64,000 nucleotides of DNA, from contig NZ_CAKZKO010000038.1 of the NCBI RefSeq assembly GCF_937123705.1, positions 124,001 to 188,000 on the forward strand, given 5' to 3'. A program made the position numbers and the translations under genes. Each line of letters opens with the position of its first letter. The first letter of the stretch is position 1. This stretch comes from an uncultured Paraglaciecola sp. (GTDB taxonomy: Bacteria > Pseudomonadota > Gammaproteobacteria > Enterobacterales > Alteromonadaceae). Below the pieces are notes generated by a model. The model saw nothing but the letters and a program-made list of their open reading frames with translations, was not told the origin of the DNA and did no database searches. Shown here in pieces: positions 1-64,000 of the stretch.

Positions 1-1
1 T

Positions 2-163
2 GGTGTTTGGCTAAAGGTTATCCATGAACAAATATACGGTGCCAGCGAAGATATAGCCCAATTGATTCAGGCTAATGTGGCAATAGATGCGCACTTAAGC
101 GGAACCGTTAGTGGCTGCCTAGTCATTTTGTTTTATATTTTCAATAGAAGAACAGCAAAATAA
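2..163 (+). CDS. C-terminal fragment of a rhomboid-family (rhombosortase-like) protease, partial
   Basis: An open frame enters from the left edge and ends at TAA 161-163, giving about 53 residues. It contains the segment VAIDAHLSGTVSG followed by a hydrophobic stretch and a basic tail (FNRRTAK). An AH-x-x-G in a late membrane helix is how the catalytic histidine of rhomboid-type intramembrane proteases looks, and VA-x-x-AHL-x-G is the form I associate with rhombosortases, which process GlyGly-CTERM proteins. The catalytic serine region would lie outside the window. The family call rests on one short motif, so it is moderate. The gene converges on the S9 peptidase at 220-2700. Confidence 0.45.
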   Translation, partial: GVWLKVIHEQIYGASEDIAQLIQANVAIDAHLSGTVSGCLVILFYIFNRRTAK

Positions 164-164
164 A

Positions 165-199
165 GTGCTTAGGTTGTGGTAAGCCATAACGTAAAGCAC
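165..199 (-). terminator. Hairpin terminator between convergent genes
   Basis: GTGCTT (165-170) pairs with AAGCAC (194-199), and GTTGTGG (173-179) pairs with CCATAAC (184-190, one G-U), around a TAAG loop. Read on the minus strand the stem is followed by a T-rich stretch, so it fits termination of the S9 peptidase operon. It may also serve the rhomboid fragment on the plus strand. Confidence 0.55.
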
Positions 200-219
200 C
201 TTATTAACGATAAAAACAA

Positions 220-2700
220 TTACAGGTTAGTCTCAAATAACTTGTAGATCCTGCGATACTCATCAAGCCAAGAACTAGGCTGCACGAAGCCATGTGATTC
301 CACTGGATAAATAGCTGTTTCGAAGTCCTGTTTCTCGAGCTCAATTAATCGTTGCACTAATCTCACTACATCAACAAAGAACACATTGTTGTCGACCATC
401 GGGGCGTTGATCAGTAAAGGCTTTTGCAAACCTTCGGCAAAATAGATAGGTGAACTTTTTTCGTAAGCAATAGGGTCAACATCAGGTGTGTTTAGGATGT
501 TAGAGGTATAACCATGATTATAGTGTGCCCAATCACTAACAGGCCTAAGTGCGGCTCCCGCTTGAAATAACTCAGGTGCGTTAAATAGCGCCATAAAAGT
601 CATAAAGCCGCCATAGGAGCCACCATAAGTGCCGATTCTTTGTGGATCAACATCTAGGTTTTTAACCAACCAATTCACTCCATCTTGTAAGTCTTGAATT
701 TCAGGAGTGCCCATCTGTCGATAAATAGCGGTTCGCCAGTCTCGGCCATATCCCGCCGACGCGCGGTAGTCCATATCAAGTACTACATAGCCTTGTTGGG
801 TAAGCATATTATTAAACATAAATTCCCTAAAATAACCCGACCATCCGAGGTGAGAGTTCTGTAAGTACCCTGCCCCGTGATTAAATACTACGGCTTTGTA
901 TGTTTCGCCCGCCTGCATCTCTCTGGGTGAATATACCCGAGAATATATCGGTTGCTGGCTGTGCGAAGATTTTATTGGGACTATATCGGGCGCCAGCCAA
1001 TTAATATCTAAAAACGCCTGACTCGTGGTATGAGTCAGTTGTATTGGCGTAGGACTGTCCACTGACTGCAAAAATAACTCAGGTGGTCGAGTTAAACTTG
1101 AATGGGTCAATAATAACGACTGTTCATCAGGACTTAATTGATAATCCGTCATAGCATTTAGTTGGGTGATTTCTTCCAATGAATTGTCAGCTAAGGCAAC
1201 GCGGTAGATCTCGTATATGCCGGGATGTTTTTTATTTCCCTTGAAATACATGTATCGATCATTAGCCGTTAATGTCAACGCATTCACTTCAAATTGACCT
1301 GATGTAACAGCTCTTGCTTGACCATTTAAAGGTTTAACATAAAGGTGTGAAAAGCCACTTTCTTCAGATAAATAAAACAGTTCATCGCTATAATTTAACC
1401 AGCCAAAGCTGTTGAACTTGTAATTTACCCAAGCGTCATCGTGTAATCTATGTTGTGAAACTAAGGTCGCTTTGGCGGTATTGATCGTTGCCAGCCACCT
1501 ATCTTTGTTGTCCCATGCTTCGAGCATTATGGCAACCCGATTACCCTTGTTATGCCATTGAATAGCACCTTGAGCCCCTTGCATAAGGCTAATATTTCTA
1601 GGCAAACGATTGGCTGTATATTGTTCTCCCTTTGCTAACGCGTTTTCCCTTTTTACTGCTTCTAGAACGTCTTCGTTATACCCTGGTAAACTGGTATAGC
1701 TGAGTTGTTTTTGAGTGCGGCCAACAAGATCAAGTAACCAAATATTGTGCTGCACGGGTGTTACATCAGCCACTCGGCGGCGCACTTCGTTACTGGCAAT
1801 TCTTCCATCTTGGTTTATGTAGTTAGGCATAATATCACTGTCATCACGTTGACTAGTGATTTTTTGCTCTACCAGCACTAACCATTTTGCGTTTGGTGAT
1901 AAACTGACGTCTACCGTTTTATGGTCTTCAGAAAAGTAAAAATCGCTAGGTGACAAAGTACTATTTTGTATTGAAAGTTGCTGTTTTCTCTGAAAACGCT
2001 GTGTTTTTTGCTGGCGTTTTAATGCCACCACTTCAATTAATTGTTGCTGTTGCTCCGCTATATAATCCTTAGGCTTTTGGTTCGCTGTCGGTTTTTCGGC
2101 AAACTGCCAGCTTACCAGTTGTTCATATACGCCATGCTCTGGGTGTATGGCATAAATTGCATTGCCAATTTGAAAACTTAAACGGCCATCATGTAAAAAT
2201 AATAATTTGGATGGTTTTCTATTGTCTTTAGTAAGTTGTTTAACTTTTTTGCTGGTCAGATCCTTAACAAAAATATTACCTTCGAACACCCATGCAGCGA
2301 TGTTTCTAGTTTGATTCAGAACACGTTTTTTATAGGCGTGAAGGTGTAACTGTGACAATTCAACCTTTTTACCATTCCCTTCTTGTTCTAAGGATTTATG
2401 CCATAAGTCAGTCAACGGTGAGCCGAGCTGTTTTTGTTGATAATAGACATTCTGGTTGTCGTCCCCCCAATAGGCAGCACTTGGTTGACGCCCCATCCAA
2501 TCGGGATCCGCCATAATCTTCTCTAAGGTCAATAACGTTGACTTAGCATTATTGGATACCTGCTGTACCGCCTTTATAATGCTCGGCTTTACTGTTTGAT
2601 CTTGGCTAACCATAGGATCAGCCGTTTTTGTTGCCGAACAGGCAAAAAGTATAGAGGTGGCGCTGGCGAGTAATATGCCGTTTGTATTCAGTTTGAACAT
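220..2700 (-). CDS. S9 (prolyl oligopeptidase/DPP4-type) peptidase lipoprotein
   Basis: 826-residue serine peptidase. The N-terminus is a lipoprotein signal with lipobox L-F-A-C (Cys about 21), so it is likely anchored to an envelope membrane. Residues about 50-570 are a DPP4-like beta-propeller region, followed by the alpha/beta-hydrolase catalytic domain. The triad is visible: GGSYGG with Ser695, Asp770 in APMVDNN, and His803 in VESHGF. The family cleaves short proline- or alanine-containing peptides. It is the last gene of a minus-strand group with a MipA-like protein and a TonB-dependent receptor (39 bp behind MipA), which suggests hydrolysis of peptides imported or bound by the receptor. 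That link is inference. A terminator-like hairpin follows the stop. Confidence 0.93.
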   Translation of the reverse strand: MFKLNTNGILLASATSILFACSATKTADPMVSQDQTVKPSIIKAVQQVSNNAKSTLLTLEKIMADPDWMGRQPSAAYWGDDNQNVYYQQKQLGSPLTDLWHKSLEQEGNGKKVELSQLHLHAYKKRVLNQTRNIAAWVFEGNIFVKDLTSKKVKQLTKDNRKPSKLLFLHDGRLSFQIGNAIYAIHPEHGVYEQLVSWQFAEKPTANQKPKDYIAEQQQQLIEVVALKRQQKTQRFQRKQQLSIQNSTLSPSDFYFSEDHKTVDVSLSPNAKWLVLVEQKITSQRDDSDIMPNYINQDGRIASNEVRRRVADVTPVQHNIWLLDLVGRTQKQLSYTSLPGYNEDVLEAVKRENALAKGEQYTANRLPRNISLMQGAQGAIQWHNKGNRVAIMLEAWDNKDRWLATINTAKATLVSQHRLHDDAWVNYKFNSFGWLNYSDELFYLSEESGFSHLYVKPLNGQARAVTSGQFEVNALTLTANDRYMYFKGNKKHPGIYEIYRVALADNSLEEITQLNAMTDYQLSPDEQSLLLTHSSLTRPPELFLQSVDSPTPIQLTHTTSQAFLDINWLAPDIVPIKSSHSQQPIYSRVYSPREMQAGETYKAVVFNHGAGYLQNSHLGWSGYFREFMFNNMLTQQGYVVLDMDYRASAGYGRDWRTAIYRQMGTPEIQDLQDGVNWLVKNLDVDPQRIGTYGGSYGGFMTFMALFNAPELFQAGAALRPVSDWAHYNHGYTSNILNTPDVDPIAYEKSSPIYFAEGLQKPLLINAPMVDNNVFFVDVVRLVQRLIELEKQDFETAIYPVESHGFVQPSSWLDEYRRIYKLFETNL

Positions 2701-2739
2701 GGAGAAACCTTAATGTAAATGTTCTGGCAGAAAGTGCGA

Positions 2740-3531
2740 TTAGAATTTATAGGAAAAACCACTCATAACAAAGTAGGGAGAGTTGCCAAGTGATATAGGC
2801 GATGCTTTGGCATCACCCAGTAGTGCGCTTTGGCGTAACATAGTGGTAATACTCCAGTGTTGATCGATAAAATACAACCCGACTAAAGAAACACCCACAT
2901 TTTTTAGACCACTTTTAGCTTCAAACAGCGGTAAATTAGAGGCCAGAGATTGTTGGTTACTGATACCATAAACTCCAGCAGCATGGTTAGAATTCATCCA
3001 ACTTAAGCTAGTACCAATAGATACAACTAGTTGCTGAGATATTCTATGTGAAAAACCGGCTGACAAAGAAGCAGTAAGACCGCCCACATCATCGCTAAAA
3101 TCGCGATTCGCCTTGAAACCTAAACGAAATGGGCCAAAGGATTTGTTAATAGCCATCCCAGCGGTTATCGAGGAGTCAATATCCCCTACACCTCTAAGAT
3201 ATAATGCATCATTCTCGTTCCTGCCTCGAAAGTATCCAGTTGTGGCACTGAAACGCACCCCCTTAACGTTTGCAACTTCGTAACCAATTCCGTTTATGCC
3301 TCCGATAGTTAAGCGACCATAGCGAATATTTATAATAGGCAACACACGAATTTCGTTTTCTTTGGCACCGTCAAACTCGGGTAGTGAAGCAACACCTAAC
3401 CCAATAGTATATTGGGCTTGCGTAGGGGTATTTGCGGCTGCTTGCGCTAAAGTTTGACGGCTACATAAGGTGATGCTAACTAGCGCTAACAACTTTAACA
3501 AGGTTGAAATTGCTGATGGTTTAATCTTCAT
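2740..3531 (-). CDS. MipA/OmpV family outer-membrane protein
   Basis: 263 residues. A signal peptide ends near ALA-QA (about residue 30), and the C-terminus is F-S-Y-K-F, an aromatic outer-membrane beta-barrel ending. The pattern YTIGLGVASLPEFDGAKENE followed by short amphipathic strands is typical of MipA/OmpV proteins. In E. coli MipA links murein enzymes; other OmpV-like members form small barrels, and no substrate can be read here. It lies between the TonB-dependent receptor (58 bp upstream) and the S9 peptidase (39 bp downstream) on the same strand, so co-transcription is likely. Confidence 0.85.
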   Translation of the reverse strand: MKIKPSAISTLLKLLALVSITLCSRQTLAQAAANTPTQAQYTIGLGVASLPEFDGAKENEIRVLPIINIRYGRLTIGGINGIGYEVANVKGVRFSATTGYFRGRNENDALYLRGVGDIDSSITAGMAINKSFGPFRLGFKANRDFSDDVGGLTASLSAGFSHRISQQLVVSIGTSLSWMNSNHAAGVYGISNQQSLASNLPLFEAKSGLKNVGVSLVGLYFIDQHWSITTMLRQSALLGDAKASPISLGNSPYFVMSGFSYKF

Positions 3532-3589
3532 GGTATTTCCGGTAAGTAAAAGAGTGTGACTTTGTTCTTAGTAGTAATAAATAGTTCAA

Positions 3590-5698
3590 CTAGAATGTCA
3601 GGCTGAACCCTACAGACGGCATAATATCTAAGCCTTCTTCCTGTTCTTCTAACAATAATTCATCAGTAGATACGATATTTTTGTAATCAAGATCAATCGA
3701 AGTAGGACTTTTATATCCATAAGCATTCACCACTTCTAAAATCAGCAAGCCGTCTAGTCCCCAAAAATTTGTTTTTCGTTCAAATCGAATATCTAAACGG
3801 TGCGAGGGTGAAAACCGCTCGGAGAAAGGTTCGCTATAGATAGGTTGAAAATTATCTTCAAAATCGGGGTTTTGCTGAACACCGACTATAGGGGTATACA
3901 CTTGACCACTGCGCAACGTGAAATTAGCACCACCTTGCCATAAATCACTGATTTGATAATTAAATACCAAATTAAACACTAAAGGCGTGTCGGCAAAATA
4001 ATCGATTTTTTCACCACTAAGATCATTAGTACGCTCACTTTTTGAGTAACTCAGTGAAGCCCAACCGTACCAATTGTTGGATAAATTCTTATTAACTAAT
4101 AAATCAACCCCATAAGCCTGACCGCTTACGTCATCGCTGTATAACAAGGCGCTGTCTAGGTGAGACCCGTCTAACGCCAAAGGTAAGTTTTCCATAGACT
4201 TATAATAAGGTTCAATTGACCATTCCCAGTCGGTATCTATGGATTGACTAAAACTGACAGCGTAGTGATCGGCCTGTTGAGATTTTAGGCTGGGATTACC
4301 TATACCCGGCACCAGAATCGCCTTATCTTGCATCCGTGCATATTGCCCATATTTGACTGAAATTGTTTTGTCCTGCCCCATAAAGTAATGAAGCTGCATT
4401 CTCGGCAATACAAAATGGTCATCTAGATAAGTATTCCCTTGATAATGTACCCCAATTTCACTTTGCCAATCCTCACTAAGATCCCAAATATGATTGGCGC
4501 CTAGATAATACTGGTTGTAGTTTAACTCATATTCAACACTGACTTTTTCGCCCTTTTTTAATTCACAATCAGGATCAATTTCGGTGCAATTATACAAAAA
4601 GCCATAAAAAGATAATTGATTATTTATATGGTTAACACCCGCATCCAATACCACACTTTGTGCCTTTGATCGCTTATAGCGCCAACGCGCCTTGGCTATA
4701 TACTGATCGCTTACATCGTCTTGAAAAAATCCGTCATCTTCTACTTTGCCGTAATCGATACGCGTATCATTGTGTAATACGCCCACGCCTACTTTTAAAT
4801 GGCTGTTTTTTAGCTCATTATCCCATACCAGATGTTGACCGTTGAATTTACGATCATAGATCACATCGCCTACAAATTCTGGGGATTTAAGTGCCCAGTC
4901 GGAGTAGTCACTTATACCTGCTGCAAAAACATCTTCTGCTCCAGTAAATGAAAGAGTTAAACTATTATGCTTACCCAATTGCCAATACCATTTTCCTTGG
5001 TAGTCATGGTCATCGGGAGGATCGTTAATAGTAATACCCGTGAGTTCGCCGTCATCATCCTCTAACTCTTCACCCGTATCGAAAAATAAAGGTAAGGTAC
5101 TCTTACGAGCCGAGAAATAAAACGCACTATTTTCAGTTACTTGCCCTTCAAAAAATAAACCTGCTCTAAACATTGTGAGATCAACTGTTGTCTCAATGGG
5201 CTGAAATTTGGGTGATCTGAGAGACACGTCAAATACCGCCCCTGTAGCATTGGTAAAGCTAGGGTTAAACGCCGCGGTATATAAACGAAAATCTTGCACT
5301 ATATATTTACTAAAAATAGAGTTGCCGAAATCATGAAAGATATAACCCGTAGGCATAAAATCCACTTCAAAGCGGTTATCTTTTGGCGAGGAGCCTCGTA
5401 CCGCAGGTTCGCTCATTGAGCCGCCAGCCGGAATAACCCCAGGCAAGGCAAATATAGCCCTTAAAGGATCGCCACCGGCGCCTGGCATAGTGACTAATTT
5501 TTCAGTGTCTTCGGTAATGTTTGTCAACCCTTCGTATTTACGACTGATAACCTGCACATGCTCAATACTTTTATCGTCCGCTTCATCTTGTTTTTTTTCA
5601 GCACTTTGAGCAGCGCTGTAGAGAGGTAAACTAAGACCCATCATTAAAGCTGGAACCGCAAATTTGAAAGGGTTCTTTGTTGCAACGTATAGGTTCAT
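3590..5698 (-). CDS. TonB-dependent receptor
   Basis: 702-residue outer-membrane receptor. The signal peptide covers about residues 1-30 (cleavage near SAAQSA). A plug domain follows (EHVQVISRKYEG, DPLRAIFALPGV, EPAVRGSSPKDNRFEVD), then a barrel with repeated aromatic beta-strands ending in GFSLTF with terminal Phe. This is the energy-dependent import family. The substrate cannot be read from the protein, but the downstream S9 peptidase suggests peptides or a peptide-like compound. It is first in a minus-strand group with the MipA-like protein and the peptidase. A GbsR/MarR-type regulator gene lies 130 bp upstream on the same strand. Confidence 0.92.
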   Translation of the reverse strand: MNLYVATKNPFKFAVPALMMGLSLPLYSAAQSAEKKQDEADDKSIEHVQVISRKYEGLTNITEDTEKLVTMPGAGGDPLRAIFALPGVIPAGGSMSEPAVRGSSPKDNRFEVDFMPTGYIFHDFGNSIFSKYIVQDFRLYTAAFNPSFTNATGAVFDVSLRSPKFQPIETTVDLTMFRAGLFFEGQVTENSAFYFSARKSTLPLFFDTGEELEDDDGELTGITINDPPDDHDYQGKWYWQLGKHNSLTLSFTGAEDVFAAGISDYSDWALKSPEFVGDVIYDRKFNGQHLVWDNELKNSHLKVGVGVLHNDTRIDYGKVEDDGFFQDDVSDQYIAKARWRYKRSKAQSVVLDAGVNHINNQLSFYGFLYNCTEIDPDCELKKGEKVSVEYELNYNQYYLGANHIWDLSEDWQSEIGVHYQGNTYLDDHFVLPRMQLHYFMGQDKTISVKYGQYARMQDKAILVPGIGNPSLKSQQADHYAVSFSQSIDTDWEWSIEPYYKSMENLPLALDGSHLDSALLYSDDVSGQAYGVDLLVNKNLSNNWYGWASLSYSKSERTNDLSGEKIDYFADTPLVFNLVFNYQISDLWQGGANFTLRSGQVYTPIVGVQQNPDFEDNFQPIYSEPFSERFSPSHRLDIRFERKTNFWGLDGLLILEVVNAYGYKSPTSIDLDYKNIVSTDELLLEEQEEGLDIMPSVGFSLTF

Positions 5699-5827
5699 AA
5701 AATTTGCTCGTAAATGCTAAAGTTAAATGTCATGAGAGGCATGTCGTGACTCCCTAAAGAGTTAAATCATAAGGTTATGCAGCAACCCAAATTGCCTAAA
5801 ATATAATTTTGCTAGGACCAAAGGAAT

Positions 5828-6286
5828 TTACTCGCCTTGAAGTTTACCGATAAGTGCAGTTGTGCTCTTGAGATATTCGATATAGAACTCTTGTAGATCT
5901 TGTATTCTTGCTTGTGATTGCTGTAAGTCTTTAGGTAAGGCATCACGTGTTTTTTGTAAAATGCTGATGGATTTTTCCATCCTTTGAGATACGCCTTGCA
6001 ATAGTTTACTGTAGGGATCTTCAGCTAACTGAAAATAATCGCCCCGCTCCCCTTTTTTAGAAACACGCTCAATCACATGTAAGTTCTCTAACAAACGGGT
6101 GTTAGTGCTAATACTGCCCCGACTGACTTGCAAACGCTGGGCAATCTCACTGAAACTATAAGGACCAACCTCGACTACCAATAACCCCATGATTTTTCCG
6201 GCAATTCTGGGCATGCCATCACCTTGAGCAATCATGCCCATATCTTCAATCAACTGATTAATGATGTCGGTTTGAGTTTTTTTCAT
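5828..6286 (-). CDS. GbsR/MarR-type transcriptional regulator
   Basis: 152 residues. A winged helix-turn-helix is visible at about residues 43-80 (FSEIAQRLQVSRGSISTNTRLLENLHVIERV), followed by a long C-terminal helical region, as in GbsR-type relatives of MarR. These regulators are usually local repressors that respond to small ligands. The gene is divergent from the ABC/FtsX/HlyD export operon. The shared 165-bp intergenic region carries two near-identical palindromes, one ending 24 bp ahead of this start codon, which fits autoregulation and control of the exporter. It also lies directly upstream of the TonB receptor, so it could control that too. Confidence 0.8.
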   Translation of the reverse strand: MKKTQTDIINQLIEDMGMIAQGDGMPRIAGKIMGLLVVEVGPYSFSEIAQRLQVSRGSISTNTRLLENLHVIERVSKKGERGDYFQLAEDPYSKLLQGVSQRMEKSISILQKTRDALPKDLQQSQARIQDLQEFYIEYLKSTTALIGKLQGE

Positions 6287-6310
6287 AGCGTGAGTTTATA
6301 GGGTTTAATT

Positions 6311-6330
6311 TGTTCAGTCAAAATTAAACA
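6311..6330. promoter_or_regulatory. Candidate operator 1 of the GbsR/MarR regulator
   Basis: Reads TGTTCAG-TCAAAA-TTAAACA: imperfect 7-bp arms (5 of 7 paired) around spacer TCAAAA. It has the same spacer and nearly the same arms as the perfect site at 6374-6399, about 66 bp centre to centre. It sits just upstream of the regulator's start codon. Confidence 0.6.
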
Positions 6331-6373
6331 GAACGTAATTGATGACAGTCAACAAATCTACTACTAGTATATT

Positions 6374-6399
6374 TATTGTTTAGTCAAAACTAAACAATA
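6374..6399. promoter_or_regulatory. Candidate operator 2 of the GbsR/MarR regulator
   Basis: Perfect inverted repeat with 10-bp arms: TATTGTTTAG (6374-6383) and CTAAACAATA (6390-6399) around TCAAAA. It lies 52 bp ahead of the ABC ATPase start codon, in a position to cover the exporter promoter. It shares its core and spacer with the site at 6311-6330. Confidence 0.7.
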
Positions 6400-6451
6400 T
6401 GATAAGTTTATTGCAGAGTACCGATTTCGTAAATGATTAAAAGACCAAAAA

Positions 6452-7183
6452 ATGCACTTTGCACAATCTAAAAAACACACCCCTTGCGCTTTTTCAACCA
6501 AAGACTTAACTAAGATCTACGGTGAAGGTGAAACCGCTGTTCATGCTCTTCGAGGAGTTAATGTAGATATTCCTGCTGGCGAAATGGTGGTATTACTTGG
6601 CCCTTCTGGTAGCGGGAAATCCACACTTTTGAATATTCTTGGTGGGCTAGATAGTGCCAGCAGTGGCCAAGCCTTTTTTGAAGAACAAGAACTCACACAA
6701 TTTAGTAGCGCACAATTAACTCAATATCGTCGAGATCATATTGGCTTTGTTTTCCAGTTTTATAACCTGATGCCCAGTTTAACCGCTAAAGAAAACATCG
6801 AACTGGTCACCGAAATTGCTACTAATCCACTTGATGCCAGTGATGCTCTGGACTTAGTCGGCCTTAAAGATCGCGGCAGCCATTTTCCATCTCAGTTATC
6901 CGGTGGTGAACAACAAAGAGTGGCCATTGCCCGGGCTATTGCTAAACAACCTCAAGTACTTTTTTGCGACGAGCCCACAGGGGCTTTAGACAGCACCACA
7001 GGGCGATCCGTGTTGAAAGTGTTGCAAAATGTCAATCAAGAACTTGGCTCTACCGTTATGATAGTCACTCACGCCGCCAATACTGCCCGCATGGCCGATA
7101 AAGTGATTCATTTTGCCGATGGTGATATTAAAGAGATCATTCAAAATACCGATAAGCTGGCTGCTGAGCAAATTGAATGGTAA
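6452..7183 (+). CDS. ABC transporter ATP-binding protein (MacB/LolD type)
   Basis: 243 residues. Walker A is GPSGSGKST at residues 50-58, the signature [14 protein letters not shown] starts at 149, and Walker B VLFCDEP is at 169-175 followed by TGALD. These are hallmarks of the small ATPases that partner FtsX-type permeases. It powers the permease encoded next, whose start overlaps this stop by 7 bp. With the HlyD-type adaptor that follows it makes an ATPase-permease-adaptor export set of MacAB character. Substrate unknown. Expression is probably governed by the divergent GbsR/MarR regulator. Confidence 0.93.
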   Translation: MHFAQSKKHTPCAFSTKDLTKIYGEGETAVHALRGVNVDIPAGEMVVLLGPSGSGKSTLLNILGGLDSASSGQAFFEEQELTQFSSAQLTQYRRDHIGFVFQFYNLMPSLTAKENIELVTEIATNPLDASDALDLVGLKDRGSHFPSQLSGGEQQRVAIARAIAKQPQVLFCDEPTGALDSTTGRSVLKVLQNVNQELGSTVMIVTHAANTARMADKVIHFADGDIKEIIQNTDKLAAEQIEW

Positions 7184-9543
7184 GCCCCTTAGATAGAAAG
7201 CTGTTGCGCGACTTATGGCGTATGAAAGGTCAAGCTATCGCCATTGGTTTGGTAATATCTCTTGGAGTATTACTATTGGTAATGATGGACGGCTTAGTTA
7301 ATACCTTAGATGAAACCCGCGAAGCCTATTATCAGCGTTATCGATTAGCCGACGTATTTATTCCGGTAAAACGTGCCCCCAATACCTTATTAAAGGCCAT
7401 CAAAGATATTGAAAACGTCAAAGCCGTTGAAGGCCGTATTACTGGCGACGCCTTAGTTGATTTAGATGGCGTTGCTTTACCACTTCGTGCCAAAGCCATA
7501 TCACTACCTGATGTCGGCACCCCTCAACTTAATAATATTCGCCTAAAAAGCGGACGTTATATCGATAGCCGACACCCTCAAGAAATATTGATTTTAGACA
7601 GTTTTGCCAAGGCTCGAAATCTACAGTTAAACGACCAACTTACTATGACCATGAACGGCAAACGCTGGGATTTTACTATTGTGGGTATGGCCCAGTCGCC
7701 TGAGTTTTTATATATCACCGCCCCAGGTGAAATGGTCCCTGATGACGGCCGCTTTGCGGTGTTTTGGATAAGTTATACCGCCCTCGAAGCGGCTTATGAT
7801 ATGAAAGGTGCATTTAATGAAGCGCTGTTGTCCTTATCTTCAGGCGCAAAATTACCCGCCGTACTAGAGCATGCCGATCGTATTGTTGAAAACTATGGTG
7901 GATTTGGGGCATATGGTGTAGAAGATTTACAATCAAACCGTTTTGTTTCTGAAGAAATCAGCGGTTTACGCGCCTCATCTACCGGTGTGCCACCTATTTT
8001 TATGGGCGTAGCGGCATTTTTGTTGTACATAGTGGTATCGCGATTAGTGCAGTCAGAAAGAGAGCAGATTGGCTTACTTAAAGCATTTGGTTATTCTGGC
8101 ATTGAAATTGGTATTCATTATTTAAAATTTGTGCTCATAATTGCCTGTGGCGGAGCCATAGCAGGCAGCGTATTCGGCGTGCTGGCGGGTAAAAGCCTAG
8201 CGGCCTATTATCAGAATTTTTTTAAATTTCCCTTTATCGTATTTCAGGTCAACCCCCAAGTATTTGTGGCAGGTTTTTTGGTCAGCATTTTCACCGCGTC
8301 AGTGGGCGGGTTATTCGTTCTTAGAAAGGTATTTGCATTAACGCCCGCCGATTCAATGCGCCCTGAAATACCCCCAGATTACAGCCATTCTGGTAGTTTG
8401 CTAAGGCGCTTCGATTTTTTATTTGAACAGTCTATCCGCATGGTATTGCGCGGTATCATTCGCCAGCCTGGACGTATGTTTGGTGCCGTTATTGGCATAG
8501 CAACCGGCATGGGCTTGTCTGTAGGTATGATCACTGTGCTAGTAGGCTTTGATGACACTATAGACTTAACGTTTAGTGTGCTCGATAGAAGCGATGCCAC
8601 AGTTTTCTTTACTCATCCTATTAGCAATACAGCTGTGTATGAATTACAAAATATTTCAGGGGTACAGCATGTGGAGCCTTTTCGTAGTGTTTCGGTTATC
8701 TTTAAGAACGGTCGAGAGAGCTACCGAGGAGCCATAAGCGGCTTGACAGAAAATCCTCAGTTGTATCGCGCACTTAATAGTGAATTTGAAGCTATCCCAC
8801 TGTCAAATAGAGGTATAGTTATAGGCACGCCTTTGGCCAATATATTAAAAATTGGACCCGGTGATATGCTCACCATAGATGTACGAGAAGGCAGAAGACC
8901 AACATTGAATGTACCTGTAATGGGCGTATCCAAAACTCTGTTAGGCTCCCCCACCTACATGGATATGGATCGTTTAAATCGACTACTAAAAGAGCCCAAC
9001 ACTGTAAGCGGTGTGTACTTATCCATTGATGACAAGCAAAGCAGTGAGGTCTATCAAGCCATAAAACAAATGCCTGCCGTAATGGGCATGACACTAAAAC
9101 AGGATAGCCAACAAGCCTTTGCAAAATTAATGGACAGCGGTGCCGGGGCCATGCGTTACGTGATGGCCTTAATTGCCGGAGTCATCACCTTTGGTATTGT
9201 ATATAACACCGCGCGCATTGCCTTTGCAGAGCGGGAACGAGATTTAGCCAGTTTACGGGTAATAGGCTTTACAAAGAGCGAAACGGCCTTTGTACTGCTG
9301 GGCGAGTTAGGAACTGTCACACTAGCGGCTTTGCCTTTGGGATCTGCAGTGGGCTATTTTTTATCTATTTTAATTTCAAAGGGTTACAGCACCGATATTT
9401 ATCAAATTCCTGCTACATTTTCACCTCAAAGTTATGCCATTGCGAGTATTGCGGTATTACTTGCCGCTATAGTGTCGGGCTACTTAATCAAACGTGACAT
9501 CGACCAAGTGGACTTGGTTGCTGCGCTAAAATCTAAACAATAA
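7177..9543 (+). CDS. FtsX-like ABC transporter permease (duplicated FtsX domains)
   Basis: 788 residues. There is an N-terminal membrane helix (residues about 17-37) and a large periplasmic region. Helices then cluster near 270-390 (first FtsX domain: GVAAFLLYIVVSRLVQSEREQIGLLKAFGYS), 430-460, and near 665-775 (second FtsX domain: IAFAERERDLASLRVIGF). The repeated phrase of a helix followed by ERE-x-x-x-L-x-x-x-GF/Y is the FtsX permease signature. Two FtsX domains in one chain is the arrangement of DevC/YbjZ-like exporters. It overlaps the ATPase gene by 7 bp and precedes the HlyD adaptor by 13 bp. Confidence 0.9.
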   Translation: MVSPLDRKLLRDLWRMKGQAIAIGLVISLGVLLLVMMDGLVNTLDETREAYYQRYRLADVFIPVKRAPNTLLKAIKDIENVKAVEGRITGDALVDLDGVALPLRAKAISLPDVGTPQLNNIRLKSGRYIDSRHPQEILILDSFAKARNLQLNDQLTMTMNGKRWDFTIVGMAQSPEFLYITAPGEMVPDDGRFAVFWISYTALEAAYDMKGAFNEALLSLSSGAKLPAVLEHADRIVENYGGFGAYGVEDLQSNRFVSEEISGLRASSTGVPPIFMGVAAFLLYIVVSRLVQSEREQIGLLKAFGYSGIEIGIHYLKFVLIIACGGAIAGSVFGVLAGKSLAAYYQNFFKFPFIVFQVNPQVFVAGFLVSIFTASVGGLFVLRKVFALTPADSMRPEIPPDYSHSGSLLRRFDFLFEQSIRMVLRGIIRQPGRMFGAVIGIATGMGLSVGMITVLVGFDDTIDLTFSVLDRSDATVFFTHPISNTAVYELQNISGVQHVEPFRSVSVIFKNGRESYRGAISGLTENPQLYRALNSEFEAIPLSNRGIVIGTPLANILKIGPGDMLTIDVREGRRPTLNVPVMGVSKTLLGSPTYMDMDRLNRLLKEPNTVSGVYLSIDDKQSSEVYQAIKQMPAVMGMTLKQDSQQAFAKLMDSGAGAMRYVMALIAGVITFGIVYNTARIAFAERERDLASLRVIGFTKSETAFVLLGELGTVTLAALPLGSAVGYFLSILISKGYSTDIYQIPATFSPQSYAIASIAVLLAAIVSGYLIKRDIDQVDLVAALKSKQ

Positions 9544-9556
9544 GGTTACAAAAACA

Positions 9557-10756
9557 ATGAAAAAGGTCTCTCGAAACACATTAACCACAGGTGCTGCAAT
9601 TATCCTTGTTGCCGCCTTAATTTATGGGTTATGGCCAAAACCAACACTAGTGGATATAGGTACTGTCAGCACAGGGAAAATGCAAATAACCATTGACGAA
9701 GAAGGCTACACCCGAGTAGACGAGTTATATCAAGTGTCGGCACCTATTAGCGGGAGAATGCTTAGAATAGACCTTAAACCCGGTGATCCTGTGCGTAAGG
9801 GCGAAACCATCATTGCCCGTATATTACCTAATTTACTCAGTGTTAAAGAGTCGCAACTAGCTAAAGCCAATGTTCAAATTGCGCTATCGACCGTTAATGC
9901 CGCCAAAGCCACCCGTAAACGGCTTGCGTCAGAATTTAGCTTGGTAGCACAAAGAGCGAAACGAGCTTTAGCGCAGATAAAAGTTGGGGCTATCAGTGTC
10001 GATGAAAACGATAAATTTCAGCAAGATGTTATCAGTAAAAAATCCGAATTGGCTGCGGCTACATCAATGTTAAAAGTACATGAGTCTGAACTAGCCAGAG
10101 CCAAAGCTACGTTAGTGGGTAGCGTTCAAACCATTAACCAGTCTCAAGAGCCCCTTGAAATAGTCGATGTTAAAGCGCCAATTACAGGCAGAGTGTTAGA
10201 TATTGCTGAAAAAAATGAAACCGTTTTGCAAGCCGGCGCCCCCATTTTAACCTTGGGTAATGTTAAAGACGACTTAGAGCTGGTGATTGAAATGTTGTCG
10301 AGCGATGCGGTACAAGTAAAAGTTGGGCAAAGTGTGTTGCTGCAAAACTGGAACGCACAGCAGACAGGCAATGGAACTATTACTCGAATTGAGCCTAAGG
10401 GCTTTATTAAAACCTCTTCTCTTGGAGTTGAAGAGCGCCGCGTGAACGTTATTGTTAAACCGAATCCCACAGAAAAAATTCCGCTAAATCTAGGCCACGG
10501 CTTTAGAGTCGACGCATCAATAATTGTATGGGAAGACAACAACACCACTATAGTACCAGTGAGCGCCATGTTTAGAGAGCAACAAAAATGGGCGGTGTTT
10601 GTCATCGAAAATGATAAAACCCAATTGCGGCATATTACCATCGAACAAAATAATGGCACCCTAGCCAGTGTTGCAGAGGGCCTATCGGTTAACGAACAAG
10701 TGGTGTTATATCCTAGTGCCGAACTCACCAACAACTTGGCCGTTGCCCGTCGTTAG
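9557..10756 (+). CDS. HlyD/MacA-family periplasmic adaptor subunit
   Basis: 399 residues. A single N-terminal membrane anchor (residues about 9-27, TTGAAIILVAALIYGLW) is followed by a biotinyl-lipoyl half motif (QVSAPISGRMLRIDLKPGDPV), a coiled-coil hairpin (about 95-190), and the second lipoyl half (VKAPITGRVLDIAEKNETVLQAGAPI). A beta-barrel and membrane-proximal region comes last. Such adaptors bridge the inner-membrane transporter to an outer-membrane TolC-type channel. None is encoded here, so a TolC from elsewhere is presumably used. Third gene of the export operon; a ribosome-binding AAGG sits 11 bp before the ATG. Confidence 0.9.
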   Translation: MKKVSRNTLTTGAAIILVAALIYGLWPKPTLVDIGTVSTGKMQITIDEEGYTRVDELYQVSAPISGRMLRIDLKPGDPVRKGETIIARILPNLLSVKESQLAKANVQIALSTVNAAKATRKRLASEFSLVAQRAKRALAQIKVGAISVDENDKFQQDVISKKSELAAATSMLKVHESELARAKATLVGSVQTINQSQEPLEIVDVKAPITGRVLDIAEKNETVLQAGAPILTLGNVKDDLELVIEMLSSDAVQVKVGQSVLLQNWNAQQTGNGTITRIEPKGFIKTSSLGVEERRVNVIVKPNPTEKIPLNLGHGFRVDASIIVWEDNNTTIVPVSAMFREQQKWAVFVIENDKTQLRHITIEQNNGTLASVAEGLSVNEQVVLYPSAELTNNLAVARR

Positions 10757-10758
10757 CT

Positions 10759-10786
10759 AAAAAAAACGGCAACCATAGGTTGCCGT
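10759..10786 (-). terminator. Rho-independent terminator between convergent genes
   Basis: Perfect 9-bp stem: ACGGCAACC (10766-10774), loop ATA, GGTTGCCGT (10778-10786). The A-run at 10759-10766 becomes a T-run on the minus strand, so it terminates the SDR gene. It probably also stops the HlyD operon arriving on the plus strand. Confidence 0.8.
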
Positions 10787-10810
10787 ATATTAATGATTTG
10801 AATGGATTCT

Positions 10811-11575
10811 TTAGCTTAAAAATCCGCCATCCACTACCACAGTGGTGCCTGTGGTATAGCTGGAAGCATCAGAAACTAGATACAATACTGTACCTGCCAT
10901 TTCATCAGGTTGGGCGGTGCGCCCAAGTGGTATTTGCATTAGTGCGGTTTTAAGAATTTTGTCATTGCTTGTAAGCGCCGAGGCAAATTTAGTTTCAGTC
11001 AAACCAGGTAATAGCGCATTAACACGAATATTTAGACTTCCACATTCTTTTGCAAAAGACTTAGTCATACTAATAACCGCAGCTTTAGTGATGGAATAGA
11101 TCCCCTGTCCCATGCCAGGTGAAATACCATTAATCGAAGCGGTGTTTAAGATAACCCCACCCCCTTGCTGTTTCATCATTTTACCGGCTGCAGTCGACAT
11201 AAAGAAATAGCCACGGATATTTACATCAACGGTTTTTTCATAAGCCGCTAAGTCTGTATCTAAAATGTGTCCAAAATATGGATTCGCGGCGGCGTTATTC
11301 ACTAAGATATCTAAACGTCCATATTTTTCGCTAATTTGTTCGAAGATATTATCAATCTGCGCCATTTCGCCCACATGGCAGGCCATAGCCACGGCATCGC
11401 CGCCATCTTCACGAATGCTTTGGGCAACCGCTTCACAGCCATCAATTTTACGGCTAGATACAATCACTCTAGCGCCATAAGCGGCCAGTAATCTTGCGAT
11501 TGATTCACCAATTCCGCGGCTCGCACCTGTTACTAATGCCACCTTACCGCTTAAATCAAAAATGTCTTTGTTCAT
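10811..11575 (-). CDS. SDR-family NAD(P)-dependent oxidoreductase
   Basis: 254 residues from the preferred start. The nucleotide motif TGASRGIG is at 16-23, NNAA at 93-96, and the catalytic Ser147, Tyr160 and Lys164 (GIYSITK) are in place. This is a classical short-chain dehydrogenase of FabG/3-ketoacyl-reductase appearance; the substrate is not readable. I place the start at the ATG of 11575 because AGGGGA lies 5 bp ahead of it, whereas the longer frame begins with TTG at 11590 and would bury that site. The gene follows etfBA on the same strand, but a terminator-like hairpin lies between, so it is probably transcribed separately. Proximity to electron-transfer flavoprotein hints at acyl-CoA metabolism. 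Confidence 0.88.
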   Translation of the reverse strand: MNKDIFDLSGKVALVTGASRGIGESIARLLAAYGARVIVSSRKIDGCEAVAQSIREDGGDAVAMACHVGEMAQIDNIFEQISEKYGRLDILVNNAAANPYFGHILDTDLAAYEKTVDVNIRGYFFMSTAAGKMMKQQGGGVILNTASINGISPGMGQGIYSITKAAVISMTKSFAKECGSLNIRVNALLPGLTETKFASALTSNDKILKTALMQIPLGRTAQPDEMAGTVLYLVSDASSYTTGTTVVVDGGFLS

Positions 11576-11608
11576 ATCTTCCCCTTTCAATGCATGTGAA
11601 TATTAGGC

Positions 11609-11641
11609 AAAAAAAAGCCATGACTATAAGGGCCATGGCTA
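11609..11641 (-). terminator. Terminator of the etfBA operon
   Basis: On the minus strand AGCCATG, an 11-base loop and CATGGCT form a 7-bp perfect stem (11616-11622 with 11634-11640), followed by eight T residues (A-run 11609-11616 on plus). It lies 24 bp beyond the etfA stop. Confidence 0.8.
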
Positions 11642-11664
11642 AAACACTATAAAAATGTAAAGCC

Positions 11665-12591
11665 TTATAAAGCGGCTTCTAGCTCTGGTAATACATCAAA
11701 CAAATCGCCAACAAGGCCATAATCCGCTACTTGGAAGATGGGTGCTTCTTCGTCTTTGTTGATTGCTACTATCACTTTAGAGTCTTTCATACCGGCCAAG
11801 TGTTGAATGGCCCCAGAAATACCCACAGCAATATATAGGTTAGGTGCAACAATTTTACCTGTTTGCCCAACTTGCATATCATTTGGTACAAAGCCTGCAT
11901 CAACTGCGGCACGTGATGCCCCCATAGCTGCTCCCAACTTATCAGCTATGCCGTCTAGTAATTTAAAATTATCACCGTTTTGCATACCGCGACCACCAGA
12001 GATGATCACATCGGCTGCTGTTAGTTCTGGTCGTTCTGATTCTGTTAGCTCAGCTGAAACAAAAGATGATTTATCTAATGCTTTAGCCACTGCACAGGCT
12101 TCTACCGCTGCAGAATTACCTTCAGAAACCGCATCAAAAGCGGCGGTTCTAACGGTGACCACTTTAATCGTATCGCTAGATTGTACCGTGGCAATAGCGT
12201 TACCTGCGTAGATTGGGCGCTGGAAAGTATCAGCACCTTCTACCTTGATGATGTCAGATATTTGAGCAACATCTAGTAAGGCAGCAACCCGTGGCATAAA
12301 GTTTTTGCCTGTTGTCGTAGCCGCAGCCAGTACATGGCTTGCATCTTTACCTAGTTCGGCCACGAGATCGGCAATATTTTCAGCCATTTGGTGGGCATAA
12401 TCGGCGCTGTCGGCTAATAAAACCTTAGTCACACCGTCTAATTTAGCGGCTTGTGCGGCAACAGCTTCACAACCTGAGCCAGCAACTAATAAATGGATAT
12501 CTCCACCTATTTGCGATGCAGCGTGCATTAGTTTGTGGGTTTCTGTTTTTAGCTGTTCGTTGTCATGTTCTGCGTATACTAAAATAGCCAT
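11665..12591 (-). CDS. etfA: Electron transfer flavoprotein alpha subunit
   Basis: 308 residues. The N-terminal adenine-nucleotide-like domain is followed by the characteristic C-terminal FAD-binding domain: [39 protein letters not shown] and [20 protein letters not shown]. With EtfB it takes electrons from acyl-CoA and other dehydrogenases and passes them to ETF-ubiquinone oxidoreductase, encoded divergently at 13782. Its ATG overlaps the etfB stop codon by one base (TAATG), so translation is coupled. Confidence 0.97.
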
Positions 12592-13340
12592 TAGATCACC
12601 TTCGCTTCATTTTTTAACTTGTCGACCAATTCCGCGACGTCTGCCACTATCACGCCACCTGAGCGTTGTGCTGGCGGCTCTACTTTAAGCACTTTTACAT
12701 TTGACGTTAATTCAACACCAAAGTCTGCTGCAGACTTAACATCAAGAGGTTTGCGTTTCGCCTTCATAATATTTGGTAAGGAGGCATAGCGAGGTTCATT
12801 TAAACGTAAATCAGTTGTCACTACCGCTGGTAATGCCAGCTCAACAGTCTGTAAACCGCCGTCAATTTCACGGGTCACTTTTACTTTACCCGCATCCACT
12901 ACTACTTCTGATGCAAAAGTACCTTGTGGCATACCAGTTAGTGCCGCTAACATTTGCCCTGTTTGGTTATTGTCTGAATCGATAGACTGTTTGCCTAAAA
13001 TAACTAAATCAGGTGTTTCTTCTTCAACCACTTTCTTTAAAAGCTTAGCAATTTGTAAAGAATCAAGACTTTGGTCAGTATCAATTTGAATACCGCGATC
13101 AGCACCTAGTGCCAATGACGTACGAATTTGTTCTTGGCAGCTTTTATCGCCAATAGAAACCACAACTATCTCAGTGGCAACACCTTTTTCTTTTAAGCGA
13201 ACCGCTTCTTCTACTGCAATTTCACAAAAAGGGTTAATTGACATTTTAGCGTTGGTTAAATCCACCGCGCTGTTGTCTGGTTTTACCCTGACTTTTACAT
13301 TGTAATCAATGGCACGTTTTACCGGCACAAGTATTTTCAT
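12591..13340 (-). CDS. etfB: Electron transfer flavoprotein beta subunit
   Basis: 249 residues from the ATG at 13340, which has AGAGGTG just upstream. A GTG two codons earlier is a less likely start. Motifs: [20 protein letters not shown] at the N-terminus, [18 protein letters not shown], the adenine-nucleotide signature [10 protein letters not shown] and [22 protein letters not shown]. It is the first gene of etfBA. Its promoter region (13341-13781) is shared with ETF-QO and holds a perfect palindrome at 13423-13440. Confidence 0.97.
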
Positions 13341-13781
13341 ATTCACCTCTATTAAACAGGTATCAAGTTATTAAACTGAGTTAACAAGTTACACAAATTT
13401 GGATGGCGACAATTTACTTTGTGTTGACGTATACGTCAACTAAGAAGTCAATTTGCCGAGAGTTACTATAACCCGCACTTATAAAGGGTATTATATGCCA
13501 TAATACCTCGAGTAATTTGAGTATTGGCTAGAATTTTTTCAATCAAAGGGATTGATATAAGTCTTTGTTAAGTATAAACATTTAAGTATTCGTCTATATT
13601 GAATGATAAGACAGGGTAGATTTATAATGTTATTGTTAGTAAACCCACAACTAGGGTATTTGATGTAAAAATAGCCAGCGCATGACTAAAATTTGCTTAT
13701 GAATAAGGCTCACAAACATTTTTTTTGTGAATAATTAAATACATTTTTATGAATAGTTTAAACAAATAAGAGGACAAACAA
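13341..13781. other. Intergenic region between divergent etfB and ETF-QO genes
   Basis: 440 bp with no credible gene. It must carry both promoters. The clear element is the 18-bp palindrome at 13423-13440. The rest is AT-rich, with several TATAAT-like hexamers (for example near 13603-13635) that I cannot assign to a definite promoter. Confidence 0.6.
13423..13440. promoter_or_regulatory. Perfect palindrome, candidate LiuR/MerR-type operator of the ETF genes
   Basis: GTTGACGTA-TACGTCAAC, 9-bp arms with no spacer, 83 bp upstream of the etfB ATG. TTGACGT...ACGTCAA palindromes resemble the sites described for the MerR-family regulator LiuR of branched-chain amino acid catabolism, whose reconstructed regulons include ETF genes. 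That match is from memory and was not tested. Confidence 0.5.
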
Positions 13782-15434
13782 GTGGAACGAGAATCGATGG
13801 AGTTTGATGTAGTTATAGTCGGTGCTGGCCCTGCTGGTCTGTCAACTGCGTGCCGGTTGATGCAAATAGCTCAGGAAAAAGACCAAGAATTAATGGTTTG
13901 CGTGGTCGAAAAAGGCTCTGAGGTGGGTGCCCATATTTTATCTGGTGCCGTATTCGAAACCCGTGCTTTGGACGAGTTGTTCCCCGACTGGAAAGAAAAA
14001 GGCGCGCCTCTAAACACCCCAGTAACAGGCGACGATATTTACTGGCTTAATAACGAGAAAAAAGGCACTAAGATCCCAAGCTTTATGACACCTAAAACCA
14101 TGCATAATGATGGCAACTATGTGGTGAGTATGGGTAATCTATGTCGTTGGTTGGCCGAACAAGCCGAAGCACTTGGCGTAGAAATATTTCCTGGATTTGC
14201 TGCTTCAGAGGTTTTGTATAATGAAGACGGCAGTGTCGGTGGCGTGATCACCGGCGATATGGGTCTGGATGAACAAGGCCAACCCAAAGACTCCTTTATG
14301 CCGGGTATGGAACTCAAAGCTAAATACACTGTGTTTGCTGAAGGTTGTCGTGGACACTTAGGAAAGCAATTAATAGAGAAATTTGAGTTAGATAAAGATC
14401 AATCACCACAACATTACGGTATTGGTTTTAAAGAGATTTGGGATATCGACCCTGCCAAACACCAAGAAGGTTTAGTGGTTCATACAGCGGGTTGGCCTAT
14501 CACAGATGCTACAGGTGGCTCTTATCTTTACCATGCAGAGAACAACCAAGTTTTAGTGGGTTTAATAATCGATCTTAACTACAGCAATACTCATTTAAGT
14601 CCTTTTGATGAATTCCAACGCCTAAAACATCACCCTGTTTTCAAGCAGTATCTTGAAGGTGGTAAACGCGTTTCTTATGGTGCCCGAGCCATAGCCAAAG
14701 GTGGTTTTAATTCTTTGCCTAAGATGACCTTCCCTGGGGGCCTATTAGTAGGTTGTGATGCGGGTACCTTAAACTTTGCGAAAATTAAAGGTAACCACAC
14801 CGCTATGAAGTCTGGGCTATTAGCTGCAGAAACGTTGATGGAAGTGTTAAGCCAAGACGATGCTGCGCCTTCCCAAGAACTCGCAAGTTACACCCAGAAA
14901 TTTAAAGACTCTTGGTTGTATGATGAGTTATTCAGATCTCGCAACTTTGGCCCTGCCCTGCATAAATTTGGCACCTTTATGGGCGGTGCGTACAACACCC
15001 TAGAGCAAAATTGGTTTAACGGTAATTTGCCTTTTAACTTCAAAGATGACAAAGCCGATCATGAGCAACTTAAACAAGCCAAAGATTGTGTCAAAATTGA
15101 TTACCCTAAGCCCGATGGCGTACTAAGTTTTGATAAGTTGTCTTCAGTGTTTTTATCCAATACCAATCATGAAGAAGAACAGCCCTGCCACTTGAAACTA
15201 AAAGACAGCGCTATTCCTATTACAGTGAATTTGGCCCATTATGATGAACCAGCTCAGCGATACTGCCCTGCTGGGGTCTATGAAATTATAGAATCCGAAG
15301 CAGGCGAAAAGCAGTTACAGATCAATGGCCAAAACTGCGTACATTGCAAAACCTGCGATATTAAAGATCCGACTCAAAACATAACTTGGGTGGTGCCAGA
15401 AGGTGCCGGTGGACCTAACTACCCAAATATGTAG
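13782..15434 (+). CDS. Electron transfer flavoprotein-ubiquinone oxidoreductase
   Basis: 550 residues, full length for the family. N-terminal FAD dinucleotide motif VIVGAGPAGLS (about 11-21). The C-terminal ferredoxin-like 4Fe-4S region has CPAGVYE and NCVHCKTCDIKDP, then the usual ending TWVVPEGAGGPNYPNM. It is membrane-associated and passes electrons from ETF (etfAB, divergent) to ubiquinone. The start is GTG at 13782 with AGAGGA 7 bp ahead; the beginning MERESMEFD matches the usual start of gammaproteobacterial ETF-QO, so I prefer it over the internal ATG. It ends in a strong terminator. Confidence 0.96.
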   Translation: MERESMEFDVVIVGAGPAGLSTACRLMQIAQEKDQELMVCVVEKGSEVGAHILSGAVFETRALDELFPDWKEKGAPLNTPVTGDDIYWLNNEKKGTKIPSFMTPKTMHNDGNYVVSMGNLCRWLAEQAEALGVEIFPGFAASEVLYNEDGSVGGVITGDMGLDEQGQPKDSFMPGMELKAKYTVFAEGCRGHLGKQLIEKFELDKDQSPQHYGIGFKEIWDIDPAKHQEGLVVHTAGWPITDATGGSYLYHAENNQVLVGLIIDLNYSNTHLSPFDEFQRLKHHPVFKQYLEGGKRVSYGARAIAKGGFNSLPKMTFPGGLLVGCDAGTLNFAKIKGNHTAMKSGLLAAETLMEVLSQDDAAPSQELASYTQKFKDSWLYDELFRSRNFGPALHKFGTFMGGAYNTLEQNWFNGNLPFNFKDDKADHEQLKQAKDCVKIDYPKPDGVLSFDKLSSVFLSNTNHEEEQPCHLKLKDSAIPITVNLAHYDEPAQRYCPAGVYEIIESEAGEKQLQINGQNCVHCKTCDIKDPTQNITWVVPEGAGGPNYPNM

Positions 15435-15439
15435 AAACT

Positions 15440-15462
15440 AAGGGGCATATGCCCCTTTTTTT
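15440..15462 (+). terminator. Rho-independent terminator of ETF-QO
   Basis: AAGGGGCATATGCCCCTT is a self-complementary stem at 15440-15457, followed by a run of T to 15462, directly after the ETF-QO stop. Confidence 0.9.
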
Positions 15463-15512
15463 ATCTTAGAACACACTTATTACTTTTCATTTAATAATGA
15501 GGCCTTGCTGCA

Positions 15513-16286
15513 ATGAGCGATATTCATTACCAGATACATTCAAACTCGCCAGATAAACCTTGGATTATGTTAATTCACGGTTTATTCGGCAGTATGGATA
15601 ATCTAACTGCACTTCGCAGGCAGTTAACTGAGTCTTATCAAATATTGACAGTAGATTTACCAGATCATGGAAAATCAGCCCATACCACTAGCATCAGTTT
15701 TAATCGCTATTGTGAGTTACTGTTTAAACTTGTAGAAAGTTTAGGCATTCAATCAATTAATCTCATTGGACATTCGTTGGGCGGTAAAGTCGCCATGCAA
15801 TTTTCCCTTAATCACCCAAATAAAGTGAACCATTTAGTGGTTTTAGATATTGCGCCTGTTGCTTATGCGCCAAGGCACAATAATGTTTTTAAGGGCCTCA
15901 ACAATGTGAAGCTAGGTACAATTGCGAGCCGCAAGGAAGCAGATACAGCGCTTTCTGAATATGTGACTGAAACCTCTACTCGGCAATTTTTACTAAAAAG
16001 TTTATACAACGAAAATGATAGCTGGCAGTGGCGTTTTAACTTGGCTTTATTAGAGCAGGATTATCCTAATATTTCTGCGGCTATTACATCTTCCCAAGCA
16101 TTTGGAGGTAAAACCTTATTTATTAAGGGAGAGCATTCCGATTACCTTTTGCCAGAGCACAAAAGCGCTGTTATGGAGTTATTTCCCAACAGCAAATCTA
16201 AAATGATCAGTGGCACAGGTCATTGGCTACATGCAGAAAAGCCGGAGCTTTGTAGTAAGTTAATCAGGGCTTTTTTAGCTAAATAA
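15513..16286 (+). CDS. ybfF: Alpha/beta-hydrolase, YbfF-type esterase
   Basis: 257 residues. Oxyanion motif HGLFGS at 22-27, nucleophile elbow GHSLGG with Ser88, and a late His (GTGHWLH, His237) as the base. Length and the sequence near the nucleophile (GHSLGGKVAMQ) match E. coli YbfF, an esterase active on short acyl esters with no firmly assigned natural substrate. The neighbourhood ybfF, fldA, fur is conserved in enterics, where ybfE and seqA are also present; here DUF2788 occupies the slot beside fldA. Confidence 0.88.
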   Translation: MSDIHYQIHSNSPDKPWIMLIHGLFGSMDNLTALRRQLTESYQILTVDLPDHGKSAHTTSISFNRYCELLFKLVESLGIQSINLIGHSLGGKVAMQFSLNHPNKVNHLVVLDIAPVAYAPRHNNVFKGLNNVKLGTIASRKEADTALSEYVTETSTRQFLLKSLYNENDSWQWRFNLALLEQDYPNISAAITSSQAFGGKTLFIKGEHSDYLLPEHKSAVMELFPNSKSKMISGTGHWLHAEKPELCSKLIRAFLAK

Positions 16287-16371
16287 CCCGATGTGATGAC
16301 CTAGGGCAATTTTTTTAGTCGATACACTATGCTACTATGCGCCAGTTTTTTATAGGAGTTGACCGCAGTAG

Positions 16372-16575
16372 ATGTTAAGTGATCATTATGAGCAAATCGA
16401 AGCCATAGGGTTAAACCTTGCGATTGTTGGCTTATTTTTATTGATGGCCTATGTTGTCCATGATGTACTTAAAAAAAACAATGTGCCACTTATTGGTAAA
16501 GTTGTGGTGTATTTTGTACTGTTTTTGGGGGCAGCGGGCTTTATATTTAAAGGCATAATGCAACTGTTTATTTAA
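16372..16575 (+). CDS. DUF2788 family small membrane protein
   Basis: 67 residues with two hydrophobic helices (about 14-32 and 41-63) separated by a short basic loop (HDVLKKNNVPLIGK). This matches the small DUF2788 inner-membrane proteins. Function unknown. It lies 85 bp behind ybfF and 73 bp ahead of flavodoxin on the same strand. The nearest ribosome-binding-like AGGAG is 13 bp before the ATG, a long spacing. Confidence 0.75.
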   Translation: MLSDHYEQIEAIGLNLAIVGLFLLMAYVVHDVLKKNNVPLIGKVVVYFVLFLGAAGFIFKGIMQLFI

Positions 16576-16648
16576 GACTGATAGCGTCTTGAATGTTGCT
16601 TTAGTCAAACCAGTTTGAATTTATATTTTAGTTGAGGAAAGAACAAAA

Positions 16649-17173
16649 ATGGCAAGTGTGGGGTTATTTTTCGGCAGTGACACTGGCAATACAGAACATA
16701 TTGCAAAGATGATCCAAAAAGAATTAGGCAAAAACTTAATAGATGTTAAAGACATTGCTAAGAGCAGCAAAGAGGATATTGCTGAATTTGATCTATTACT
16801 TTTTGGTATTCCTACTTGGTATTACGGCGAAGCACAGTGTGATTGGGATGATTTTTTTCCTGAACTTGAACAAATAGATTTTGAAGATAAATTAGTGGCC
16901 ATTTTTGGCTGTGGTGATCAGGAAGACTACGCCGAATATTTCTTAGATGCCATGGGCATGGTCAGAGATATTGTCGAAGCTAAAGGTGCAATTTTGGTAG
17001 GTCAATGGTCTACACAAGGTTATGACTTTGAAGCATCGAAGGGCATGGCTGATGAAGACCATTTTGTAGGTTTAGGTATTGATGAAGATAGACAACCCGA
17101 ACTCACCGAAGAACGGGTAAAGTCATGGTGTAAACAAATTCACGAAGAACTGTGTTTAGCCGAATTAGCATAA
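16649..17173 (+). CDS. fldA: Flavodoxin, long-chain type
   Basis: 174 residues. The phosphate-binding loop of FMN is GSDTGNTE at 9-16. The isoalloxazine loops are recognisable as PTWYYGEAQCDW and GCGDQEDYAEYFLDAMG. Length and the inserted loop place it with long-chain FldA flavodoxins: cytosolic one-electron carriers for enzymes such as IspG/IspH, biotin synthase and methionine synthase reactivation. GAGGAAAG precedes the start. fur follows 118 bp downstream, the usual order in this group. Confidence 0.95.
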   Translation: MASVGLFFGSDTGNTEHIAKMIQKELGKNLIDVKDIAKSSKEDIAEFDLLLFGIPTWYYGEAQCDWDDFFPELEQIDFEDKLVAIFGCGDQEDYAEYFLDAMGMVRDIVEAKGAILVGQWSTQGYDFEASKGMADEDHFVGLGIDEDRQPELTEERVKSWCKQIHEELCLAELA

Positions 17174-17179
17174 TAATTG

Positions 17180-17204
17180 AAAAGGAGTTTGACTCCTTTT
17201 TTTT
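17180..17204 (+). terminator. Terminator between fldA and fur
   Basis: AAAAGGAG (17180-17187), loop TTTGA, CTCCTTTT (17193-17200), then further T residues to 17204. It suggests fur has its own promoter; a TATAAT hexamer lies at 17256-17261. Confidence 0.85.
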
Positions 17205-17255
17205 AAATTTGAAGCTGTAAAAAGTTAAATAGCTTTTAAATAAATTAGGCTCCCC

Positions 17256-17261
17256 TATAAT
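17256..17261 (+). promoter_or_regulatory. Probable -10 element of fur
   Basis: A perfect TATAAT 30 bp ahead of the fur ATG, beyond the fldA terminator. No convincing -35 hexamer is seen at the expected distance, so the promoter may depend on an activator or be weak. Confidence 0.45.
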
Positions 17262-17291
17262 GGCCTCAAACCTATAGTTATATGCAAGATA

Positions 17292-17711
17292 ATGGATCAA
17301 AATAAAGAATTAAAAAAAGCAGGTCTTAAAGTCACGCTTCCACGCTTGAAAATTTTGGAAATATTACAGCTACCTGAAAACCAACATATCAGTGCAGAAG
17401 AAGTCTATAAAATTCTCATTGAACATGACGAAGATATAGGCTTGGCCACAGTATACCGTGTACTTAATCAATTTGACGATGCAGGTATTTTAAACCGCCA
17501 TCACTTTGAAGGCGGCAAATCCGTGTTCGAAATCAGCCACAAGAAACATCACGACCATCTAGTGTGTTTAAAATGTGGCAAAGTAATTGAATTTGAAGAC
17601 GAAGTGATCGAAAAACGACAAGAAGAAGTCGCCGAACGTCATAATATGACCCTTACCCATCACAGTTTATATTTATATGGAGAATGTAAAGTAGACTGCG
17701 ACGAAGACTAA
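17292..17711 (+). CDS. fur: Ferric uptake regulator Fur
   Basis: 139 residues. N-terminal winged helix (LKVTLPRLKILEILQ, HISAEEVYKILIEHDEDIGLATVYRVLNQFDDAGI), then the metal-binding and dimerisation domain with HHFEGGKSVFE, HKKHHDHLVC and CLKCGKVIEFED. Structural zinc cysteines are Cys92, Cys95, Cys132 and Cys136. It is an iron-dependent repressor of iron acquisition genes. No Fur box was clearly visible upstream of the TonB receptor or elsewhere in the window. Confidence 0.97.
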   Translation: MDQNKELKKAGLKVTLPRLKILEILQLPENQHISAEEVYKILIEHDEDIGLATVYRVLNQFDDAGILNRHHFEGGKSVFEISHKKHHDHLVCLKCGKVIEFEDEVIEKRQEEVAERHNMTLTHHSLYLYGECKVDCDED

Positions 17712-17735
17712 ATATGGTTTTGTAAATGACAAAGA

Positions 17736-17763
17736 AACGCCCCAATTAATGGGGTGTTTTTTT
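17736..17763 (+). terminator. Terminator after fur (bidirectional)
   Basis: AACGCCCCA (17736-17744), loop ATTAA, TGGGGTGTT (17750-17758) with one G-U pair, followed by a T-run. Transcription from the minus-strand membrane protein gene (ending 17782) also meets it. Confidence 0.85.
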
Positions 17764-17781
17764 ATCACAAAGATAATAGCT

Positions 17782-18351
17782 TTAAAGCAAACTAGGCCAA
17801 AGCAAAGCAAATATAGCACCGGCAACCGCCGCATAAATCAAGGCATCGAGCAAATAACGCAGGCAATTGGCCCAAGGCTGCCCCATCCAAATACTAATGG
17901 GAATTTGCGCCCAACCATAAGTTAAAAAACCAGCAACAAAAACCTGTCTGAAAACCATAATATGATCGGCACTTTGGACAATCGAAATACTGGCCAAATA
18001 CCCAATCAAAAACGACCCTGTGATAAAAAACACTATCTGCTGAGAGAGTAGTTTACCCATATTTGGCATCCCATTGGGCATGATAGTCACCATAGCAACG
18101 GGGCCTTCAGTGAACTTTTTTTGCATTGCCTCTTCTGCCATAGCCTGCATATCACTGCAGTAAGGCAAGGTATAAAGTCCGGGGGAAGGAGATGTTTCGG
18201 CCAAAGCAATAGAAACGCCCTGTTCGTTACTTAACCCTTTATAATCGGCGTTATGATACTTAAAAAGCATATGAATAAATGCACTGGCGACCCAAGATAG
18301 TAAGCCAGTAACTAGGATGGCTAACCATAAATCAGACACTGAAACAGACAT
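17782..18351 (-). CDS. Uncharacterised four-helix membrane protein
   Basis: 189 residues. One hydrophobic helix at about 9-29, a polar loop of roughly 70 residues (VSIALAETSPSPGLYTLPYCSDMQAMAEEAM), then three helices near 100-125, 132-152 and 163-187. The loop starts YHNADYKGL. I do not recognise a characterised family, although similar small proteins occur in many marine bacteria. No neighbouring gene suggests a role. Confidence 0.6.
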   Translation of the reverse strand: MSVSVSDLWLAILVTGLLSWVASAFIHMLFKYHNADYKGLSNEQGVSIALAETSPSPGLYTLPYCSDMQAMAEEAMQKKFTEGPVAMVTIMPNGMPNMGKLLSQQIVFFITGSFLIGYLASISIVQSADHIMVFRQVFVAGFLTYGWAQIPISIWMGQPWANCLRYLLDALIYAAVAGAIFALLWPSLL

Positions 18352-18490
18352 ACTTGACTCCTAAGAGCAATGTTAAGGTGAAGACTTGTAAAACCATAGT
18401 CCACTCACTTCATCTATTCAAATAATGGCAGTTTGTTTACGTTGTACAGCAAAGCAGAATAAAGACTATCTTTGTTTGACTGTATATTAA

Positions 18491-19117
18491 TCACTCATTT
18501 TGCTGCTTCATTGCCGCAAGAAAGCCCGTTACCAACATAAATTGCGCTCCATAATAAGTACTCATTATCCAATAAGCTTCAAAAGGAATAGGCATAATAA
18601 ATTTATTAACGGCGATAAAGGAATCCGAGATAATAAATAATATTGCCCCCAGTACGGACCAACGTATCGGTAATGACGATTGCGTCGCCAATAACCCCAT
18701 AGCGCCAATAGCGCACAAATACGCCATCACGGGAATCTTTAAGTCTCCAAGGCTAGGGATAAGTAACCACGCCATTGTCACCATGCCGCCAATTAACAAC
18801 ACACTCAAAGGCCAGCGATGTGCAATGCCTGTCCAATAAGACTTAAACATAAAGGCATAACTCAGTTGCGCTAACAGAAACGCGCCCACACCATAGATAA
18901 ATATGTCAAAAGCTAACAGCAGATCGCCACAGGCACTAAACATCAACGCCAATAGCAAAATAGAGCGAGTCGAGCTGGGTTTTGTGGTTAACACCCCTGC
19001 CCCCAATATCAAGATTGGGATAACTTTTAATAGCCACAAAAAATCCACTGCAAAACCTAGACCGAGCATATAAAAAATAACGAAAATGAAGAATGCAACA
19101 CAGATACTTTTAGACAT
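18491..19117 (-). CDS. YhhN/lysoplasmalogenase-family membrane protein
   Basis: 208 residues with about eight hydrophobic helices. Family-typical phrases are MFSACGDLLLAF, GAFLLAQLSYAFMF, LGAILFIISDSFIAVNKF and YYGAQFMLVTGF; the conserved acidic GD and SD positions in the membrane are those of the YhhN/TMEM86 group. TMEM86B hydrolyses lysoplasmalogen; bacterial members have been linked to the same activity in a few cases. Single gene with its own promoter region. Confidence 0.85.
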   Translation of the reverse strand: MSKSICVAFFIFVIFYMLGLGFAVDFLWLLKVIPILILGAGVLTTKPSSTRSILLLALMFSACGDLLLAFDIFIYGVGAFLLAQLSYAFMFKSYWTGIAHRWPLSVLLIGGMVTMAWLLIPSLGDLKIPVMAYLCAIGAMGLLATQSSLPIRWSVLGAILFIISDSFIAVNKFIMPIPFEAYWIMSTYYGAQFMLVTGFLAAMKQQNE

Positions 19118-19312
19118 AACGACTCACTGTTAACCTTTATTATGAGGTTTTATATTTATTACCCATTGTTAAAAGAGTATCAAGAAAATGACCGACCTTG
19201 CCCAATAAATATCACTTTACAAGGAAAATAAGTTTCCATGATTTTTAGTTAGACTATGGCCGCGTTATAGTGCGTCATCATTACTAAAACAATCAATTAA
19301 TAAGGTTTTTAT

Positions 19313-19984
19313 ATGAATTTTGCAGAATTCGCTGCGTCCAGAAAAAGTGTGCGAGGTTTCAAAGATAAAGCCGTCTCTAAAGAAGTGGTCGATGCGGTGA
19401 TAAATGCTGCAAAATGGGCGCCGTCTTCTTACAATACGCAAACTTGGCGCGTCCACGCGGTAACAGGCGATGTGTTAGATAAAATCCGTGAAGGTAATAC
19501 TAAAAATACCCTAGCTGGCAAGCCACATGTGCGTGATTTTCCCTATAAAGAAGATTACCAAGGGGTTAATCGCCAGCGCCAAATTGATGTGGCTATTCAG
19601 CTTTTTGAAGTCATGGGAATAGGTAGAGAAGACAAAGAAAAACGTATGGAATGGATGATGCGTGGTTTTCGCCAGTTTGATGCACCGGTATCTTTAGTTT
19701 TGACTTATGACAAATCCTTAGAGCCCGCAGGCATCACCCAGTTTGGTTTAGGCTCATTGGCTTATGGAATTGTACTTGCTGCATGGGATCTAGGTTTAGG
19801 CTGCGTGATCAACGGCCAAGGTATTATGCAATCTGATGTGGTACATGAGCATGCACAAATCCCAGATAATGAAGCCATTATGATTTGCATCGCTATGGGT
19901 TACCCCGATGATAAATTTGCCGCCAACGATGTACGCTCTGTTCGCGCCGATAATGAAGAATTTGTAAGCTATCACGGTTTTTAA
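19313..19984 (+). CDS. Nitroreductase-family FMN oxidoreductase
   Basis: 223 residues. The opening FAEFAASRKSVRGFKDK and AAKWAPSSYNTQTWRV are the FMN-binding motifs of NfsB/NfnB-type nitroreductases. The later GSLAYGIVLAAWDLGLGCVINGQ and ICIAMGYPDD complete the fold. These enzymes reduce nitroaromatics or quinones with NAD(P)H; the natural substrate is unknown. Stands alone. The stop codon lies inside a 9-bp perfect hairpin (19972-19994). Confidence 0.9.
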   Translation: MNFAEFAASRKSVRGFKDKAVSKEVVDAVINAAKWAPSSYNTQTWRVHAVTGDVLDKIREGNTKNTLAGKPHVRDFPYKEDYQGVNRQRQIDVAIQLFEVMGIGREDKEKRMEWMMRGFRQFDAPVSLVLTYDKSLEPAGITQFGLGSLAYGIVLAAWDLGLGCVINGQGIMQSDVVHEHAQIPDNEAIMICIAMGYPDDKFAANDVRSVRADNEEFVSYHGF

Positions 19985-19994
19985 CAAACCGTGA
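19972..19994 (+). terminator. Hairpin over the nitroreductase stop codon
   Basis: TCACGGTTT (19972-19980), loop TTAAC, AAACCGTGA (19986-19994). A perfect 9-bp stem but no downstream T-run, so it may stabilise the mRNA end or act as a weak terminator. Confidence 0.45.
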
Positions 19995-20187
19995 ATATGG
20001 AAATAAATCAGCTTTGAATAACGAGTTTGCATTTCAATATTGTCTGCCATCCAGTTTGTGGATATTATGAAAATCACTAAAAAGGAAATTTTTAGCTTAA
20101 TCTATAAATGATTGTAATGAATCCCCTTAAACTCAATAGGGTTCATTGTGGATTTATCGATATTTTATATAGGAATATGTTGAGTAC

Positions 20188-20991
20188 ATGACTAACTATG
20201 CAATCAAATTATGTTTCGTTATTAGCCTATTTTTGTCATGTCTAATTAAAGTCTTAGGAGCGGAGCCTATCCCTCTTATATTCACTGTAAACTCGCCAGG
20301 TTCTATCCCATATTTATACTTTGACTATTCTGAGCAAACTTACAAAGGGTTGATACCAGACTTTTTCGCTGATTTGGAGCAGCGAAAAATATTCAAAATT
20401 GCATATATTGATTCTAATCAATTGCGTAGTGAACAATCTGTAATTGCAGGAAAAGCTGACTTATACCTCGCGAATCCAAAGTGGTTAAAACACCCCGAAA
20501 AAGTCATCGCCAGTAAACCTATTATTCAGCATATGACTTTCTTGTATAGCCTTACTCCCTTTGACGCCAACTTTTCGCCAGCGGCTCTTGATAATAAAAA
20601 GGTATGTACGCAACACGCATATATTTATACCGGTCTTCAGCAATCATTTGAAACCAAAAAATTACAACGATTAGATTCAAGTTATCAAAGGGCTGTAGCC
20701 TCGATGTTAATAAAAGGTCGTTGTGACTATGCCATTTTAAACAACTACAACGCCATTAGCATTTTTGAAGAAACTGAGTTTTGTCATATGCCGATATACC
20801 AATCCCCACAACCGACAAGTAATATTGATTTAACAATTTTAATGCGACCTGAATTGCATGAAATTAAGGCAATCATTGATAATCATCTTGACGTTTTCAT
20901 AGACAATGGCAAAGCAAATAAATCACTATTGTTTCACTCACCGAAACCTAGGTTTCCTAAACCCATTACTTGTAAGTCAACATTTTCTTAA
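20188..20991 (+). CDS. Periplasmic solute-binding-domain protein (SBP_bac_3-like)
   Basis: 267 residues. Signal peptide ends near KVLGA-EP (about residue 25). The mature part looks like the amino-acid-binding type of periplasmic binding protein: YFDYSEQTYKGLIPDFFADL, ADLYLANPKWLKHPEKVIASKPI and DYAILNNYNAISIFEE. No permease or ATPase gene adjoins it, so it may be an orphan binding protein or stand-alone sensor partner, a common situation in Alteromonadales. Start ATG 20188 has AGGA 13 bp upstream. Confidence 0.75.
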   Translation: MTNYAIKLCFVISLFLSCLIKVLGAEPIPLIFTVNSPGSIPYLYFDYSEQTYKGLIPDFFADLEQRKIFKIAYIDSNQLRSEQSVIAGKADLYLANPKWLKHPEKVIASKPIIQHMTFLYSLTPFDANFSPAALDNKKVCTQHAYIYTGLQQSFETKKLQRLDSSYQRAVASMLIKGRCDYAILNNYNAISIFEETEFCHMPIYQSPQPTSNIDLTILMRPELHEIKAIIDNHLDVFIDNGKANKSLLFHSPKPRFPKPITCKSTFS

Positions 20992-21094
20992 GGCAAGAGT
21001 GCGACTTTAACAACTGAGAACCATTTAATACTCTATAGGCTGTTTTATTAATGCCATAGTGCGTGAGCCTTAAGTTCAATAAGTTGAATTATTG

Positions 21095-21952
21095 TTATTC
21101 AACACCGCCGTATTCGTCGATAGTAAAACCTCGTTGCAACGCATAATCTTGGGGCGTTAATCCCATGTGTTTTTTTAAATAGCGAATTAAGTGAGGTTGA
21201 TCACTAAAGCCAAATTGATAGGCAATATCAACCCAGTCAATCTCGCTTTGTTGTCGCTGATAAAGAAATTCCAAAATCGATTCTAGCCTTTGCATTGATT
21301 GGCATTGTTTAAGGGTTAGACCTGTTACCTTCAAAAAGCTGCGCTCTAAGGTGCGTTGTGAACAAAATAGACCACTTGCTAAGTCACTAATTGAAGTGCT
21401 AGTAGCCAGCAGTGGCAGTATTTGCCTCGTCAATTGACTGTGCTTATCCTCAATAGCGTTTGAAAACCAATAAACACATAAGGTATCCAGCATTTTACAG
21501 CAGTTATCTGGTGCATTGCGTGCCATAACAATGAGCTCGCTGCTACTGAGGTGAGTGCCGTCTTCGATAATCGTCTCGTCACCACTGCTGCCATAAACTT
21601 TATCGATTAATGTTTGGGAGGCTTGACCTTGTAATGCCGTCAGATTTATCAGGGAATATGGCGCACCTGCATGGAATTTGATTCCGATACAGGCGAATGC
21701 TTTAGAATGATCCAATTGGTAGGTTTTGCTATAAGGATGTAGCCAATGGTTGCCAACTACTTGAGAAACACCCTTGTCATTTTTATATTGAAAACTTTGT
21801 GTTGGAATAGCTAGTATCAAATGAGTTGACGGATCAGGATTAAGCTTAGGGTAATCAGTACCTTCAGCATTGGCTGATTTTTCTAGAAACCAATAACAGT
21901 CAATGTATTTGGAAATATCAGGTTTATCTGGCTTTTTTAACCAACGGATCAT
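21095..21952 (-). CDS. AraC-family transcriptional regulator
   Basis: 285 residues from the ATG at 21952, which has AAGG 6 bp ahead; the frame also has a GTG one codon earlier. The N-terminal region (WLKKPDKPDISKYIDCYWFLEKS) is the ligand-domain type seen in AraC regulators with a DUF6597-like start. The C-terminal pair of helix-turn-helices covers about 185-280 (ISDLASGLFCSQRTLERSFLKVTGLTLKQ, and VDIAYQFGFSDQPHLIRYLKKHMGLTPQDY). It lies 39 bp ahead of nothing on its strand except the GNAT gene upstream. Target unknown. Confidence 0.85.
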   Translation of the reverse strand: MIRWLKKPDKPDISKYIDCYWFLEKSANAEGTDYPKLNPDPSTHLILAIPTQSFQYKNDKGVSQVVGNHWLHPYSKTYQLDHSKAFACIGIKFHAGAPYSLINLTALQGQASQTLIDKVYGSSGDETIIEDGTHLSSSELIVMARNAPDNCCKMLDTLCVYWFSNAIEDKHSQLTRQILPLLATSTSISDLASGLFCSQRTLERSFLKVTGLTLKQCQSMQRLESILEFLYQRQQSEIDWVDIAYQFGFSDQPHLIRYLKKHMGLTPQDYALQRGFTIDEYGGVE

Positions 21953-21994
21953 CACGCACCTTGAATGTATTTTTAACGCTCGGTTTTGCTTATT

Positions 21995-22816
21995 TTATGC
22001 TTGATTAAACTCATATTGTATTATCCGATGATCAGCGATAAACCCAGCGTGAGCAATGGCTTTTTGAGCAGCTACATTAGTACTTTCAGTGGAACACATA
22101 GGTGTTAATCCCTGCTTGAACGCTTGTATTGCAAGGTAGCCTAGTACTTTTTTGGCGATACCTTGTCCGCGTACTGATTGAGCAACAATCATACCTAATT
22201 CGGCATATTCGGTTTGGTATTGATCGAATAATCGACACTCTCCTGCTGCTAACAACTGGCCCTGATGCCAATATCCGAAGAGTTCGTTACGTTCAATTAA
22301 ATTACCATAGTATTGCGTTAGCCACTGTTCAGGCGCACCAATATTGGCGACTGAAAAGGCAACAAAGTCTGCTAATTGTTCAGTGTGAGTGAGCTGCATG
22401 TCAATGAGATCACTCGCATCTTCAGGCATATCTGCATAGTGCTGATACATCAGGGCGTTGACTTTATATGTCGCTGAGTTGTCTAAACATAACGCTTGAT
22501 ATTGAGGCTCTGCGGTACTCACAAACGCACCTTTAACCTCGTCTATTACTGAACTGTTGTTTTGTGCAATTAAGGTAAATAATTCACGGGAATGTGCGTG
22601 TAAGTGTGGTTCCAAGTAAAATTGCAATATGTAACCCTCATCATTAACACAACAAAATCCAACTATGGTTTGCTCAACGTAAAAGCCAAAGTGTTTCGCC
22701 ATAGGCACAAAACCAAAGTGCCACATGCCGTCGAGTGGCGCTATCGCTTTTTCAAAGTATGCTCTTTTTTGATTGGTTAACTCGCTTAGTGAATCAATAG
22801 TAGCAATTTTAATCAT
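21995..22816 (-). CDS. GNAT-family N-acetyltransferase
   Basis: 273 residues. The C-terminal third carries the acetyl-CoA binding pattern (ELGMIVAQSVRGQGIAKKVLGYLAIQAFKQGLTPMCSTESTNVAAQKAIAHAGF), which is the V-x-x-x-x-RGQG-x-A/G motif A of GNAT enzymes. The N-terminal part is less typical and may be a second degenerate GNAT fold. Acceptor unknown. It sits 42 bp upstream of the AraC regulator on the same strand, so the two may be co-transcribed. Confidence 0.82.
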   Translation of the reverse strand: MIKIATIDSLSELTNQKRAYFEKAIAPLDGMWHFGFVPMAKHFGFYVEQTIVGFCCVNDEGYILQFYLEPHLHAHSRELFTLIAQNNSSVIDEVKGAFVSTAEPQYQALCLDNSATYKVNALMYQHYADMPEDASDLIDMQLTHTEQLADFVAFSVANIGAPEQWLTQYYGNLIERNELFGYWHQGQLLAAGECRLFDQYQTEYAELGMIVAQSVRGQGIAKKVLGYLAIQAFKQGLTPMCSTESTNVAAQKAIAHAGFIADHRIIQYEFNQA

Positions 22817-22946
22817 GGTTCAATGCCTTCTGGAAAGAAATTTAAATGAACTTTATCTTAGGTTCTATATACCTAGAAAGATTGTAAAAAAGCGACATTT
22901 AAGACAGGAGCTATCGTTGTTTATTAAACTGGGTAATTCTAACTAT

Positions 22947-23408
22947 TTAACACCAATCTTGTGATTTTTTAATGTCACTGATTTTGGCTTCAATCCATTT
23001 ATCTCCTTGATCTGTGGTTTCTTTTTTCCAAAATGGCGCTTGGGTTTTCAAAAAGTCCATAATAAATTCATTGGCTTGATAAGCCGCTTGGCGGTGTTGA
23101 CTGGTGACGCCAACAAACACAATTTGATCAGATACATCAAGCTGCCCTACCCTGTGAATAACCGACACACTGCCTAGTGGCCATTTTGAACGGGCTTGTT
23201 CGACTATATTGTTGAGCACTTTTTCGGTCATGGCGGGGTAATGCTCTAAAAACAAGCCACTTACAGACTTTTGAAGATTGCTATCTCGCACTAAGCCTAC
23301 AAAAGTGACTATGGCACCATCACTGTTGCTACTGTCTCGTAGTTTTTTATATTCAGCGGCAAAATCAAAATCCTGCGTTTGCACATTGATATGGGTGAAG
23401 TGAGGCAT
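22947..23408 (-). CDS. moaE: Molybdopterin synthase catalytic subunit MoaE
   Basis: 153 residues. Recognised by VTFVGLVRD, SGLFLEHYPAMTEKVL, VSVIHRVGQLDVSDQIVFVGVTSQHRQAAYQANEFIMDFLKTQAPFWKKE. The catalytic lysines lie in KTQAPFWKKE. With thiocarboxylated MoaD it converts cPMP to molybdopterin. Last gene of the minus-strand Moco operon, 7 bp behind moaD. Confidence 0.96.
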   Translation of the reverse strand: MPHFTHINVQTQDFDFAAEYKKLRDSSNSDGAIVTFVGLVRDSNLQKSVSGLFLEHYPAMTEKVLNNIVEQARSKWPLGSVSVIHRVGQLDVSDQIVFVGVTSQHRQAAYQANEFIMDFLKTQAPFWKKETTDQGDKWIEAKISDIKKSQDWC

Positions 23409-23415
23409 GTGCTCT

Positions 23416-23676
23416 TTAACCGCCCGTTACTGGCGGAAAAAATGCAATTTCGTCACCCGCTTTTAATGGCGCCGTTTCCTTGCTTATTTCTTGATTAACC
23501 GCCACTAAGGCTTTGCCATAAGCCATGTATTCTTGCCACAACTCACCTTTTAGCTGCAAAGTCTCTCGCAACATGGCTACGGTCTCTATTGCAGAAGCGC
23601 CTTTAACTAACTCAATCTTCAATTCATCGGTTTTAAGTACATCTTTTAGTTGCCCAAAAAACAATATTTTTAACAT
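23416..23676 (-). CDS. moaD: Molybdopterin synthase sulfur-carrier subunit MoaD
   Basis: 86 residues from the ATG at 23676; the longer frame begins with TTG two codons upstream. Ubiquitin-like fold ending in the essential Gly-Gly (FFPPVTGG), which is adenylated and thiocarboxylated. The start overlaps the moaC stop by 7 bp, implying coupled translation, and moaE follows. Confidence 0.95.
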   Translation of the reverse strand: MLKILFFGQLKDVLKTDELKIELVKGASAIETVAMLRETLQLKGELWQEYMAYGKALVAVNQEISKETAPLKAGDEIAFFPPVTGG

Positions 23677-24155
23677 GTCCAATCACCACTTTTTCCGCCT
23701 TGTTTACTTAATACTTTAATATCACTAATTTGCATATGGGGGTCCACTGCTTTACACATATCAAAAAGCGTTAATGCGGCCACGCTTACGGCTGTTAGTG
23801 CTTCCATTTCCACCCCAGTTTGACCTGCGAGCTTACACATAGCTTGAATATGTACTTTGTTTTCGGCATCTAAGATTTTAAAGTCAATGTGCACTTTTGA
23901 CAACATTAACGGATGACATAAAGGGATCAAATCGCTGCACTTTTTGGCCCCCTGAATACCTGCAATACGAGCAATTGACAACACATCCCCTTTGGCATGA
24001 CTGTTTTCTTTTAACATCGAAAATGCCTGAGATGACATAGTAATATATCCCTCAGCAACCGCCTGTCTTTGAGTGATTTTTTTATCTGTGACATCCACCA
24101 TATTGGCTGTGCCATGTTCATTCACATGGGTTAATACCGCATTTTTTTTATTCAT
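23670..24155 (-). CDS. moaC: Cyclic pyranopterin monophosphate synthase accessory protein MoaC
   Basis: 161 residues with the family phrases ANMVDVTDKKITQRQAVAEG, KGDVLSIARIAGIQGAKKCSDLIPLCHPL, and GVEMEALTAVSVAALTLFDMCKAVD. It converts the MoaA product 3',8-cyclo-GTP to cPMP. Positioned 8 bp after moaB and overlapping moaD. Confidence 0.97.
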   Translation of the reverse strand: MNKKNAVLTHVNEHGTANMVDVTDKKITQRQAVAEGYITMSSQAFSMLKENSHAKGDVLSIARIAGIQGAKKCSDLIPLCHPLMLSKVHIDFKILDAENKVHIQAMCKLAGQTGVEMEALTAVSVAALTLFDMCKAVDPHMQISDIKVLSKQGGKSGDWTC

Positions 24156-24163
24156 ATCCTAGA

Positions 24164-24697
24164 TTACCTTCTACTGGTACATTGGCTGATGTCTTTTAGA
24201 TGCACCGCAAAGTTACAGGGTTTATGGCTGGCATCTAGCTGTTGTTGCAATATGCCATTCCAGGCTGTTTTGCAGGCGCCCGTTGAGCCCGGCATACAAA
24301 AAATAGCGGTACCATTTGCCATGCCACCTAATGCTCGGGATTGCACTGTGGAGGTGCCGATTTCGAGAAAAGAGATATGTCTAAATAATTCGCCAAAGCC
24401 TTCTATTTCTTTTTCAAATAAAGGTGTCATGGCCTCGGGAGTGGTATCTCGTGCTGTAAAACCTGTACCTCCTGTTATTAACACCACTTGAACGTCATCA
24501 GAGGCTATCCAGTTAGACACCACTGCTCGTATTTGAAACTTGTCGTCTATAACAATTTTTTTGTCGACAACACTATGGGCGTCAGCCATGGCGGCTTGTT
24601 GTAGATATTGCCCAGAGGTGTCGTTATCTTCACTGCGAGTATCCGACACGGTTAACACGGCAATATTAAGGGCTTGTTTATGGGCTGCGGTTTTCAT
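24164..24697 (-). CDS. moaB: MoaB/Mog-type molybdenum cofactor biosynthesis protein
   Basis: 177 residues. Motifs VLTVSDTRSEDNDTSGQYL, VLITGGTGFTARDTTPEA and the closing ALGGMANGTAIFCMPGSTGACKTAW are those of the MoaB/MogA family that binds molybdopterin and, in MogA and some MoaB proteins, adenylates it. The length and start (AHKQALNIAVLTVSDTRS) favour MoaB. The gene lies 7 bp after mobA in the same operon. Confidence 0.95.
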   Translation of the reverse strand: MKTAAHKQALNIAVLTVSDTRSEDNDTSGQYLQQAAMADAHSVVDKKIVIDDKFQIRAVVSNWIASDDVQVVLITGGTGFTARDTTPEAMTPLFEKEIEGFGELFRHISFLEIGTSTVQSRALGGMANGTAIFCMPGSTGACKTAWNGILQQQLDASHKPCNFAVHLKDISQCTSRR

Positions 24698-24704
24698 TTA
24701 TGCT

Positions 24705-25310
24705 CTATACCTTGCTGTTTGATTGTCTAGCACAGTGAGATTGCCACTGGCTAGGCGTATTAATGTTGTTCAAATGACTCATATTTAAAGGAGAAATCTC
24801 GCTACCTTGAAGGCCAGCTAGCAGTGCTTTGATAGAGTAATGACTGTTTTTAGCTGGCAATTCAATATTATCTAGTGTGTATTTAAGTTTAGTGTTTAAG
24901 TAGGCGGTAACACCTTTGGTAATGGGTAAATACAAAGGTAAATAATATTTTTCAAATGCACATATATTGCCGTGTTTCCTGCCTTGCTCTAATAAGTGAC
25001 CAAAATCCTCTGTGCTTAAGTCAGGCATATCAACGGCAGCTATCAGTAACTCAGTAATAGGCAAGCCACGCTGTTTAATATGAGCTATCACCCCATGTAT
25101 ACCCGACAAAGGACCACAATGAGGAATAACATCAGCGATACCTTTGGGATGAGTAGAGCCGCTCACAAATACCTGATGATTACAAATGTTAGCAAGGCGC
25201 TTTTGACTATGTTGAAGCAGGGTTTCTTGGCTGTGTGGCAAAGTTAACAAACTTTTATCTGTACCCATCCTGCTTGACCTGCCTCCTGCTAATATTAACC
25301 CTGCCAACAT
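24705..25310 (-). CDS. mobA: Molybdenum cofactor guanylyltransferase MobA
   Basis: 201 residues from the ATG at 25310. An AGGAGG sequence (25320-25325) lies 9 bp ahead of this ATG, inside the end of moaA, and the product then begins MLAGLILAGGRSSRMGTDKS, the GTP-binding signature. The longer frame would overlap moaA by 58 bp. MobA attaches GMP to make the MGD form of the cofactor, needed by DMSO-reductase-family enzymes such as the YdeP-type protein at 46151. XDH itself uses other Moco forms. Overall similarity beyond the N-terminus is weak, as is normal for MobA. Confidence 0.9.
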   Translation of the reverse strand: MLAGLILAGGRSSRMGTDKSLLTLPHSQETLLQHSQKRLANICNHQVFVSGSTHPKGIADVIPHCGPLSGIHGVIAHIKQRGLPITELLIAAVDMPDLSTEDFGHLLEQGRKHGNICAFEKYYLPLYLPITKGVTAYLNTKLKYTLDNIELPAKNSHYSIKALLAGLQGSEISPLNMSHLNNINTPSQWQSHCARQSNSKV

Positions 25311-25315
25311 TTTAG

Positions 25316-26284
25316 TTAGCCTCCTAGCATAGCCAAGTGTTTGGTGGCTCCGGTAAAACCATCTTGCAGCCAATGGGTGGCTTCTTTATCGCCAAGTAAA
25401 TCAACTAACTTAGCTTGTAATTCGCCGCTATCAGCTGATTGTAATGCGGGCCTAATATCTAGACCTTGGTCGGCAAACAAACATAGATGTAGCTTACCCG
25501 TTGCTGAAATTCGGAGTCGATTGCAGCTGGCACAAAAATCTTTGCTGTAGGGCATGATCAAGCCAATTTTGCCTTGGTAATCTGGATGGAAAAATTCTTG
25601 TGCGGGCCCAGCTGCTTTATCGCGAATAAGTTGTCCCCAGCCTGCGTCTAATAATTGCTGTTTAATGGGTGCACCAGATACATGATTTTTTTCAAAAAAG
25701 GTGACGTTATCACCAGTCTGCATCAGCTCAATTAATCGCAATGTGACTGGCGTCGCTTGCAGCCAAGTTAGAAAGTTCTTCAGTTCTTGCTGGTTGTATT
25801 GTTTCATCAACACCGCGTTGATTTTAACTTTTACGCCCAAGGCAATGGCTTTGTCGATACCTCTGAGAATGGTTTCGAGTTTATTGTGGCCGGTAATAGT
25901 GGCAAACATGCGGGGATCTAAGCTATCAATACTGATGTTAAGGGAATTTAAGCCCGCATCGACCCATTTTTGAATGTCAGCCTCTAACTTATAGCCATTA
26001 CTGGTCATGGCCACATGTTTTATGCCCGGAGTAGATGCACAAGCCCTTATAATGTCGGGTAAGTCTTTTCTGAGAGAGGGTTCGCCGCCCGTGATACGCA
26101 CTTTGCTGGTGCCTAAGGCCGCAAATCCATTTACTAGGGTTTTAATCTCAACTAAGCTCAAAAAATCACGACTGCTATCGCAGGCATAACCATCTGGCAG
26201 GCAGTAATTGCATTTAAAATTACATACGTCTGTAATAGACAGCCGCAAATAATGGAAACGGCGTCCAAATTTATCTTCTAACAT
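25316..26284 (-). CDS. moaA: GTP 3',8-cyclase MoaA (radical SAM)
   Basis: 322 residues from the ATG at 26284, the normal MoaA length; a TTG 31 codons upstream only extends into the leader. Radical-SAM cysteines are Cys21, Cys25 and Cys28 (VCNFKCNYC). The second cluster is formed by CASCNRLR and KLHLC near residues 250-275, and the C-terminus is the required Gly-Gly (LAMLGG). It catalyses the first step of Moco synthesis. First gene of moaA-mobA-moaB-moaC-moaD-moaE, with mobA starting 5 bp after its stop. The structured leader at 26285-26445 probably regulates it. Confidence 0.97.
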   Translation of the reverse strand: MLEDKFGRRFHYLRLSITDVCNFKCNYCLPDGYACDSSRDFLSLVEIKTLVNGFAALGTSKVRITGGEPSLRKDLPDIIRACASTPGIKHVAMTSNGYKLEADIQKWVDAGLNSLNISIDSLDPRMFATITGHNKLETILRGIDKAIALGVKVKINAVLMKQYNQQELKNFLTWLQATPVTLRLIELMQTGDNVTFFEKNHVSGAPIKQQLLDAGWGQLIRDKAAGPAQEFFHPDYQGKIGLIMPYSKDFCASCNRLRISATGKLHLCLFADQGLDIRPALQSADSGELQAKLVDLLGDKEATHWLQDGFTGATKHLAMLGG

Positions 26285-26445
26285 GTTTATTAACACCTTT
26301 CCAAAGTGAAGTAACACAATATTGTGGCACTTGCGGGAGGCAGTTCGATTTCTCTTACTACCCTGGCGAATTGGCAAAACTTGCCATATTCACGGCTAAA
26401 TTACCTTGTCGTGGATTTAGGTAAAGAAGCTCGGAGTTATCCATA
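26285..26445 (-). ncRNA. Structured moaA leader, candidate Moco riboswitch
   Basis: On the minus strand, the roughly 160 bases ahead of the moaA ATG contain conserved-looking segments ACTCCGAGC and GCCTCCCGCAAGTGCCA. They also contain short hairpins (TGGCAA/TTGCCA at 26372-26377 and 26381-26386; TTACC/GGTAA further out) and a palindrome CACAATATTGTG (26315-26326) before the start. moaA operons in gammaproteobacteria often carry the Moco RNA motif at this position, and the CTCCGAGC/CCTCCCG pair recalls it. I could not align it to the Rfam model. Confidence 0.42.
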
Positions 26446-26473
26446 GGTTATTTGTAGTAAAAACAAATAACCT
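26445..26473. promoter_or_regulatory. Perfect 11-bp-arm inverted repeat upstream of moaA, possible ModE-like operator
   Basis: AGGTTATTTGT (26445-26455), 7-base spacer, ACAAATAACCT (26463-26473). It lies upstream of the moaA leader and 104 bp before the divergent glycerate-kinase-like gene. GTTAT...ATAAC arms with about a 7-base spacer resemble ModE sites of E. coli, where ModE controls moa transcription. No modE gene is in this window. Confidence 0.4.
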
Positions 26474-26576
26474 TTAGGTATTTGTACCATAAAATACTAA
26501 GTTTGTATTGAGAAACAACAGTGTTTCATTGGTGTATATCCACATGATTAATTAACATACATATTCAGTAAGCTCA

Positions 26577-27476
26577 GTGAAAACGCATTATTTTATGATC
26601 AGCACCTTTATTAAAAAGCACAACCTAGACAATATTTTTGCTAATAATGCGCGGGACTATTTTGTTCCCCTTGCCGATGACATTAAAACACGGCAAGCAA
26701 TCGCTAATAACACCTTTTTTATTGGACTTAATGGCTGTCAAGGCTCTGGCAAGTCGACTCTATCTGAATTTCTAAAGGAATATTTAAGTAAGACTTATTC
26801 GTTGGGGGTTGTTGTGATGTCTTTAGATGACTTCTACATTAGTAAAGACGACCGCCGGTTAATTGCTGATCAGTTTCATCCGTTATTCAATACCAGAGGA
26901 GTACCCGCAACCCACAATATGGCGGTGCTCAAAGCGGTGTTATTGGCACTAAAACATCAACAGTCCACAACAATACCCAGCTTTAACAAAGTAACTGATG
27001 AGCCCTCCCCTATATCTGCATGGACAGAAGTGGTTAGTGCTGTAGATGTGGTGATTGTTGAAGGTTGGTGTTGGGGCGTGACGTCGCAAACACCTGCACA
27101 ACTTGCACAGGCAGTTAATTCATTAGAGGCCTTAGAGGACCCCCAGGCAAAATGGCGAACTCATGTAAATTTAGAGCTTTCGTTGAATTACCAACCTTTG
27201 TATCACTTAATGGATTGTTGGGTTATGTTAAAAGCTCCTTCTTTTGACAATGTATTGCCATGGCGTTTAGAGCAAGAACAGCAACTTGCAGCCGCTACTA
27301 AGAATACACAACCAACAAAATTGATGGATCAGCGTCAAATTCAACGCTTTATTCAGCATTTTCAACGACTAACTGAACAGGCCCTGGAAACCATGGCAAA
27401 TAGTTGTGATCATGTATTTGAGCTCTCTTCTTCTAGAGCAATTAGTGCACATAGAGTAAAAAACTCATCAACTTAA
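26577..27476 (+). CDS. D-glycerate 3-kinase-like P-loop kinase
   Basis: 299 residues. Walker A GCQGSGKS at 53-60, followed by SLDDFYISKDDRR and HPLFNTRGVPATHN, then VVIVEGWCWGV as the Walker-B-like strand. These are the features of the plant/yeast-type glycerate kinase group (GLYK/Tda10, related to phosphoribulokinase and uridine kinase). The likely reaction is ATP-dependent phosphorylation of D-glycerate to 3-phosphoglycerate. Start is GTG 26577; an ATG six codons later is an alternative, and neither has a strong ribosome-binding site. Divergent from moaA. Confidence 0.78.
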   Translation: MKTHYFMISTFIKKHNLDNIFANNARDYFVPLADDIKTRQAIANNTFFIGLNGCQGSGKSTLSEFLKEYLSKTYSLGVVVMSLDDFYISKDDRRLIADQFHPLFNTRGVPATHNMAVLKAVLLALKHQQSTTIPSFNKVTDEPSPISAWTEVVSAVDVVIVEGWCWGVTSQTPAQLAQAVNSLEALEDPQAKWRTHVNLELSLNYQPLYHLMDCWVMLKAPSFDNVLPWRLEQEQQLAAATKNTQPTKLMDQRQIQRFIQHFQRLTEQALETMANSCDHVFELSSSRAISAHRVKNSST

Positions 27477-27523
27477 ACATAACCCTGTAAACTGGTGTTT
27501 TATTTGCCAATGAGAATGAACAC

Positions 27524-27793
27524 ATGAAACCAATCAATTTTATAATTATTGCTATTTTCACCTGCAGCTTAACTAAATTACATGCCCAAGAGCATAAAAA
27601 TTCCCTTAACTTTATGAATGAACAGTTATCAAAGCAATTACTGAATCAAACATTAGTGCTTAGTGAGCCAAAGTTAGTTAAGGCTCAAGCCGAGTTGCTT
27701 CGTCAACACTATCATGCACTGGTGCAAAGTGGGTTCAGCAAAGATCAAGCCTTGCAACTTGTGATAGCAATTGCTGCTCGAGATAAAAGCTAA
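27524..27793 (+). CDS. Small secreted protein, uncharacterised
   Basis: 89 residues. The N-terminal hydrophobic segment with a likely cleavage site after LHA-Q (about residue 21) indicates export. The mature ~68 residues are helical and Gln/Leu-rich (LLRQHYHALVQSGFSKDQALQLVIAIAA) with no cysteines. I do not recognise a family. It lies 47 bp after the glycerate-kinase-like gene on the same strand and may share its transcript. Confidence 0.6.
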   Translation: MKPINFIIIAIFTCSLTKLHAQEHKNSLNFMNEQLSKQLLNQTLVLSEPKLVKAQAELLRQHYHALVQSGFSKDQALQLVIAIAARDKS

Positions 27794-27907
27794 CACCACA
27801 ATTGACAAATAAAGAGCGTCGTTCTTTTAAGATGAGTTTTAAAACCTCGCACAGAGATCACAACTACTTATTTAGCGTGGTATTAGATGGCTAAGTTAAA
27901 CTGAAAG

Positions 27908-28918
27908 CTATTCATTACCTTTCAGTTGACTTAACCACTCTACTTTGAGTGCTGTTGACATAAAACTGGCGTTAAAGCTATTAGTAACCAATTGCAATAA
28001 ATGATGTTGCTCTATCGCAAGGTGGTCGATAACAGCAAAATAGTTGTCGTTTAAATAACCGCCGAAATAACTCGGATCATCAGCATTAATGGTGACCATC
28101 AAACCTAACTCAAGCAACACTAATATATTGTGCTGCTCCATATGATCAAATACTTTTAACTTGGTATTTGATAATGGGCATACTGTTAAGGGCAATTGTG
28201 ATTGCTTAAGATATTCAATTAATTTTGGATCTTCGATACTACGAACCCCGTGATCGACTCTCTGTACATCTAAAGAATTGATTGCACCCCAGACATATTC
28301 AGGTGGGCCTTCTTCTCCCGCATGCGCCACCCGCTTCAATCCTAAACTCTTAGCCATTTCAAAAACCTGAACGAATTTCTCAGGTGGATTACCGAGTTCA
28401 CCACTGTCTAACCCAACAGCGCAAATGTCTTCTAAATAGGGCTTGGCAGCTTGCAATGTTTCAATGGCACTTGCTTCGGATAGATGCCTTAGAAAAGACA
28501 TAATCAGCAAGCTCGATTGCCCCCACTCTTGCTCTGCCTGTTGCATCGCCCGTTTAAAACCCGCCATAAAAATTTCAAACCCAATACCGCGCTGGGTATG
28601 AGTTTGGGGATCGAACATAATCTCTGCATGCACGACATTATCTTGTTTGCATTTAAGCAAGTAATGCCACATCAGCTGATAAAAATCATCCTCATCCTGT
28701 AGCACTGATGCGCCAAAATAATAAAGATCTAAAAAACTTTGCAAGTTTTCAAAATTGTAAGCCTGTTTCACCTCTTGAATGTTCCCATAAGGTAATTCAA
28801 CCTGATGTTTCTCGGCTAAGGCCATCATTAACTCTGGCTCAAGTGAACCTTCTATGTGCAGGTGCAACTCTACTTTAGGCAAACTTGCCAGCCACATTTT
28901 CAATTCATTTTTGGTCAT
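27908..28918 (-). CDS. Adenine deaminase (adenosine-deaminase family)
   Basis: 336 residues. Metal-binding HLHIEGS (His19, His21), the substrate/metal HAGE motif (about 200-203), DHGVRS, and the late NADDPSYFGGY containing the catalytic Asp-Asp. The YFGGY following DDP is, as I recall, a mark of the Aah1/PA0148-type adenine deaminases rather than true adenosine deaminase (Add), so adenine to hypoxanthine is the more likely reaction. Divergent from the purine permease, and part of the purine catabolic region. Substrate assignment between adenine and adenosine is not certain. Confidence 0.85.
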   Translation of the reverse strand: MTKNELKMWLASLPKVELHLHIEGSLEPELMMALAEKHQVELPYGNIQEVKQAYNFENLQSFLDLYYFGASVLQDEDDFYQLMWHYLLKCKQDNVVHAEIMFDPQTHTQRGIGFEIFMAGFKRAMQQAEQEWGQSSLLIMSFLRHLSEASAIETLQAAKPYLEDICAVGLDSGELGNPPEKFVQVFEMAKSLGLKRVAHAGEEGPPEYVWGAINSLDVQRVDHGVRSIEDPKLIEYLKQSQLPLTVCPLSNTKLKVFDHMEQHNILVLLELGLMVTINADDPSYFGGYLNDNYFAVIDHLAIEQHHLLQLVTNSFNASFMSTALKVEWLSQLKGNE

Positions 28919-29096
28919 ATTTCACCTGCTTTATTTACCAATAAGTCACCAAACTGAATAATAACTCTTTGCCAAAAAGAATTACCTGTTCATAATTTAG
29001 TTTAATCAAATCAAGCAACTAGAACGCATTGTTGCTATTGTTTTACAACTTTAGAATACATGATTAGTATATCTACATCATATGCCTGATTAATTC

Positions 29097-29112
29097 CAGA
29101 CTAGATAGTCAA
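29097..29112. promoter_or_regulatory. RutR-like operator upstream of the purine permease
   Basis: Reads CAGACTAGATAGTCAA, a dyad GACTA-GA-TAGTC. Its complement TTGACTATCTAGTCTG shares TTGAC-A--TAGTCT with the site at 32496-32511 ahead of xdhA. It lies 50 bp before the permease start, in the region shared with the adenine deaminase gene. Confidence 0.5.
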
Positions 29113-29161
29113 ATGTGAACAAATTAGTTATATCCCTAAACAGCAACCCAGAGCGAGAACT

Positions 29162-30490
29162 ATGTCAAATTTTCTTGAGCGATTTTTTAAATTAACAGAA
29201 CATGGCACAAACCTTAAAACTGAATTTATTGCTGGGTTAACTACCTTTGCCGCTATGTCTTATGTACTGGTTGTCAACCCAAGTATATTGGGCGCTGGTG
29301 GAATGCCCATTGAAGGGCTCATTACGGTCACCGCTATTGCAGCTTGTTTAGGTACACTGTTGATGGCATTTATGACCAACTATCCCGTTGCTATGGCTCC
29401 CGGTATGGGGCTGAATGCTTTTTTCGCTTTTACTATTTGTTTAACTCGTGAAATTCCATGGGATGCAGCCTTAGGCATAGTGTTTTGGAATGGGATTTTA
29501 TTCTTATTACTGTCTGTTACCGGTGTTAGGACTAAAATTGCCACTGCCATACCTGCGGCATTAAAAATTGGTGTGCAGTGCGGTATCGGGTTATTTATCG
29601 CTTTTATAGGTCTAAAAAATGCAGGCTTAGTGGTTGATAACCCGGCGACTTTTGTGTCTATTGGTAACTTATCTGAACCGGCAAGTTTATTGGCTTTGGC
29701 AGGTATTATATTAACCATTATCCTAGTTATCAGAAAGGTAACGGGTGCAATTTTAATTTCCGTTCTAGTGTTAACTTTAGTGGGTGCGTTAATTCCAGTT
29801 GGTGATGGATACCTTACTCAACATAGTAGCCAGTTCATCGGTTTGCCTGAAAGCATAAGCGGTACGTTTTTTGCCATGGATATTATGTATCCTGTGGAGC
29901 ACTTAGCAGAAACTTGGGATCTAATTTTTGCATTATTGTTTGTAAACATGTTCGATACCATTGGCACATTAATAGGTGTATCGCGTCGCGCCAACTTACT
30001 TGATAAACAAGGGCAATTACCCAAAATGGGTAAGGCGATGACCGCCGATGCTGTCGCCAGTGTGATGGGGGCAGCCGTTGGTACCTCTCCTGTTACCTCT
30101 TATGTTGAATCCGCAGCTGGGGTATCGGCTGGAGGCAGAACTGGGCTAACATCAGTATTTGTAGCTATGTGCTTTTTACTGGCTTTATTTCTTACCCCTT
30201 TAATGAAAGTGATCCCATTAATGGCCACCACGCCCGCTCTCATAATGGTTGGAATACTCATGATGGACTCCTTCAGACAACTCGATTTTGACGACATCAC
30301 CTCATTAGCTACAGCCACAGTCGCGCTATTAGCCATGCCTCTGACCTTTAGTATCAGCGAAGGTATTGCCCTTGGTTTTATTACCTACGTGGGCATAATG
30401 TTAGGCACAGGACGTTATAAACAAGTGACCTTGATCACATATGCCATGGCTGCTGTGTTTGTACTCAGATATGTGTTGGATTTGAAGTAG
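29162..30490 (+). CDS. AzgA-family purine permease (adenine/guanine/hypoxanthine)
   Basis: 442 residues, about 12-14 membrane helices. Conserved phrases LKTEFIAGLTTFAAMSYVLVVNPSIL, TNYPVAMAPGMGLNAFFAFT, FVNMFDTIGTLIGVSRRA and GTSPVTSYVESAAGVSAGGRTGLTSV place it in the NCS2/AzgA group (COG2252: E. coli AdeP, PurP, GhxQ, GhxP), which imports purine bases with protons. It supplies substrates for the deaminases and xanthine dehydrogenase of this region. A strong terminator follows, and a RutR-like dyad lies just upstream. Confidence 0.93.
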   Translation: MSNFLERFFKLTEHGTNLKTEFIAGLTTFAAMSYVLVVNPSILGAGGMPIEGLITVTAIAACLGTLLMAFMTNYPVAMAPGMGLNAFFAFTICLTREIPWDAALGIVFWNGILFLLLSVTGVRTKIATAIPAALKIGVQCGIGLFIAFIGLKNAGLVVDNPATFVSIGNLSEPASLLALAGIILTIILVIRKVTGAILISVLVLTLVGALIPVGDGYLTQHSSQFIGLPESISGTFFAMDIMYPVEHLAETWDLIFALLFVNMFDTIGTLIGVSRRANLLDKQGQLPKMGKAMTADAVASVMGAAVGTSPVTSYVESAAGVSAGGRTGLTSVFVAMCFLLALFLTPLMKVIPLMATTPALIMVGILMMDSFRQLDFDDITSLATATVALLAMPLTFSISEGIALGFITYVGIMLGTGRYKQVTLITYAMAAVFVLRYVLDLK

Positions 30491-30532
30491 TAACGAGCTT
30501 GGCAAGATTTTTATCTTGAAAGTATGTATTCC

Positions 30533-30568
30533 AAGAAAAAACCGACTCAACTGAGTCGGTTTTTTCTT
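30533..30568 (+). terminator. Terminator after the purine permease
   Basis: ACCGACTCA (30541-30549), 2-base gap, TGAGTCGGT (30552-30560), with flanking AAGAAAAA and TTTTTCTT extending the pairing. It has T-rich tails in both directions. Confidence 0.9.
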
Positions 30569-30613
30569 TATTACTGGTAGCTAGTCACTCGCCGCTCGAA
30601 ACGCCTTCAACTA

Positions 30614-30786
30614 ATACCAATTCATCCTAACAATTAGTCACTGGTGTTCTCCCTTTGGGCGAGGTTTAAAAGCACCTACTCTGCGTTGCCCGAACTTACA
30701 ATAGAATAACTATTGCTTCATTCGAGCGCCTTGATTAGGTGCTTTTAAATCTCGCTGAGTGATCAATTGTTAGGAGGGACTGGTAT
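30614..30786. repeat. MITE-like palindromic intergenic repeat overlapping the end of puuE
   Basis: About 173 bp forming a long imperfect hairpin. The left arm starts ATACCAATTC and contains CTAACAATTAGTCACT and TTTAAAAGCACCTA. The right arm, read as the complement, gives ATACCAGTCC, CTAACAATTGATCACT and TTTAAAAGCACCTA. The apex is CAATAG-AATAA-CTATTG (30699-30715). The left arm has about 12-16 extra bases (near 30643-30658). No transposase gene. Palindromic elements with these words are, to my recollection, repeated in Alteromonadales genomes. The right arm encodes the last five residues and stop of puuE. Only this copy was seen in the window. Confidence 0.7.
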
Positions 30787-31687
30787 AAACCGGAAAATTC
30801 GCTTTCCAATGCAAAGCAATTTGCTCTCTGGTACAGCACCACACTCGCTCGTGACTTTGGACATATTCAATAAAACGTTGCAATGCAGCCATTCTTGCAG
30901 GCCTACCAACAATTCGGCAATGTAAGCCAATTGACAACATTTTGGGTGCAGTTTCGCCTTCTGCGTACAACACATCGAAGGCATCTTTTAGATACTGATA
31001 AAACTGCTCCCCACAATTAAAGCCTTGAGGTGAGGCAAAGCGCATGTCATTGGTATCTAGTGTATAGGGAACCATTAACAAAGGTTTTGCATATTGGGTG
31101 TCATAATAGGGTAAGTCATCAGCGTAAGAATCGGCGCAATATAAAATATCACTTCTTTCTGCAATCAGTTTCAAGGTATTTGGGCTCGTTCTTCCCGTAT
31201 ACCAGCCAACAGGCTTGTTACCGGTTATAGCTTGATGTAGTTGTACAGCAGCATTAATCATTTTCTTTTCTTGGACTTCTGGCATATCTTGATAATGGAT
31301 CCAGCGCATAGCATGACTGGCAATTTCCCAATCAGCTTCTAACATGGCAGCTACCGCTTCTGGATTGCGCTGTAGTGCCATAGTGACTCCAAATACGGTA
31401 ATAGGTAAGTTGTAACGCACCAACATATTATATAAACGCCAAAATCCAGCGCGGCTGCCATATTCATACATGGACTCCATACTTAAATGCCTATTAGGAT
31501 ATGGCTGTGCACCTATTATTTCAGACAAAAAAGTTTCAGAGTGATTATCACCGTGCAACACACAGTTTTCGCCACCTTCTTCGTAGTTAAGTACAAATTG
31601 CAGCGCTATTTTGGCATTATTTGGCCATTTGGGATGGGGAGGATATTGACCGTATCCAATTAAGTCCCTTGGATATGCATGTTTCAT
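30770..31687 (-). CDS. puuE: Allantoinase PuuE (polysaccharide-deacetylase fold)
   Basis: 305 residues. The start YPRDLIGYGQYPPHPKWPNNAKIALQFVLNYEEGGE and later STE-like region (FLSEIIGAQPYPNRHLSMESMYEYGSRAGFWRL) with IASHAMRWIHYQDM and GWYTGRTSPNTLKL are those of PuuE, the cofactor-independent allantoinase of the NodB/polysaccharide-deacetylase fold. It hydrolyses (S)-allantoin to allantoate. The last residues (YTSPS) and the stop codon are encoded inside the palindromic repeat at 30614-30786, so the C-terminus may differ from homologues. It lies 8 bp behind the TetR-type regulator gene on the same strand, forming a small operon. Confidence 0.92.
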   Translation of the reverse strand: MKHAYPRDLIGYGQYPPHPKWPNNAKIALQFVLNYEEGGENCVLHGDNHSETFLSEIIGAQPYPNRHLSMESMYEYGSRAGFWRLYNMLVRYNLPITVFGVTMALQRNPEAVAAMLEADWEIASHAMRWIHYQDMPEVQEKKMINAAVQLHQAITGNKPVGWYTGRTSPNTLKLIAERSDILYCADSYADDLPYYDTQYAKPLLMVPYTLDTNDMRFASPQGFNCGEQFYQYLKDAFDVLYAEGETAPKMLSIGLHCRIVGRPARMAALQRFIEYVQSHERVWCCTREQIALHWKANFPVYTSPS

Positions 31688-31695
31688 TAAATACC

Positions 31696-32340
31696 TTATT
31701 TAAACTCTGTTGGAACAGCCAAACCACAGCCGGTCAAAATTAATCCAATGACATTATTTGTGGCTTCAGCAAAGTCACTCTGTGTCATAGGCTCACCTTT
31801 GAGTTCATTAATTTGAGCAGAAAAGTCTGCATAATGTTGAGTCGTAGCCCAAATATTAAATAACAAGTAATGAGGATTAGTTGTCATTAATTTACCTTGA
31901 TCAATCCATTGTTTGATTACGTCTACTCGGCCTGCCATCCAAGATGCGTGTTGATCTTTAAAAAACGCGCTTAAATTTGGCGCCCCATTAATAATTTCGA
32001 GGGCAAAAATTTTCGATGCGTCAGGACGACAACGTGATATTTCCATTTTATCCGCAATATAGTGAGCTAAAACTTCGGCAGGATCATCACCGGCATTCGC
32101 TTCATCAAAACGACCATTCCACAGGCTTAGAATATCCTCTAATAAAGCCAAATAAAGCGACTCTTTAGACTTAAAATAATATAATACATTAGTTTTAGGG
32201 AGCTCTGCCCTGTCGGCTATTTGCTGCACTCTTGCCCCTTTAAAACCGTGTAACGCAAATTCTTTCTCAGCTGCGCTTAATATTTTGCTACGGTTAAGAT
32301 CTCCTATACTGATTTCTCTATCACTTTTAGATGCAGACAT
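31696..32340 (-). CDS. TetR-family regulator, RutR-like
   Basis: 214 residues. TetR DNA-binding domain at about 15-62 (RSKILSAAEKEFALHGFKGARVQQIADRAELPKTNVLYYFKSKESLY). The C-terminal domain (ISRCRPDASKIFALEIINGAPNLSAFF, LLFNIWATTQHYADF) is the type found in RutR/YcdC. E. coli RutR senses uracil and thymine and binds TTGACCA-N2-TGGTCAA; here the purine context suggests a purine-derived ligand. It is divergent from xdhA; the intergenic region has TTGACCAATTAGTCTA, 14 of 16 to that consensus. It precedes puuE by 8 bp, so it probably controls the whole purine pathway including itself. Confidence 0.87.
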   Translation of the reverse strand: MSASKSDREISIGDLNRSKILSAAEKEFALHGFKGARVQQIADRAELPKTNVLYYFKSKESLYLALLEDILSLWNGRFDEANAGDDPAEVLAHYIADKMEISRCRPDASKIFALEIINGAPNLSAFFKDQHASWMAGRVDVIKQWIDQGKLMTTNPHYLLFNIWATTQHYADFSAQINELKGEPMTQSDFAEATNNVIGLILTGCGLAVPTEFK

Positions 32341-32495
32341 TTGTTATTTAGTTTTCCTTTGTTAGAAGCATTACAGTCGCTGATATTAGGTTTAAAAATA
32401 TCACCCAATCTAGGTGATTACTAGAAACATTAGCTTATAAGATCAATATCTTACACCACAACCTAAGTATGAAATTTTGAAATGAATTTAAAAAC

Positions 32496-32511
32496 TTGAC
32501 CAATTAGTCTA
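32496..32511. promoter_or_regulatory. RutR-like operator in the rutR-like/xdhA intergenic region
   Basis: TTGACCAATTAGTCTA matches the E. coli RutR consensus TTGACCA-N2-TGGTCAA at 14 of 16 positions including one complete half-site. It lies 95 bp before the xdhA start and 155 bp before the regulator's own start. A related dyad occurs at 29097-29112. Confidence 0.6.
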
Positions 32512-32527
32512 GTATGCATTGTAATTC

Positions 32528-32600
32528 TTGTCGCGAGTAAGGATAATACATTGTCGCCTGTCCCGAAGTCGGGTTACTCCTTACACTCTACATACTGGAG
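32528..32600 (+). ncRNA. Structured xdhA 5' leader, candidate purine-sensing riboswitch
   Basis: GAGTAA (32535-32540) can pair with TTACTC (32574-32579), enclosing CCCG-AAGT-CGGG (32562-32573) and a 21-base internal strand. Alternatively GTAAGGA (32537-32543) pairs with TCCTTAC (32578-32584). The two are mutually exclusive, and CTCC (32577-32580) could pair with the GGAG ribosome-binding site (32597-32600). TTGTCGC is repeated at 32528 and 32551. This is a switch-like arrangement ahead of xanthine dehydrogenase, where the NMT1/xanthine riboswitch class is known to occur; I could not test it against that model. Confidence 0.4.
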
Positions 32601-32606
32601 CGAAAT

Positions 32607-34085
32607 ATGATTAGCTTTTTGCTTAACAACGTAATTACCAACATAGAGACGGCCAAAGCTGATTTAACTTTACTTGAATACTTGCGTGACCAACAAAACC
32701 TAAAAGCAACCAAAGAAGGATGCGCCTCAGGGGATTGTGGTGCCTGCACTGTTGTTATAGCTGAAGTGATAAACAAGGGTGAGTCTGAGCCGAACAAACT
32801 AGAATATCGTGCAATTAACAGTTGTGTGACCTTTTTATCTGCCTTACATGGCAAACAATTAATTACAGTTGAACACTTGGCAAATGGCAAGGAATTACAT
32901 CCTGTGCAACAAAGCCTGGTTGATCACCATGGCTCTCAGTGTGGCTTTTGTACACCGGGGTTTATTATGTCTATGTTTGCTTTGTATCAACAGCCAAATT
33001 TGCCAGACAGAGAAACCGTTATTCAAGCCCTTTCGGGTAATTTATGCCGCTGTACTGGATATCGACCTATTATTGATGCGACTTTAAGTGTGTGCCAAAA
33101 CAAGGTGACGGATAAATTTCAACAAGCAGAAACCAAGACGCTTAAACAATTACAGGCTATCAATAAGCAATCTATTAGCACCGACAATTTATTAATCCCA
33201 ACATCAAGACAACAGCTTGCCGCATACAAGGCTCAATATCCACAAGCGAAAATGTTTGCGGGCAGTACAGACTTAGCCTTAGAGGTTACTCAAGGACTAA
33301 AATCATTTGATAAAATGATCCCGTTGGGCGCATTACCAGAATTAAACCAACTGCTTGAACAACAGCAAGGATTGTTCATAGGGGCCGCGCTACCTTTAGG
33401 TAAAATTGAATCCAGTTTAATAAAACATTTTCCGCAGTTATCCGAATTATTATGGCGTTTTGCCGCCACGCCTATTCGTAATCAAGCCAGTCTAGGGGGC
33501 AATGTCGCTAACGCCTCACCCATTGGCGATATGCCGCCGGCTTTGTTGGCTTTGAACGCCATGATTCTCCTAGATGATGGGCAGCAAAAAAGAACCATAG
33601 CCGCAAAGGACTTCTTTATTGATTATCGGCAAACCGTTTTACAACCATCTGAATGGATTGAAGGCATTTTTATTCCTTATATTGATGACACTAACCACAT
33701 CGGAGCATACAAAGTATCCAAACGTTATGAAGATGACATTTCAGCCGTAAGCGCGGTGTTTAATGTCAAAGTTGTAGACGGAATAGTGAAACAAATAGAT
33801 AGCGGGTTTGGTGGTGTGGCAGCTATACCCGCAAGTGTTATTGCATTAAACGAAGCACTAGTAGGACAAAGCTGGTCGAGCCGTGAAGCCTTAGAAATAG
33901 GTTATGACATTCTTAAAGATGCGTTTTCGCCCTTAGATGATGTGAGAGCAAGTAAAGCCTACCGGGTGGCTATGCTCAGCAATTTATGGAAACGTTTCTG
34001 GTTAGAAACCAATCAAAAAAGTCAACAAATTCAAACCCGTGTAGTACATTTACCCTCTACTACAGCGGAGACAGGTCATGCGTAA
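32607..34085 (+). CDS. xdhA: Xanthine dehydrogenase small subunit XdhA (Fe-S and FAD)
   Basis: 492 residues. N-terminal plant-type 2Fe-2S site with Cys39, Cys44 and Cys47 (EGCASGDCGACTVV). The second 2Fe-2S domain has CGFCTPGFIMSM and GNLCRCTGYRP (about 110-155). The FAD domain follows (MFAGSTDLALEV, GAALPLGKIES, RNQASLGGNVANASPIGDMPPALLAL). With XdhB it oxidises hypoxanthine to xanthine and xanthine to urate. GGAG lies 6 bp ahead of the ATG. First gene of an operon running to puuD; it overlaps xdhB by 8 bp. Confidence 0.96.
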   Translation: MISFLLNNVITNIETAKADLTLLEYLRDQQNLKATKEGCASGDCGACTVVIAEVINKGESEPNKLEYRAINSCVTFLSALHGKQLITVEHLANGKELHPVQQSLVDHHGSQCGFCTPGFIMSMFALYQQPNLPDRETVIQALSGNLCRCTGYRPIIDATLSVCQNKVTDKFQQAETKTLKQLQAINKQSISTDNLLIPTSRQQLAAYKAQYPQAKMFAGSTDLALEVTQGLKSFDKMIPLGALPELNQLLEQQQGLFIGAALPLGKIESSLIKHFPQLSELLWRFAATPIRNQASLGGNVANASPIGDMPPALLALNAMILLDDGQQKRTIAAKDFFIDYRQTVLQPSEWIEGIFIPYIDDTNHIGAYKVSKRYEDDISAVSAVFNVKVVDGIVKQIDSGFGGVAAIPASVIALNEALVGQSWSSREALEIGYDILKDAFSPLDDVRASKAYRVAMLSNLWKRFWLETNQKSQQIQTRVVHLPSTTAETGHA

Positions 34086-36420
34086 ACTGATTGAACCACC
34101 TCAAGTAGACTCAGCCCTTCAAGGCGTTGCCGGCAAGTCACATCAACATGAAAGTGCCGAACGTCAGGTAAGTGGCCAGGCCCGTTACGTTGATGATATG
34201 CCCGAAGCGGCAAACCTGCATCATGCCGCTGTAGGTGTAAGCTCTGCCTCTAGTGGCACTATCACATCTATCGACTTGTCACAGGTGAAAGCCAGCGAAG
34301 GCGTAATAGATGTGATCACAGTGGCAGATATCCCAGGGCATACTGATATAGGGCCGGTTTTCCCCGGCGATCCATTGCTTGCTGGCACTGAAATTTTGTA
34401 CCACAGCCAACCTATATTTGCGGTGTTAGCCACTAGTGTTAACCTAGCGCGCCAAGCCACATTAAAAGCCAAGATAGAGATTTCAAGTAGCAAGCCCTGC
34501 TTGTCGATCGATCAAGCCAAAGCTCAAGACAATTTTGTACGCCCTCCTCACTTTATGCAGCAAGGCGATATGCAAAGCCGTTTTAAACAAAGTCCTATCC
34601 AGCTTAGCGGTGACATGATAATTGGTGGCCAAGAGCATATGTATCTTGAGGGCCAAGTGTCTATGGCCATCCCTGAGGAAGAAGACCGCATGCTGGTTTA
34701 TTCTTCTAGCCAACATCCCAGTGAAGTGCAAAAACTCATTGCCGAAGTATTAGATATCAAACTTCACAAAGTTATAGTTGATATGCGCCGTATGGGTGGT
34801 GGATTTGGTGGCAAAGAGACCCAAGCCGCGCAATGGGCCTGCTTAGCAGCCATTTTCGCCAGTCGTAATAACGTCGCGGTAAAATTACGCTTGCCCCGCA
34901 TGTTGGATATGATGGCCACAGGTAAACGTCACCCTTTTGAAAACAGCTATAGAGTAGCTACAAACGAACAAGGCTTAATTCAGGCAACTCATATCGAAAT
35001 TAACGGCAATTGCGGCCATTCGCCAGATCTATCAGACGCCATAGTCGATAGAGCCATGTTTCATTGTGACAATGGTTATTACCTAGCTGATTGTTATATC
35101 GAAGGCCATAGATGTCGTACTAATCAAGTCTCTCATACTGCGTATCGCGGCTTTGGTGGCCCTCAAGGCATGATAGTTGCCGAGGCCATGATGGATGCCA
35201 TTGCCCGTAAGCTAGGCAAAGATCCTCTCGCGGTTCGCAAACTCAATTTATATGGCCAAGACAGCAGAAACACCACCCAATATGGCATGCAAGTTGAACA
35301 TAACTTGCTACCAGATTTAATCGATAAACTTGAAAGCTCAAGCGATTACCAGTTGCGCCGTAAGCAAATGACCGCGTTTAACCAAAACAGCCCCATCATT
35401 AAGAAAGGCTTGGCCCTAACGCCGGTTAAATTTGGTATTTCATTTACCGCCAAACATCTCAATCAAGCAGGTGCTTTGTTGCATATTTACACCGATGGCA
35501 GTATGCAAATCAATCATGGCGGCACAGAAATGGGCCAAGGTTTACACACCAAAATTGGCCAGATAGTTGCCAATGAATTTGGTGTCCCGTTATCTCATGT
35601 TGAAGTCACCTCAACCCGTACCGATAAAGTCCCTAATACGTCTCCCACTGCAGCGTCAAGTGGTACCGATCTCAATGGCAAGGCCGCACAAAATGCTTGT
35701 TTGCTTATAAAACAACGTTTAGCGGAATTCTATGCCAAACAAGTGAAGGGTGATGTACAACAAGTTAGATTTGAACAACAAAATGTTAAACTTGGCGATC
35801 ACTCCATTGCCTTTAGTGAGTTGGTTCAACAAGCTTACATGCAGCGTATTTCTCTTTCGGCGTCGGGTTTCTACAAAACGCCTAAATTAAAATATGACCG
35901 GGCCACAGGTAATGGACGGCCATTTTTCTATTTCGCTTATGGTGCAAGTTGTTCAGAGGTCAGTATTGATACCTTAACGGGCGAATACAAAATTGAACGA
36001 GTCGATATTTTACACGATGTCGGTAAAAGCTTAAATCCTGCCATTGATATAGGTCAGATTGAAGGGGGCTTTATTCAAGGCATGGGCTGGTTAACCAGCG
36101 AAGAATTATTGTGGGATGATAATGGCAAACTTATAAGTAACAATCCCGCCACCTATAAGATCCCAGCCATTGGCGATACCCCAGAGATATTCAATGTCGA
36201 CCTGTATCCTAGAGCTAACGACGAAGACAGCATTTATCACTCTAAGGCCGTAGGCGAACCGCCTTTTATGTTGGCGAATTCGGTGTGGTGCGCTTTAAAA
36301 GACGCCATATCCAGTATCACTGACTATCAAATTGATCCTGTGTTGCATCCTCCTGCCACCCCAGAAAAAGTCTACCATGCCATCACCCAAGCCCAAACTT
36401 GGATGGAGCTGCAGCCATGA
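34078..36420 (+). CDS. xdhB: Xanthine dehydrogenase molybdopterin-binding subunit XdhB
   Basis: 780 residues. Molybdopterin-binding signature RRMGGGFGGKETQ, the Arg/Phe-bearing TAYRGFGGPQGM, GGTEMGQGLHTKIGQI, and the terminal active-site Glu in KAVGEPPFML. This is the catalytic Mo subunit of bacterial XDH. It overlaps xdhA by 8 bp and xdhC by 4 bp (ATGA), so the three are translationally coupled. Its cofactor would be made by the moa operon at 22947-26284. Confidence 0.96.
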   Translation: MRKLIEPPQVDSALQGVAGKSHQHESAERQVSGQARYVDDMPEAANLHHAAVGVSSASSGTITSIDLSQVKASEGVIDVITVADIPGHTDIGPVFPGDPLLAGTEILYHSQPIFAVLATSVNLARQATLKAKIEISSSKPCLSIDQAKAQDNFVRPPHFMQQGDMQSRFKQSPIQLSGDMIIGGQEHMYLEGQVSMAIPEEEDRMLVYSSSQHPSEVQKLIAEVLDIKLHKVIVDMRRMGGGFGGKETQAAQWACLAAIFASRNNVAVKLRLPRMLDMMATGKRHPFENSYRVATNEQGLIQATHIEINGNCGHSPDLSDAIVDRAMFHCDNGYYLADCYIEGHRCRTNQVSHTAYRGFGGPQGMIVAEAMMDAIARKLGKDPLAVRKLNLYGQDSRNTTQYGMQVEHNLLPDLIDKLESSSDYQLRRKQMTAFNQNSPIIKKGLALTPVKFGISFTAKHLNQAGALLHIYTDGSMQINHGGTEMGQGLHTKIGQIVANEFGVPLSHVEVTSTRTDKVPNTSPTAASSGTDLNGKAAQNACLLIKQRLAEFYAKQVKGDVQQVRFEQQNVKLGDHSIAFSELVQQAYMQRISLSASGFYKTPKLKYDRATGNGRPFFYFAYGASCSEVSIDTLTGEYKIERVDILHDVGKSLNPAIDIGQIEGGFIQGMGWLTSEELLWDDNGKLISNNPATYKIPAIGDTPEIFNVDLYPRANDEDSIYHSKAVGEPPFMLANSVWCALKDAISSITDYQIDPVLHPPATPEKVYHAITQAQTWMELQP

Positions 36421-37295
36421 GCCAACCAACAGTCATGAAGCCAACAACATGGTTTGATGCCCTGCATCTTTGTCAGCAGCAAGGTAAAGGTTATGTATTA
36501 GTTACCTTACTGGCCACTGCTGGATCAACGCCCCGTAATGGCGGCAGCAAAATGTTAGTATGTGATGACAGCAGCTACGACACAATCGGCGGTGGGCATT
36601 TGGAGTTTGAGATCATTAAACAAGCGCGGAGCTTGTTAGCAAACAATGCCACTACTCAGAAAGTTGAACACTACCCACTTTCCAGCAAACTAGGTCAATG
36701 TTGTGGTGGTGCCACCAATGTATTATTTGAAGTTTTTACTCAGCACACCCAGTATCTAGCTATTTACGGTGCGGGTCATGTGTCGCAAGCCTTAGTGCCC
36801 ATATTAGCGCAGCTTCCTTTACAAATACGTTGGATTGATAACCGCCAAGAAATGCTTGATGATATTGCCAAGACAACTCAACCTAACAACGTAAAACTGC
36901 AAGCCAGTGAACACCCTGCTGACACTATTACCACCTTACCCAGTGCCGCTTGGGTTTTGATCATGACCCATAACCATCAGCTAGATTTTGATCTGGTGGC
37001 GGCGGCTTTGTCTCGCGAAGATGTGGACTTTGTTGGGATGATAGGCTCAGATACCAAAGCAAGGCGATTTAGAACGCGCTTAGAGCACCGAGACTTTCAA
37101 CAAACTCAGATCGAGCGTTTAGTTTCTCCGGTTGGCATGTTAGATATCCCAGGTAAGCGTCCTATCGAAGTAGCTGTGTCTATAGCGGCGCAATTGATAC
37201 ATAGGCTTGCCCCAGAAAAAGCCTCTCATACTCAGCAAAAACAAGCATGGCGCGATAATAAGCAACTGATGCAATCCTTGGTAATACCCGAATGA
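36417..37295 (+). CDS. xdhC: Xanthine dehydrogenase accessory protein XdhC
   Basis: 292 residues from the ATG at 36417, which overlaps the xdhB stop (ATGA) and has GGAG 8 bp ahead; the longer frame would start with TTG. Motifs: VLVTLLATAGSTPRNGGSKMLV, TIGGGHLEFE, LGQCCGGATNVLFE, and the Rossmann-like LAIYGAGHVSQALVPIL. XdhC binds Moco and helps insert its sulfurated form into XdhB. It overlaps uraD by 4 bp. Confidence 0.95.
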   Translation: MSQPTVMKPTTWFDALHLCQQQGKGYVLVTLLATAGSTPRNGGSKMLVCDDSSYDTIGGGHLEFEIIKQARSLLANNATTQKVEHYPLSSKLGQCCGGATNVLFEVFTQHTQYLAIYGAGHVSQALVPILAQLPLQIRWIDNRQEMLDDIAKTTQPNNVKLQASEHPADTITTLPSAAWVLIMTHNHQLDFDLVAAALSREDVDFVGMIGSDTKARRFRTRLEHRDFQQTQIERLVSPVGMLDIPGKRPIEVAVSIAAQLIHRLAPEKASHTQQKQAWRDNKQLMQSLVIPE

Positions 37296-37852
37296 CACAA
37301 ATCAATACCCCCCTAAGCGTACAGCAGTTAAATACACTTAATACCCAAGACAGCGAAAAGTGGTTTAGTCAATGCTGCGCCGCACCTAAGTGGTTTAAAG
37401 GGATGGCTCAGGCTCGGCCTTTCGCCGATTATAAAGCCGTTGTACAAATGGCAACGACTGCGTGGCAACAATGCACAGCACCAGACTTTCTAATTGCCTT
37501 TGAAGCCCATCCTATGATTGGTGATGTAAGCAGTTTGCGTAAGAAATACGCAGCCACAAAAAACATGGCCAGTAATGAGCAGCAAGGAGCAAGTGAGGCC
37601 GATGAACAATGCCTACAAAGTTTAGCCTCCGCTAATCGGCAATATCTAGATAAACATGGTTTTATTTTTATTATTTGTGCCACTGGCTTGAGTGCTAAGA
37701 CCATGCTGGATGCCCTGACCTTGCGTTTATCCAATGATACCGCCACAGAAATAACCCTAGCCGCCGCAGAACAACTAAAAATTACCCTGCTTAGGTTACA
37801 AAAGGGGTTACAAAATACATTAAAAGAGGAAATACCCCATCATGAGCATTAG
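37292..37852 (+). CDS. uraD: OHCU decarboxylase UraD
   Basis: 186 residues. Family phrases ALxxHPMIGD-like (FEAHPMIGDVSSLRKKY), SNEQQGA, LASANRQYLDKHGFIFIICATGLSAKTMLDALTLRL and NDTATEITLAAAEQLKI place it as 2-oxo-4-hydroxy-4-carboxy-5-ureidoimidazoline decarboxylase, which forms (S)-allantoin. It overlaps xdhC by 4 bp and uraH by 11 bp. Confidence 0.95.
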   Translation: MTQINTPLSVQQLNTLNTQDSEKWFSQCCAAPKWFKGMAQARPFADYKAVVQMATTAWQQCTAPDFLIAFEAHPMIGDVSSLRKKYAATKNMASNEQQGASEADEQCLQSLASANRQYLDKHGFIFIICATGLSAKTMLDALTLRLSNDTATEITLAAAEQLKITLLRLQKGLQNTLKEEIPHHEH

Positions 37853-38168
37853 CCTTTCCAGTCATGTGTTAGATACCACCTTAGGTAAACCTGCTGCCAA
37901 TATGAAATTGGCCTTAACAACCATAGATGGGCAAGTTATTCAGGCACAAACGGATAACGATGGCCGTTGTAATCAATGGCAAGACTTTGATTTTCAAGCA
38001 GGCGAATATTGCCTGCGATTCTTGACTAAAGACTATTTGCTGACACATCACAGTGAAGCTTTTTATCCTTTTGTCGATGTGCATTTTGAACTGAAAGAAA
38101 ACGGCGGGCATTATCATGTGCCGCTGCTTATTTCGCCTTTTGGTTTTAGTAGTTATCGTGGCAGTTAG
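37842..38168 (+). CDS. uraH: 5-hydroxyisourate hydrolase UraH (transthyretin-like)
   Basis: 108 residues. Starts SLSSHVLDTTLGKPAANMKLAL with the catalytic His of the first strand, contains DNDGRCNQW with the conserved Arg, and ends in the diagnostic tetrapeptide YRGS. It hydrolyses 5-hydroxyisourate to OHCU, the substrate of UraD. AGAGGA lies just upstream, inside the end of uraD. No signal peptide, so cytosolic. Confidence 0.97.
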   Translation: MSISLSSHVLDTTLGKPAANMKLALTTIDGQVIQAQTDNDGRCNQWQDFDFQAGEYCLRFLTKDYLLTHHSEAFYPFVDVHFELKENGGHYHVPLLISPFGFSSYRGS

Positions 38169-38207
38169 GTCAATTTTGTACGTTTTAACCATAGAGATAT
38201 TCAATAA

Positions 38208-39524
38208 ATGACAACCCAAGCATATCGTGCCTCTATTTTGCATTTTCCGAAACAAAGCCATAGTCCTAAACAAGACTATCAGTACTTTGATGATGGAATC
38301 TTAGTTACGCGTAACGGGGGAATTGAATTCATAGGTGAGTATAAACATTATATAAATCAATACTCTGAAGTAAAAATACAAGATTATTCAGGTAAACTGC
38401 TTTTACCAGGTTTTATCGACGCTCACTTACACTTTCCGCAAACAGAAATGCTGGCCAGCTTTGGTGAACAGCTACTGGATTGGCTAACCGACTATACCTT
38501 TCCGGTAGAACGTAAGTTTGCTGACCCAGAATACGCCAGTCATATTGCCAAGCTATTTATTAAACAATTACACCGCCATGGCACCACCACAGGCATGGTG
38601 TATTCGTCGGTACATAAGCAGGCGGCCGACGCCCTTTTTCAACAAGCTGCTAGGCATAATATGTTAATGATTGCCGGTAAAGTGTGCATGGACAGACATT
38701 GCCCTGACTGGCTCCAAGACACCCCACACAGTGCACAACAAGACAGCGCCGCATTAATCGATAAATGGCATAACCATGGCCGCTTAAAGTACGCCATCAC
38801 ACCGCGCTTTGCGCCTACTAGTAGCCCCGAACAATTACATGCTTTGGGTGAGCTTGCCCAGCAGTATCCAGATGTGTTTATTCAAACCCACTTATCTGAA
38901 AACCTGCAAGAAATCGCTTGGGTAAAGCAGTTATTTCCACAGCAAAAAAATTATCTGGATGTATACGACCATGTTGGCTTACTCAGAAAAGGCACAGTAT
39001 TAGGTCATGGTATTCACCTCGAACAAGCAGAATGGCAGCGCTTACATGAATCCCAAGCCAGTATTGCCTTTTGCCCTACGTCTAATTTATTTTTGGGCAG
39101 CGGATTGTTTGATCTTGCAAAAGCGCAGCAACAACAGGTCAATGTTATGCTCGCCACCGATGTGGGCGGCGGCACCAGTTTTAGTATGCTAAAAACCCTA
39201 GGCGAAGCCTATAAAGTTTGCCAACTTAAAGGGGACCAAATGGATCCTATGCAAGGACTATATTTAATGACACAAGGCGCCGCGTTAGGATTAGGCCTAG
39301 AAGATAAAATTGGCAACCTAAATGTGGGAAGCGATGCTGACTTTGTTATCTTAGATCCAGAATTTGATGAGCTTAGTGCGTTACGTTTTGAACACCATCG
39401 CAGTCCGCAGGACATTATTTTTGCATTATCTATGTTAGCCGATGATAGAGCTATTACAGCTACTTATATAGCCGGTAAAGCCGTTTATCAGGCAACCCCA
39501 AACACTTTAGAAGGAGCACTGTAA
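38208..39524 (+). CDS. guaD: Guanine deaminase
   Basis: 438 residues. Amidohydrolase metal site LLPGFIDAHLHFPQTEMLASFGEQLLDWL, the TFPVERKFADPEYA segment typical of guanine deaminase, THLSENLQEI, GHGIHL, and the late ATDVGGGTSFSMLKTL with the metal Asp. It converts guanine to xanthine, feeding XdhABC. It begins 39 bp after uraH, and its stop overlaps the puuD start by one base (TAATG). Confidence 0.95.
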   Translation: MTTQAYRASILHFPKQSHSPKQDYQYFDDGILVTRNGGIEFIGEYKHYINQYSEVKIQDYSGKLLLPGFIDAHLHFPQTEMLASFGEQLLDWLTDYTFPVERKFADPEYASHIAKLFIKQLHRHGTTTGMVYSSVHKQAADALFQQAARHNMLMIAGKVCMDRHCPDWLQDTPHSAQQDSAALIDKWHNHGRLKYAITPRFAPTSSPEQLHALGELAQQYPDVFIQTHLSENLQEIAWVKQLFPQQKNYLDVYDHVGLLRKGTVLGHGIHLEQAEWQRLHESQASIAFCPTSNLFLGSGLFDLAKAQQQQVNVMLATDVGGGTSFSMLKTLGEAYKVCQLKGDQMDPMQGLYLMTQGAALGLGLEDKIGNLNVGSDADFVILDPEFDELSALRFEHHRSPQDIIFALSMLADDRAITATYIAGKAVYQATPNTLEGAL

Positions 39525-40735
39525 TGTTGCTTGATTGGATTTCGTTATTTCTTCGTTGGTTCCACGTTATTGCAGGCGTGGCTTGGATAGGTGCATCGTT
39601 TTACTTTATTTGGCTAGACAATAATTTGCGCACTCCGCCCGACTGGAAGAAGCAAAAAGGCATAAAAGGCGATTTGTGGGCCGTTCATGGTGGTGGGTTT
39701 TATGAAATTGCTAAGTATGAATATGGCCCAGAGGCCATGCCCGAAAAACTGCATTGGTTTAAATGGGAAGCTTACACCACCTGGATAAGTGGATTTTTGC
39801 TACTCAGTTTAGTGTATTACCACGGCGCATCGATTTACCTAATTGACAACGCTGTGATGGAATTAACACCTACCGAAGCCATCATCAGAGGTTTAGGCTT
39901 AATTTTCGGCGGCTTATTCGTTTACGAAGCTGCCTGTCGCAGTCCTTTGTCTAAATACCCGCAAATATTCGGCATAGCGTTTTTGATTATGCTTATGGCA
40001 GCCAGTTATTTAGCGACCCATTGGTTTAGTGGTCGCGGCGCATTTATGCACGTTGGCGCGTTAGTAGGCACAATCATGGCCGGCAATGTATTTTTCAAAA
40101 TTATGCCCGCCCAGCGACTCATGGTAGATGCCGTAGCCAATAAAAAACAAGTCGACCCTAGCTGGGGTTTAGGGGCTAAATTGCGCTCGGTACACAATAA
40201 TTACCTTACCCTACCCTTGTTATTTATTATGATCAGTAATCACTACCCTATGACCTACCAGCACCCAAATGCATGGTTGGTGTTAATGGCGATAGGTGTG
40301 GTGTCGGCGTGGATACGCCATTATTTCAATTTAAAACATATTGGCATATCCAGACCTTCTATTTTAATCACTGGTGCTATCGGTATGGTGTTGATTGCGG
40401 GTTGGGTGTCTAGACCTATCACGCCTGACCCTGACTTAGTGTCTACACAACCACCTGTGCCAGCCATTGCTCTCAATGAACAGCAGCAACAAGTGTTTGA
40501 TGTGATGCAGACTCACTGTGCCAACTGCCATTCTGCAAAGCCTACAGATGAAATATTTGTCGTCGCACCTTTAGGATTAATGTTTGATACATGGCAGCAA
40601 ATACAGCAACGAGCCGCGGTGATCCACAGACGAGCAGTTATCACCAAAGATATGCCTATGATGAATAAAACAGCTATGACAGATGCCGATAGGCAAGTGA
40701 TAGCTGATTGGTTTGACGTCACCTCAAAACAATAA
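39524..40735 (+). CDS. puuD: Membrane-bound urate hydroxylase PuuD with C-terminal cytochrome c
   Basis: 403 residues. Eight or so hydrophobic helices fill residues 1-310 (FLRWFHVIAGVAWIGASFYFIWLDN at the start is the PuuD/DUF989 hallmark). A c-type heme domain follows with CANCH at residues 332-336 and a Met-rich distal region (KDMPMMNKTAM). Such proteins replace soluble uricase and pass electrons from urate to the respiratory chain. It is the last gene of the xdhA-to-puuD operon, and urate to 5-hydroxyisourate is the step otherwise lacking an enzyme here. Confidence 0.93.
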   Translation: MLLDWISLFLRWFHVIAGVAWIGASFYFIWLDNNLRTPPDWKKQKGIKGDLWAVHGGGFYEIAKYEYGPEAMPEKLHWFKWEAYTTWISGFLLLSLVYYHGASIYLIDNAVMELTPTEAIIRGLGLIFGGLFVYEAACRSPLSKYPQIFGIAFLIMLMAASYLATHWFSGRGAFMHVGALVGTIMAGNVFFKIMPAQRLMVDAVANKKQVDPSWGLGAKLRSVHNNYLTLPLLFIMISNHYPMTYQHPNAWLVLMAIGVVSAWIRHYFNLKHIGISRPSILITGAIGMVLIAGWVSRPITPDPDLVSTQPPVPAIALNEQQQQVFDVMQTHCANCHSAKPTDEIFVVAPLGLMFDTWQQIQQRAAVIHRRAVITKDMPMMNKTAMTDADRQVIADWFDVTSKQ

Positions 40736-40767
40736 TTAACCGGCAGAAGGTTTATCATATTACGATC

Positions 40768-40804
40768 GGGCTAGGGAGCTTTTACCCCTGTTGCAACCTA
40801 GCCC
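40768..40804 (+). terminator. Hairpin after the purine operon
   Basis: GGGCTAGG (40768-40775) and CCTAGCCC (40797-40804) are perfect complements with a 21-base loop, 33 bp after the puuD stop. No T-run follows, so termination here is uncertain. Confidence 0.4.
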
Positions 40805-40954
40805 AAATACTTTACTAAACCTAGACTAAACACCAAAGGATACATTCAGGGGGTTTGACGCCATAAAGCGAATCCCAACAAAAGGTAAATTATTGATACA
40901 TCTATAGATAATTATCTGTTCTAATTAGCGAAACAAAAATTAGGTTCAGCTGTT

Positions 40955-42310
40955 ATGTTCGGTATTTTTAAACCCGCTCCACATATTCCATCACGTCCCA
41001 AAGACCAAATAGACAATGATTATAAACACCTGCGCTGGCAAGTGTTTATGGGCATTTTTGTTGGTTATGCGGGATATTATTTAGTCCGTAAGAATTTCTC
41101 TTTAGCCATGCCTTTCCTGATTGAAGAACAAGGTTTTAGCAAGGGTGAGCTAGGCTTTGCCCTATCAGCCGTGTCAATTGCCTATGGTTTGAGTAAATTT
41201 CTAATGGGAAGCGTATCCGACCGCAGTAATCCCCGTTTTTTCTTAATGACAGGTTTACTGATATCGGCCGGCGTTATGTTTATATTCGGCTTTACCTCTT
41301 GGGCTACCCAAAGTGTTAGTGCCATCTTTTTATTACTATTTTTAAACGGCTGGGCACAGGGTATGGGCTGGCCAGCGTGTGGCCGCACTATGGTGCATTG
41401 GTTTTCTGGCAACGAACGGGGCAAAACCGTTTCTTTCTGGAATATTGCCCATAATGTAGGCGGCGGGTTAATTGGGCCTTTGTCGATATTAGGCATGGCT
41501 TGGTTTAATGAATGGCATAGTATTTTTTATGTCCCTGCTTTTGCCGCCTCTGTAATCGCGGTATTTATCTTTTTCACCTTAAGAGACACGCCGCAATCTT
41601 GTGGATTGCCCCCCATAGAGGCCCACCGCAACGATTACCCTAAAGATTATGAAGCAGCCCATGAACAAGAGTTTAGTGCCAAAGAAATATTCTTTAAGTA
41701 TGTACTGAACAACAAATTACTTTGGTATATAGCCGTGGCCAATGCTTTTGTTTACCTTATTCGCTACGGTGTACTTGACTGGGCACCGACTTACTTATAC
41801 GAAGTAAAAGACTTTTCATTTAATAAGAGTTCTTGGGCGTATTTTTTATACGAATGGGCCGGCATTCCTGGCACCTTATTATGTGGTTACATTAGTGATG
41901 CTTGGTTTAAAGGGCGCCGCGCACCTGCGGCCATTTTATATATGGTATTAGTGTTAGGAGCCGTATTGGTTTACTGGTTTAATCCAGCGGGTAATCCAAC
42001 TGTTGATATTATTGCCCTTATGGCGATTGGCTTCTTAATTTACGGCCCAGTAATGTTAATTGGCTTATTTGCGCTAGAGCTAGTACCTAAAAAGGCAGCG
42101 GGCACTGCGGCAGGATTAACTGGCTTGTTTGGTTACTTAGGAGGCGCTGTGGTAGCCAATATAGCCCTAGGTTATACAGTGGATCACTTCGGCTGGGACG
42201 GTGGCTTTGTATTGCTAGTAGGTGGCTGTATTTGCTCTATCTTATTGATTGCAATGACCTTAAAACACGAAGTAGCCCATGAGAGCAACCAAGCCCCTGT
42301 GGCCAATTAA
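40955..42310 (+). CDS. glpT: Glycerol-3-phosphate transporter GlpT
   Basis: 451 residues, 12 membrane helices. Very close to E. coli GlpT in many stretches: FKPAPH at the start, [88 protein letters not shown], and [23 protein letters not shown]. It is an organophosphate:phosphate antiporter that takes up glycerol-3-phosphate in exchange for phosphate. Stands alone between the purine operon and the toxin-antitoxin pair; no glpR or glp enzyme is nearby. Confidence 0.95.
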
Positions 42311-42332
42311 CACAAGGCCGGGCTCGAAGAAC

Positions 42333-42371
42333 ACCATTTGAGACAATGGCCATAACGTTGTCTCAAATGGT
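42333..42371. promoter_or_regulatory. Autoregulatory operator and promoter of the ParS/RES module
   Basis: ACCATTTGAGACAA (42333-42346) and TTGTCTCAAATGGT (42358-42371) form a perfect 14-bp-arm inverted repeat with an 11-base spacer. The right arm contains TTGTCT (42358-42363), a plausible -35 located 18 bp before TATAAT at 42382-42387. A repressor bound here would block the promoter of the antitoxin gene. Confidence 0.7.
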
Positions 42372-42381
42372 ACAGCTGTGT

Positions 42382-42387
42382 TATAAT
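42382..42387 (+). promoter_or_regulatory. -10 element of the toxin-antitoxin promoter
   Basis: Perfect TATAAT 27 bp ahead of the antitoxin ATG (42414), spaced 18 bp from the TTGTCT in the palindrome arm. Confidence 0.65.
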
Positions 42388-42413
42388 CACTTTAATCTAT
42401 TAAGGTGAGTGAT

Positions 42414-42770
42414 ATGCAAGCTCTGAAAACAGCAAACAATCAAACAGTAATTATGAAAGCCTATATTAATGCCTATAAATCGATGGGAATTTCTGATGTT
42501 CAAGCGGCAAAATTAATAGGTGTGGGCCGCTCTACATTATTACGTAAACTCAGTTTCGACACTGGCTCCAAACAAAGTGAACTTCAGATCCTTTTTATTC
42601 GCCTGTATCGCTCATTATTTGCGTTATTTGGTGGCGATACTATGGCAATGAAACATTGGTTTGAGCATAAAAACACACATGTTCGCGGCGTACCTAAAGA
42701 GTTGTGTTTTACAGTGACAGGTTTAGTCAATATCAATGCCTATTTAGATGCGCTACGAGGCAAGGCTTGA
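42414..42770 (+). CDS. Xre/MbcA/ParS-family antitoxin
   Basis: 118 residues from the ATG at 42414, which has AAGGTG 6 bp ahead; a GTG three codons earlier would itself be part of that ribosome-binding sequence. Helix-turn-helix DVQAAKLIGVGRSTLLRKLS (about 25-45), then the toxin-binding MbcA/ParS domain (LFIRLYRSLFALFGGDTMAMKHWFEHKNTHVRGVPKELCFTVTGLVNINAYLDALRG). It neutralises the RES toxin encoded next and probably represses the pair from the palindrome at 42333-42371. Confidence 0.88.
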   Translation: MQALKTANNQTVIMKAYINAYKSMGISDVQAAKLIGVGRSTLLRKLSFDTGSKQSELQILFIRLYRSLFALFGGDTMAMKHWFEHKNTHVRGVPKELCFTVTGLVNINAYLDALRGKA

Positions 42771-43516
42771 ATTTAGATGAACTGTTAGAGATTTCTGGAG
42801 GATTACGGGCGTATAAAAATTCGGTATGTCGCATGGTTGAAACCCAAGAATATGCGGCGACCTTATCCTTAGTTGATGACCTTGAAGAGCAAGCCATTTT
42901 AGAGCAAATTTTGGATGACTTTAAACCTAGTTACGCTGAAGGCACAGAGTCACTACATTACCTTATTGCCACTCCCTTTCGATATCCTCCTTTAGAGTAC
43001 GGGTCCCGCTTTGGTACATTAACCGAGCCCAGTTTTTTCTATGCCAGCGAGTCTATTTCAACCTGCTTAGCTGAGGCTGCTTTTTATCGTTTTTATCTTA
43101 TTGCAGGCACCGAAGAGCCCTTCCCTAAGATCATACAGTCGGATCACTCATTATTTTTTGTTCAGGTTTTAAGTCACCATACGTTAGATCTAACTCGGAT
43201 CTCACAATCTGACATAGTCCAGCAATTAACCCACCCTGGATCCTATCAATTTTCGCAACAAATCGGGAAACTCGGTCGTCAAGCGGGAGCAGATATATTG
43301 CGCTATTTTTCAGCGCGCTCACAAGTTCAAGGTATCAATTTAGCCATCGACAACCACAAGGTTATTCAATCTACAAAACCTGAAGACAAGTTAGAATATA
43401 TCTGCCAGACCGATCCTCAAGCTGGGATAGTGCGGTTTTGTCAACCTCGGGCCTTTCCAGTGACGTTTACCCAAGAGCAATTCTTGCATAATGGAAAAAT
43501 GCCCTCTTTATCCTGA
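42767..43516 (+). CDS. RES-domain toxin (NAD+-depleting type)
   Basis: 249 residues from a TTG at 42767, whose TTGA overlaps the antitoxin stop and which has GAGG 6 bp ahead. A GTG at 42704 would overlap the antitoxin by 67 bp and is less likely. RES landmarks: VCRMVETQEYAATLSLVDDLEEQAILEQIL, LHYLIATPFRYPPLEYGSRFG with the conserved Arg/Tyr residues, SFFYASESISTCLAEAAFYRF with the conserved Glu, and a late RYFSARS. Known RES toxins (ParT, MbcT, Res) degrade NAD+ or ADP-ribosylate a target. Forms the second gene of the module. Confidence 0.87.
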   Translation: MNLDELLEISGGLRAYKNSVCRMVETQEYAATLSLVDDLEEQAILEQILDDFKPSYAEGTESLHYLIATPFRYPPLEYGSRFGTLTEPSFFYASESISTCLAEAAFYRFYLIAGTEEPFPKIIQSDHSLFFVQVLSHHTLDLTRISQSDIVQQLTHPGSYQFSQQIGKLGRQAGADILRYFSARSQVQGINLAIDNHKVIQSTKPEDKLEYICQTDPQAGIVRFCQPRAFPVTFTQEQFLHNGKMPSLS

Positions 43517-43523
43517 CCGCGAT

Positions 43524-44069
43524 TTAATTATCACCTAAGGGTTGCCGGTTTGCATCGAGCATACCGGTCAGTAACACTTCACCTTTATCATTTAATCGAA
43601 ACACGCCATAGCGAGCATCTTGGTATATCGCCCCATCACCTTCTTCGAAGAAAAAAGCATTAGTGGCAAATTTAATCTTGTTATTGCGTATTCTAAACTG
43701 CAATTTTCTTTGATTGGAACTGATAGCTTGTTCATTATTAATACGAACAAATTGTGCGACTTGATTTATATCTTTTTCAACTACAACAAAACCGTCATAT
43801 GTTAAAGAAAACACGCCTTTCCCTGCATTAGCTGGAAAGTTTTGTTGTTGGGGGGTATCGGTAGCAAAGATGGCTTTTTGAATGGCATCACTAAGCTCAA
43901 AACGCAAAGCCATATAATCCCCTTGCATCAAAGAGCGAGGATCCACAGGCGCAAGCTCTAGAAATATCTCTTCCCCTTTATCTAAATGGGTCTGTTTCTG
44001 CCAAATAGCGAAATTAACCAAAAATATAATAGTCATTCCCGTTAGCAGCACCACAATATTAGTTTTCAT
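43524..44069 (-). CDS. GDYXXLXY-domain membrane-anchored protein
   Basis: 181 residues. One N-terminal helix (about 5-23) followed by a periplasmic domain containing GEEIFLELAPVDPRSLMQGDYMALRFEL, a variant of the GDYxxLxY motif that names the family, and a closing YGVFRLNDKGEVLLTGMLD. Function unknown. It is the last gene of a three-gene membrane set with DUF4401 and DUF2157 proteins; it overlaps DUF4401 by 11 bp. Ends 7 bp from the convergent RES toxin gene. Confidence 0.85.
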   Translation of the reverse strand: MKTNIVVLLTGMTIIFLVNFAIWQKQTHLDKGEEIFLELAPVDPRSLMQGDYMALRFELSDAIQKAIFATDTPQQQNFPANAGKGVFSLTYDGFVVVEKDINQVAQFVRINNEQAISSNQRKLQFRIRNNKIKFATNAFFFEEGDGAIYQDARYGVFRLNDKGEVLLTGMLDANRQPLGDN

Positions 44070-45117
44070 GATCTGCCCTTAGGTTAGATAATGCATTGCA
44101 TATATACGCCAGTAATAATGCCGTTGTCCCTAACCCGGCCAAAATAAATGACTTATCGAGTAATGAAATATCCAAAAGATAGTAGTAGGCAGAGATATTT
44201 AAAATGGCCGAGAGCATGCCTAACACCCATAAAATTTTATTTTGAGTGGCAAAACCAAGGATGATGATTAACAGACTAGACACAATGCCATGAGCAAAAA
44301 AAGAGCCAATACAAAGCAATACAACCAGCGCCGCAGCAAAGCATTTTTCGCCCGTGTTTAATATTGTTGTTTTATGCCTAACAAGTTGCTGTAAAATGAA
44401 CAGAAGTACCAATACATTGAGCCCCTCATCAATCCATTGATTAACATCAGGCAGTGAGGCTTGATCCCAGAATATCCCCTGACCAATAAGCAGCGCCATA
44501 GTTTTAAACTGAACTAAGCCAACAACTATTCCGTAGGCCATACTTTGCAACTTTCGCACCTGTTGGCTAAAGGTAAATTCTCGTAACCACATATTGGCAA
44601 CGACTAACAAAACAAGGCTACTGAAATAAGACACAGCACCGGCTTCGAACATAAAGAAAGACAAGCAAAATGTCGCAAAATACGCCGACAACATAGCATG
44701 AATGTAGCTGGGCATACACATTGCCAAACCTGCATGTAACATGGTTAACAGCAACCAAGCCCATAATGTCGGTATGTTGCCATATTCAAATAAAGCAAAG
44801 GCAATAAGCGCCTGGCCGGCAAAACTCACCGCTAATCCTAGATGCGCAACAAACTCTAATTTTGATGAAGATAGAAGGCCATAACTTGCGGCAATCATTA
44901 GCGTCCCGACTATGCTTAAGGCAAAAAGGTTATCGAATAAACTGCCCATCCCAACGGCCAAAAAACCGAGAATAAAAATAGCTGCCAGCCAACCACAAAA
45001 GCCCATTAGCGTTTTAATATACCAAGGGGGATCTTGCTCCTGCTTGTCCTTTACAGCTACTGTAGTTATTAATCCTTGCTGCTTGAGTGACTCCAGCCAT
45101 TGCTGAGAATTTTTCAT
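44059..45117 (-). CDS. DUF4401 family membrane protein
   Basis: 352 residues. About ten hydrophobic helices after a short cytoplasmic start (SQQWLESLKQQGL and PPWYIKTLMGFCGWLAAIFILGFLAVG), the usual DUF4401 opening. Found in bacteria almost always beside DUF2157 and GDYXXLXY genes, as here. The start overlaps DUF2157 by 4 bp and the end overlaps GDYXXLXY by 11 bp. No biochemical role is established. Confidence 0.83.
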   Translation of the reverse strand: MKNSQQWLESLKQQGLITTVAVKDKQEQDPPWYIKTLMGFCGWLAAIFILGFLAVGMGSLFDNLFALSIVGTLMIAASYGLLSSSKLEFVAHLGLAVSFAGQALIAFALFEYGNIPTLWAWLLLTMLHAGLAMCMPSYIHAMLSAYFATFCLSFFMFEAGAVSYFSSLVLLVVANMWLREFTFSQQVRKLQSMAYGIVVGLVQFKTMALLIGQGIFWDQASLPDVNQWIDEGLNVLVLLFILQQLVRHKTTILNTGEKCFAAALVVLLCIGSFFAHGIVSSLLIIILGFATQNKILWVLGMLSAILNISAYYYLLDISLLDKSFILAGLGTTALLLAYICNALSNLRADHEN

Positions 45118-46067
45118 AAGCGAGACACCTTACTCAAGCCTTTTAGCCAAACCGTTAAATAAGTACCGCCTGCAACGGTAACAGAAGTTAAAATCAGAAA
45201 AGAAAAAGCATCAAAACTATCAGGTAAGATCTTGATTAACAAAGCATTGCCTGCAACCAAAATTGACAGGGACCAAACTGCCAACATAAATACATTCAAA
45301 GTACGGTAACGGTAGATATAAAATAGCGCTCCCGCCCAACCGCACCAAATCAGCACTTGAATCGGTCTATCATCAAATAGTGCTTGGGAAAATACCCACA
45401 AACCAAAATAGCTGCTTACTAAGGCTAACCAATTAATTGCCCAGCCTTTGTTTAAAAAAGAATATTTAACCACACTTACTTGCCATACAAGCAAAGCTAA
45501 AGCATTGAATAAAAACAAGGGCCAGTTATAGCTGAGAAACCCACCAAAGGTTTGATAATAGAGGCCGACAGAAAGGTTCAATAATTGTAACCACAGCACC
45601 CACATAACACTAGAGCGGCTAATAATAACCCAAGGAGTGGTGACTATTGCCCAGTTAAAAAATAACTGCCAAGGGTCGGCGCCAGTTTGATAAGTTTGTC
45701 CAAATAGCGCCATTAATGCGCCCACTAATAACATACTCACCACTAAACTAGCTTGTTTGAGTTTATTATCATGCTTACATTTGACAAAACTAACCATTGC
45801 CATCACTAAAGCAATTTCTACTAGGGCAAATTTAGTCATGCGCCCTATATCCTGCCAATTGGCGGCAATAAAAAATATAACACTGAACGCCAATGCCATA
45901 GCGCCGAACCAAAGTAACATAGTTGCGATAAAGCCTTGCCACTGTTTCGCAGAGGGAGAGATTTCGCTTGAAGCTAAGGCATCAGGGCTCTGCTCTAAGC
46001 TAAGATATTTTTGTTCAATCAAATCAGCGAAGGTACGCCGCGTTTCAGAGGCGTGTGGGTCAATCAT
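45114..46067 (-). CDS. DUF2157 family membrane protein
   Basis: 317 residues. A hydrophilic N-terminus of about 50 residues precedes the first helix pair (FIATMLLWFGAMALAFSVIFFIAANWQDIGRMTKFALVE), which is the DUF2157 signature, and eight or so further helices follow. First gene of the three-gene set. A plausible membrane complex with DUF4401 and GDYXXLXY is inferred from the tight overlaps only. Confidence 0.85.
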   Translation of the reverse strand: MIDPHASETRRTFADLIEQKYLSLEQSPDALASSEISPSAKQWQGFIATMLLWFGAMALAFSVIFFIAANWQDIGRMTKFALVEIALVMAMVSFVKCKHDNKLKQASLVVSMLLVGALMALFGQTYQTGADPWQLFFNWAIVTTPWVIISRSSVMWVLWLQLLNLSVGLYYQTFGGFLSYNWPLFLFNALALLVWQVSVVKYSFLNKGWAINWLALVSSYFGLWVFSQALFDDRPIQVLIWCGWAGALFYIYRYRTLNVFMLAVWSLSILVAGNALLIKILPDSFDAFSFLILTSVTVAGGTYLTVWLKGLSKVSRL

Positions 46068-46150
46068 ACTTAGCTCCTATAACAGTAATGGCAGAGAAAA
46101 CATCATGAGAAATCATAGGCTGCTTTTTTCAAAATAGTTGGAGGTTAGCC

Positions 46151-48430
46151 TTAGGCTTTATGCACACTTATCACCACAGATTTATAGGCAGGGGTATTAC
46201 TCTTATCAGCCACGGCGCTAAGTGGGATCAAGTCATTGGTTTCTGGGTAATAAGCCGCAGCGCAGCCTCTAGGAATAGCATATTCGACTAAAGTAAAATC
46301 TTTAGCTACTCGTGTTTTTACCTTCTCATTTGGCCAGTGGCTATGTATATCAACCTGCTGCCCTGCCTTAAAACCTAATTCTGCTAAATCATCTCCATTG
46401 ATAAAAACAACTCGGCGGCTGCCATATATACCTCTATATCTATCATTATTGGTGTACACAGTGGTATTAAACTGGTCGTGACTACGAATAGTCATCATCA
46501 ATAAGCAACCAGCCGGCACCAAAATAGACTCAATGTTATGTACCACAAAATTTGCCTTGCCACTTTGGGTAGCAAACTCCCGTTTATCTCGTACAGCATT
46601 AGGCAACTCAAATTCGCCTAGTTCATCGATACGTTGATTAAAGTTTTCAAAACCCGGGACCACTTGCGCAATGCCATCGCGAATAACGCGATAGTCGTCT
46701 TGCATATGTTGCCAGTTAATTTGGCTGTTTTCTAAGGTTCGCTGAGCTAAACCGGCAACAATGGCCACTTCACTTTTTAGTAAATTTGAAGCCGGAGGGA
46801 TTTTACCGTGAGAGGTTTGCACTACCCCCATTGAATTTTCCACTGTCACCGTTTGAATGCCAGAGGATTGCTGATCAATTTCGGTGCGCCCAAGCGCTGG
46901 TAAAATGAGGGCATTTTTCCCCGTATACAAATGAGATTGATTGAGTTTTGTGGATACTTGCACCGTTAATTCACAGTTAGCTAACGCCTGTTTGGTAGCT
47001 GTATGGTCAGGAGTAGCGCGAAAAAAGTTGCCGCCTAAGGCAAAGAATACTTTCACTTGCCCTTGTGCCATAGCTTGAATAGTTTCAATACTGTCGTAGC
47101 CATGCTCGGTTGGCACATCAAAGTGATAAGTTTGTTGTAATCCATCAAGAAAAGCCTTGGAAGGCTTTTCCCAAATGCCCATAGTACGGTCGCCTTGAAC
47201 ATTGCTATGGCCGCGCACTGGGCACACTCCTGCGCCAGGTTTGCCTAAATTGCCTTGCAGCATTAAGAAGTTCGTCATCAGCTGAATATTAGCCACAGCA
47301 TTTTTATGTTGGGTCATACCCATTGCCCAGCAACAGATTGTCTTTTTTGAGCCACAGGCAATATCTGCCGCCTGATTAATTTGCTGTTGGGTTAAGCCAC
47401 TGTGGTGTTCGATCTTCTCCCAAGACGTTGCCAATATATCTTGCCTAAAGGTGGAAAAACCTTGGCAGTATTCAGAAATAAAGGCTTTATCTAGCACCTC
47501 TTGGCCGGCTTCGTCTCTTTCAATCAGGGCTTTACATAGGCCTTTTAATAAAGCAATGTCACCATTAATCTTTACCGGTAAATATAGATCTCGTAAGGCG
47601 GTCCCCTCGCCTATTACACCTTGTACTTCTTGAGGGTTTTTAAAGCGTTGCAAACCCGCTTCGTCCAAAGGATTGACCGCGACTATTTTTGCTCCTTGGC
47701 GCTTAGCCGCTTGTAGCGAACTCAACATTCTAGGATGGTTTGAGCCAGGATTTTGACCAAATATAAAAATGGCCTCACTATGCTCTAAATCTTCTAACGA
47801 TACCGTACCTTTACCCACACCTATAGTTTCACTTAATCCCACACCACTTGACTCGTGACACATATTTGAACAATCGGGTAAATTATTGGTGCCAAACTCT
47901 CGGACAAATAATTGATATAAAAACGCCGCTTCGTTACTGGTGCGCCCAGAAGTATAAAAGGCAGCTTGGTTCGGTGAGGTAAGTTTCTTTAAATTACCTG
48001 CTATAAGCGTTAAGGCATTACTCCAGCTGATTGGTTGATAGTGGCTTGACCCTTCTGCTAGCAATAACGGCTCAATAAGTCGACCTTGATCATTTAACCA
48101 ACGATCGCTTTTTTGTTTTAAATCATCAATGCTGTGACTAGCGAAAAACTTTGCTGTGGCGCGTTTTAACGTCGCTTCATCTGCCACCGCTTTGGCACCA
48201 TTTTCGCAAAATTCAAAAGTGGAGCGTTTTAATAAAGGGTCAGGCCAAGCGCAACCTGGGCAATCAAAGCCTTCTATCTGATTTAGCTGTGCAAGTAATT
48301 TAGTCCCTTTGATTGGGCCGACTTTAACACTGACATTTTTATATGCCGATGCAACAGCAGGCACGCCTGCAGCCCAATCTTTTTGGTCGGTGATTTGAAT
48401 ATTTCTCACTTCAATAGGGTTGTTCTTCAT
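46151..48430 (-). CDS. FdhF/YdeP-family molybdopterin oxidoreductase
   Basis: 759 residues. N-terminal Cys57 and Cys60 in GFDCPGCAWPDP, then molybdopterin-binding phrases: FYTSGRTSNEAAFLYQLFVREFGTNNLPDCSNMCHESSGV, EAIFIFGQNPGSNHPRML, KTICCWAMGMTQHKNAV, GNLGKPGAGVCPVRGHSNVQGDRTMG and a C-terminal dinucleotide-binding domain with RSHDQFNTTVYTNNDRYRG. This is the YdeP branch of the formate-dehydrogenase-like family; E. coli YdeP is linked to acid resistance but its reaction is unknown. It should need the bis-MGD cofactor (moa/mob operon at 22947-26284). It starts 2 bp behind lolE. Confidence 0.9.
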   Translation of the reverse strand: MKNNPIEVRNIQITDQKDWAAGVPAVASAYKNVSVKVGPIKGTKLLAQLNQIEGFDCPGCAWPDPLLKRSTFEFCENGAKAVADEATLKRATAKFFASHSIDDLKQKSDRWLNDQGRLIEPLLLAEGSSHYQPISWSNALTLIAGNLKKLTSPNQAAFYTSGRTSNEAAFLYQLFVREFGTNNLPDCSNMCHESSGVGLSETIGVGKGTVSLEDLEHSEAIFIFGQNPGSNHPRMLSSLQAAKRQGAKIVAVNPLDEAGLQRFKNPQEVQGVIGEGTALRDLYLPVKINGDIALLKGLCKALIERDEAGQEVLDKAFISEYCQGFSTFRQDILATSWEKIEHHSGLTQQQINQAADIACGSKKTICCWAMGMTQHKNAVANIQLMTNFLMLQGNLGKPGAGVCPVRGHSNVQGDRTMGIWEKPSKAFLDGLQQTYHFDVPTEHGYDSIETIQAMAQGQVKVFFALGGNFFRATPDHTATKQALANCELTVQVSTKLNQSHLYTGKNALILPALGRTEIDQQSSGIQTVTVENSMGVVQTSHGKIPPASNLLKSEVAIVAGLAQRTLENSQINWQHMQDDYRVIRDGIAQVVPGFENFNQRIDELGEFELPNAVRDKREFATQSGKANFVVHNIESILVPAGCLLMMTIRSHDQFNTTVYTNNDRYRGIYGSRRVVFINGDDLAELGFKAGQQVDIHSHWPNEKVKTRVAKDFTLVEYAIPRGCAAAYYPETNDLIPLSAVADKSNTPAYKSVVISVHKA

Positions 48431-48432
48431 CG

Positions 48433-49668
48433 TTAATGCCCTAGTACTGTCGCAGGGTTTATTTTTGCCGCTTTAATTGCAGGGTATAGCGTTGCTACAA
48501 CACTCAGTACCACGGCAATCAGCGCGGTAAAGAAGACTTCATTCCAATTTAACTCTGAGGGCAAAAAGTTAATAAAATACACATCACCGGACAAAAATTG
48601 TATCCCGAATAAATCTTCAACAAAGCGTGCCACCGAGGCCAAATTAGTAGCCATTAAGACTCCCAATATAACCCCCACAATTGTACCTATTAACCCATTC
48701 AGCGTGCCTTGTAGCATAAACACAAAAACAATTAGACGGTTTTTTGCTCCCATGCTTTTTAGCATAGCAATTTCACTTTGTTTTTCATTTACCGCCATGA
48801 CAAGGGTTGACACAATATTAAAACAAGCCACGGCAATCACTAAACTCAATGCGATATATACCACAGCTCTTACCAATTGTATGTCTTGATAAAGATTGCC
48901 ATCATTAATTGTCCAATCTGACATATACACTTCTGGCGTTAATTCAAAGCCGATTTGCTGAGTCAGATGTTTAGCTGTGAACGCATCCCTGTATCCTAAG
49001 CGAATTCCCTGAGCACCATGGCTTATATTTTGGGTTTTAGCCGCTAACGCCATATGCATATAACCAAGATGATTATTTAATTCCCCTCCCAAATCTAAAG
49101 TTGCGACAATATTGAGTCTTAAGGTTTTTGGTGCACTTAGATCTAAGTTTTCAGATAATTGAGGCAATAAAATTTGTACCTTATCCCCCACTTCTAGTCC
49201 TAAGTTATGCATTATGCCTACGCCTAACATAGCGGCATATGGATCTGATTGGAATTGCTGCCACTGTTGTGGTTTGACTAAACTTGGAATAACACCATCC
49301 TGGGCGTAGTTAGGGTCGATACCTGTCATTTCTACCGCTTTCATATGATTGCCTTTTTGCAGCATGCCTGTTGCATTTACATATGGCTCCACATAAGTTA
49401 CTTCTGGGTGTTGCTGCAGTGATGTCACTACGGCAGGCCAATCCTTTATGCCACTTGCATACACAGATTGAAACTCGGCATGTGGAATAATTGACAATAA
49501 ACGATCTTTTAGTTCCCGCTCAAATCCATTCATTACCGACAACAATAGTATTAACACAAAACATCCAAGGCCAATTCCAAAAGTAGAAGAAGCGGAAATG
49601 AATGATACAAAGCCATTTTGGTGCTTGTCTGACCTAAACCGCCATGCCAACAACCAAACCAATCTCAC
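48433..49668 (-). CDS. lolE: Lipoprotein-releasing ABC permease LolE
   Basis: 411 residues. Four membrane helices: one at about 23-45 (TFGIGLGCFVLILLLSVMNGFERELKDRLL) and three near 265-295, 315-345 and 375-400. The stretches IVATLDLGGELNNHLGYM, YQDIQLVRAVVYIALSLVIAVACFNIVSTLVMAV, AMLKSMGAKN and VYFINFLPSELNWNEVF match E. coli LolE more than LolC. It works with LolD to extract outer-membrane lipoproteins for LolA. The start is GTG, overlapping the lolD stop by 1 bp (TAGTG). No lolC is adjacent. Confidence 0.88.
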   Translation of the reverse strand: MRLVWLLAWRFRSDKHQNGFVSFISASSTFGIGLGCFVLILLLSVMNGFERELKDRLLSIIPHAEFQSVYASGIKDWPAVVTSLQQHPEVTYVEPYVNATGMLQKGNHMKAVEMTGIDPNYAQDGVIPSLVKPQQWQQFQSDPYAAMLGVGIMHNLGLEVGDKVQILLPQLSENLDLSAPKTLRLNIVATLDLGGELNNHLGYMHMALAAKTQNISHGAQGIRLGYRDAFTAKHLTQQIGFELTPEVYMSDWTINDGNLYQDIQLVRAVVYIALSLVIAVACFNIVSTLVMAVNEKQSEIAMLKSMGAKNRLIVFVFMLQGTLNGLIGTIVGVILGVLMATNLASVARFVEDLFGIQFLSGDVYFINFLPSELNWNEVFFTALIAVVLSVVATLYPAIKAAKINPATVLGH

Positions 49669-50375
49669 TATTGCGTACTCGTCGCTGTTGATGTTTTCTC
49701 TGGGGAGGTTAAACAGCCATCTATAAGGCTTAAGGATCGATCTAATCGATTGGCTAATTGCGTATCGTGGGTAACCACCACAAAACTGGTTTGGGTTTGT
49801 TCTCGCAATTCCTGAAGTAGTCGATAGATCCCTTCACCGGTTTTTTGATCGAGGTTACCTGTTGGTTCATCTGCAAGAATAAGCTTAGGTTGTGTTACTA
49901 ATGCTCGAGCGATAGCAACACGTTGTCGCTCTCCCCCTGATAATTCAGAAGGTTTATGGGTGTACCTGTGTGACAATTCAACTTTATCCAACATGGCTTT
50001 TGCCATCTCACTGGCATGATTAACTGACTTTTTTGCAATCAACAAAGGCATGGCCACGTTTTCCAAGGCGTTAAACTCTGGTAACAAATGATGAAATTGA
50101 TAAATAAAACCAAGAGATTGATTACGAAACTTCGCCTGTAGATTACTGTTGAAGGTGAATATATCTTGTTGTTCAAACAATACTTGGCCCGATGTAGGGG
50201 TATCCAAAGCGCCTAGTAAATGCAATAAGGTACTCTTACCCGAGCCAGAACTCCCCACAATAGCGACTTGTTCTGCGATATTCACATGAAAATTAACGCC
50301 TTTGAGCACCTTAACGCTATTTTCTCCATCGTTGTATTCTTTAGATAAATTGACACATTTAAGTAACTCACCCAT
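49668..50375 (-). CDS. lolD: Lipoprotein-releasing ABC ATPase LolD
   Basis: 235 residues. Walker [21 protein letters not shown], signature [15 protein letters not shown], Walker [37 protein letters not shown] is the LolD motif contacting the permease. The start may be ATG 50375 (giving [14 protein letters not shown], the usual LolD opening) or GTG 50384, which is closer to AGGAAG; I prefer the ATG with little certainty. It follows the DUF21 gene by about 7-15 bp and precedes lolE with a one-base overlap. Confidence 0.92.
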
Positions 50376-50390
50376 AACTAGCACATCTTC

Positions 50391-51464
50391 CTAATCAATT
50401 TTTGTAGCCTTGCTTTTTTGAACCCGAGCAAGGCGTTTCTTTTCTCGTTTTTTAGCCAAAATTCGCGCCAACTTACGCATACTGACGACTTGATCACTTT
50501 CATCAATGATATCTATCCCGAACAAGCTCTCAACTAAATCCTCAACTGTCAGTACGCCTTCTAACCCGCCGTATTCATCCACAATTAGCAACATATTTCC
50601 TCGTTGCGAATGCAAAGGCGTAAAGGCTTTTGCCAAAGACATGCTGCTTAAAATAGTGACCATATCCTTTTGAAAGCGCTTTAGAGGCATATCTCCATTA
50701 TCACGGGCAAAGGCTAACAATAAATCGGATTTCAACACATAGCCCGTGATCTTTTCGGGTTCATTGTCTTCATAAATCGGGATACGAGAAAAAGACACTT
50801 CCCCATGTTCTTTTAGGAACTCCGCCACAGTCAAGGTATCAGGCAAAGAAAACACCACAGTACGATGTGTCATGGCCTGACGTACTTTAAGCTGTTTTAA
50901 ATTGAGTAAATTTTGCATAACGGTTGCTTCACGAGCAGCAATTTGACCTTCTTCCAATGACAAAGCTGTCATTGCAGAAAGCTCGTCTCTGTTTAGCCCT
51001 ACAAGAGGCGACTCATCATGCATTCTAGATGTCATCTTTTGTGCCATTTGCACCAATGGCCATAACACTATCATCAAATATTTTAAAAAGTATGCGGTAA
51101 CAGGGGCAAGTTGACGCCAATAGGTTGCCCCTAACGTTTTAGGAATAATTTCTGAAAAGACGAGGATCAATAAGGTTAAAACAGCCGATGCCACCCCAAG
51201 ATAGGCATCACCAAAAACCACAGCCGCTTGCGCACCGGCACCCGCTGCTCCCATAGTATGTGCAATAGTGTTTAAACTTAAAATAGCGGCAAGGGGGCGA
51301 TTGATATCGTTGACTTGGCTCTTCAACAACGAGCCTGAAGGATGGCCTTTATTTTCCAAAACTGAAATGTAAGCAGAAGAAATACTCAAGATTACCGCTT
51401 CTGCAATTGAACAGATAAACGAAAAGCCTAAAGCAATAACGATATAGATTAATAACAGAAGCAT
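50391..51464 (-). CDS. DUF21/CBS-domain membrane protein (CNNM/CorB-like)
   Basis: 357 residues. N-terminal DUF21 domain with four hydrophobic segments (1-25, about 60-80, 88-110, 125-150) including FSEIIPKTLGATYWRQLAP, then two CBS motifs (about 195-320: VRQAMTHRTVVFSLPDTLTVAEFLKEHGEVSFSRIPIYEDNEPEKITGYVLK and DEYGGLEGVLTVEDLVESLFG), and a basic tail rich in Arg/Lys. This family includes magnesium transporters of the CNNM/CorC/MpfA type; it is often called hemolysin-like. The usual C-terminal CorC domain is absent. Located just upstream of lolD. Confidence 0.88.
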   Translation of the reverse strand: MLLLLIYIVIALGFSFICSIAEAVILSISSAYISVLENKGHPSGSLLKSQVNDINRPLAAILSLNTIAHTMGAAGAGAQAAVVFGDAYLGVASAVLTLLILVFSEIIPKTLGATYWRQLAPVTAYFLKYLMIVLWPLVQMAQKMTSRMHDESPLVGLNRDELSAMTALSLEEGQIAAREATVMQNLLNLKQLKVRQAMTHRTVVFSLPDTLTVAEFLKEHGEVSFSRIPIYEDNEPEKITGYVLKSDLLLAFARDNGDMPLKRFQKDMVTILSSMSLAKAFTPLHSQRGNMLLIVDEYGGLEGVLTVEDLVESLFGIDIIDESDQVVSMRKLARILAKKREKKRLARVQKSKATKID

Positions 51465-51623
51465 AGAAATTAGATCTCAGAGAACAACACTAAATACAAT
51501 GTATAAGTAGAAATAACAGGCATAACATAAGCTTATCAAACCATAAGCAGATTACGTAGTGTTTATAAAATTTAATGAAGAAAATGCTAAGAGCTGAAAT
51601 TTACGGTGTGAACAACAATTTAA

Positions 51624-51700
51624 TGGCGGAGTGGACGAGACTCGAACTCGCGACCCCCGGCGTGACAGGCCGGTATTCTAACCAACTGAACTACCACTCC
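51624..51700 (-). tRNA. tRNA-Asp (GTC)
   Basis: 77 nt on the minus strand. Acceptor arm GGAGTGG/CCACTCC, D-arm GTAGTTCAGTTGGTTAGAATAC, anticodon loop CTGTCAC with GTC, T-arm GGTTCGA-type (GAGTTCGAGTC), encoded CCA at the 3' end. The sequence closely follows E. coli tRNA-Asp. Confidence 0.97.
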
Positions 51701-51875
51701 ACAATTTTCAATGTTATCAAACAGTTAACTAAGAAATAAATCATATCCCTTGTCGACCGCGGCGCAGATAATACGGGTTCACCCCATACTAGTCAACAGC
51801 TTTTTTATGGGAATTACAGTTAAAAGTGCTGTTTGCTGTTGTATTAAACAATTTGTTGATTTTACCGCCAAAGGA
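51701..51875. other. Region between tRNA-Asp and the TIGR03503-like gene
   Basis: No gene is supported. Together with the tRNA and the 158 bp at 51465-51623 it forms the 411-bp gap between the DUF21 gene and the TIGR03503-like gene. It must hold the tRNA promoter (reading minus) but I see no strong hexamers. Confidence 0.5.
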
Positions 51876-53378
51876 TCATTCTTTTGGAATAGATAAATCC
51901 ATAAACCCTGGGTCTGTTTTTGCTTCTTCCTTAGGCTGTTGCTCTGGGAGTTCAGCTTTGTGTTTACGCTTAAATATTTTTTCAAAGAATCCCGGTTTTT
52001 CAATGCTATTTAGCTCATCTTCTTGCTTGGAACTCTCTTTACTTTTTTTGAAGCTAGGCTTTTTGTCTGTAGTTAAATACCAAATCACCCCAATACCAAG
52101 GATTAAAATAACCAAATTTACGCTCACAATCACCATAACTAATGTTGTTGTAGACATTTTTTCTTCAGGTGTATTTTGGCTTTGTTCGGGGGGGGCTGTC
52201 AGTTCAGCTTCACTTTCAGCTGCCGTGCCTGGTAACTGTGGACTAGAAACAGCATCGTTAGTTGCCACAGGAACAGGTTCAGGCTCTTCGCTTAAAAAAC
52301 TATATTCGGGCACATCTAAAATAAACTCCCTGCCACCTAGGGTCGTGCCATAGGCCGTTAGTTTAACGCGATATACGCCAAATCCAAAGTTTACAATTAG
52401 ATGTTCTCGGACATGATCGGACATCTCTGTAATAGAGAAATTGTGAATATCACCATTAGGGAATCGTACTTTTCCATCAATTAATAAGGTAGACATGTTC
52501 ACATGTTCACGTTGAGCATCAATTTTTAGCTTATGGTAGCCCCCGCCCCCTTCATCCAGTTCAATATCGATATTAATGGGGTTGGCTAACAGTCTCAATT
52601 TAGGATCCACTTGGTTACGGGTATACATGGGCGTTGCCACGCTAAATGTAGGGATCCACTCGCCGTCGGCAATTGCAAGATTAAATTGGCCTGTGAAAAC
52701 CCCATCCAAAGGCCGTTCGTCCATGCCTTTTCCATTGTCCTCGAAAAAAGCCACTATCTCAGGTTTAGCGCCGAAATTATTGAAATCAGGATTATTGGTG
52801 CTCGACAGTGAAATAGTTAACTCAACCACATCTCTAAATGCAGTGTAATCAATAGGCTCATTATTATTGGTGAGATAAGCTGTTTGTTTAAGAATTTCAC
52901 CGGAAAAAATAATATTAGGTAATGGGTCCGCATGAAGTGCTAAATCACTTACTACCATCACCCGACTTTCAGGGGTAATTTTCCCAACGGCCTGCCAAGG
53001 TCCAGGGGTTGGGTTTTTAATACTGATCATGTCGTAGGTTGTAGAATCAAACCAAAATACACTTTCTCCATCAGCACTCGATTGAAAAATTTTAGAACCA
53101 TCAGGCCTGACTAATACAATAGGAGCCGAGCCATACTCTCGAAAGAAAATCATGGTAATTTCGTCAACTTCAAAGTCTATTCGGAAACGATTTTGTAACA
53201 ACGCAATACTATTGTGATATTTCGTTCCTAATTGGGTAATAGGTGATGCATCTTCATTGATATTTTGTTCCACTGGTGGTGAATCATTGACTTTCGTATT
53301 TAGGGGATTAGATTGAACGGAAAAGCTTAGATTCACCAACAGCCAAAAACTAACCACAGATAAAACCCGTATTAACAT
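51876..53378 (-). CDS. TIGR03503-like periplasmic protein with C-terminal membrane anchor
   Basis: About 500 residues. Signal peptide MLIRVLSVVSFWLLVNLSFSVQS, a large extracytoplasmic region (about 30-405), a membrane helix at about 410-433 (TTLVMVIVSVNLVILILGIGVIWYL), and a short basic tail. Phrases such as IDFEVDEITMIFFREYGSAPIVLVRPDGSK and VWFDSTTYDMISIKNPTPGPWQAVGKITPESR recall a conserved gammaproteobacterial family (TIGR03503) of unknown function with von Willebrand-like/Ig-like character. Start ATG 53378 is chosen over a GTG five codons earlier; neither has a strong ribosome-binding site. A run of eight G at 52188-52195 lies in frame and does not break the gene. Follows dnaQ on the same strand. 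Confidence 0.7.
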   Translation of the reverse strand: MLIRVLSVVSFWLLVNLSFSVQSNPLNTKVNDSPPVEQNINEDASPITQLGTKYHNSIALLQNRFRIDFEVDEITMIFFREYGSAPIVLVRPDGSKIFQSSADGESVFWFDSTTYDMISIKNPTPGPWQAVGKITPESRVMVVSDLALHADPLPNIIFSGEILKQTAYLTNNNEPIDYTAFRDVVELTISLSSTNNPDFNNFGAKPEIVAFFEDNGKGMDERPLDGVFTGQFNLAIADGEWIPTFSVATPMYTRNQVDPKLRLLANPINIDIELDEGGGGYHKLKIDAQREHVNMSTLLIDGKVRFPNGDIHNFSITEMSDHVREHLIVNFGFGVYRVKLTAYGTTLGGREFILDVPEYSFLSEEPEPVPVATNDAVSSPQLPGTAAESEAELTAPPEQSQNTPEEKMSTTTLVMVIVSVNLVILILGIGVIWYLTTDKKPSFKKSKESSKQEDELNSIEKPGFFEKIFKRKHKAELPEQQPKEEAKTDPGFMDLSIPKE

Positions 53379-53403
53379 GTTTTGGCTACTCACTTTTTAG
53401 TAT

Positions 53404-54108
53404 TCATTGACGCCAAATGCAGGCGCCACCCTTTTCAACCACTAAGTCTAAACGACTTTCATGCTGTTCTAGTTCATCGGCCGTTGCCATCACAACCTTT
53501 AACGGTTTTCGCTCAGTAGATAAGCGACGGATGGTTTCTATTTGTCCACCTTCATTATTGGTCTTTCCACTTAAATTAAGATCAGTTTGACCCCCTGTCA
53601 TCATGAGATAAACGTCAGCAAGGATCTCTGCGTCTAACAAGGCTCCATGCTTTTCTCGATGAGAGTTATCTATTCCATAACGCTTACACAAGGCATCAAG
53701 ATTGTTTTTCTGGCCGGGATGGATCTGCCTTGCTAGTACTAAAGTATCTAGTACAGTACACATCTTGTTAGACTCTTTGAGCGGCAAAGCAGGTAGCTTT
53801 GCAAACTCATGATCCATAAAGCCGATATCAAAAGGTGCGTTATGGATCACCAGCTGAGCCCCACGGATAAAGTCAATAAATTCATTGGCTATAGCACTGA
53901 ATACGGGTTTATCCGCTAAAAATTCATTGCTGATCCCATGTACCTCTATGGCTTCTTGTTCCACTAGGCGTTGCGGGTTGATGTATTTGTGAAAAGTTTT
54001 CCCCGTTAGACGACGGTTGACCATTTCCACACACCCAACTTCAATAATTCGGTGACCTTGTTTTGGATCGAGTCCAGTGGTTTCGGTATCTAATACAATT
54101 TGACGCAT
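53404..54108 (-). CDS. dnaQ: DNA polymerase III epsilon subunit (3'-5' exonuclease) DnaQ
   Basis: 234 residues from the ATG at 54108. Exo I LDTETTG with catalytic Asp7 and Glu9, Exo II around VIHNAPFDIGFMDHEF, Exo III NSHREKHGALLDAEILADVYLMM; the C-terminus contacts the alpha subunit. I set the start here because a frame beginning at 54153 adds 15 residues and the likely -10 hexamers (TATAAT on the minus strand at 54152-54157 or 54167-54172) would overlap or crowd it. Proofreading subunit of the replicase. Divergent from rnhA, as in E. coli. Confidence 0.95.
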   Translation of the reverse strand: MRQIVLDTETTGLDPKQGHRIIEVGCVEMVNRRLTGKTFHKYINPQRLVEQEAIEVHGISNEFLADKPVFSAIANEFIDFIRGAQLVIHNAPFDIGFMDHEFAKLPALPLKESNKMCTVLDTLVLARQIHPGQKNNLDALCKRYGIDNSHREKHGALLDAEILADVYLMMTGGQTDLNLSGKTNNEGGQIETIRRLSTERKPLKVVMATADELEQHESRLDLVVEKGGACIWRQ

Positions 54109-54206
54109 TCTCTGCTCATCCAAAAATGTTGTGGCATTAACAAACTTGAGCATTATACTGCGCTAAATTATAAATTCCTGAATTTTATAACAATCATAAG
54201 GCAATA

Positions 54207-54668
54207 ATGAAACAAGTAGAAATTTTTACTGATGGATCCTGCTTAGGCAACCCAGGACCAGGGGGGTACGGTGCTGTGCTGATTTTTGACAAACATCGTA
54301 AGGAACTTAGCCAAGGTTTTAAGCATACAACCAACAATAGAATGGAATTATTAGCCACTATTGAGGCGCTTGGCACCTTAACTGAAACATGTACGGTTAA
54401 TTTAACCACCGACAGTCAGTATGTAAAAGATGGTATTAATAAGTGGATTAAAAATTGGCGAAAAAATGGTTGGTTAACTGCCGCTAAGAAGCCCGTAAAA
54501 AATGTTGATTTATGGAAACGATTAGATGAACAAGTTTCAAAACATAAGGTAAAGTGGTTTTGGGTTAAAGGCCACTCAGGCCATCCAGAAAATGAAGCCT
54601 GCGACCAACTTGCCCGTCAAGCAGCTGAAGGAAAAAACCTGCCTGAGGACACTGGCTTTACTGCTTAA
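54207..54668 (+). CDS. rnhA: Ribonuclease HI
   Basis: 153 residues. Active-site carboxylates: Asp9 in [19 protein letters not shown], Glu in [13 protein letters not shown], Asp in [11 protein letters not shown], and the late His/Asp pair in [21 protein letters not shown]. Removes RNA from RNA:DNA hybrids. Divergent from dnaQ across a 98-bp region that must contain both promoters, the order found in many gammaproteobacteria. Confidence 0.97.
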
Positions 54669-54683
54669 TTAGGAAAAACGGAG

Positions 54684-54708
54684 GATAAGTAAACTATGAT
54701 TACTTATC
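54684..54708. terminator. Hairpin between convergent rnhA and VOC genes
   Basis: GATAAGTAA (54684-54692), loop ACTATGA, TTACTTATC (54700-54708), a perfect 9-bp stem covering the VOC stop codon. The minus-strand side is followed by a short T-containing stretch. Bidirectional role is likely. Confidence 0.5.
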
Positions 54709-55053
54709 ACTCCACACAGCATATTCATTATCATTTCCATCACAAAAATGAAATCTCCGCCCTCCTGGAAATTCAAAGGTTGGGACTTTTATTGTGCCAC
54801 CAGCAGATTCTATAGCCGTTTGGGTCTTGGCTAAGTCGTCACTGTATAACACCACCAATACACTGCCTTTATCTACAGAAATATTGTGTTCAGATACATA
54901 TAATCCGCCGTCAATTCCAGCGCCAGTTATCGCGGCATAATCATCGCCGTAGTCCACAAACTCCCATGCAAACACTTGATTAAAAAAGGCTTTACTTGAT
55001 GCTAAGGCCTTCACGGGGATTTCAATATAGTTAATTTTATGATGTTGGCTCAT
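54700..55053 (-). CDS. VOC-family (glyoxalase/bleomycin-resistance fold) protein
   Basis: 117 residues: INYIEIPVKALASSKAFFNQVFAWEFVDYGDDYAAITGAGIDGGLYV and VPTFEFPGGRRFHFCDGNDNEYAVWSDK. Two beta-alpha-beta-beta-beta halves with the metal-ligand-like Glu at the ends, as in small VOC proteins. Substrate unknown. Next to the divergent DoxX gene, a frequent partner in stress-related loci, though no functional link is shown. Confidence 0.85.
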   Translation of the reverse strand: MSQHHKINYIEIPVKALASSKAFFNQVFAWEFVDYGDDYAAITGAGIDGGLYVSEHNISVDKGSVLVVLYSDDLAKTQTAIESAGGTIKVPTFEFPGGRRFHFCDGNDNEYAVWSDK

Positions 55054-55128
55054 AGTATTCTCCAGTTTTTTAACGCATCATATTAGTCACTTTAAATATG
55101 ATAATGCACTAAAAATTGAGGATAACCA

Positions 55129-55548
55129 ATGCGCGCCATTGAAAAGTTTTGTTTGTTGTTAGGTAGGCTATTAATGGGTACCTATTTTATTTTGCCGGGT
55201 TTACAAAAGATAACCGGCTATCAGGCCATGACTGAGTATATGCTGGCTCACAGTGTGCCTGCTACGGCTATTCTGTTACCACTGACCATTGTCATTCAAA
55301 TTGCCGCTGGATTAGCCATAATTGTGGGCTTTAAGGGGAAGTTTGCTGCCTTTATTTTAGCGGGATTGACCCTAATTATTAGTATTTATATGCATGATTT
55401 TTGGGGGATGGAGGAAGGGTTAGCCCGCACTCACGAAACCCAAAACTTCTTTAAAAACATGGGCATTATGGCTGGATTATTGATGGTGGCTAATATTGGC
55501 ACGGGTTGGTTAAGTTTCGATAATCGAAAGGATAGCCCCCTTAAATAA
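55129..55548 (+). CDS. DoxX-family membrane protein
   Basis: 139 residues, four hydrophobic helices (about 7-25, 44-64, 68-88, 107-127). FCLLLGRLLMGTYFILPGLQKITGYQAM, AIIVGFKGKFAAFILAGLTLIISIYMHDFW and the closing KNMGIMAGLLMVANIGTG are the DoxX pattern. Role in bacteria is not settled. Own promoter region; divergent from the VOC gene. Confidence 0.88.
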   Translation: MRAIEKFCLLLGRLLMGTYFILPGLQKITGYQAMTEYMLAHSVPATAILLPLTIVIQIAAGLAIIVGFKGKFAAFILAGLTLIISIYMHDFWGMEEGLARTHETQNFFKNMGIMAGLLMVANIGTGWLSFDNRKDSPLK

Positions 55549-55584
55549 CCATAAAATTGGCCGTCACATATATTGACAGTCGTT

Positions 55585-55618
55585 AGCAAGGTCGACGCGT
55601 TCAAAGCTTGACCTTGCT
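55585..55618. terminator. Hairpin between convergent DoxX and porin genes
   Basis: AGCAAGGTC (55585-55593) and GACCTTGCT (55610-55618), perfect 9-bp stem with a 16-base loop. No T-run on either side, so efficiency is unclear. Confidence 0.45.
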
Positions 55619-55637
55619 GATCCATAAATAATACCCA

Positions 55638-56867
55638 CTAAAATGTCGCACCTAACCAGAGCCAAAATTTATCCGTGTCGGTTTTTATATCGCCGGCTGA
55701 ATAAGCAGCATATTTAATTCCGGCGCTATAGTATTTACCGTACTTTTTCACATAAGATAAATTTAACTCACTGCCTAAATCGTCAACAGTGTCACTCACC
55801 GCATCTGCTTTAAATTTGTGAAACACCGCAGTCCAAACACCATCAAAAGCGCCACTTGTTAATGTGACACTTGAATCAATCAGGCCTTGAGCAGGGGTTC
55901 CTAAAAACTGATCTGACCAACCGTTAAATTTGTGGAGTGTGGCCAGAGGAGTGGAGAATCCATAGGCGCCTCTATCTGAACCTAGTTCTTCGTAACTCAA
56001 TTTTGCAGTCGTATCACTAAACTTAACCCCTGTCTCAAGCTTTAAATACCTTACCTGATAATCTGTTATGGCTGATTGACTGCTCTGACTGGCATATTCT
56101 GCCCCATACAACACTTGTGGATCATCCGTTTTAGAGCCGCCCGTAAAACTAATACCAAAAGTATCCAAAGCGTTATCGGCATCATTATCCACTTCAAGTA
56201 AATAACCATAACCCGTTAATGTGCCATAGGCTGTTTTATAGGCCGCATTGAAAAGATGATCTTTTGCCTTTAGGTCTGCATCCTGGGCGAAAATACGGTT
56301 GCGTTGGGTGATATAAACATAGTGGAAGCTTAGCTCTTGAAGTGGATTATATTTTGCTGACAAGGCATCAAATGTTTGTCTATCTTGGCGCCAGCCAACA
56401 TGACCCACAAACCTATGCCCATCCAAAGTAATGACTTGACGTCCTAACTTTGCACTAAAACGCCGTTTTTTATACTGAATATATCCCTGATCTAATTCAG
56501 TATGCTCAGGATCGGCAATTACCGAATATTCACCAATATTGTAACCACTGGGTCCAACAGTATAATTTCCTTGACCTAATACAATGCGCGAATCTTCCAT
56601 TTCAATTTTTGCTGAAAACCCTTTGTAACTTGAGGTGTCGTAAGATATTAAGGTGCGTAATGTGAAGGCATTGGCATCATCTAGGGTGTTGTTTTGTTCG
56701 ACACTTTCATAACGCAAGTTTAAATTAACACTTGCTTTACCATCTGTAAGCGCGTTACTCAGCCCTGCAGCGTATGTCATTTGGCTATGCGTAGCGCTCA
56801 CAAACACTGTGACGAAACCCATATAGATTGCCAATATTTGGACTGCTTTGTTGGGGATGGCTCTCAT
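55638..56867 (-). CDS. Alginate-export-like outer-membrane porin
   Basis: 409 residues from the ATG at 56867, which has AGGGAGA 5 bp ahead; the longer frame begins with GTG. Signal peptide of about 33 residues (cleavage near TYA-AG), then SVNLNLRYESVEQNNTLDDANAFTLRTLISYDT and KLGRQVITLDGHRFVGHVGWRQDRQTFDAL, typical of the AlgE/alginate-export barrel family, with the C-terminus FWLWLGATF ending in Phe. Forms a substrate channel in the outer membrane; many family members in this order are general carbohydrate porins and the name does not prove alginate transport. No polysaccharide lyase gene is nearby. Confidence 0.78.
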   Translation of the reverse strand: MRAIPNKAVQILAIYMGFVTVFVSATHSQMTYAAGLSNALTDGKASVNLNLRYESVEQNNTLDDANAFTLRTLISYDTSSYKGFSAKIEMEDSRIVLGQGNYTVGPSGYNIGEYSVIADPEHTELDQGYIQYKKRRFSAKLGRQVITLDGHRFVGHVGWRQDRQTFDALSAKYNPLQELSFHYVYITQRNRIFAQDADLKAKDHLFNAAYKTAYGTLTGYGYLLEVDNDADNALDTFGISFTGGSKTDDPQVLYGAEYASQSSQSAITDYQVRYLKLETGVKFSDTTAKLSYEELGSDRGAYGFSTPLATLHKFNGWSDQFLGTPAQGLIDSSVTLTSGAFDGVWTAVFHKFKADAVSDTVDDLGSELNLSYVKKYGKYYSAGIKYAAYSAGDIKTDTDKFWLWLGATF

Positions 56868-56977
56868 CGTTATCTCCCTAATTTTGTGTGCTGATATTCC
56901 CGTCACACAACACGTTCTACGATTAAAAATTAATTTAATTACGTTTTAACGATGAGTATTTTAGATCTAAGCCATTA

Positions 56978-57514
56978 TCAAAAATTGTTTTGAATCAATT
57001 TTACGAGCCGGATTATTTTAATATTCGATAACTGACGATAGTCAAAATAGGGGCAGACTAGCAGTTTAAGGTGAGTATTTAAGGCAAATTCGTGATCTAG
57101 CCAGTGCAATGTGCACGGCAAGTTGAGAGATTTTGCGTATGTTTTGCCCATAACAATATATACAGAATGGCTATTACTAGACTTAACATCAATTAGTTGA
57201 GGAGGTGAAAAGAGCAAGTTAGTGTTAGAGAGACTTTGCAATAATGTGTGATCTCTATATTCCTGCCAACTTTGCGCGCCTTGTAATGCCACTATATTTT
57301 CTGCATTAAGCGCAAATACCAGTTTGGCATAGACATTAAACACTTTACGCCAACCGTTGCCACAGGCTTGACCAATACTATGGATCTCACCTGCAGACAG
57401 CGGTTTTGTTAAGTCTAGGTTTGAATATTCAGAAATACTCGGGTAATTGCCAATATACACATTGAACTGGGCGTTTGGATCGCCCAGTCCAAATTGACGT
57501 TTCTGTTGCAACAC
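56978..57514 (-). CDS. Uncharacterised cytosolic protein
   Basis: 178 residues with no signal or membrane segments. Begins LQQKRQFGLGDPNAQFNVYIGNYPSISEYSNLDL and contains HSIGQACGNGWRKVFNVYAKLVFALN. I do not recognise a characterised family. The start is a GTG that abuts the DUF2750 stop (TAAGTG), with no other start until deep in the protein. It is translated directly behind the DUF2750 gene, so a shared role is likely but unknown. Confidence 0.6.
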   Translation of the reverse strand: MLQQKRQFGLGDPNAQFNVYIGNYPSISEYSNLDLTKPLSAGEIHSIGQACGNGWRKVFNVYAKLVFALNAENIVALQGAQSWQEYRDHTLLQSLSNTNLLFSPPQLIDVKSSNSHSVYIVMGKTYAKSLNLPCTLHWLDHEFALNTHLKLLVCPYFDYRQLSNIKIIRLVKLIQNNF

Positions 57515-57922
57515 TTAACTTAGGCCACTTTCTCCAAGTTTTTTTAAGTCGTCTTCTATACAAGCTATCATCTCGTCGGCTTCAAGCATGATCCCTTCTT
57601 CGTCATCTCCTAAAGGAAAAACCAGCACTAAGGTATTGTTATTTTTCATGCCTGGAAGCCAAGTTTCAATCCAATCCACAAAATCAATTTGCTTGGCTTG
57701 GCATGTAGGAAACTCATCCTTAACCCAAGCCTCAGCAAATTCTTTATGTGGCCAAATAGGTATGCAGGCATCGTCATCAGCCTTAAGCATCACCCAACCA
57801 CTTTCACCATATAATCCCCAAAGACTTTGTTCTTCAATCATTTTTGATAACGCATATTCAAAACGCAACTCGGGTAACATCTTACTGAGGTCGAGAAAGT
57901 GTTCAGGTGAAATTTCATTCAT
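57515..57922 (-). CDS. DUF2750 family protein
   Basis: 135 residues. The pattern LPELRFEYALSKMIEEQSLWGLYGESGWVMLKADDDACIPIWPHKEFAEAW ... FVDWIETWLPGM ... LVLVFPLGDDEEGIMLEADEM is that of DUF2750, small acidic cytosolic proteins of unknown function. First gene of a pair with the uncharacterised 178-residue protein. Confidence 0.82.
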   Translation of the reverse strand: MNEISPEHFLDLSKMLPELRFEYALSKMIEEQSLWGLYGESGWVMLKADDDACIPIWPHKEFAEAWVKDEFPTCQAKQIDFVDWIETWLPGMKNNNTLVLVFPLGDDEEGIMLEADEMIACIEDDLKKLGESGLS

Positions 57923-58029
57923 ATTATTGTCCTAGTTTTCTTTGTCTTAAAATTTAATTTTTCGGCTTTACGTTTGATTTTTTGGGCGTTTACAACCTTA
58001 ATTAAATCTAAATATACAGGTAAGCCAAG

Positions 58030-61000
58030 ATGTCAATCGAAACTGACCCACAGAATACCCCAACTCGTGCTCAAGCTCCAAAGAGTAAAACCTGGGTTTA
58101 TCTATTAGTTATTGTTTTAGCTCTATCGGGTTTTGGGTATTTTAGCTTATTAAATCGTTCGAGTGCTTCGATTAATCATGATTATTACCGAGTATTATAC
58201 GAAGCTTCCAATAAGTTTAATGAGAACCTCAATACTTTAAATAGCATGCATCAATCAGAAGAAAGCGTTACTTCCATTCGGGCGTTGTTGCCAAGCTACT
58301 CAAGAGAATCATCGTCAAACAAAAAGCTACTCCCTGAGTCATACAAATATCAACTCATTGGACAACAAATAAAGATATCGAATCAAGATTTTGTCGCCTT
58401 TATTGAGCTACCTGACTTATTACCTAATACTACTGATGGCTTCAGCCAATATTTGTTTGCCGACAACTCTGGCAAAGTGGTGGCCAATACTGGTGGTGAA
58501 AAGACCATTTCAATAGTCGAAATGAAAAGTATAAATAAACAAATATTGCAGAAAAACAAATTCTCTGCATTAAGTTTCAATCCTCAGAAGATGAGCGATG
58601 AATCATTAGAAAATGCCACTTTGCCAACATTTAGCAGCCATGTGGATATGCAGCTATCCTATGGCGACTTTAGAATTTTCATCTTTCCTTTTACCTTATC
58701 TACTCCTCTTAACATAACAAGTTCCGACAAAAACACAGGTGCACTACTAGAACGGCTGTATTTAGTTGGTTTGTTGCCTAAGCATAGATTAGATAATAAG
58801 GGGAGCGGACACTGGAATATCTCAGTCTTGGTGGTTAGTTTAATCAGCCTACTTTTTATGTGGGCACTGATCAGATTATTTTTGTTACCTGATAACCAAT
58901 CCATCACTAAGTTTTATCGAATATTAACTCAATCGGCTAGTTATGGGTTTTATATTGTCTTGGTAGCATTGATATTGTCTTACTTAACTAAAAGTGGCTT
59001 GCAGTCTTATAAACAACAAGCCGCCACGCAGTACGCCACAGAGCTGGCCGACAACTTAAAACAAGATTTGAAAGAAGTGTTTAATGAGGTGTCATCTTAT
59101 CGAGGATTTTATAGCTCTACTATTGCACAGCTAAATAAATTAAAACCTATAACCTCAGGAGATCAAAACAGTTCCACGCCAAAAACGTACAAGTGGTCAT
59201 ATGAAAAAACCGTTGCTGCATTAAATAATGCCTTGCGTGAGCTGGCCAAAGATCGTTCGACTTGTGTCAACTGCACCATAGACAAGCCTATACCCCATAT
59301 TATGGCAAGTGACCAATGGCACACCAAACTAGGCGCAGACTACAATGCAACACGCTGGGAAAATGTGGTGAATATCAAAAATAGGGTCGATCGCCTTAGT
59401 CAGCAGATCGCCAAAAATGACGTATTACCCGCTGCGACAATATTGCAAGATTCCTACGAAAAAGATCCCCAACAACTGGGTGTCATTAGTTTCTATTCAG
59501 GTGAGTTGCAAGCAGAGTTTGACCACGAAGCTGAGGTATTCAATACCCACATTCCACGCTCTGCCATAAAGCAACAGGACGAGAATAATGCTTCTGCCTA
59601 TACTGCTCAAAAGATTTTCACTATTTTTGCTACTAACGAAAAAGGCTTTGCCAATCTACCTTCTATTTATTTTCAAGAATCAAATTCCAAGCCACAGGCA
59701 TTTTCACTATTACATCGAGAATACTTCAAAAGAGTACGAGATTATCGAGGCTGGCTATTGGATTTTTCAGATAAAAAAACCGTATCCAAGTACCTAACAC
59801 CAGAGCAATGGCAAACTTCAGTCGAAGATTCTAAATCAATGAATGATGTGGTGTTTCGAAATGTCTATATACAGCGTCTTCTAAACATCAATGATGGAAC
59901 AAGAGGAACCACTATATCCGTGCCAATGCATCAGCCTAATCTAAATATGCCGATAGATATGTCGGTTGCTGGCTACGTATTAGGTGCCGACGTTATTCTT
60001 CCATCAGTCAGCCTTGCCCCACCGTCTAAATTTGATTTTGTATTTATGGTGGTCGATAGAAACACCGGAGAGGTACTATTTCACAGCGATGAAGATCGCT
60101 CCTTAGTTGAAAATTTGTTCTACGCTGGACACAGTGAATCACACTTAAGTCAATGGATTAAAGCAGGGTTAGATGTACATCCCAAGCTAGGAGGCAATCA
60201 AATTAATGGCTTCTATCATGGGGAAGCGGGCCATTACACCTTAACCCCTACAATAGTCGACAATTGGGCCATGGTGGTGTTCTCACCTAGTGACAGCCTA
60301 GATAGTTTTATGACCAATCAATTTATCTACATTTTAGTCACCTTTGTATTGTTACTTAGCCTGATTCTATTGTTCGCAAAAATAGCCCAACATTGGGCAT
60401 CGACACGGTGGATAAGAATAAACCTTGGATTGCCTCAACCATTAGATACCAAGCGTGTCATGTTAATTTGCACCGCTATTTTCACCACTAATTATGGCTT
60501 ATTTTACATCGGTCAACTGTTACAAATGAGCTTCCCTAACAGCCCCTTAAGCTGGTTTTTCTCTCCGGTTATTCCATTGCTTGGAATGGCCGCATTATTG
60601 GTTATGCTGTATCGATTTTATTTACATCATTTTGTACCAAACAATCATGATATGTCTGCCATTAGGAAGTTTACTAAAGGCGCCAAGTTATTTTCTCTTT
60701 GTTTATGGTTAGTGGCCTTAACACATTTTGCCTACTTACAATTTAGTGCAGCTATGCCGTTGAAAAGTCTACAGTTCTATTATTCTCAACAAGAGTGTAA
60801 TGGCATTAATAAGGAGTATGGCGAATTGACACAAATGGCATTAAAACGCTTTCCAAACTCAGTAACGCAACAACGGATCCCGCCATTTTTATTATTGCCC
60901 ATGGAAGACCAATGGCAACAAACCATGCTGGCCAAAAATGCGGCAAAACAAACAAAATCAGGATTGTGCGAGGGTTATTTGTCTTCAGTTGAGCCTCAAG

Positions 61001-62412
61001 ATTACCCCAAAATGAGCACCTTAGTGGGCTCTACTTATCTATGGAAATGGATGAAAACATACTTAATAAACGCCACATTAGACAACAACAAGTTAGATCA
61101 CAACCTATCAAAAACCAACCCTGAGTACGACATCATATTATGCTCTATTTTGATCTTGTTGGGCTTAGTATGGGTATGGTTCTATTTCAATCGAAAAGTG
61201 TTGTGGCCGCGTATTTATTGCCCAAGCGGCTTCTTAAGACATATTCAGGAACTGTGCTCATCTGTGTCTAATATGTCTCATGAACAACCCAGCCGACTAT
61301 TGATGATACAGGTGGACAGCCACAAATTATCAGGTGTAGGTTTAGCCTTATTATTGCGCAATCAAGAAGCGCAAAATCGTAATAAAGGAGAAAACAGTAC
61401 CGAAGAATTATTACCGGGATTTGAGCATTTATTCCAACTTAGTCCTTGTTTGCAAATGTTCAGTGTCAACAATACGTTTTTACCAAACTTAAAAATCAAC
61501 CTAAGTATCGACAATGATTCAGGGCTACTCATTGTCAAGATTTGGGACATTGAAACTTGCTTAGAAAAGATTGAATTTAGACAACATTTGCTAGATATGA
61601 TCATGGAAATAAAGTCTCTCACTATGTCGGGGAATTTACACAGTTTTACCCTTTACTCAGGCTTTATGAGCCTGCGAAGAGTTAAGATGAAAGATCCCCT
61701 TGCTAAAACATCCAACTCTGTTTTAGAGCATACTGAGTATATGTCTTGGTCTGAATGCCTAATGGATTTTTCGGTGAAAGTTACTCATGAGTTTGTGCAT
61801 AATATTGATGCCGATTTTTTATATAATGAATTAAAAGATGTCCCTGAATTACGTTTTTTAAGCAAACAATTGCCTAAAGACGCGCAACTGCATAGCGAGC
61901 ACATTCCCGCTACGCGCTTTTGGCAAAGAGACAGCAACAGTATTAAAAGCACCGAATGGGCGACTATCCACTATATTTTGCTACATGCAGACGCGCTGTA
62001 TCGATTTAAATGGGAGTCTTGTTCTAGTGCCGAAAAACTCGCCTTGTATAACTTGGCGAAACAACACCGCCTTAACCCTAGTAATACCGAAATGATCGAA
62101 CATTTAGCCATTAACGGTATGATCAAAGTGCGTCATGATCATCTGGCAATAATCAATAAAAGTTTTGCACATTTTGTATTACACGCTGAATCAACAGATA
62201 CACTACGTCAATTGGTAAGAGAAGGAGAAGCTGGTATTTGGAAGAGTTATCGTATTCCCCTTGGGATGCTAATTGTGCTCATCATAGGTGGCGTGGCCGT
62301 CACCTCTGGTCAATCGATTTTTATTATCGCCGCGTCCCTAGCTGGCGTGTTAGGCACTATTGGTAGCTTAACCAATAGCGCCAGCATGCTTAAGGGACAA
62401 TTTAAGGAATAG
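58030..62412 (+). CDS. Large multi-membrane sensor-like protein, uncharacterised (1460 residues)
   Basis: 1460 residues. Predicted helices at about 22-41, 263-287, 304-322, 763-785, 809-832, 841-862, 885-908, 1033-1053 and 1409-1445. The stretch 323-762 is likely extracytoplasmic and has a dCache-like ending (VFMVVDRNTGEVLFHSDEDRSLVENLFYA). Residues 1054-1406 are cytoplasmic. The end of this part (KLALYNLAKQHRLNPSNTEMIEHLAINGMIKV...NKSFAHFVLHAE) recalls the winged-helix that follows NTPase domains in large membrane signalling proteins, and KSYRIPLGMLIVLIIGGVAV ends with the final helix pair. The P-loop position reads SHKLSGVGLALLLRN, without GxxxxGK[ST], so a degenerate NTPase is suspected. 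Followed by an M1 peptidase, start 100 bp downstream. Confidence 0.6.
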   Translation: MSIETDPQNTPTRAQAPKSKTWVYLLVIVLALSGFGYFSLLNRSSASINHDYYRVLYEASNKFNENLNTLNSMHQSEESVTSIRALLPSYSRESSSNKKLLPESYKYQLIGQQIKISNQDFVAFIELPDLLPNTTDGFSQYLFADNSGKVVANTGGEKTISIVEMKSINKQILQKNKFSALSFNPQKMSDESLENATLPTFSSHVDMQLSYGDFRIFIFPFTLSTPLNITSSDKNTGALLERLYLVGLLPKHRLDNKGSGHWNISVLVVSLISLLFMWALIRLFLLPDNQSITKFYRILTQSASYGFYIVLVALILSYLTKSGLQSYKQQAATQYATELADNLKQDLKEVFNEVSSYRGFYSSTIAQLNKLKPITSGDQNSSTPKTYKWSYEKTVAALNNALRELAKDRSTCVNCTIDKPIPHIMASDQWHTKLGADYNATRWENVVNIKNRVDRLSQQIAKNDVLPAATILQDSYEKDPQQLGVISFYSGELQAEFDHEAEVFNTHIPRSAIKQQDENNASAYTAQKIFTIFATNEKGFANLPSIYFQESNSKPQAFSLLHREYFKRVRDYRGWLLDFSDKKTVSKYLTPEQWQTSVEDSKSMNDVVFRNVYIQRLLNINDGTRGTTISVPMHQPNLNMPIDMSVAGYVLGADVILPSVSLAPPSKFDFVFMVVDRNTGEVLFHSDEDRSLVENLFYAGHSESHLSQWIKAGLDVHPKLGGNQINGFYHGEAGHYTLTPTIVDNWAMVVFSPSDSLDSFMTNQFIYILVTFVLLLSLILLFAKIAQHWASTRWIRINLGLPQPLDTKRVMLICTAIFTTNYGLFYIGQLLQMSFPNSPLSWFFSPVIPLLGMAALLVMLYRFYLHHFVPNNHDMSAIRKFTKGAKLFSLCLWLVALTHFAYLQFSAAMPLKSLQFYYSQQECNGINKEYGELTQMALKRFPNSVTQQRIPPFLLLPMEDQWQQTMLAKNAAKQTKSGLCEGYLSSVEPQDYPKMSTLVGSTYLWKWMKTYLINATLDNNKLDHNLSKTNPEYDIILCSILILLGLVWVWFYFNRKVLWPRIYCPSGFLRHIQELCSSVSNMSHEQPSRLLMIQVDSHKLSGVGLALLLRNQEAQNRNKGENSTEELLPGFEHLFQLSPCLQMFSVNNTFLPNLKINLSIDNDSGLLIVKIWDIETCLEKIEFRQHLLDMIMEIKSLTMSGNLHSFTLYSGFMSLRRVKMKDPLAKTSNSVLEHTEYMSWSECLMDFSVKVTHEFVHNIDADFLYNELKDVPELRFLSKQLPKDAQLHSEHIPATRFWQRDSNSIKSTEWATIHYILLHADALYRFKWESCSSAEKLALYNLAKQHRLNPSNTEMIEHLAINGMIKVRHDHLAIINKSFAHFVLHAESTDTLRQLVREGEAGIWKSYRIPLGMLIVLIIGGVAVTSGQSIFIIAASLAGVLGTIGSLTNSASMLKGQFKE

Positions 62413-62511
62413 TCAGCCCAATCATTTCTTATATAGGGCTTGGTCTTAGACTAGAACTCACAATAAAGTCATGTAAGTATACAATTTATAAAAATAATTT
62501 AGGAAATATGC

Positions 62512-64000
62512 GTGAAATCAACATTCAAAAAATATCAATCTATGGCTGTATTGACAGGTGTCATGATGTTAACAGCCTGTAGTTCGGTTCCTCCTCTGGA
62601 TCCAATAATCGGTGATACCGGCAAAACTTTTTCTGCGATAGCCAATAGTACCGACGTTGTGAGTTACGGTTTGCACCTTGAGGTATTTCCCGATTCTAAA
62701 AGTATCGCAGGAGTAGGATACAGCCAGTTTTTAATTACGCAAAACACCTCTCAAGTTGAACTAAAACTAGACAGCCGCTTTGATATTTCCCAAATATTAG
62801 TTGATGAGCAAATGGCCAAATATGACAGACTTGGCGGCGTTATCACTATCCAATTACCTAGCGCTAAAGTAGTAGGCGACATAGTGAATGTAGCAGTCCA
62901 TTATGCAGGGAAGCCCCATATAGCCTTAAATGCACCTTGGTCTGGTGGCTTTGTATGGAGCGAAACTGAAAATGGCACGCCGTGGATAGCTACAGCGGTA
63001 CAAGGAGAAGGTTGCGACCTATTTTGGCCATGTAAGGATCACTTTGCCGATAAGGCTGACACTATGGAGATTTCACTCACAGTACCGCAAACCGTGAGTG
63101 CTGTTACCAACGGCATTTTAATGTCAACTGTCAAGATTGATGACAAAAGACACACCTTTAATTGGCAATTGTCTGTGCCTGCCAGTGATTATAATATCGC
63201 CCTTAATATTGGCCCCTACACCCGCATTCAACAAAGTTACACCAGCATTAACGGTGAGTCGGTCCCCATAGAATTTTGGGCATTGAATGAAAACGCAGCT
63301 AAAGCCCAAAGTTTGATCAACGACGACTTGTTACAGCAAGTTAGTTTTTATGAAGAACTATTAGGTCCCTACCCTTGGGGTAATCAAAAATTAGGCTTTG
63401 TGGAAACGCCTCATTTAGGCATGGAGCATCAAACCATTAATGCTTATGGCAAAAAATATTTGCGTGACAAAAATGGCTTTGACTGGTTACTTCATCATGA
63501 ATTAGCCCATGAATGGTTTGGAAATCTTGTCACTCACGAAAAACTCAACGATGCGTGGATACATGAAGGGTTTGGCCTGTACATGCAGCCAATTTACAGC
63601 CTATATAAGTTTGGTGAAGCGGCCTATATCCACACTATGTACGAGTCTTACTTAGGGCTAGTTAACTGCCATCCAGTGGTATTAGAAGGTGAAATAACCT
63701 CACAGCAAGCCTTTAATTCAGACATCTACGGTAAAGGTGGCTGGACTTTACATACCCTTAGATGGTTAGTGGGAGATCAATTGTTTTGGCAAGCAACACG
63801 ACAACTTTTATACGGTACTGCAGATACCAAAGCACTAACTTATCCAATAACCCCTAGGTATAGAAACACCCAAGCATTTATTGATATTATCAACCAGCTA
63901 AGTAGTGAAGATTATTCATGGCTATTTGAGGTCTATTTAAAACGCGCCGCGTTACCTGAATTACTGCAAACACGAACAGATAAGCAATTAGTGCTGACAT
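62512..64000 (+). CDS. M1-family zinc metallopeptidase lipoprotein, 3' truncated by window end
   Basis: At least 496 residues. Starts GTG 62512 with AGGA 7 bp ahead; an ATG 4 bp upstream is in another frame that stops early. Lipoprotein signal with lipobox L-T-A-C (Cys about 23). Gluzincin motif HELAHEWFG at residues 329-333 plus downstream Glu352 (HExxH-x18-E), and GMEH in place of GAMEN, so an M1 aminopeptidase-type enzyme anchored in the envelope. The C-terminal helical domain lies beyond the window. Overlap with function of the preceding gene is unknown. Confidence 0.85.
   Translation, partial: MKSTFKKYQSMAVLTGVMMLTACSSVPPLDPIIGDTGKTFSAIANSTDVVSYGLHLEVFPDSKSIAGVGYSQFLITQNTSQVELKLDSRFDISQILVDEQMAKYDRLGGVITIQLPSAKVVGDIVNVAVHYAGKPHIALNAPWSGGFVWSETENGTPWIATAVQGEGCDLFWPCKDHFADKADTMEISLTVPQTVSAVTNGILMSTVKIDDKRHTFNWQLSVPASDYNIALNIGPYTRIQQSYTSINGESVPIEFWALNENAAKAQSLINDDLLQQVSFYEELLGPYPWGNQKLGFVETPHLGMEHQTINAYGKKYLRDKNGFDWLLHHELAHEWFGNLVTHEKLNDAWIHEGFGLYMQPIYSLYKFGEAAYIHTMYESYLGLVNCHPVVLEGEITSQQAFNSDIYGKGGWTLHTLRWLVGDQLFWQATRQLLYGTADTKALTYPITPRYRNTQAFIDIINQLSSEDYSWLFEVYLKRAALPELLQTRTDKQLVLT

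Follow-up and report, generated by a model that had tools for sequence, protein, structure and literature searches.

The window analysed here is a 64,000-nucleotide stretch of a Paraglaciecola-like genome. Its feature of interest is a single open reading frame with an ATG start, encoding a membrane protein of 1460 residues. The gene, its parts (residue ranges in brackets) and its two neighbours are arranged as follows.

58030..62412, + strand: whole gene of the 1460-residue membrane protein
58096..58152, + strand: TM1 (23-41), from hydropathy, within model helix 18-75
58153..58824, + strand: first, probably periplasmic domain (42-265), from the structure model
58825..58977, + strand: TM2-TM3 hairpin (266-316), from hydropathy
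58978..60321, + strand: predicted periplasmic dCache sensor (317-764), from Foldseek and VIA-align on the model
60322..60747, + strand: TM4-TM7 (765-906), from hydropathy and model
60748..61131, + strand: third periplasmic segment (907-1034), modelled as helical with partly low confidence
61132..61188, + strand: TM8 (1035-1053), from hydropathy
61267..61779, + strand: P-loop-NTPase-like core (1080-1250), from strand and helix order in the model, spanned by seven structural matches
61315..61341, + strand: loop at the Walker A position (1096-1104), without GK[ST], from sequence and alignment
61528..61554, + strand: Walker-B-like strand with D1173 and E1175, from sequence and alignment
61780..61944, + strand: helical lid (1251-1305), from the model
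61945..62193, + strand: winged helix (1306-1388), from VIA-align matches and conservation
62254..62373, + strand: C-terminal hairpin TM9-TM10 (1409-1448), from hydropathy and conservation
57515..57922, - strand: annotated DUF2750 gene, the divergent neighbour that marks the chromosomal site
56978..57514, - strand: annotated DUF6942 gene, next at the site

Matches to the protein were found in 26 of 147 related genomes, its own included, and comparison with the closest homologue gives a dN of 0.13 against a dS of about 2.7, a value near saturation; together these show that the frame is no chance ORF. The resulting dN/dS is about 0.05 for the whole gene and 0.023 for the winged helix, again with dS close to saturation, and indicates purifying selection. 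The family has a patchy distribution among Alteromonadaceae and their relatives and also occurs in Nitrosomonas; a class-wide profile search hit one of 369 genomes, its own, and a plasmid search returned no family match. Its members fall into groups A and B, which share no genome among the 26, and nothing is concluded from this because only about one shared genome would be expected by chance. In four of the 14 congeneric genomes that lack the gene at this site, N-terminal remnants persist there and mark its loss. These remnants, together with split or degraded copies elsewhere, could suggest that the protein is a functionless, decaying relic. However, 24 of 29 loci keep a single long frame (a contig end truncates one of the remaining five, and the last four are split or in fragments), and purifying selection largely refutes this reading, which we consider highly improbable. 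Annotated neighbours are mostly housekeeping genes that differ between loci (cysteine desulfurase, recBCD, aminopeptidase, SHMT, NqrA, enoyl reductase), and gene context was dropped as a functional clue.

The protein has about ten membrane helices. Nine segments are evident from hydropathy (23-41, 266-284, 298-316, 765-783, 842-860, 887-905, 1035-1053, 1409-1427 and 1430-1448), and the structure model adds a tenth helix at about 807-834. The order of membrane helices and ectodomains given by an earlier note made from the sequence fits both hydropathy and model, including the terminal membrane pair, but that layout missed a folded domain modelled between TM1 and TM2. This domain, residues 42-265, probably lies in the periplasm, and its modelled order of elements resembles that of a single Cache/PAS-like domain; it is a probable second, smaller periplasmic sensor-like domain and shares on average 46% identity with 21 members of group A. 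In the third periplasmic segment, C923 and C980 are each shared by 19 of the 22 group A sequences. Searched alone, the window protein matched no Pfam family, including any methyl-accepting, kinase or cyclase output domain, and gave one chance-level match each in NCBIfam and among PDB sequences.

The large ectodomain, residues 317-764, is flanked by TM3 (298-316) and TM4 (765-783) and is placed on the periplasmic side by the pattern of membrane helices. Its model has a double PAS-like fold with a long N-terminal helix in both Foldseek and VIA-align comparisons. Foldseek matched it to 7k5n at E 1e-5 and gave 16 PDB matches at E<=0.001, every one titled as a sensor or ligand-binding domain of a chemoreceptor, histidine kinase or GGDEF/cyclase protein. 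VIA-align ranked 8w7p_A first (Z 11.8, rmsd 4.0, 225 aligned); among its best 50 matches (Z 11.8-9.5), 48 are chemoreceptors, kinases or cyclases by title, the other two being an extracellular ligand-binding receptor and a calcium-channel alpha2-delta complex. The dCache assignment suggested by the earlier note is thus well supported on the modelled structure. By sequence, Pfam dCache_1 matched neither the window protein nor any of ten group A N-terminal parts and was weak in homologues (4 of 14, best 1.5e-4, and 1 of 14, 6.6e-6, in two sets with three members in common); two homologues scored 15.9 and 16.6 bits, where the cut-off is 45, a threshold that limits sensitivity and does not define the fold. 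A profile of the N-terminal part retrieved mostly chance-type matches among PDB sequences, and also the dCache entry 7k5n (E 0.36). R563, Y565, R616 and N619 are identical in all 25 sequences compared and D654 is present in 22; these five are candidates for the amino-acid-binding residue set of dCache_1AA sensors.

On the cytoplasmic side, residues from about 1080 to 1388 are modelled as an NTPase-like core followed by a helical lid and then a winged helix, the same order as in STAND NTPases. Blocks of the core have pLDDT values of 74-91 except for three (58, 49 and 51), and the second half of the lid and the TM9-TM10 pair are modelled with low confidence. The winged helix has values of 76-90, in agreement with the winged-helix-like segment proposed earlier for the cytoplasmic end. 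Within the modelled core of the window protein, strands two and three are consecutive, the expected helix between them being absent. STAND-type proteins account for 12 of the 13 best VIA-align matches to this module, led by RPP1 (Z 9.0, rmsd 4.2, 103 aligned, spanning model 324-645), 2qen (Z 8.7, rmsd 4.3, 105 aligned) and Roq1 (Z 8.4, rmsd 4.6, 107 aligned), with Apaf-1, NLRP9, NAIP5-NLRC4, Avs4 and a maltose-system entry, 8bob, which we take to be MalT, lower in the ranking. ORC/Cdc6 or RuvB proteins make up 21 of the 50 matches, most of the 50 rest on the lid and winged helix, and by the tool's own note a Z below 8 may reflect a common arrangement only. Foldseek returned no significant match for the module, its best being RPP1 at E 0.063.

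The nucleotide site of the core appears to be eroded. The loop that follows its first strand, residues 1096-1104, carries no GK[ST], which confirms the earlier remark that the Lys-Ser/Thr of Walker A is missing where a P-loop is expected. GxxxxGK[ST] occurs in none of 25 sequences compared and is absent from the module of every homologue checked, so no intact P-loop was found elsewhere in the chain among 38 different family sequences: the single GxxxxGK[ST] string, in homologue L083 at residue 411, just after TM3, is at chance frequency (5% in shuffled sequences). Other positions of the core are kept to differing degrees. An acidic residue occupies position 1175 in 31 of 34 sequences, R1184 is retained in 33 and R1217 in 32; D1173 is found in 20 of 22 group A sequences and in none of 12 from group B, six of which have a Glu one column earlier. 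In the loop itself, G1102 is invariant in group A (22/22) and K1099 is present in 16. A nucleotide might therefore still bind at a non-canonical site formed by the kept acidic residue and arginines, leaving the protein a nucleotide-regulated STAND. Yet the module lacks a GK[ST] loop in all sequences checked, and group B has a short, unrelated loop behind the strand; we regard such binding as unlikely.

Descent of the module from STAND NTPases was also examined by profile comparison with nSTAND1, NACHT and NB-ARC alignments built from genomes; a number of the NACHT and NB-ARC members were weak or truncated, which lowers the power of the comparison. All hhalign probabilities were at or below 2.1% and overlapped controls. 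Group A, which includes the window protein, scored 16.7, 16.0 and 16.3 against the three families, versus control means of 20.5, 20.2 and 17.9, and all three NB-ARC comparisons fell under their control mean. The Cdom profile scored 18.1 against NACHT, a value that five of 15 control pieces surpassed, including two genuine P-loop pieces. All 34 sequences together reached 25.6 against nSTAND1, and group B alone 24.5 against NACHT, where P-loop-free natural control pieces reach 21.5 and 22.2, respectively. Column shuffles reached the observed score in 0, 0, 1 and 0 of 60 trials. The shuffle test thus favours a relation to STAND families, an indication weakened by the natural-segment controls. Three of the alignments place the Walker-B and sensor-1 strands of nSTAND1 or NACHT opposite the equivalent strands of the module; the group B-nSTAND1 alignment uses a different region. 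A profile of the C-terminal module matched no PDB sequence at E<=10, and a mixed profile gave two chance-type matches. The STAND/AAA-type domain with a lost P-loop proposed by the earlier note is supported by element order and structural ranking, and Walker A is absent, but Foldseek was insignificant and sequence profiles stayed at noise level. Because the profile comparison is not significant and the subgroup of the window protein scores at control level, descent from a STAND-type NTPase (core, lid and winged helix) with loss of Walker A is probable, not proven.

The winged helix and the C-terminal membrane hairpin are the most conserved parts of the protein, with 68% mean identity each, compared with 49% in the core, 39% in the dCache domain and 25% in the lid; 13 winged-helix positions are identical in all 34 sequences, and P1272 of the lid is kept in 28. 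A winged helix of such conservation would suit a membrane-bound transcription factor of the ToxR/CadC type, in which it would bind DNA once the ectodomain senses a ligand, with the NTPase-like core as a spacer. However, residues 1306-1388 carry a net charge of just +1, the winged helix sits between the lid and the membrane hairpin, STAND proteins, in which the winged helix usually does not read DNA, give the best structural matches for lid plus winged helix, and no convincing Pfam HTH family was found (best HTH_38, 0.025, in one of 14). DNA binding of this type seems improbable to us.

The equal conservation of the hairpin raises another option, namely that it damages membranes as the effector of a cell-suicide or conflict protein that responds to an outside trigger. 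The patchy occurrence of the gene and its remnants in four of 14 congeners would fit, and membrane perforation is described in PMC8195603 as the mode of action of some immune proteins. Arguing against it, the window protein, the one protein searched, matches none of the PADLOC anti-phage families, its annotated neighbours are mostly housekeeping genes, and its sensor is predicted to face the periplasm; we doubt that the hairpin acts in this way.

Collectively, the results suggest that this protein detects a small molecule on the outer side of the inner membrane and relays the signal to a cytoplasmic switch, one that resembles the switch of plant and animal immune proteins yet lacks their usual ATP-gripping site. 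We favour, with moderate confidence, a transmembrane receptor whose STAND-derived switch is driven by ligand and independent of a P-loop. Once a small molecule binds the dCache domain, the membrane helices would shift and thereby reposition the core-lid-winged-helix module. In ordinary STAND proteins such movement is gated by ADP/ATP exchange; here the ectodomain would serve as the gate, and signalling would proceed without ATP hydrolysis. Since a 20-residue linker joins the winged helix to the conserved hairpin, its movement would rearrange or oligomerise the hairpin, or expose a surface for a putative partner. A bolder form of this idea, which we put forward only tentatively, is that this multipass receptor family contains a STAND switch rewired to work without nucleotide, an extracytoplasmic Cache ligand replacing ADP/ATP exchange and moving the winged helix so that the conserved hairpin assembles into an oligomer or pore.

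Like dCache-type receptors (PctA-type chemoreceptors, histidine kinases and diguanylate cyclases), the protein has a double-Cache fold flanked by TM helices; unlike them, it has no output domain recognised by Pfam. It resembles STAND NTPases (NB-ARC, NACHT, nSTAND1, MalT and Avs4) in core-lid-winged-helix order, structural ranking and the register of Walker-B and sensor strands in three alignments, yet differs in lacking Walker A, in being a multipass membrane protein and in showing no significant sequence similarity. Inactive STANDs are already known as iSTAND and iSTAND2 of MoxR-vWA ternary systems, whose STAND-derived module with an eroded nucleotide site parallels the probable one here (PMC7159879, PMC8195603). 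Those proteins form the third component of systems that also contain MoxR and vWA genes, whereas here the module lies inside a Cache receptor, and neither MoxR nor vWA occurs among 15 annotated neighbours in the window and five other loci; the main texts of the two papers do not use the word Cache (PMC7159879, PMC8195603). In the literature searched, most subscription papers lying beyond its reach, we found no description of a fusion between an inactive STAND and a Cache receptor. Dependence on nucleotide exchange is the usual view of STAND proteins, and a receptor family with a STAND-like module that is under strong selection without Walker A would offer a natural test of switching by ligand or mechanical input alone. 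If the proposal is true, the large superfamily of Cache receptors would also gain an output of a new kind.

An uninterrupted frame at 58030-62412 (+), starting with ATG, encodes a 1460-residue protein (the window protein) that clusters with Paraglaciecola sequences in the protein tree; the window comes from C38, a contig of a 5.57 Mb genome. Hydropathy gives nine transmembrane (TM) segments, and a tenth, at about 807-834, comes from the structural model. If the N-terminus is inside, alternation would make residues 42-265, 317-764 and 907-1034 periplasmic and 1054-1408 cytoplasmic. The earlier note, which described a 1460-residue membrane protein with a sensor-like ectodomain and an apparently dead NTPase region, is right in substance overall; absent from its description is the first periplasmic domain, 42-265. 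Elsewhere in the window, at 26278-26448 (-), RF01055, the molybdenum/tungsten cofactor riboswitch, scores 73 bits (E 1e-15).

A Pfam scan of the window protein returned no family. In homologues dCache_1 is weak, appearing in 4/14 and 1/14 members of two overlapping sets and scoring 15.9 and 16.6 bits in two homologues against a cut-off of 45, and at E<=0.01 it was found in none of ten N-terminal parts from group A (the full-length relatives, window protein included), several of which are proteins already in the 1/14 set. Residues 1-795 were modelled with a mean pLDDT of 73 and pTM 0.69, and this model retrieves 7k5n as its best Foldseek match at 1.0e-5, with 16 matches at E<=0.001, and 8w7p_A in VIA-align (Z 11.8, rmsd 4.0, 225 aligned), where all 50 matches listed fall at Z 11.8-9.5. 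As modelled, the ectodomain thus matches dCache sensors, bearing out the Cache-like ectodomain proposed earlier. Twelve residues are invariant in 25/25 sequences (R563, Y565, R616, N619, P632, G680, H685, R690, E694, N695, Y729 and G731). C412 of the dCache domain is present in 24/25 sequences; C923 and C980 of the third periplasmic segment, each present in 19/22 group A sequences, could be joined by a disulfide.

The cytoplasmic module comprises a core (1080-1250), a lid (1251-1305) and a winged helix (1306-1388), followed by the TM9-TM10 hairpin. The model of residues 756-1460 (mean pLDDT 70, pTM 0.49) gives the following elements:

1088-1095, strand, followed by a helix
1155-1160 and 1167-1172, strands, followed by a helix
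1203-1210, strand
1247-1250, short strand, followed by the lid helices
about 1307-1384, winged helix

No GxxxxGK[ST] motif is present in any of 25 family members, window protein included, in line with the missing Walker A of the earlier note. Nor did an intact P-loop turn up elsewhere in the chain beyond chance: among 38 different sequences of an enlarged, overlapping set, the string occurs once, at residue 411 of L083, just past TM3, and it arises by chance in 5% of shuffled sequences. Around the expected Walker A loop, group A keeps G1102 in 22/22 and K1099 in 16/22, and group B (the distant relatives) has a strand and then a short unrelated loop. Position 1175 is acidic in 31/34 sequences, and D1173 is D in 20/22 group A and 0/12 group B members. 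R1184 is kept in 33/34 and R1217 in 32/34; P1272, present in 28/34, would be the counterpart of the proline in STAND GxP. Because Walker A was sought and is lacking, filing the window protein as a STAND NTPase was rejected.

The descent of the module is a separate matter, on which the STAND-like domain proposed by the earlier note is supported by the order core, lid, winged helix and by structural ranking, but not by Foldseek, which found nothing significant for model 756-1460 (best 0.063), nor by profile comparison. By their titles, 20 of the 50 VIA-align matches listed are STAND-type, 21 are ORC/Cdc6 or RuvB and 9 are other; STAND-type entries make up 12 of the 13 best, with 2qen and 2fna counted as STAND-like. 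Most matches cover the lid and winged helix; the core is also spanned by STAND-type matches 1, 2, 4, 12 and 35 and by 41 and 48, both human ORC, at an rmsd of about 16. When 34 modules were compared by hhalign with reference alignments from genome searches for nSTAND1 (21 loci), NACHT (11) and NB-ARC (10), probabilities were <=2.1%. Walker-B and sensor-1 strands lie opposite one another in the three alignments inspected, and column shuffles reached the observed score in 0, 0, 1 and 0 of 60; scores of natural controls overlap, and group A alone falls under the control means. STAND descent is probable, mainly from the modelled structure. As group A alone lacks sequence support for this descent, we hold with slightly reduced confidence, somewhat better than even, that the protein is a transmembrane receptor in which a dCache ligand would gate a STAND-derived module devoid of Walker A. 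Separately, a long nSTAND1 protein (L099-L119) matching along the whole 379-position model occurs in 16/22 genus genomes, with an intact P-loop string in 20/21 segments; it was not found in the window's own genome, which is incomplete.

Compared with 21 group A members, the window protein averages 68% identity in both the winged helix and TM9-10 and 60% in TM2, then 49% in the core, 46% in the first periplasmic domain, 39% in dCache, 38% in the third segment, and 25% in both the lid and TM5-7. Relative to L057, its closest homologue, the window protein has a dN of 0.133 and a dS of 2.68, and winged-helix dN/dS is 0.023, a rough ratio because dS is near saturation. Since conservation concentrates in the winged helix and C-terminal hairpin, the output is provisionally placed there.

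Protein matches occur in 26/147 related genomes, own one counted: 14 with group A (own included) and 12 with group B. The other 13 group A relatives are full-length at 32-79% identity; group B proteins have 1398-1906 aa, 11/12 aligning at 17-19% over full length and the twelfth, L055, placed by its C-terminal match. Scanning genome contigs turned up 29 loci, assigned by name to Paraglaciecola, Aliiglaciecola, Agaribacter, Aestuariibacter, Arsukibacterium, Neptunicella, Lacimicrobium, uncultured Alteromonadaceae, Nitrosomonas and two gammaproteobacterial MAGs. Profile searches were positive in 11/295 genomes of the order, own included, and, for the class, in 1/369, solely the own genome. In a tree of 25 proteins (window protein plus 24/29 loci, five split, cut or fragmentary copies excluded), the three Nitrosomonas sequences fall together as a single clade (100/100) inside group A, neighbouring a group of Aliiglaciecola, Agaribacter and an uncultured Alteromonadaceae (97/93). 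Nitrosomonas L062, L066, L079 and L080 are relatives at 50-55% identity across the C-terminal module; L066, a split copy, is not in the tree. This nesting fits horizontal transfer of the receptor gene, probably between one beta- and one gammaproteobacterial lineage. Copies with frame breaks or fragments (L066, L072, L077, L085; G232:C91, G023:C1, G034:C23) could reflect decay or assembly error.

The divergent neighbour, DUF2750, has a match at 65-100% identity in 22/22 genus genomes, and by coordinates the receptor gene adjoins it in 8/22, own included. N-terminal receptor-gene remnants lie beside DUF2750 in 4 of the remaining 14 (L210, L214, L215, L217); none was detected in the other 10 stretches, where loss and never-present are thus indistinguishable. 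The aminopeptidase gene, next after the receptor in the window, adjoins DUF2750 in 5/14 (L204, L206, L213, L216 and L214, the last with the remnant between). At L069, recD is convergent to the receptor gene, with recB, recC and recD identified by NCBIfam. Among the genomes lacking the gene at this site, three have a group A copy elsewhere (G013, G016, G020) and three have one of group B (G004, G015, G017).

Inactive STANDs are already known as iSTAND (PMC7159879) and iSTAND2 (PMC8195603), both described in MoxR-vWA systems, whereas here an inactive STAND-like module would serve as the output of a Cache receptor; the window protein would therefore be a variant rather than a wholly new kind. Beyond the earlier note, this analysis contributes the limits and fold of the sensor domain, the extra periplasmic domain, the family with its remnants, and the absence of Walker A in the members examined.
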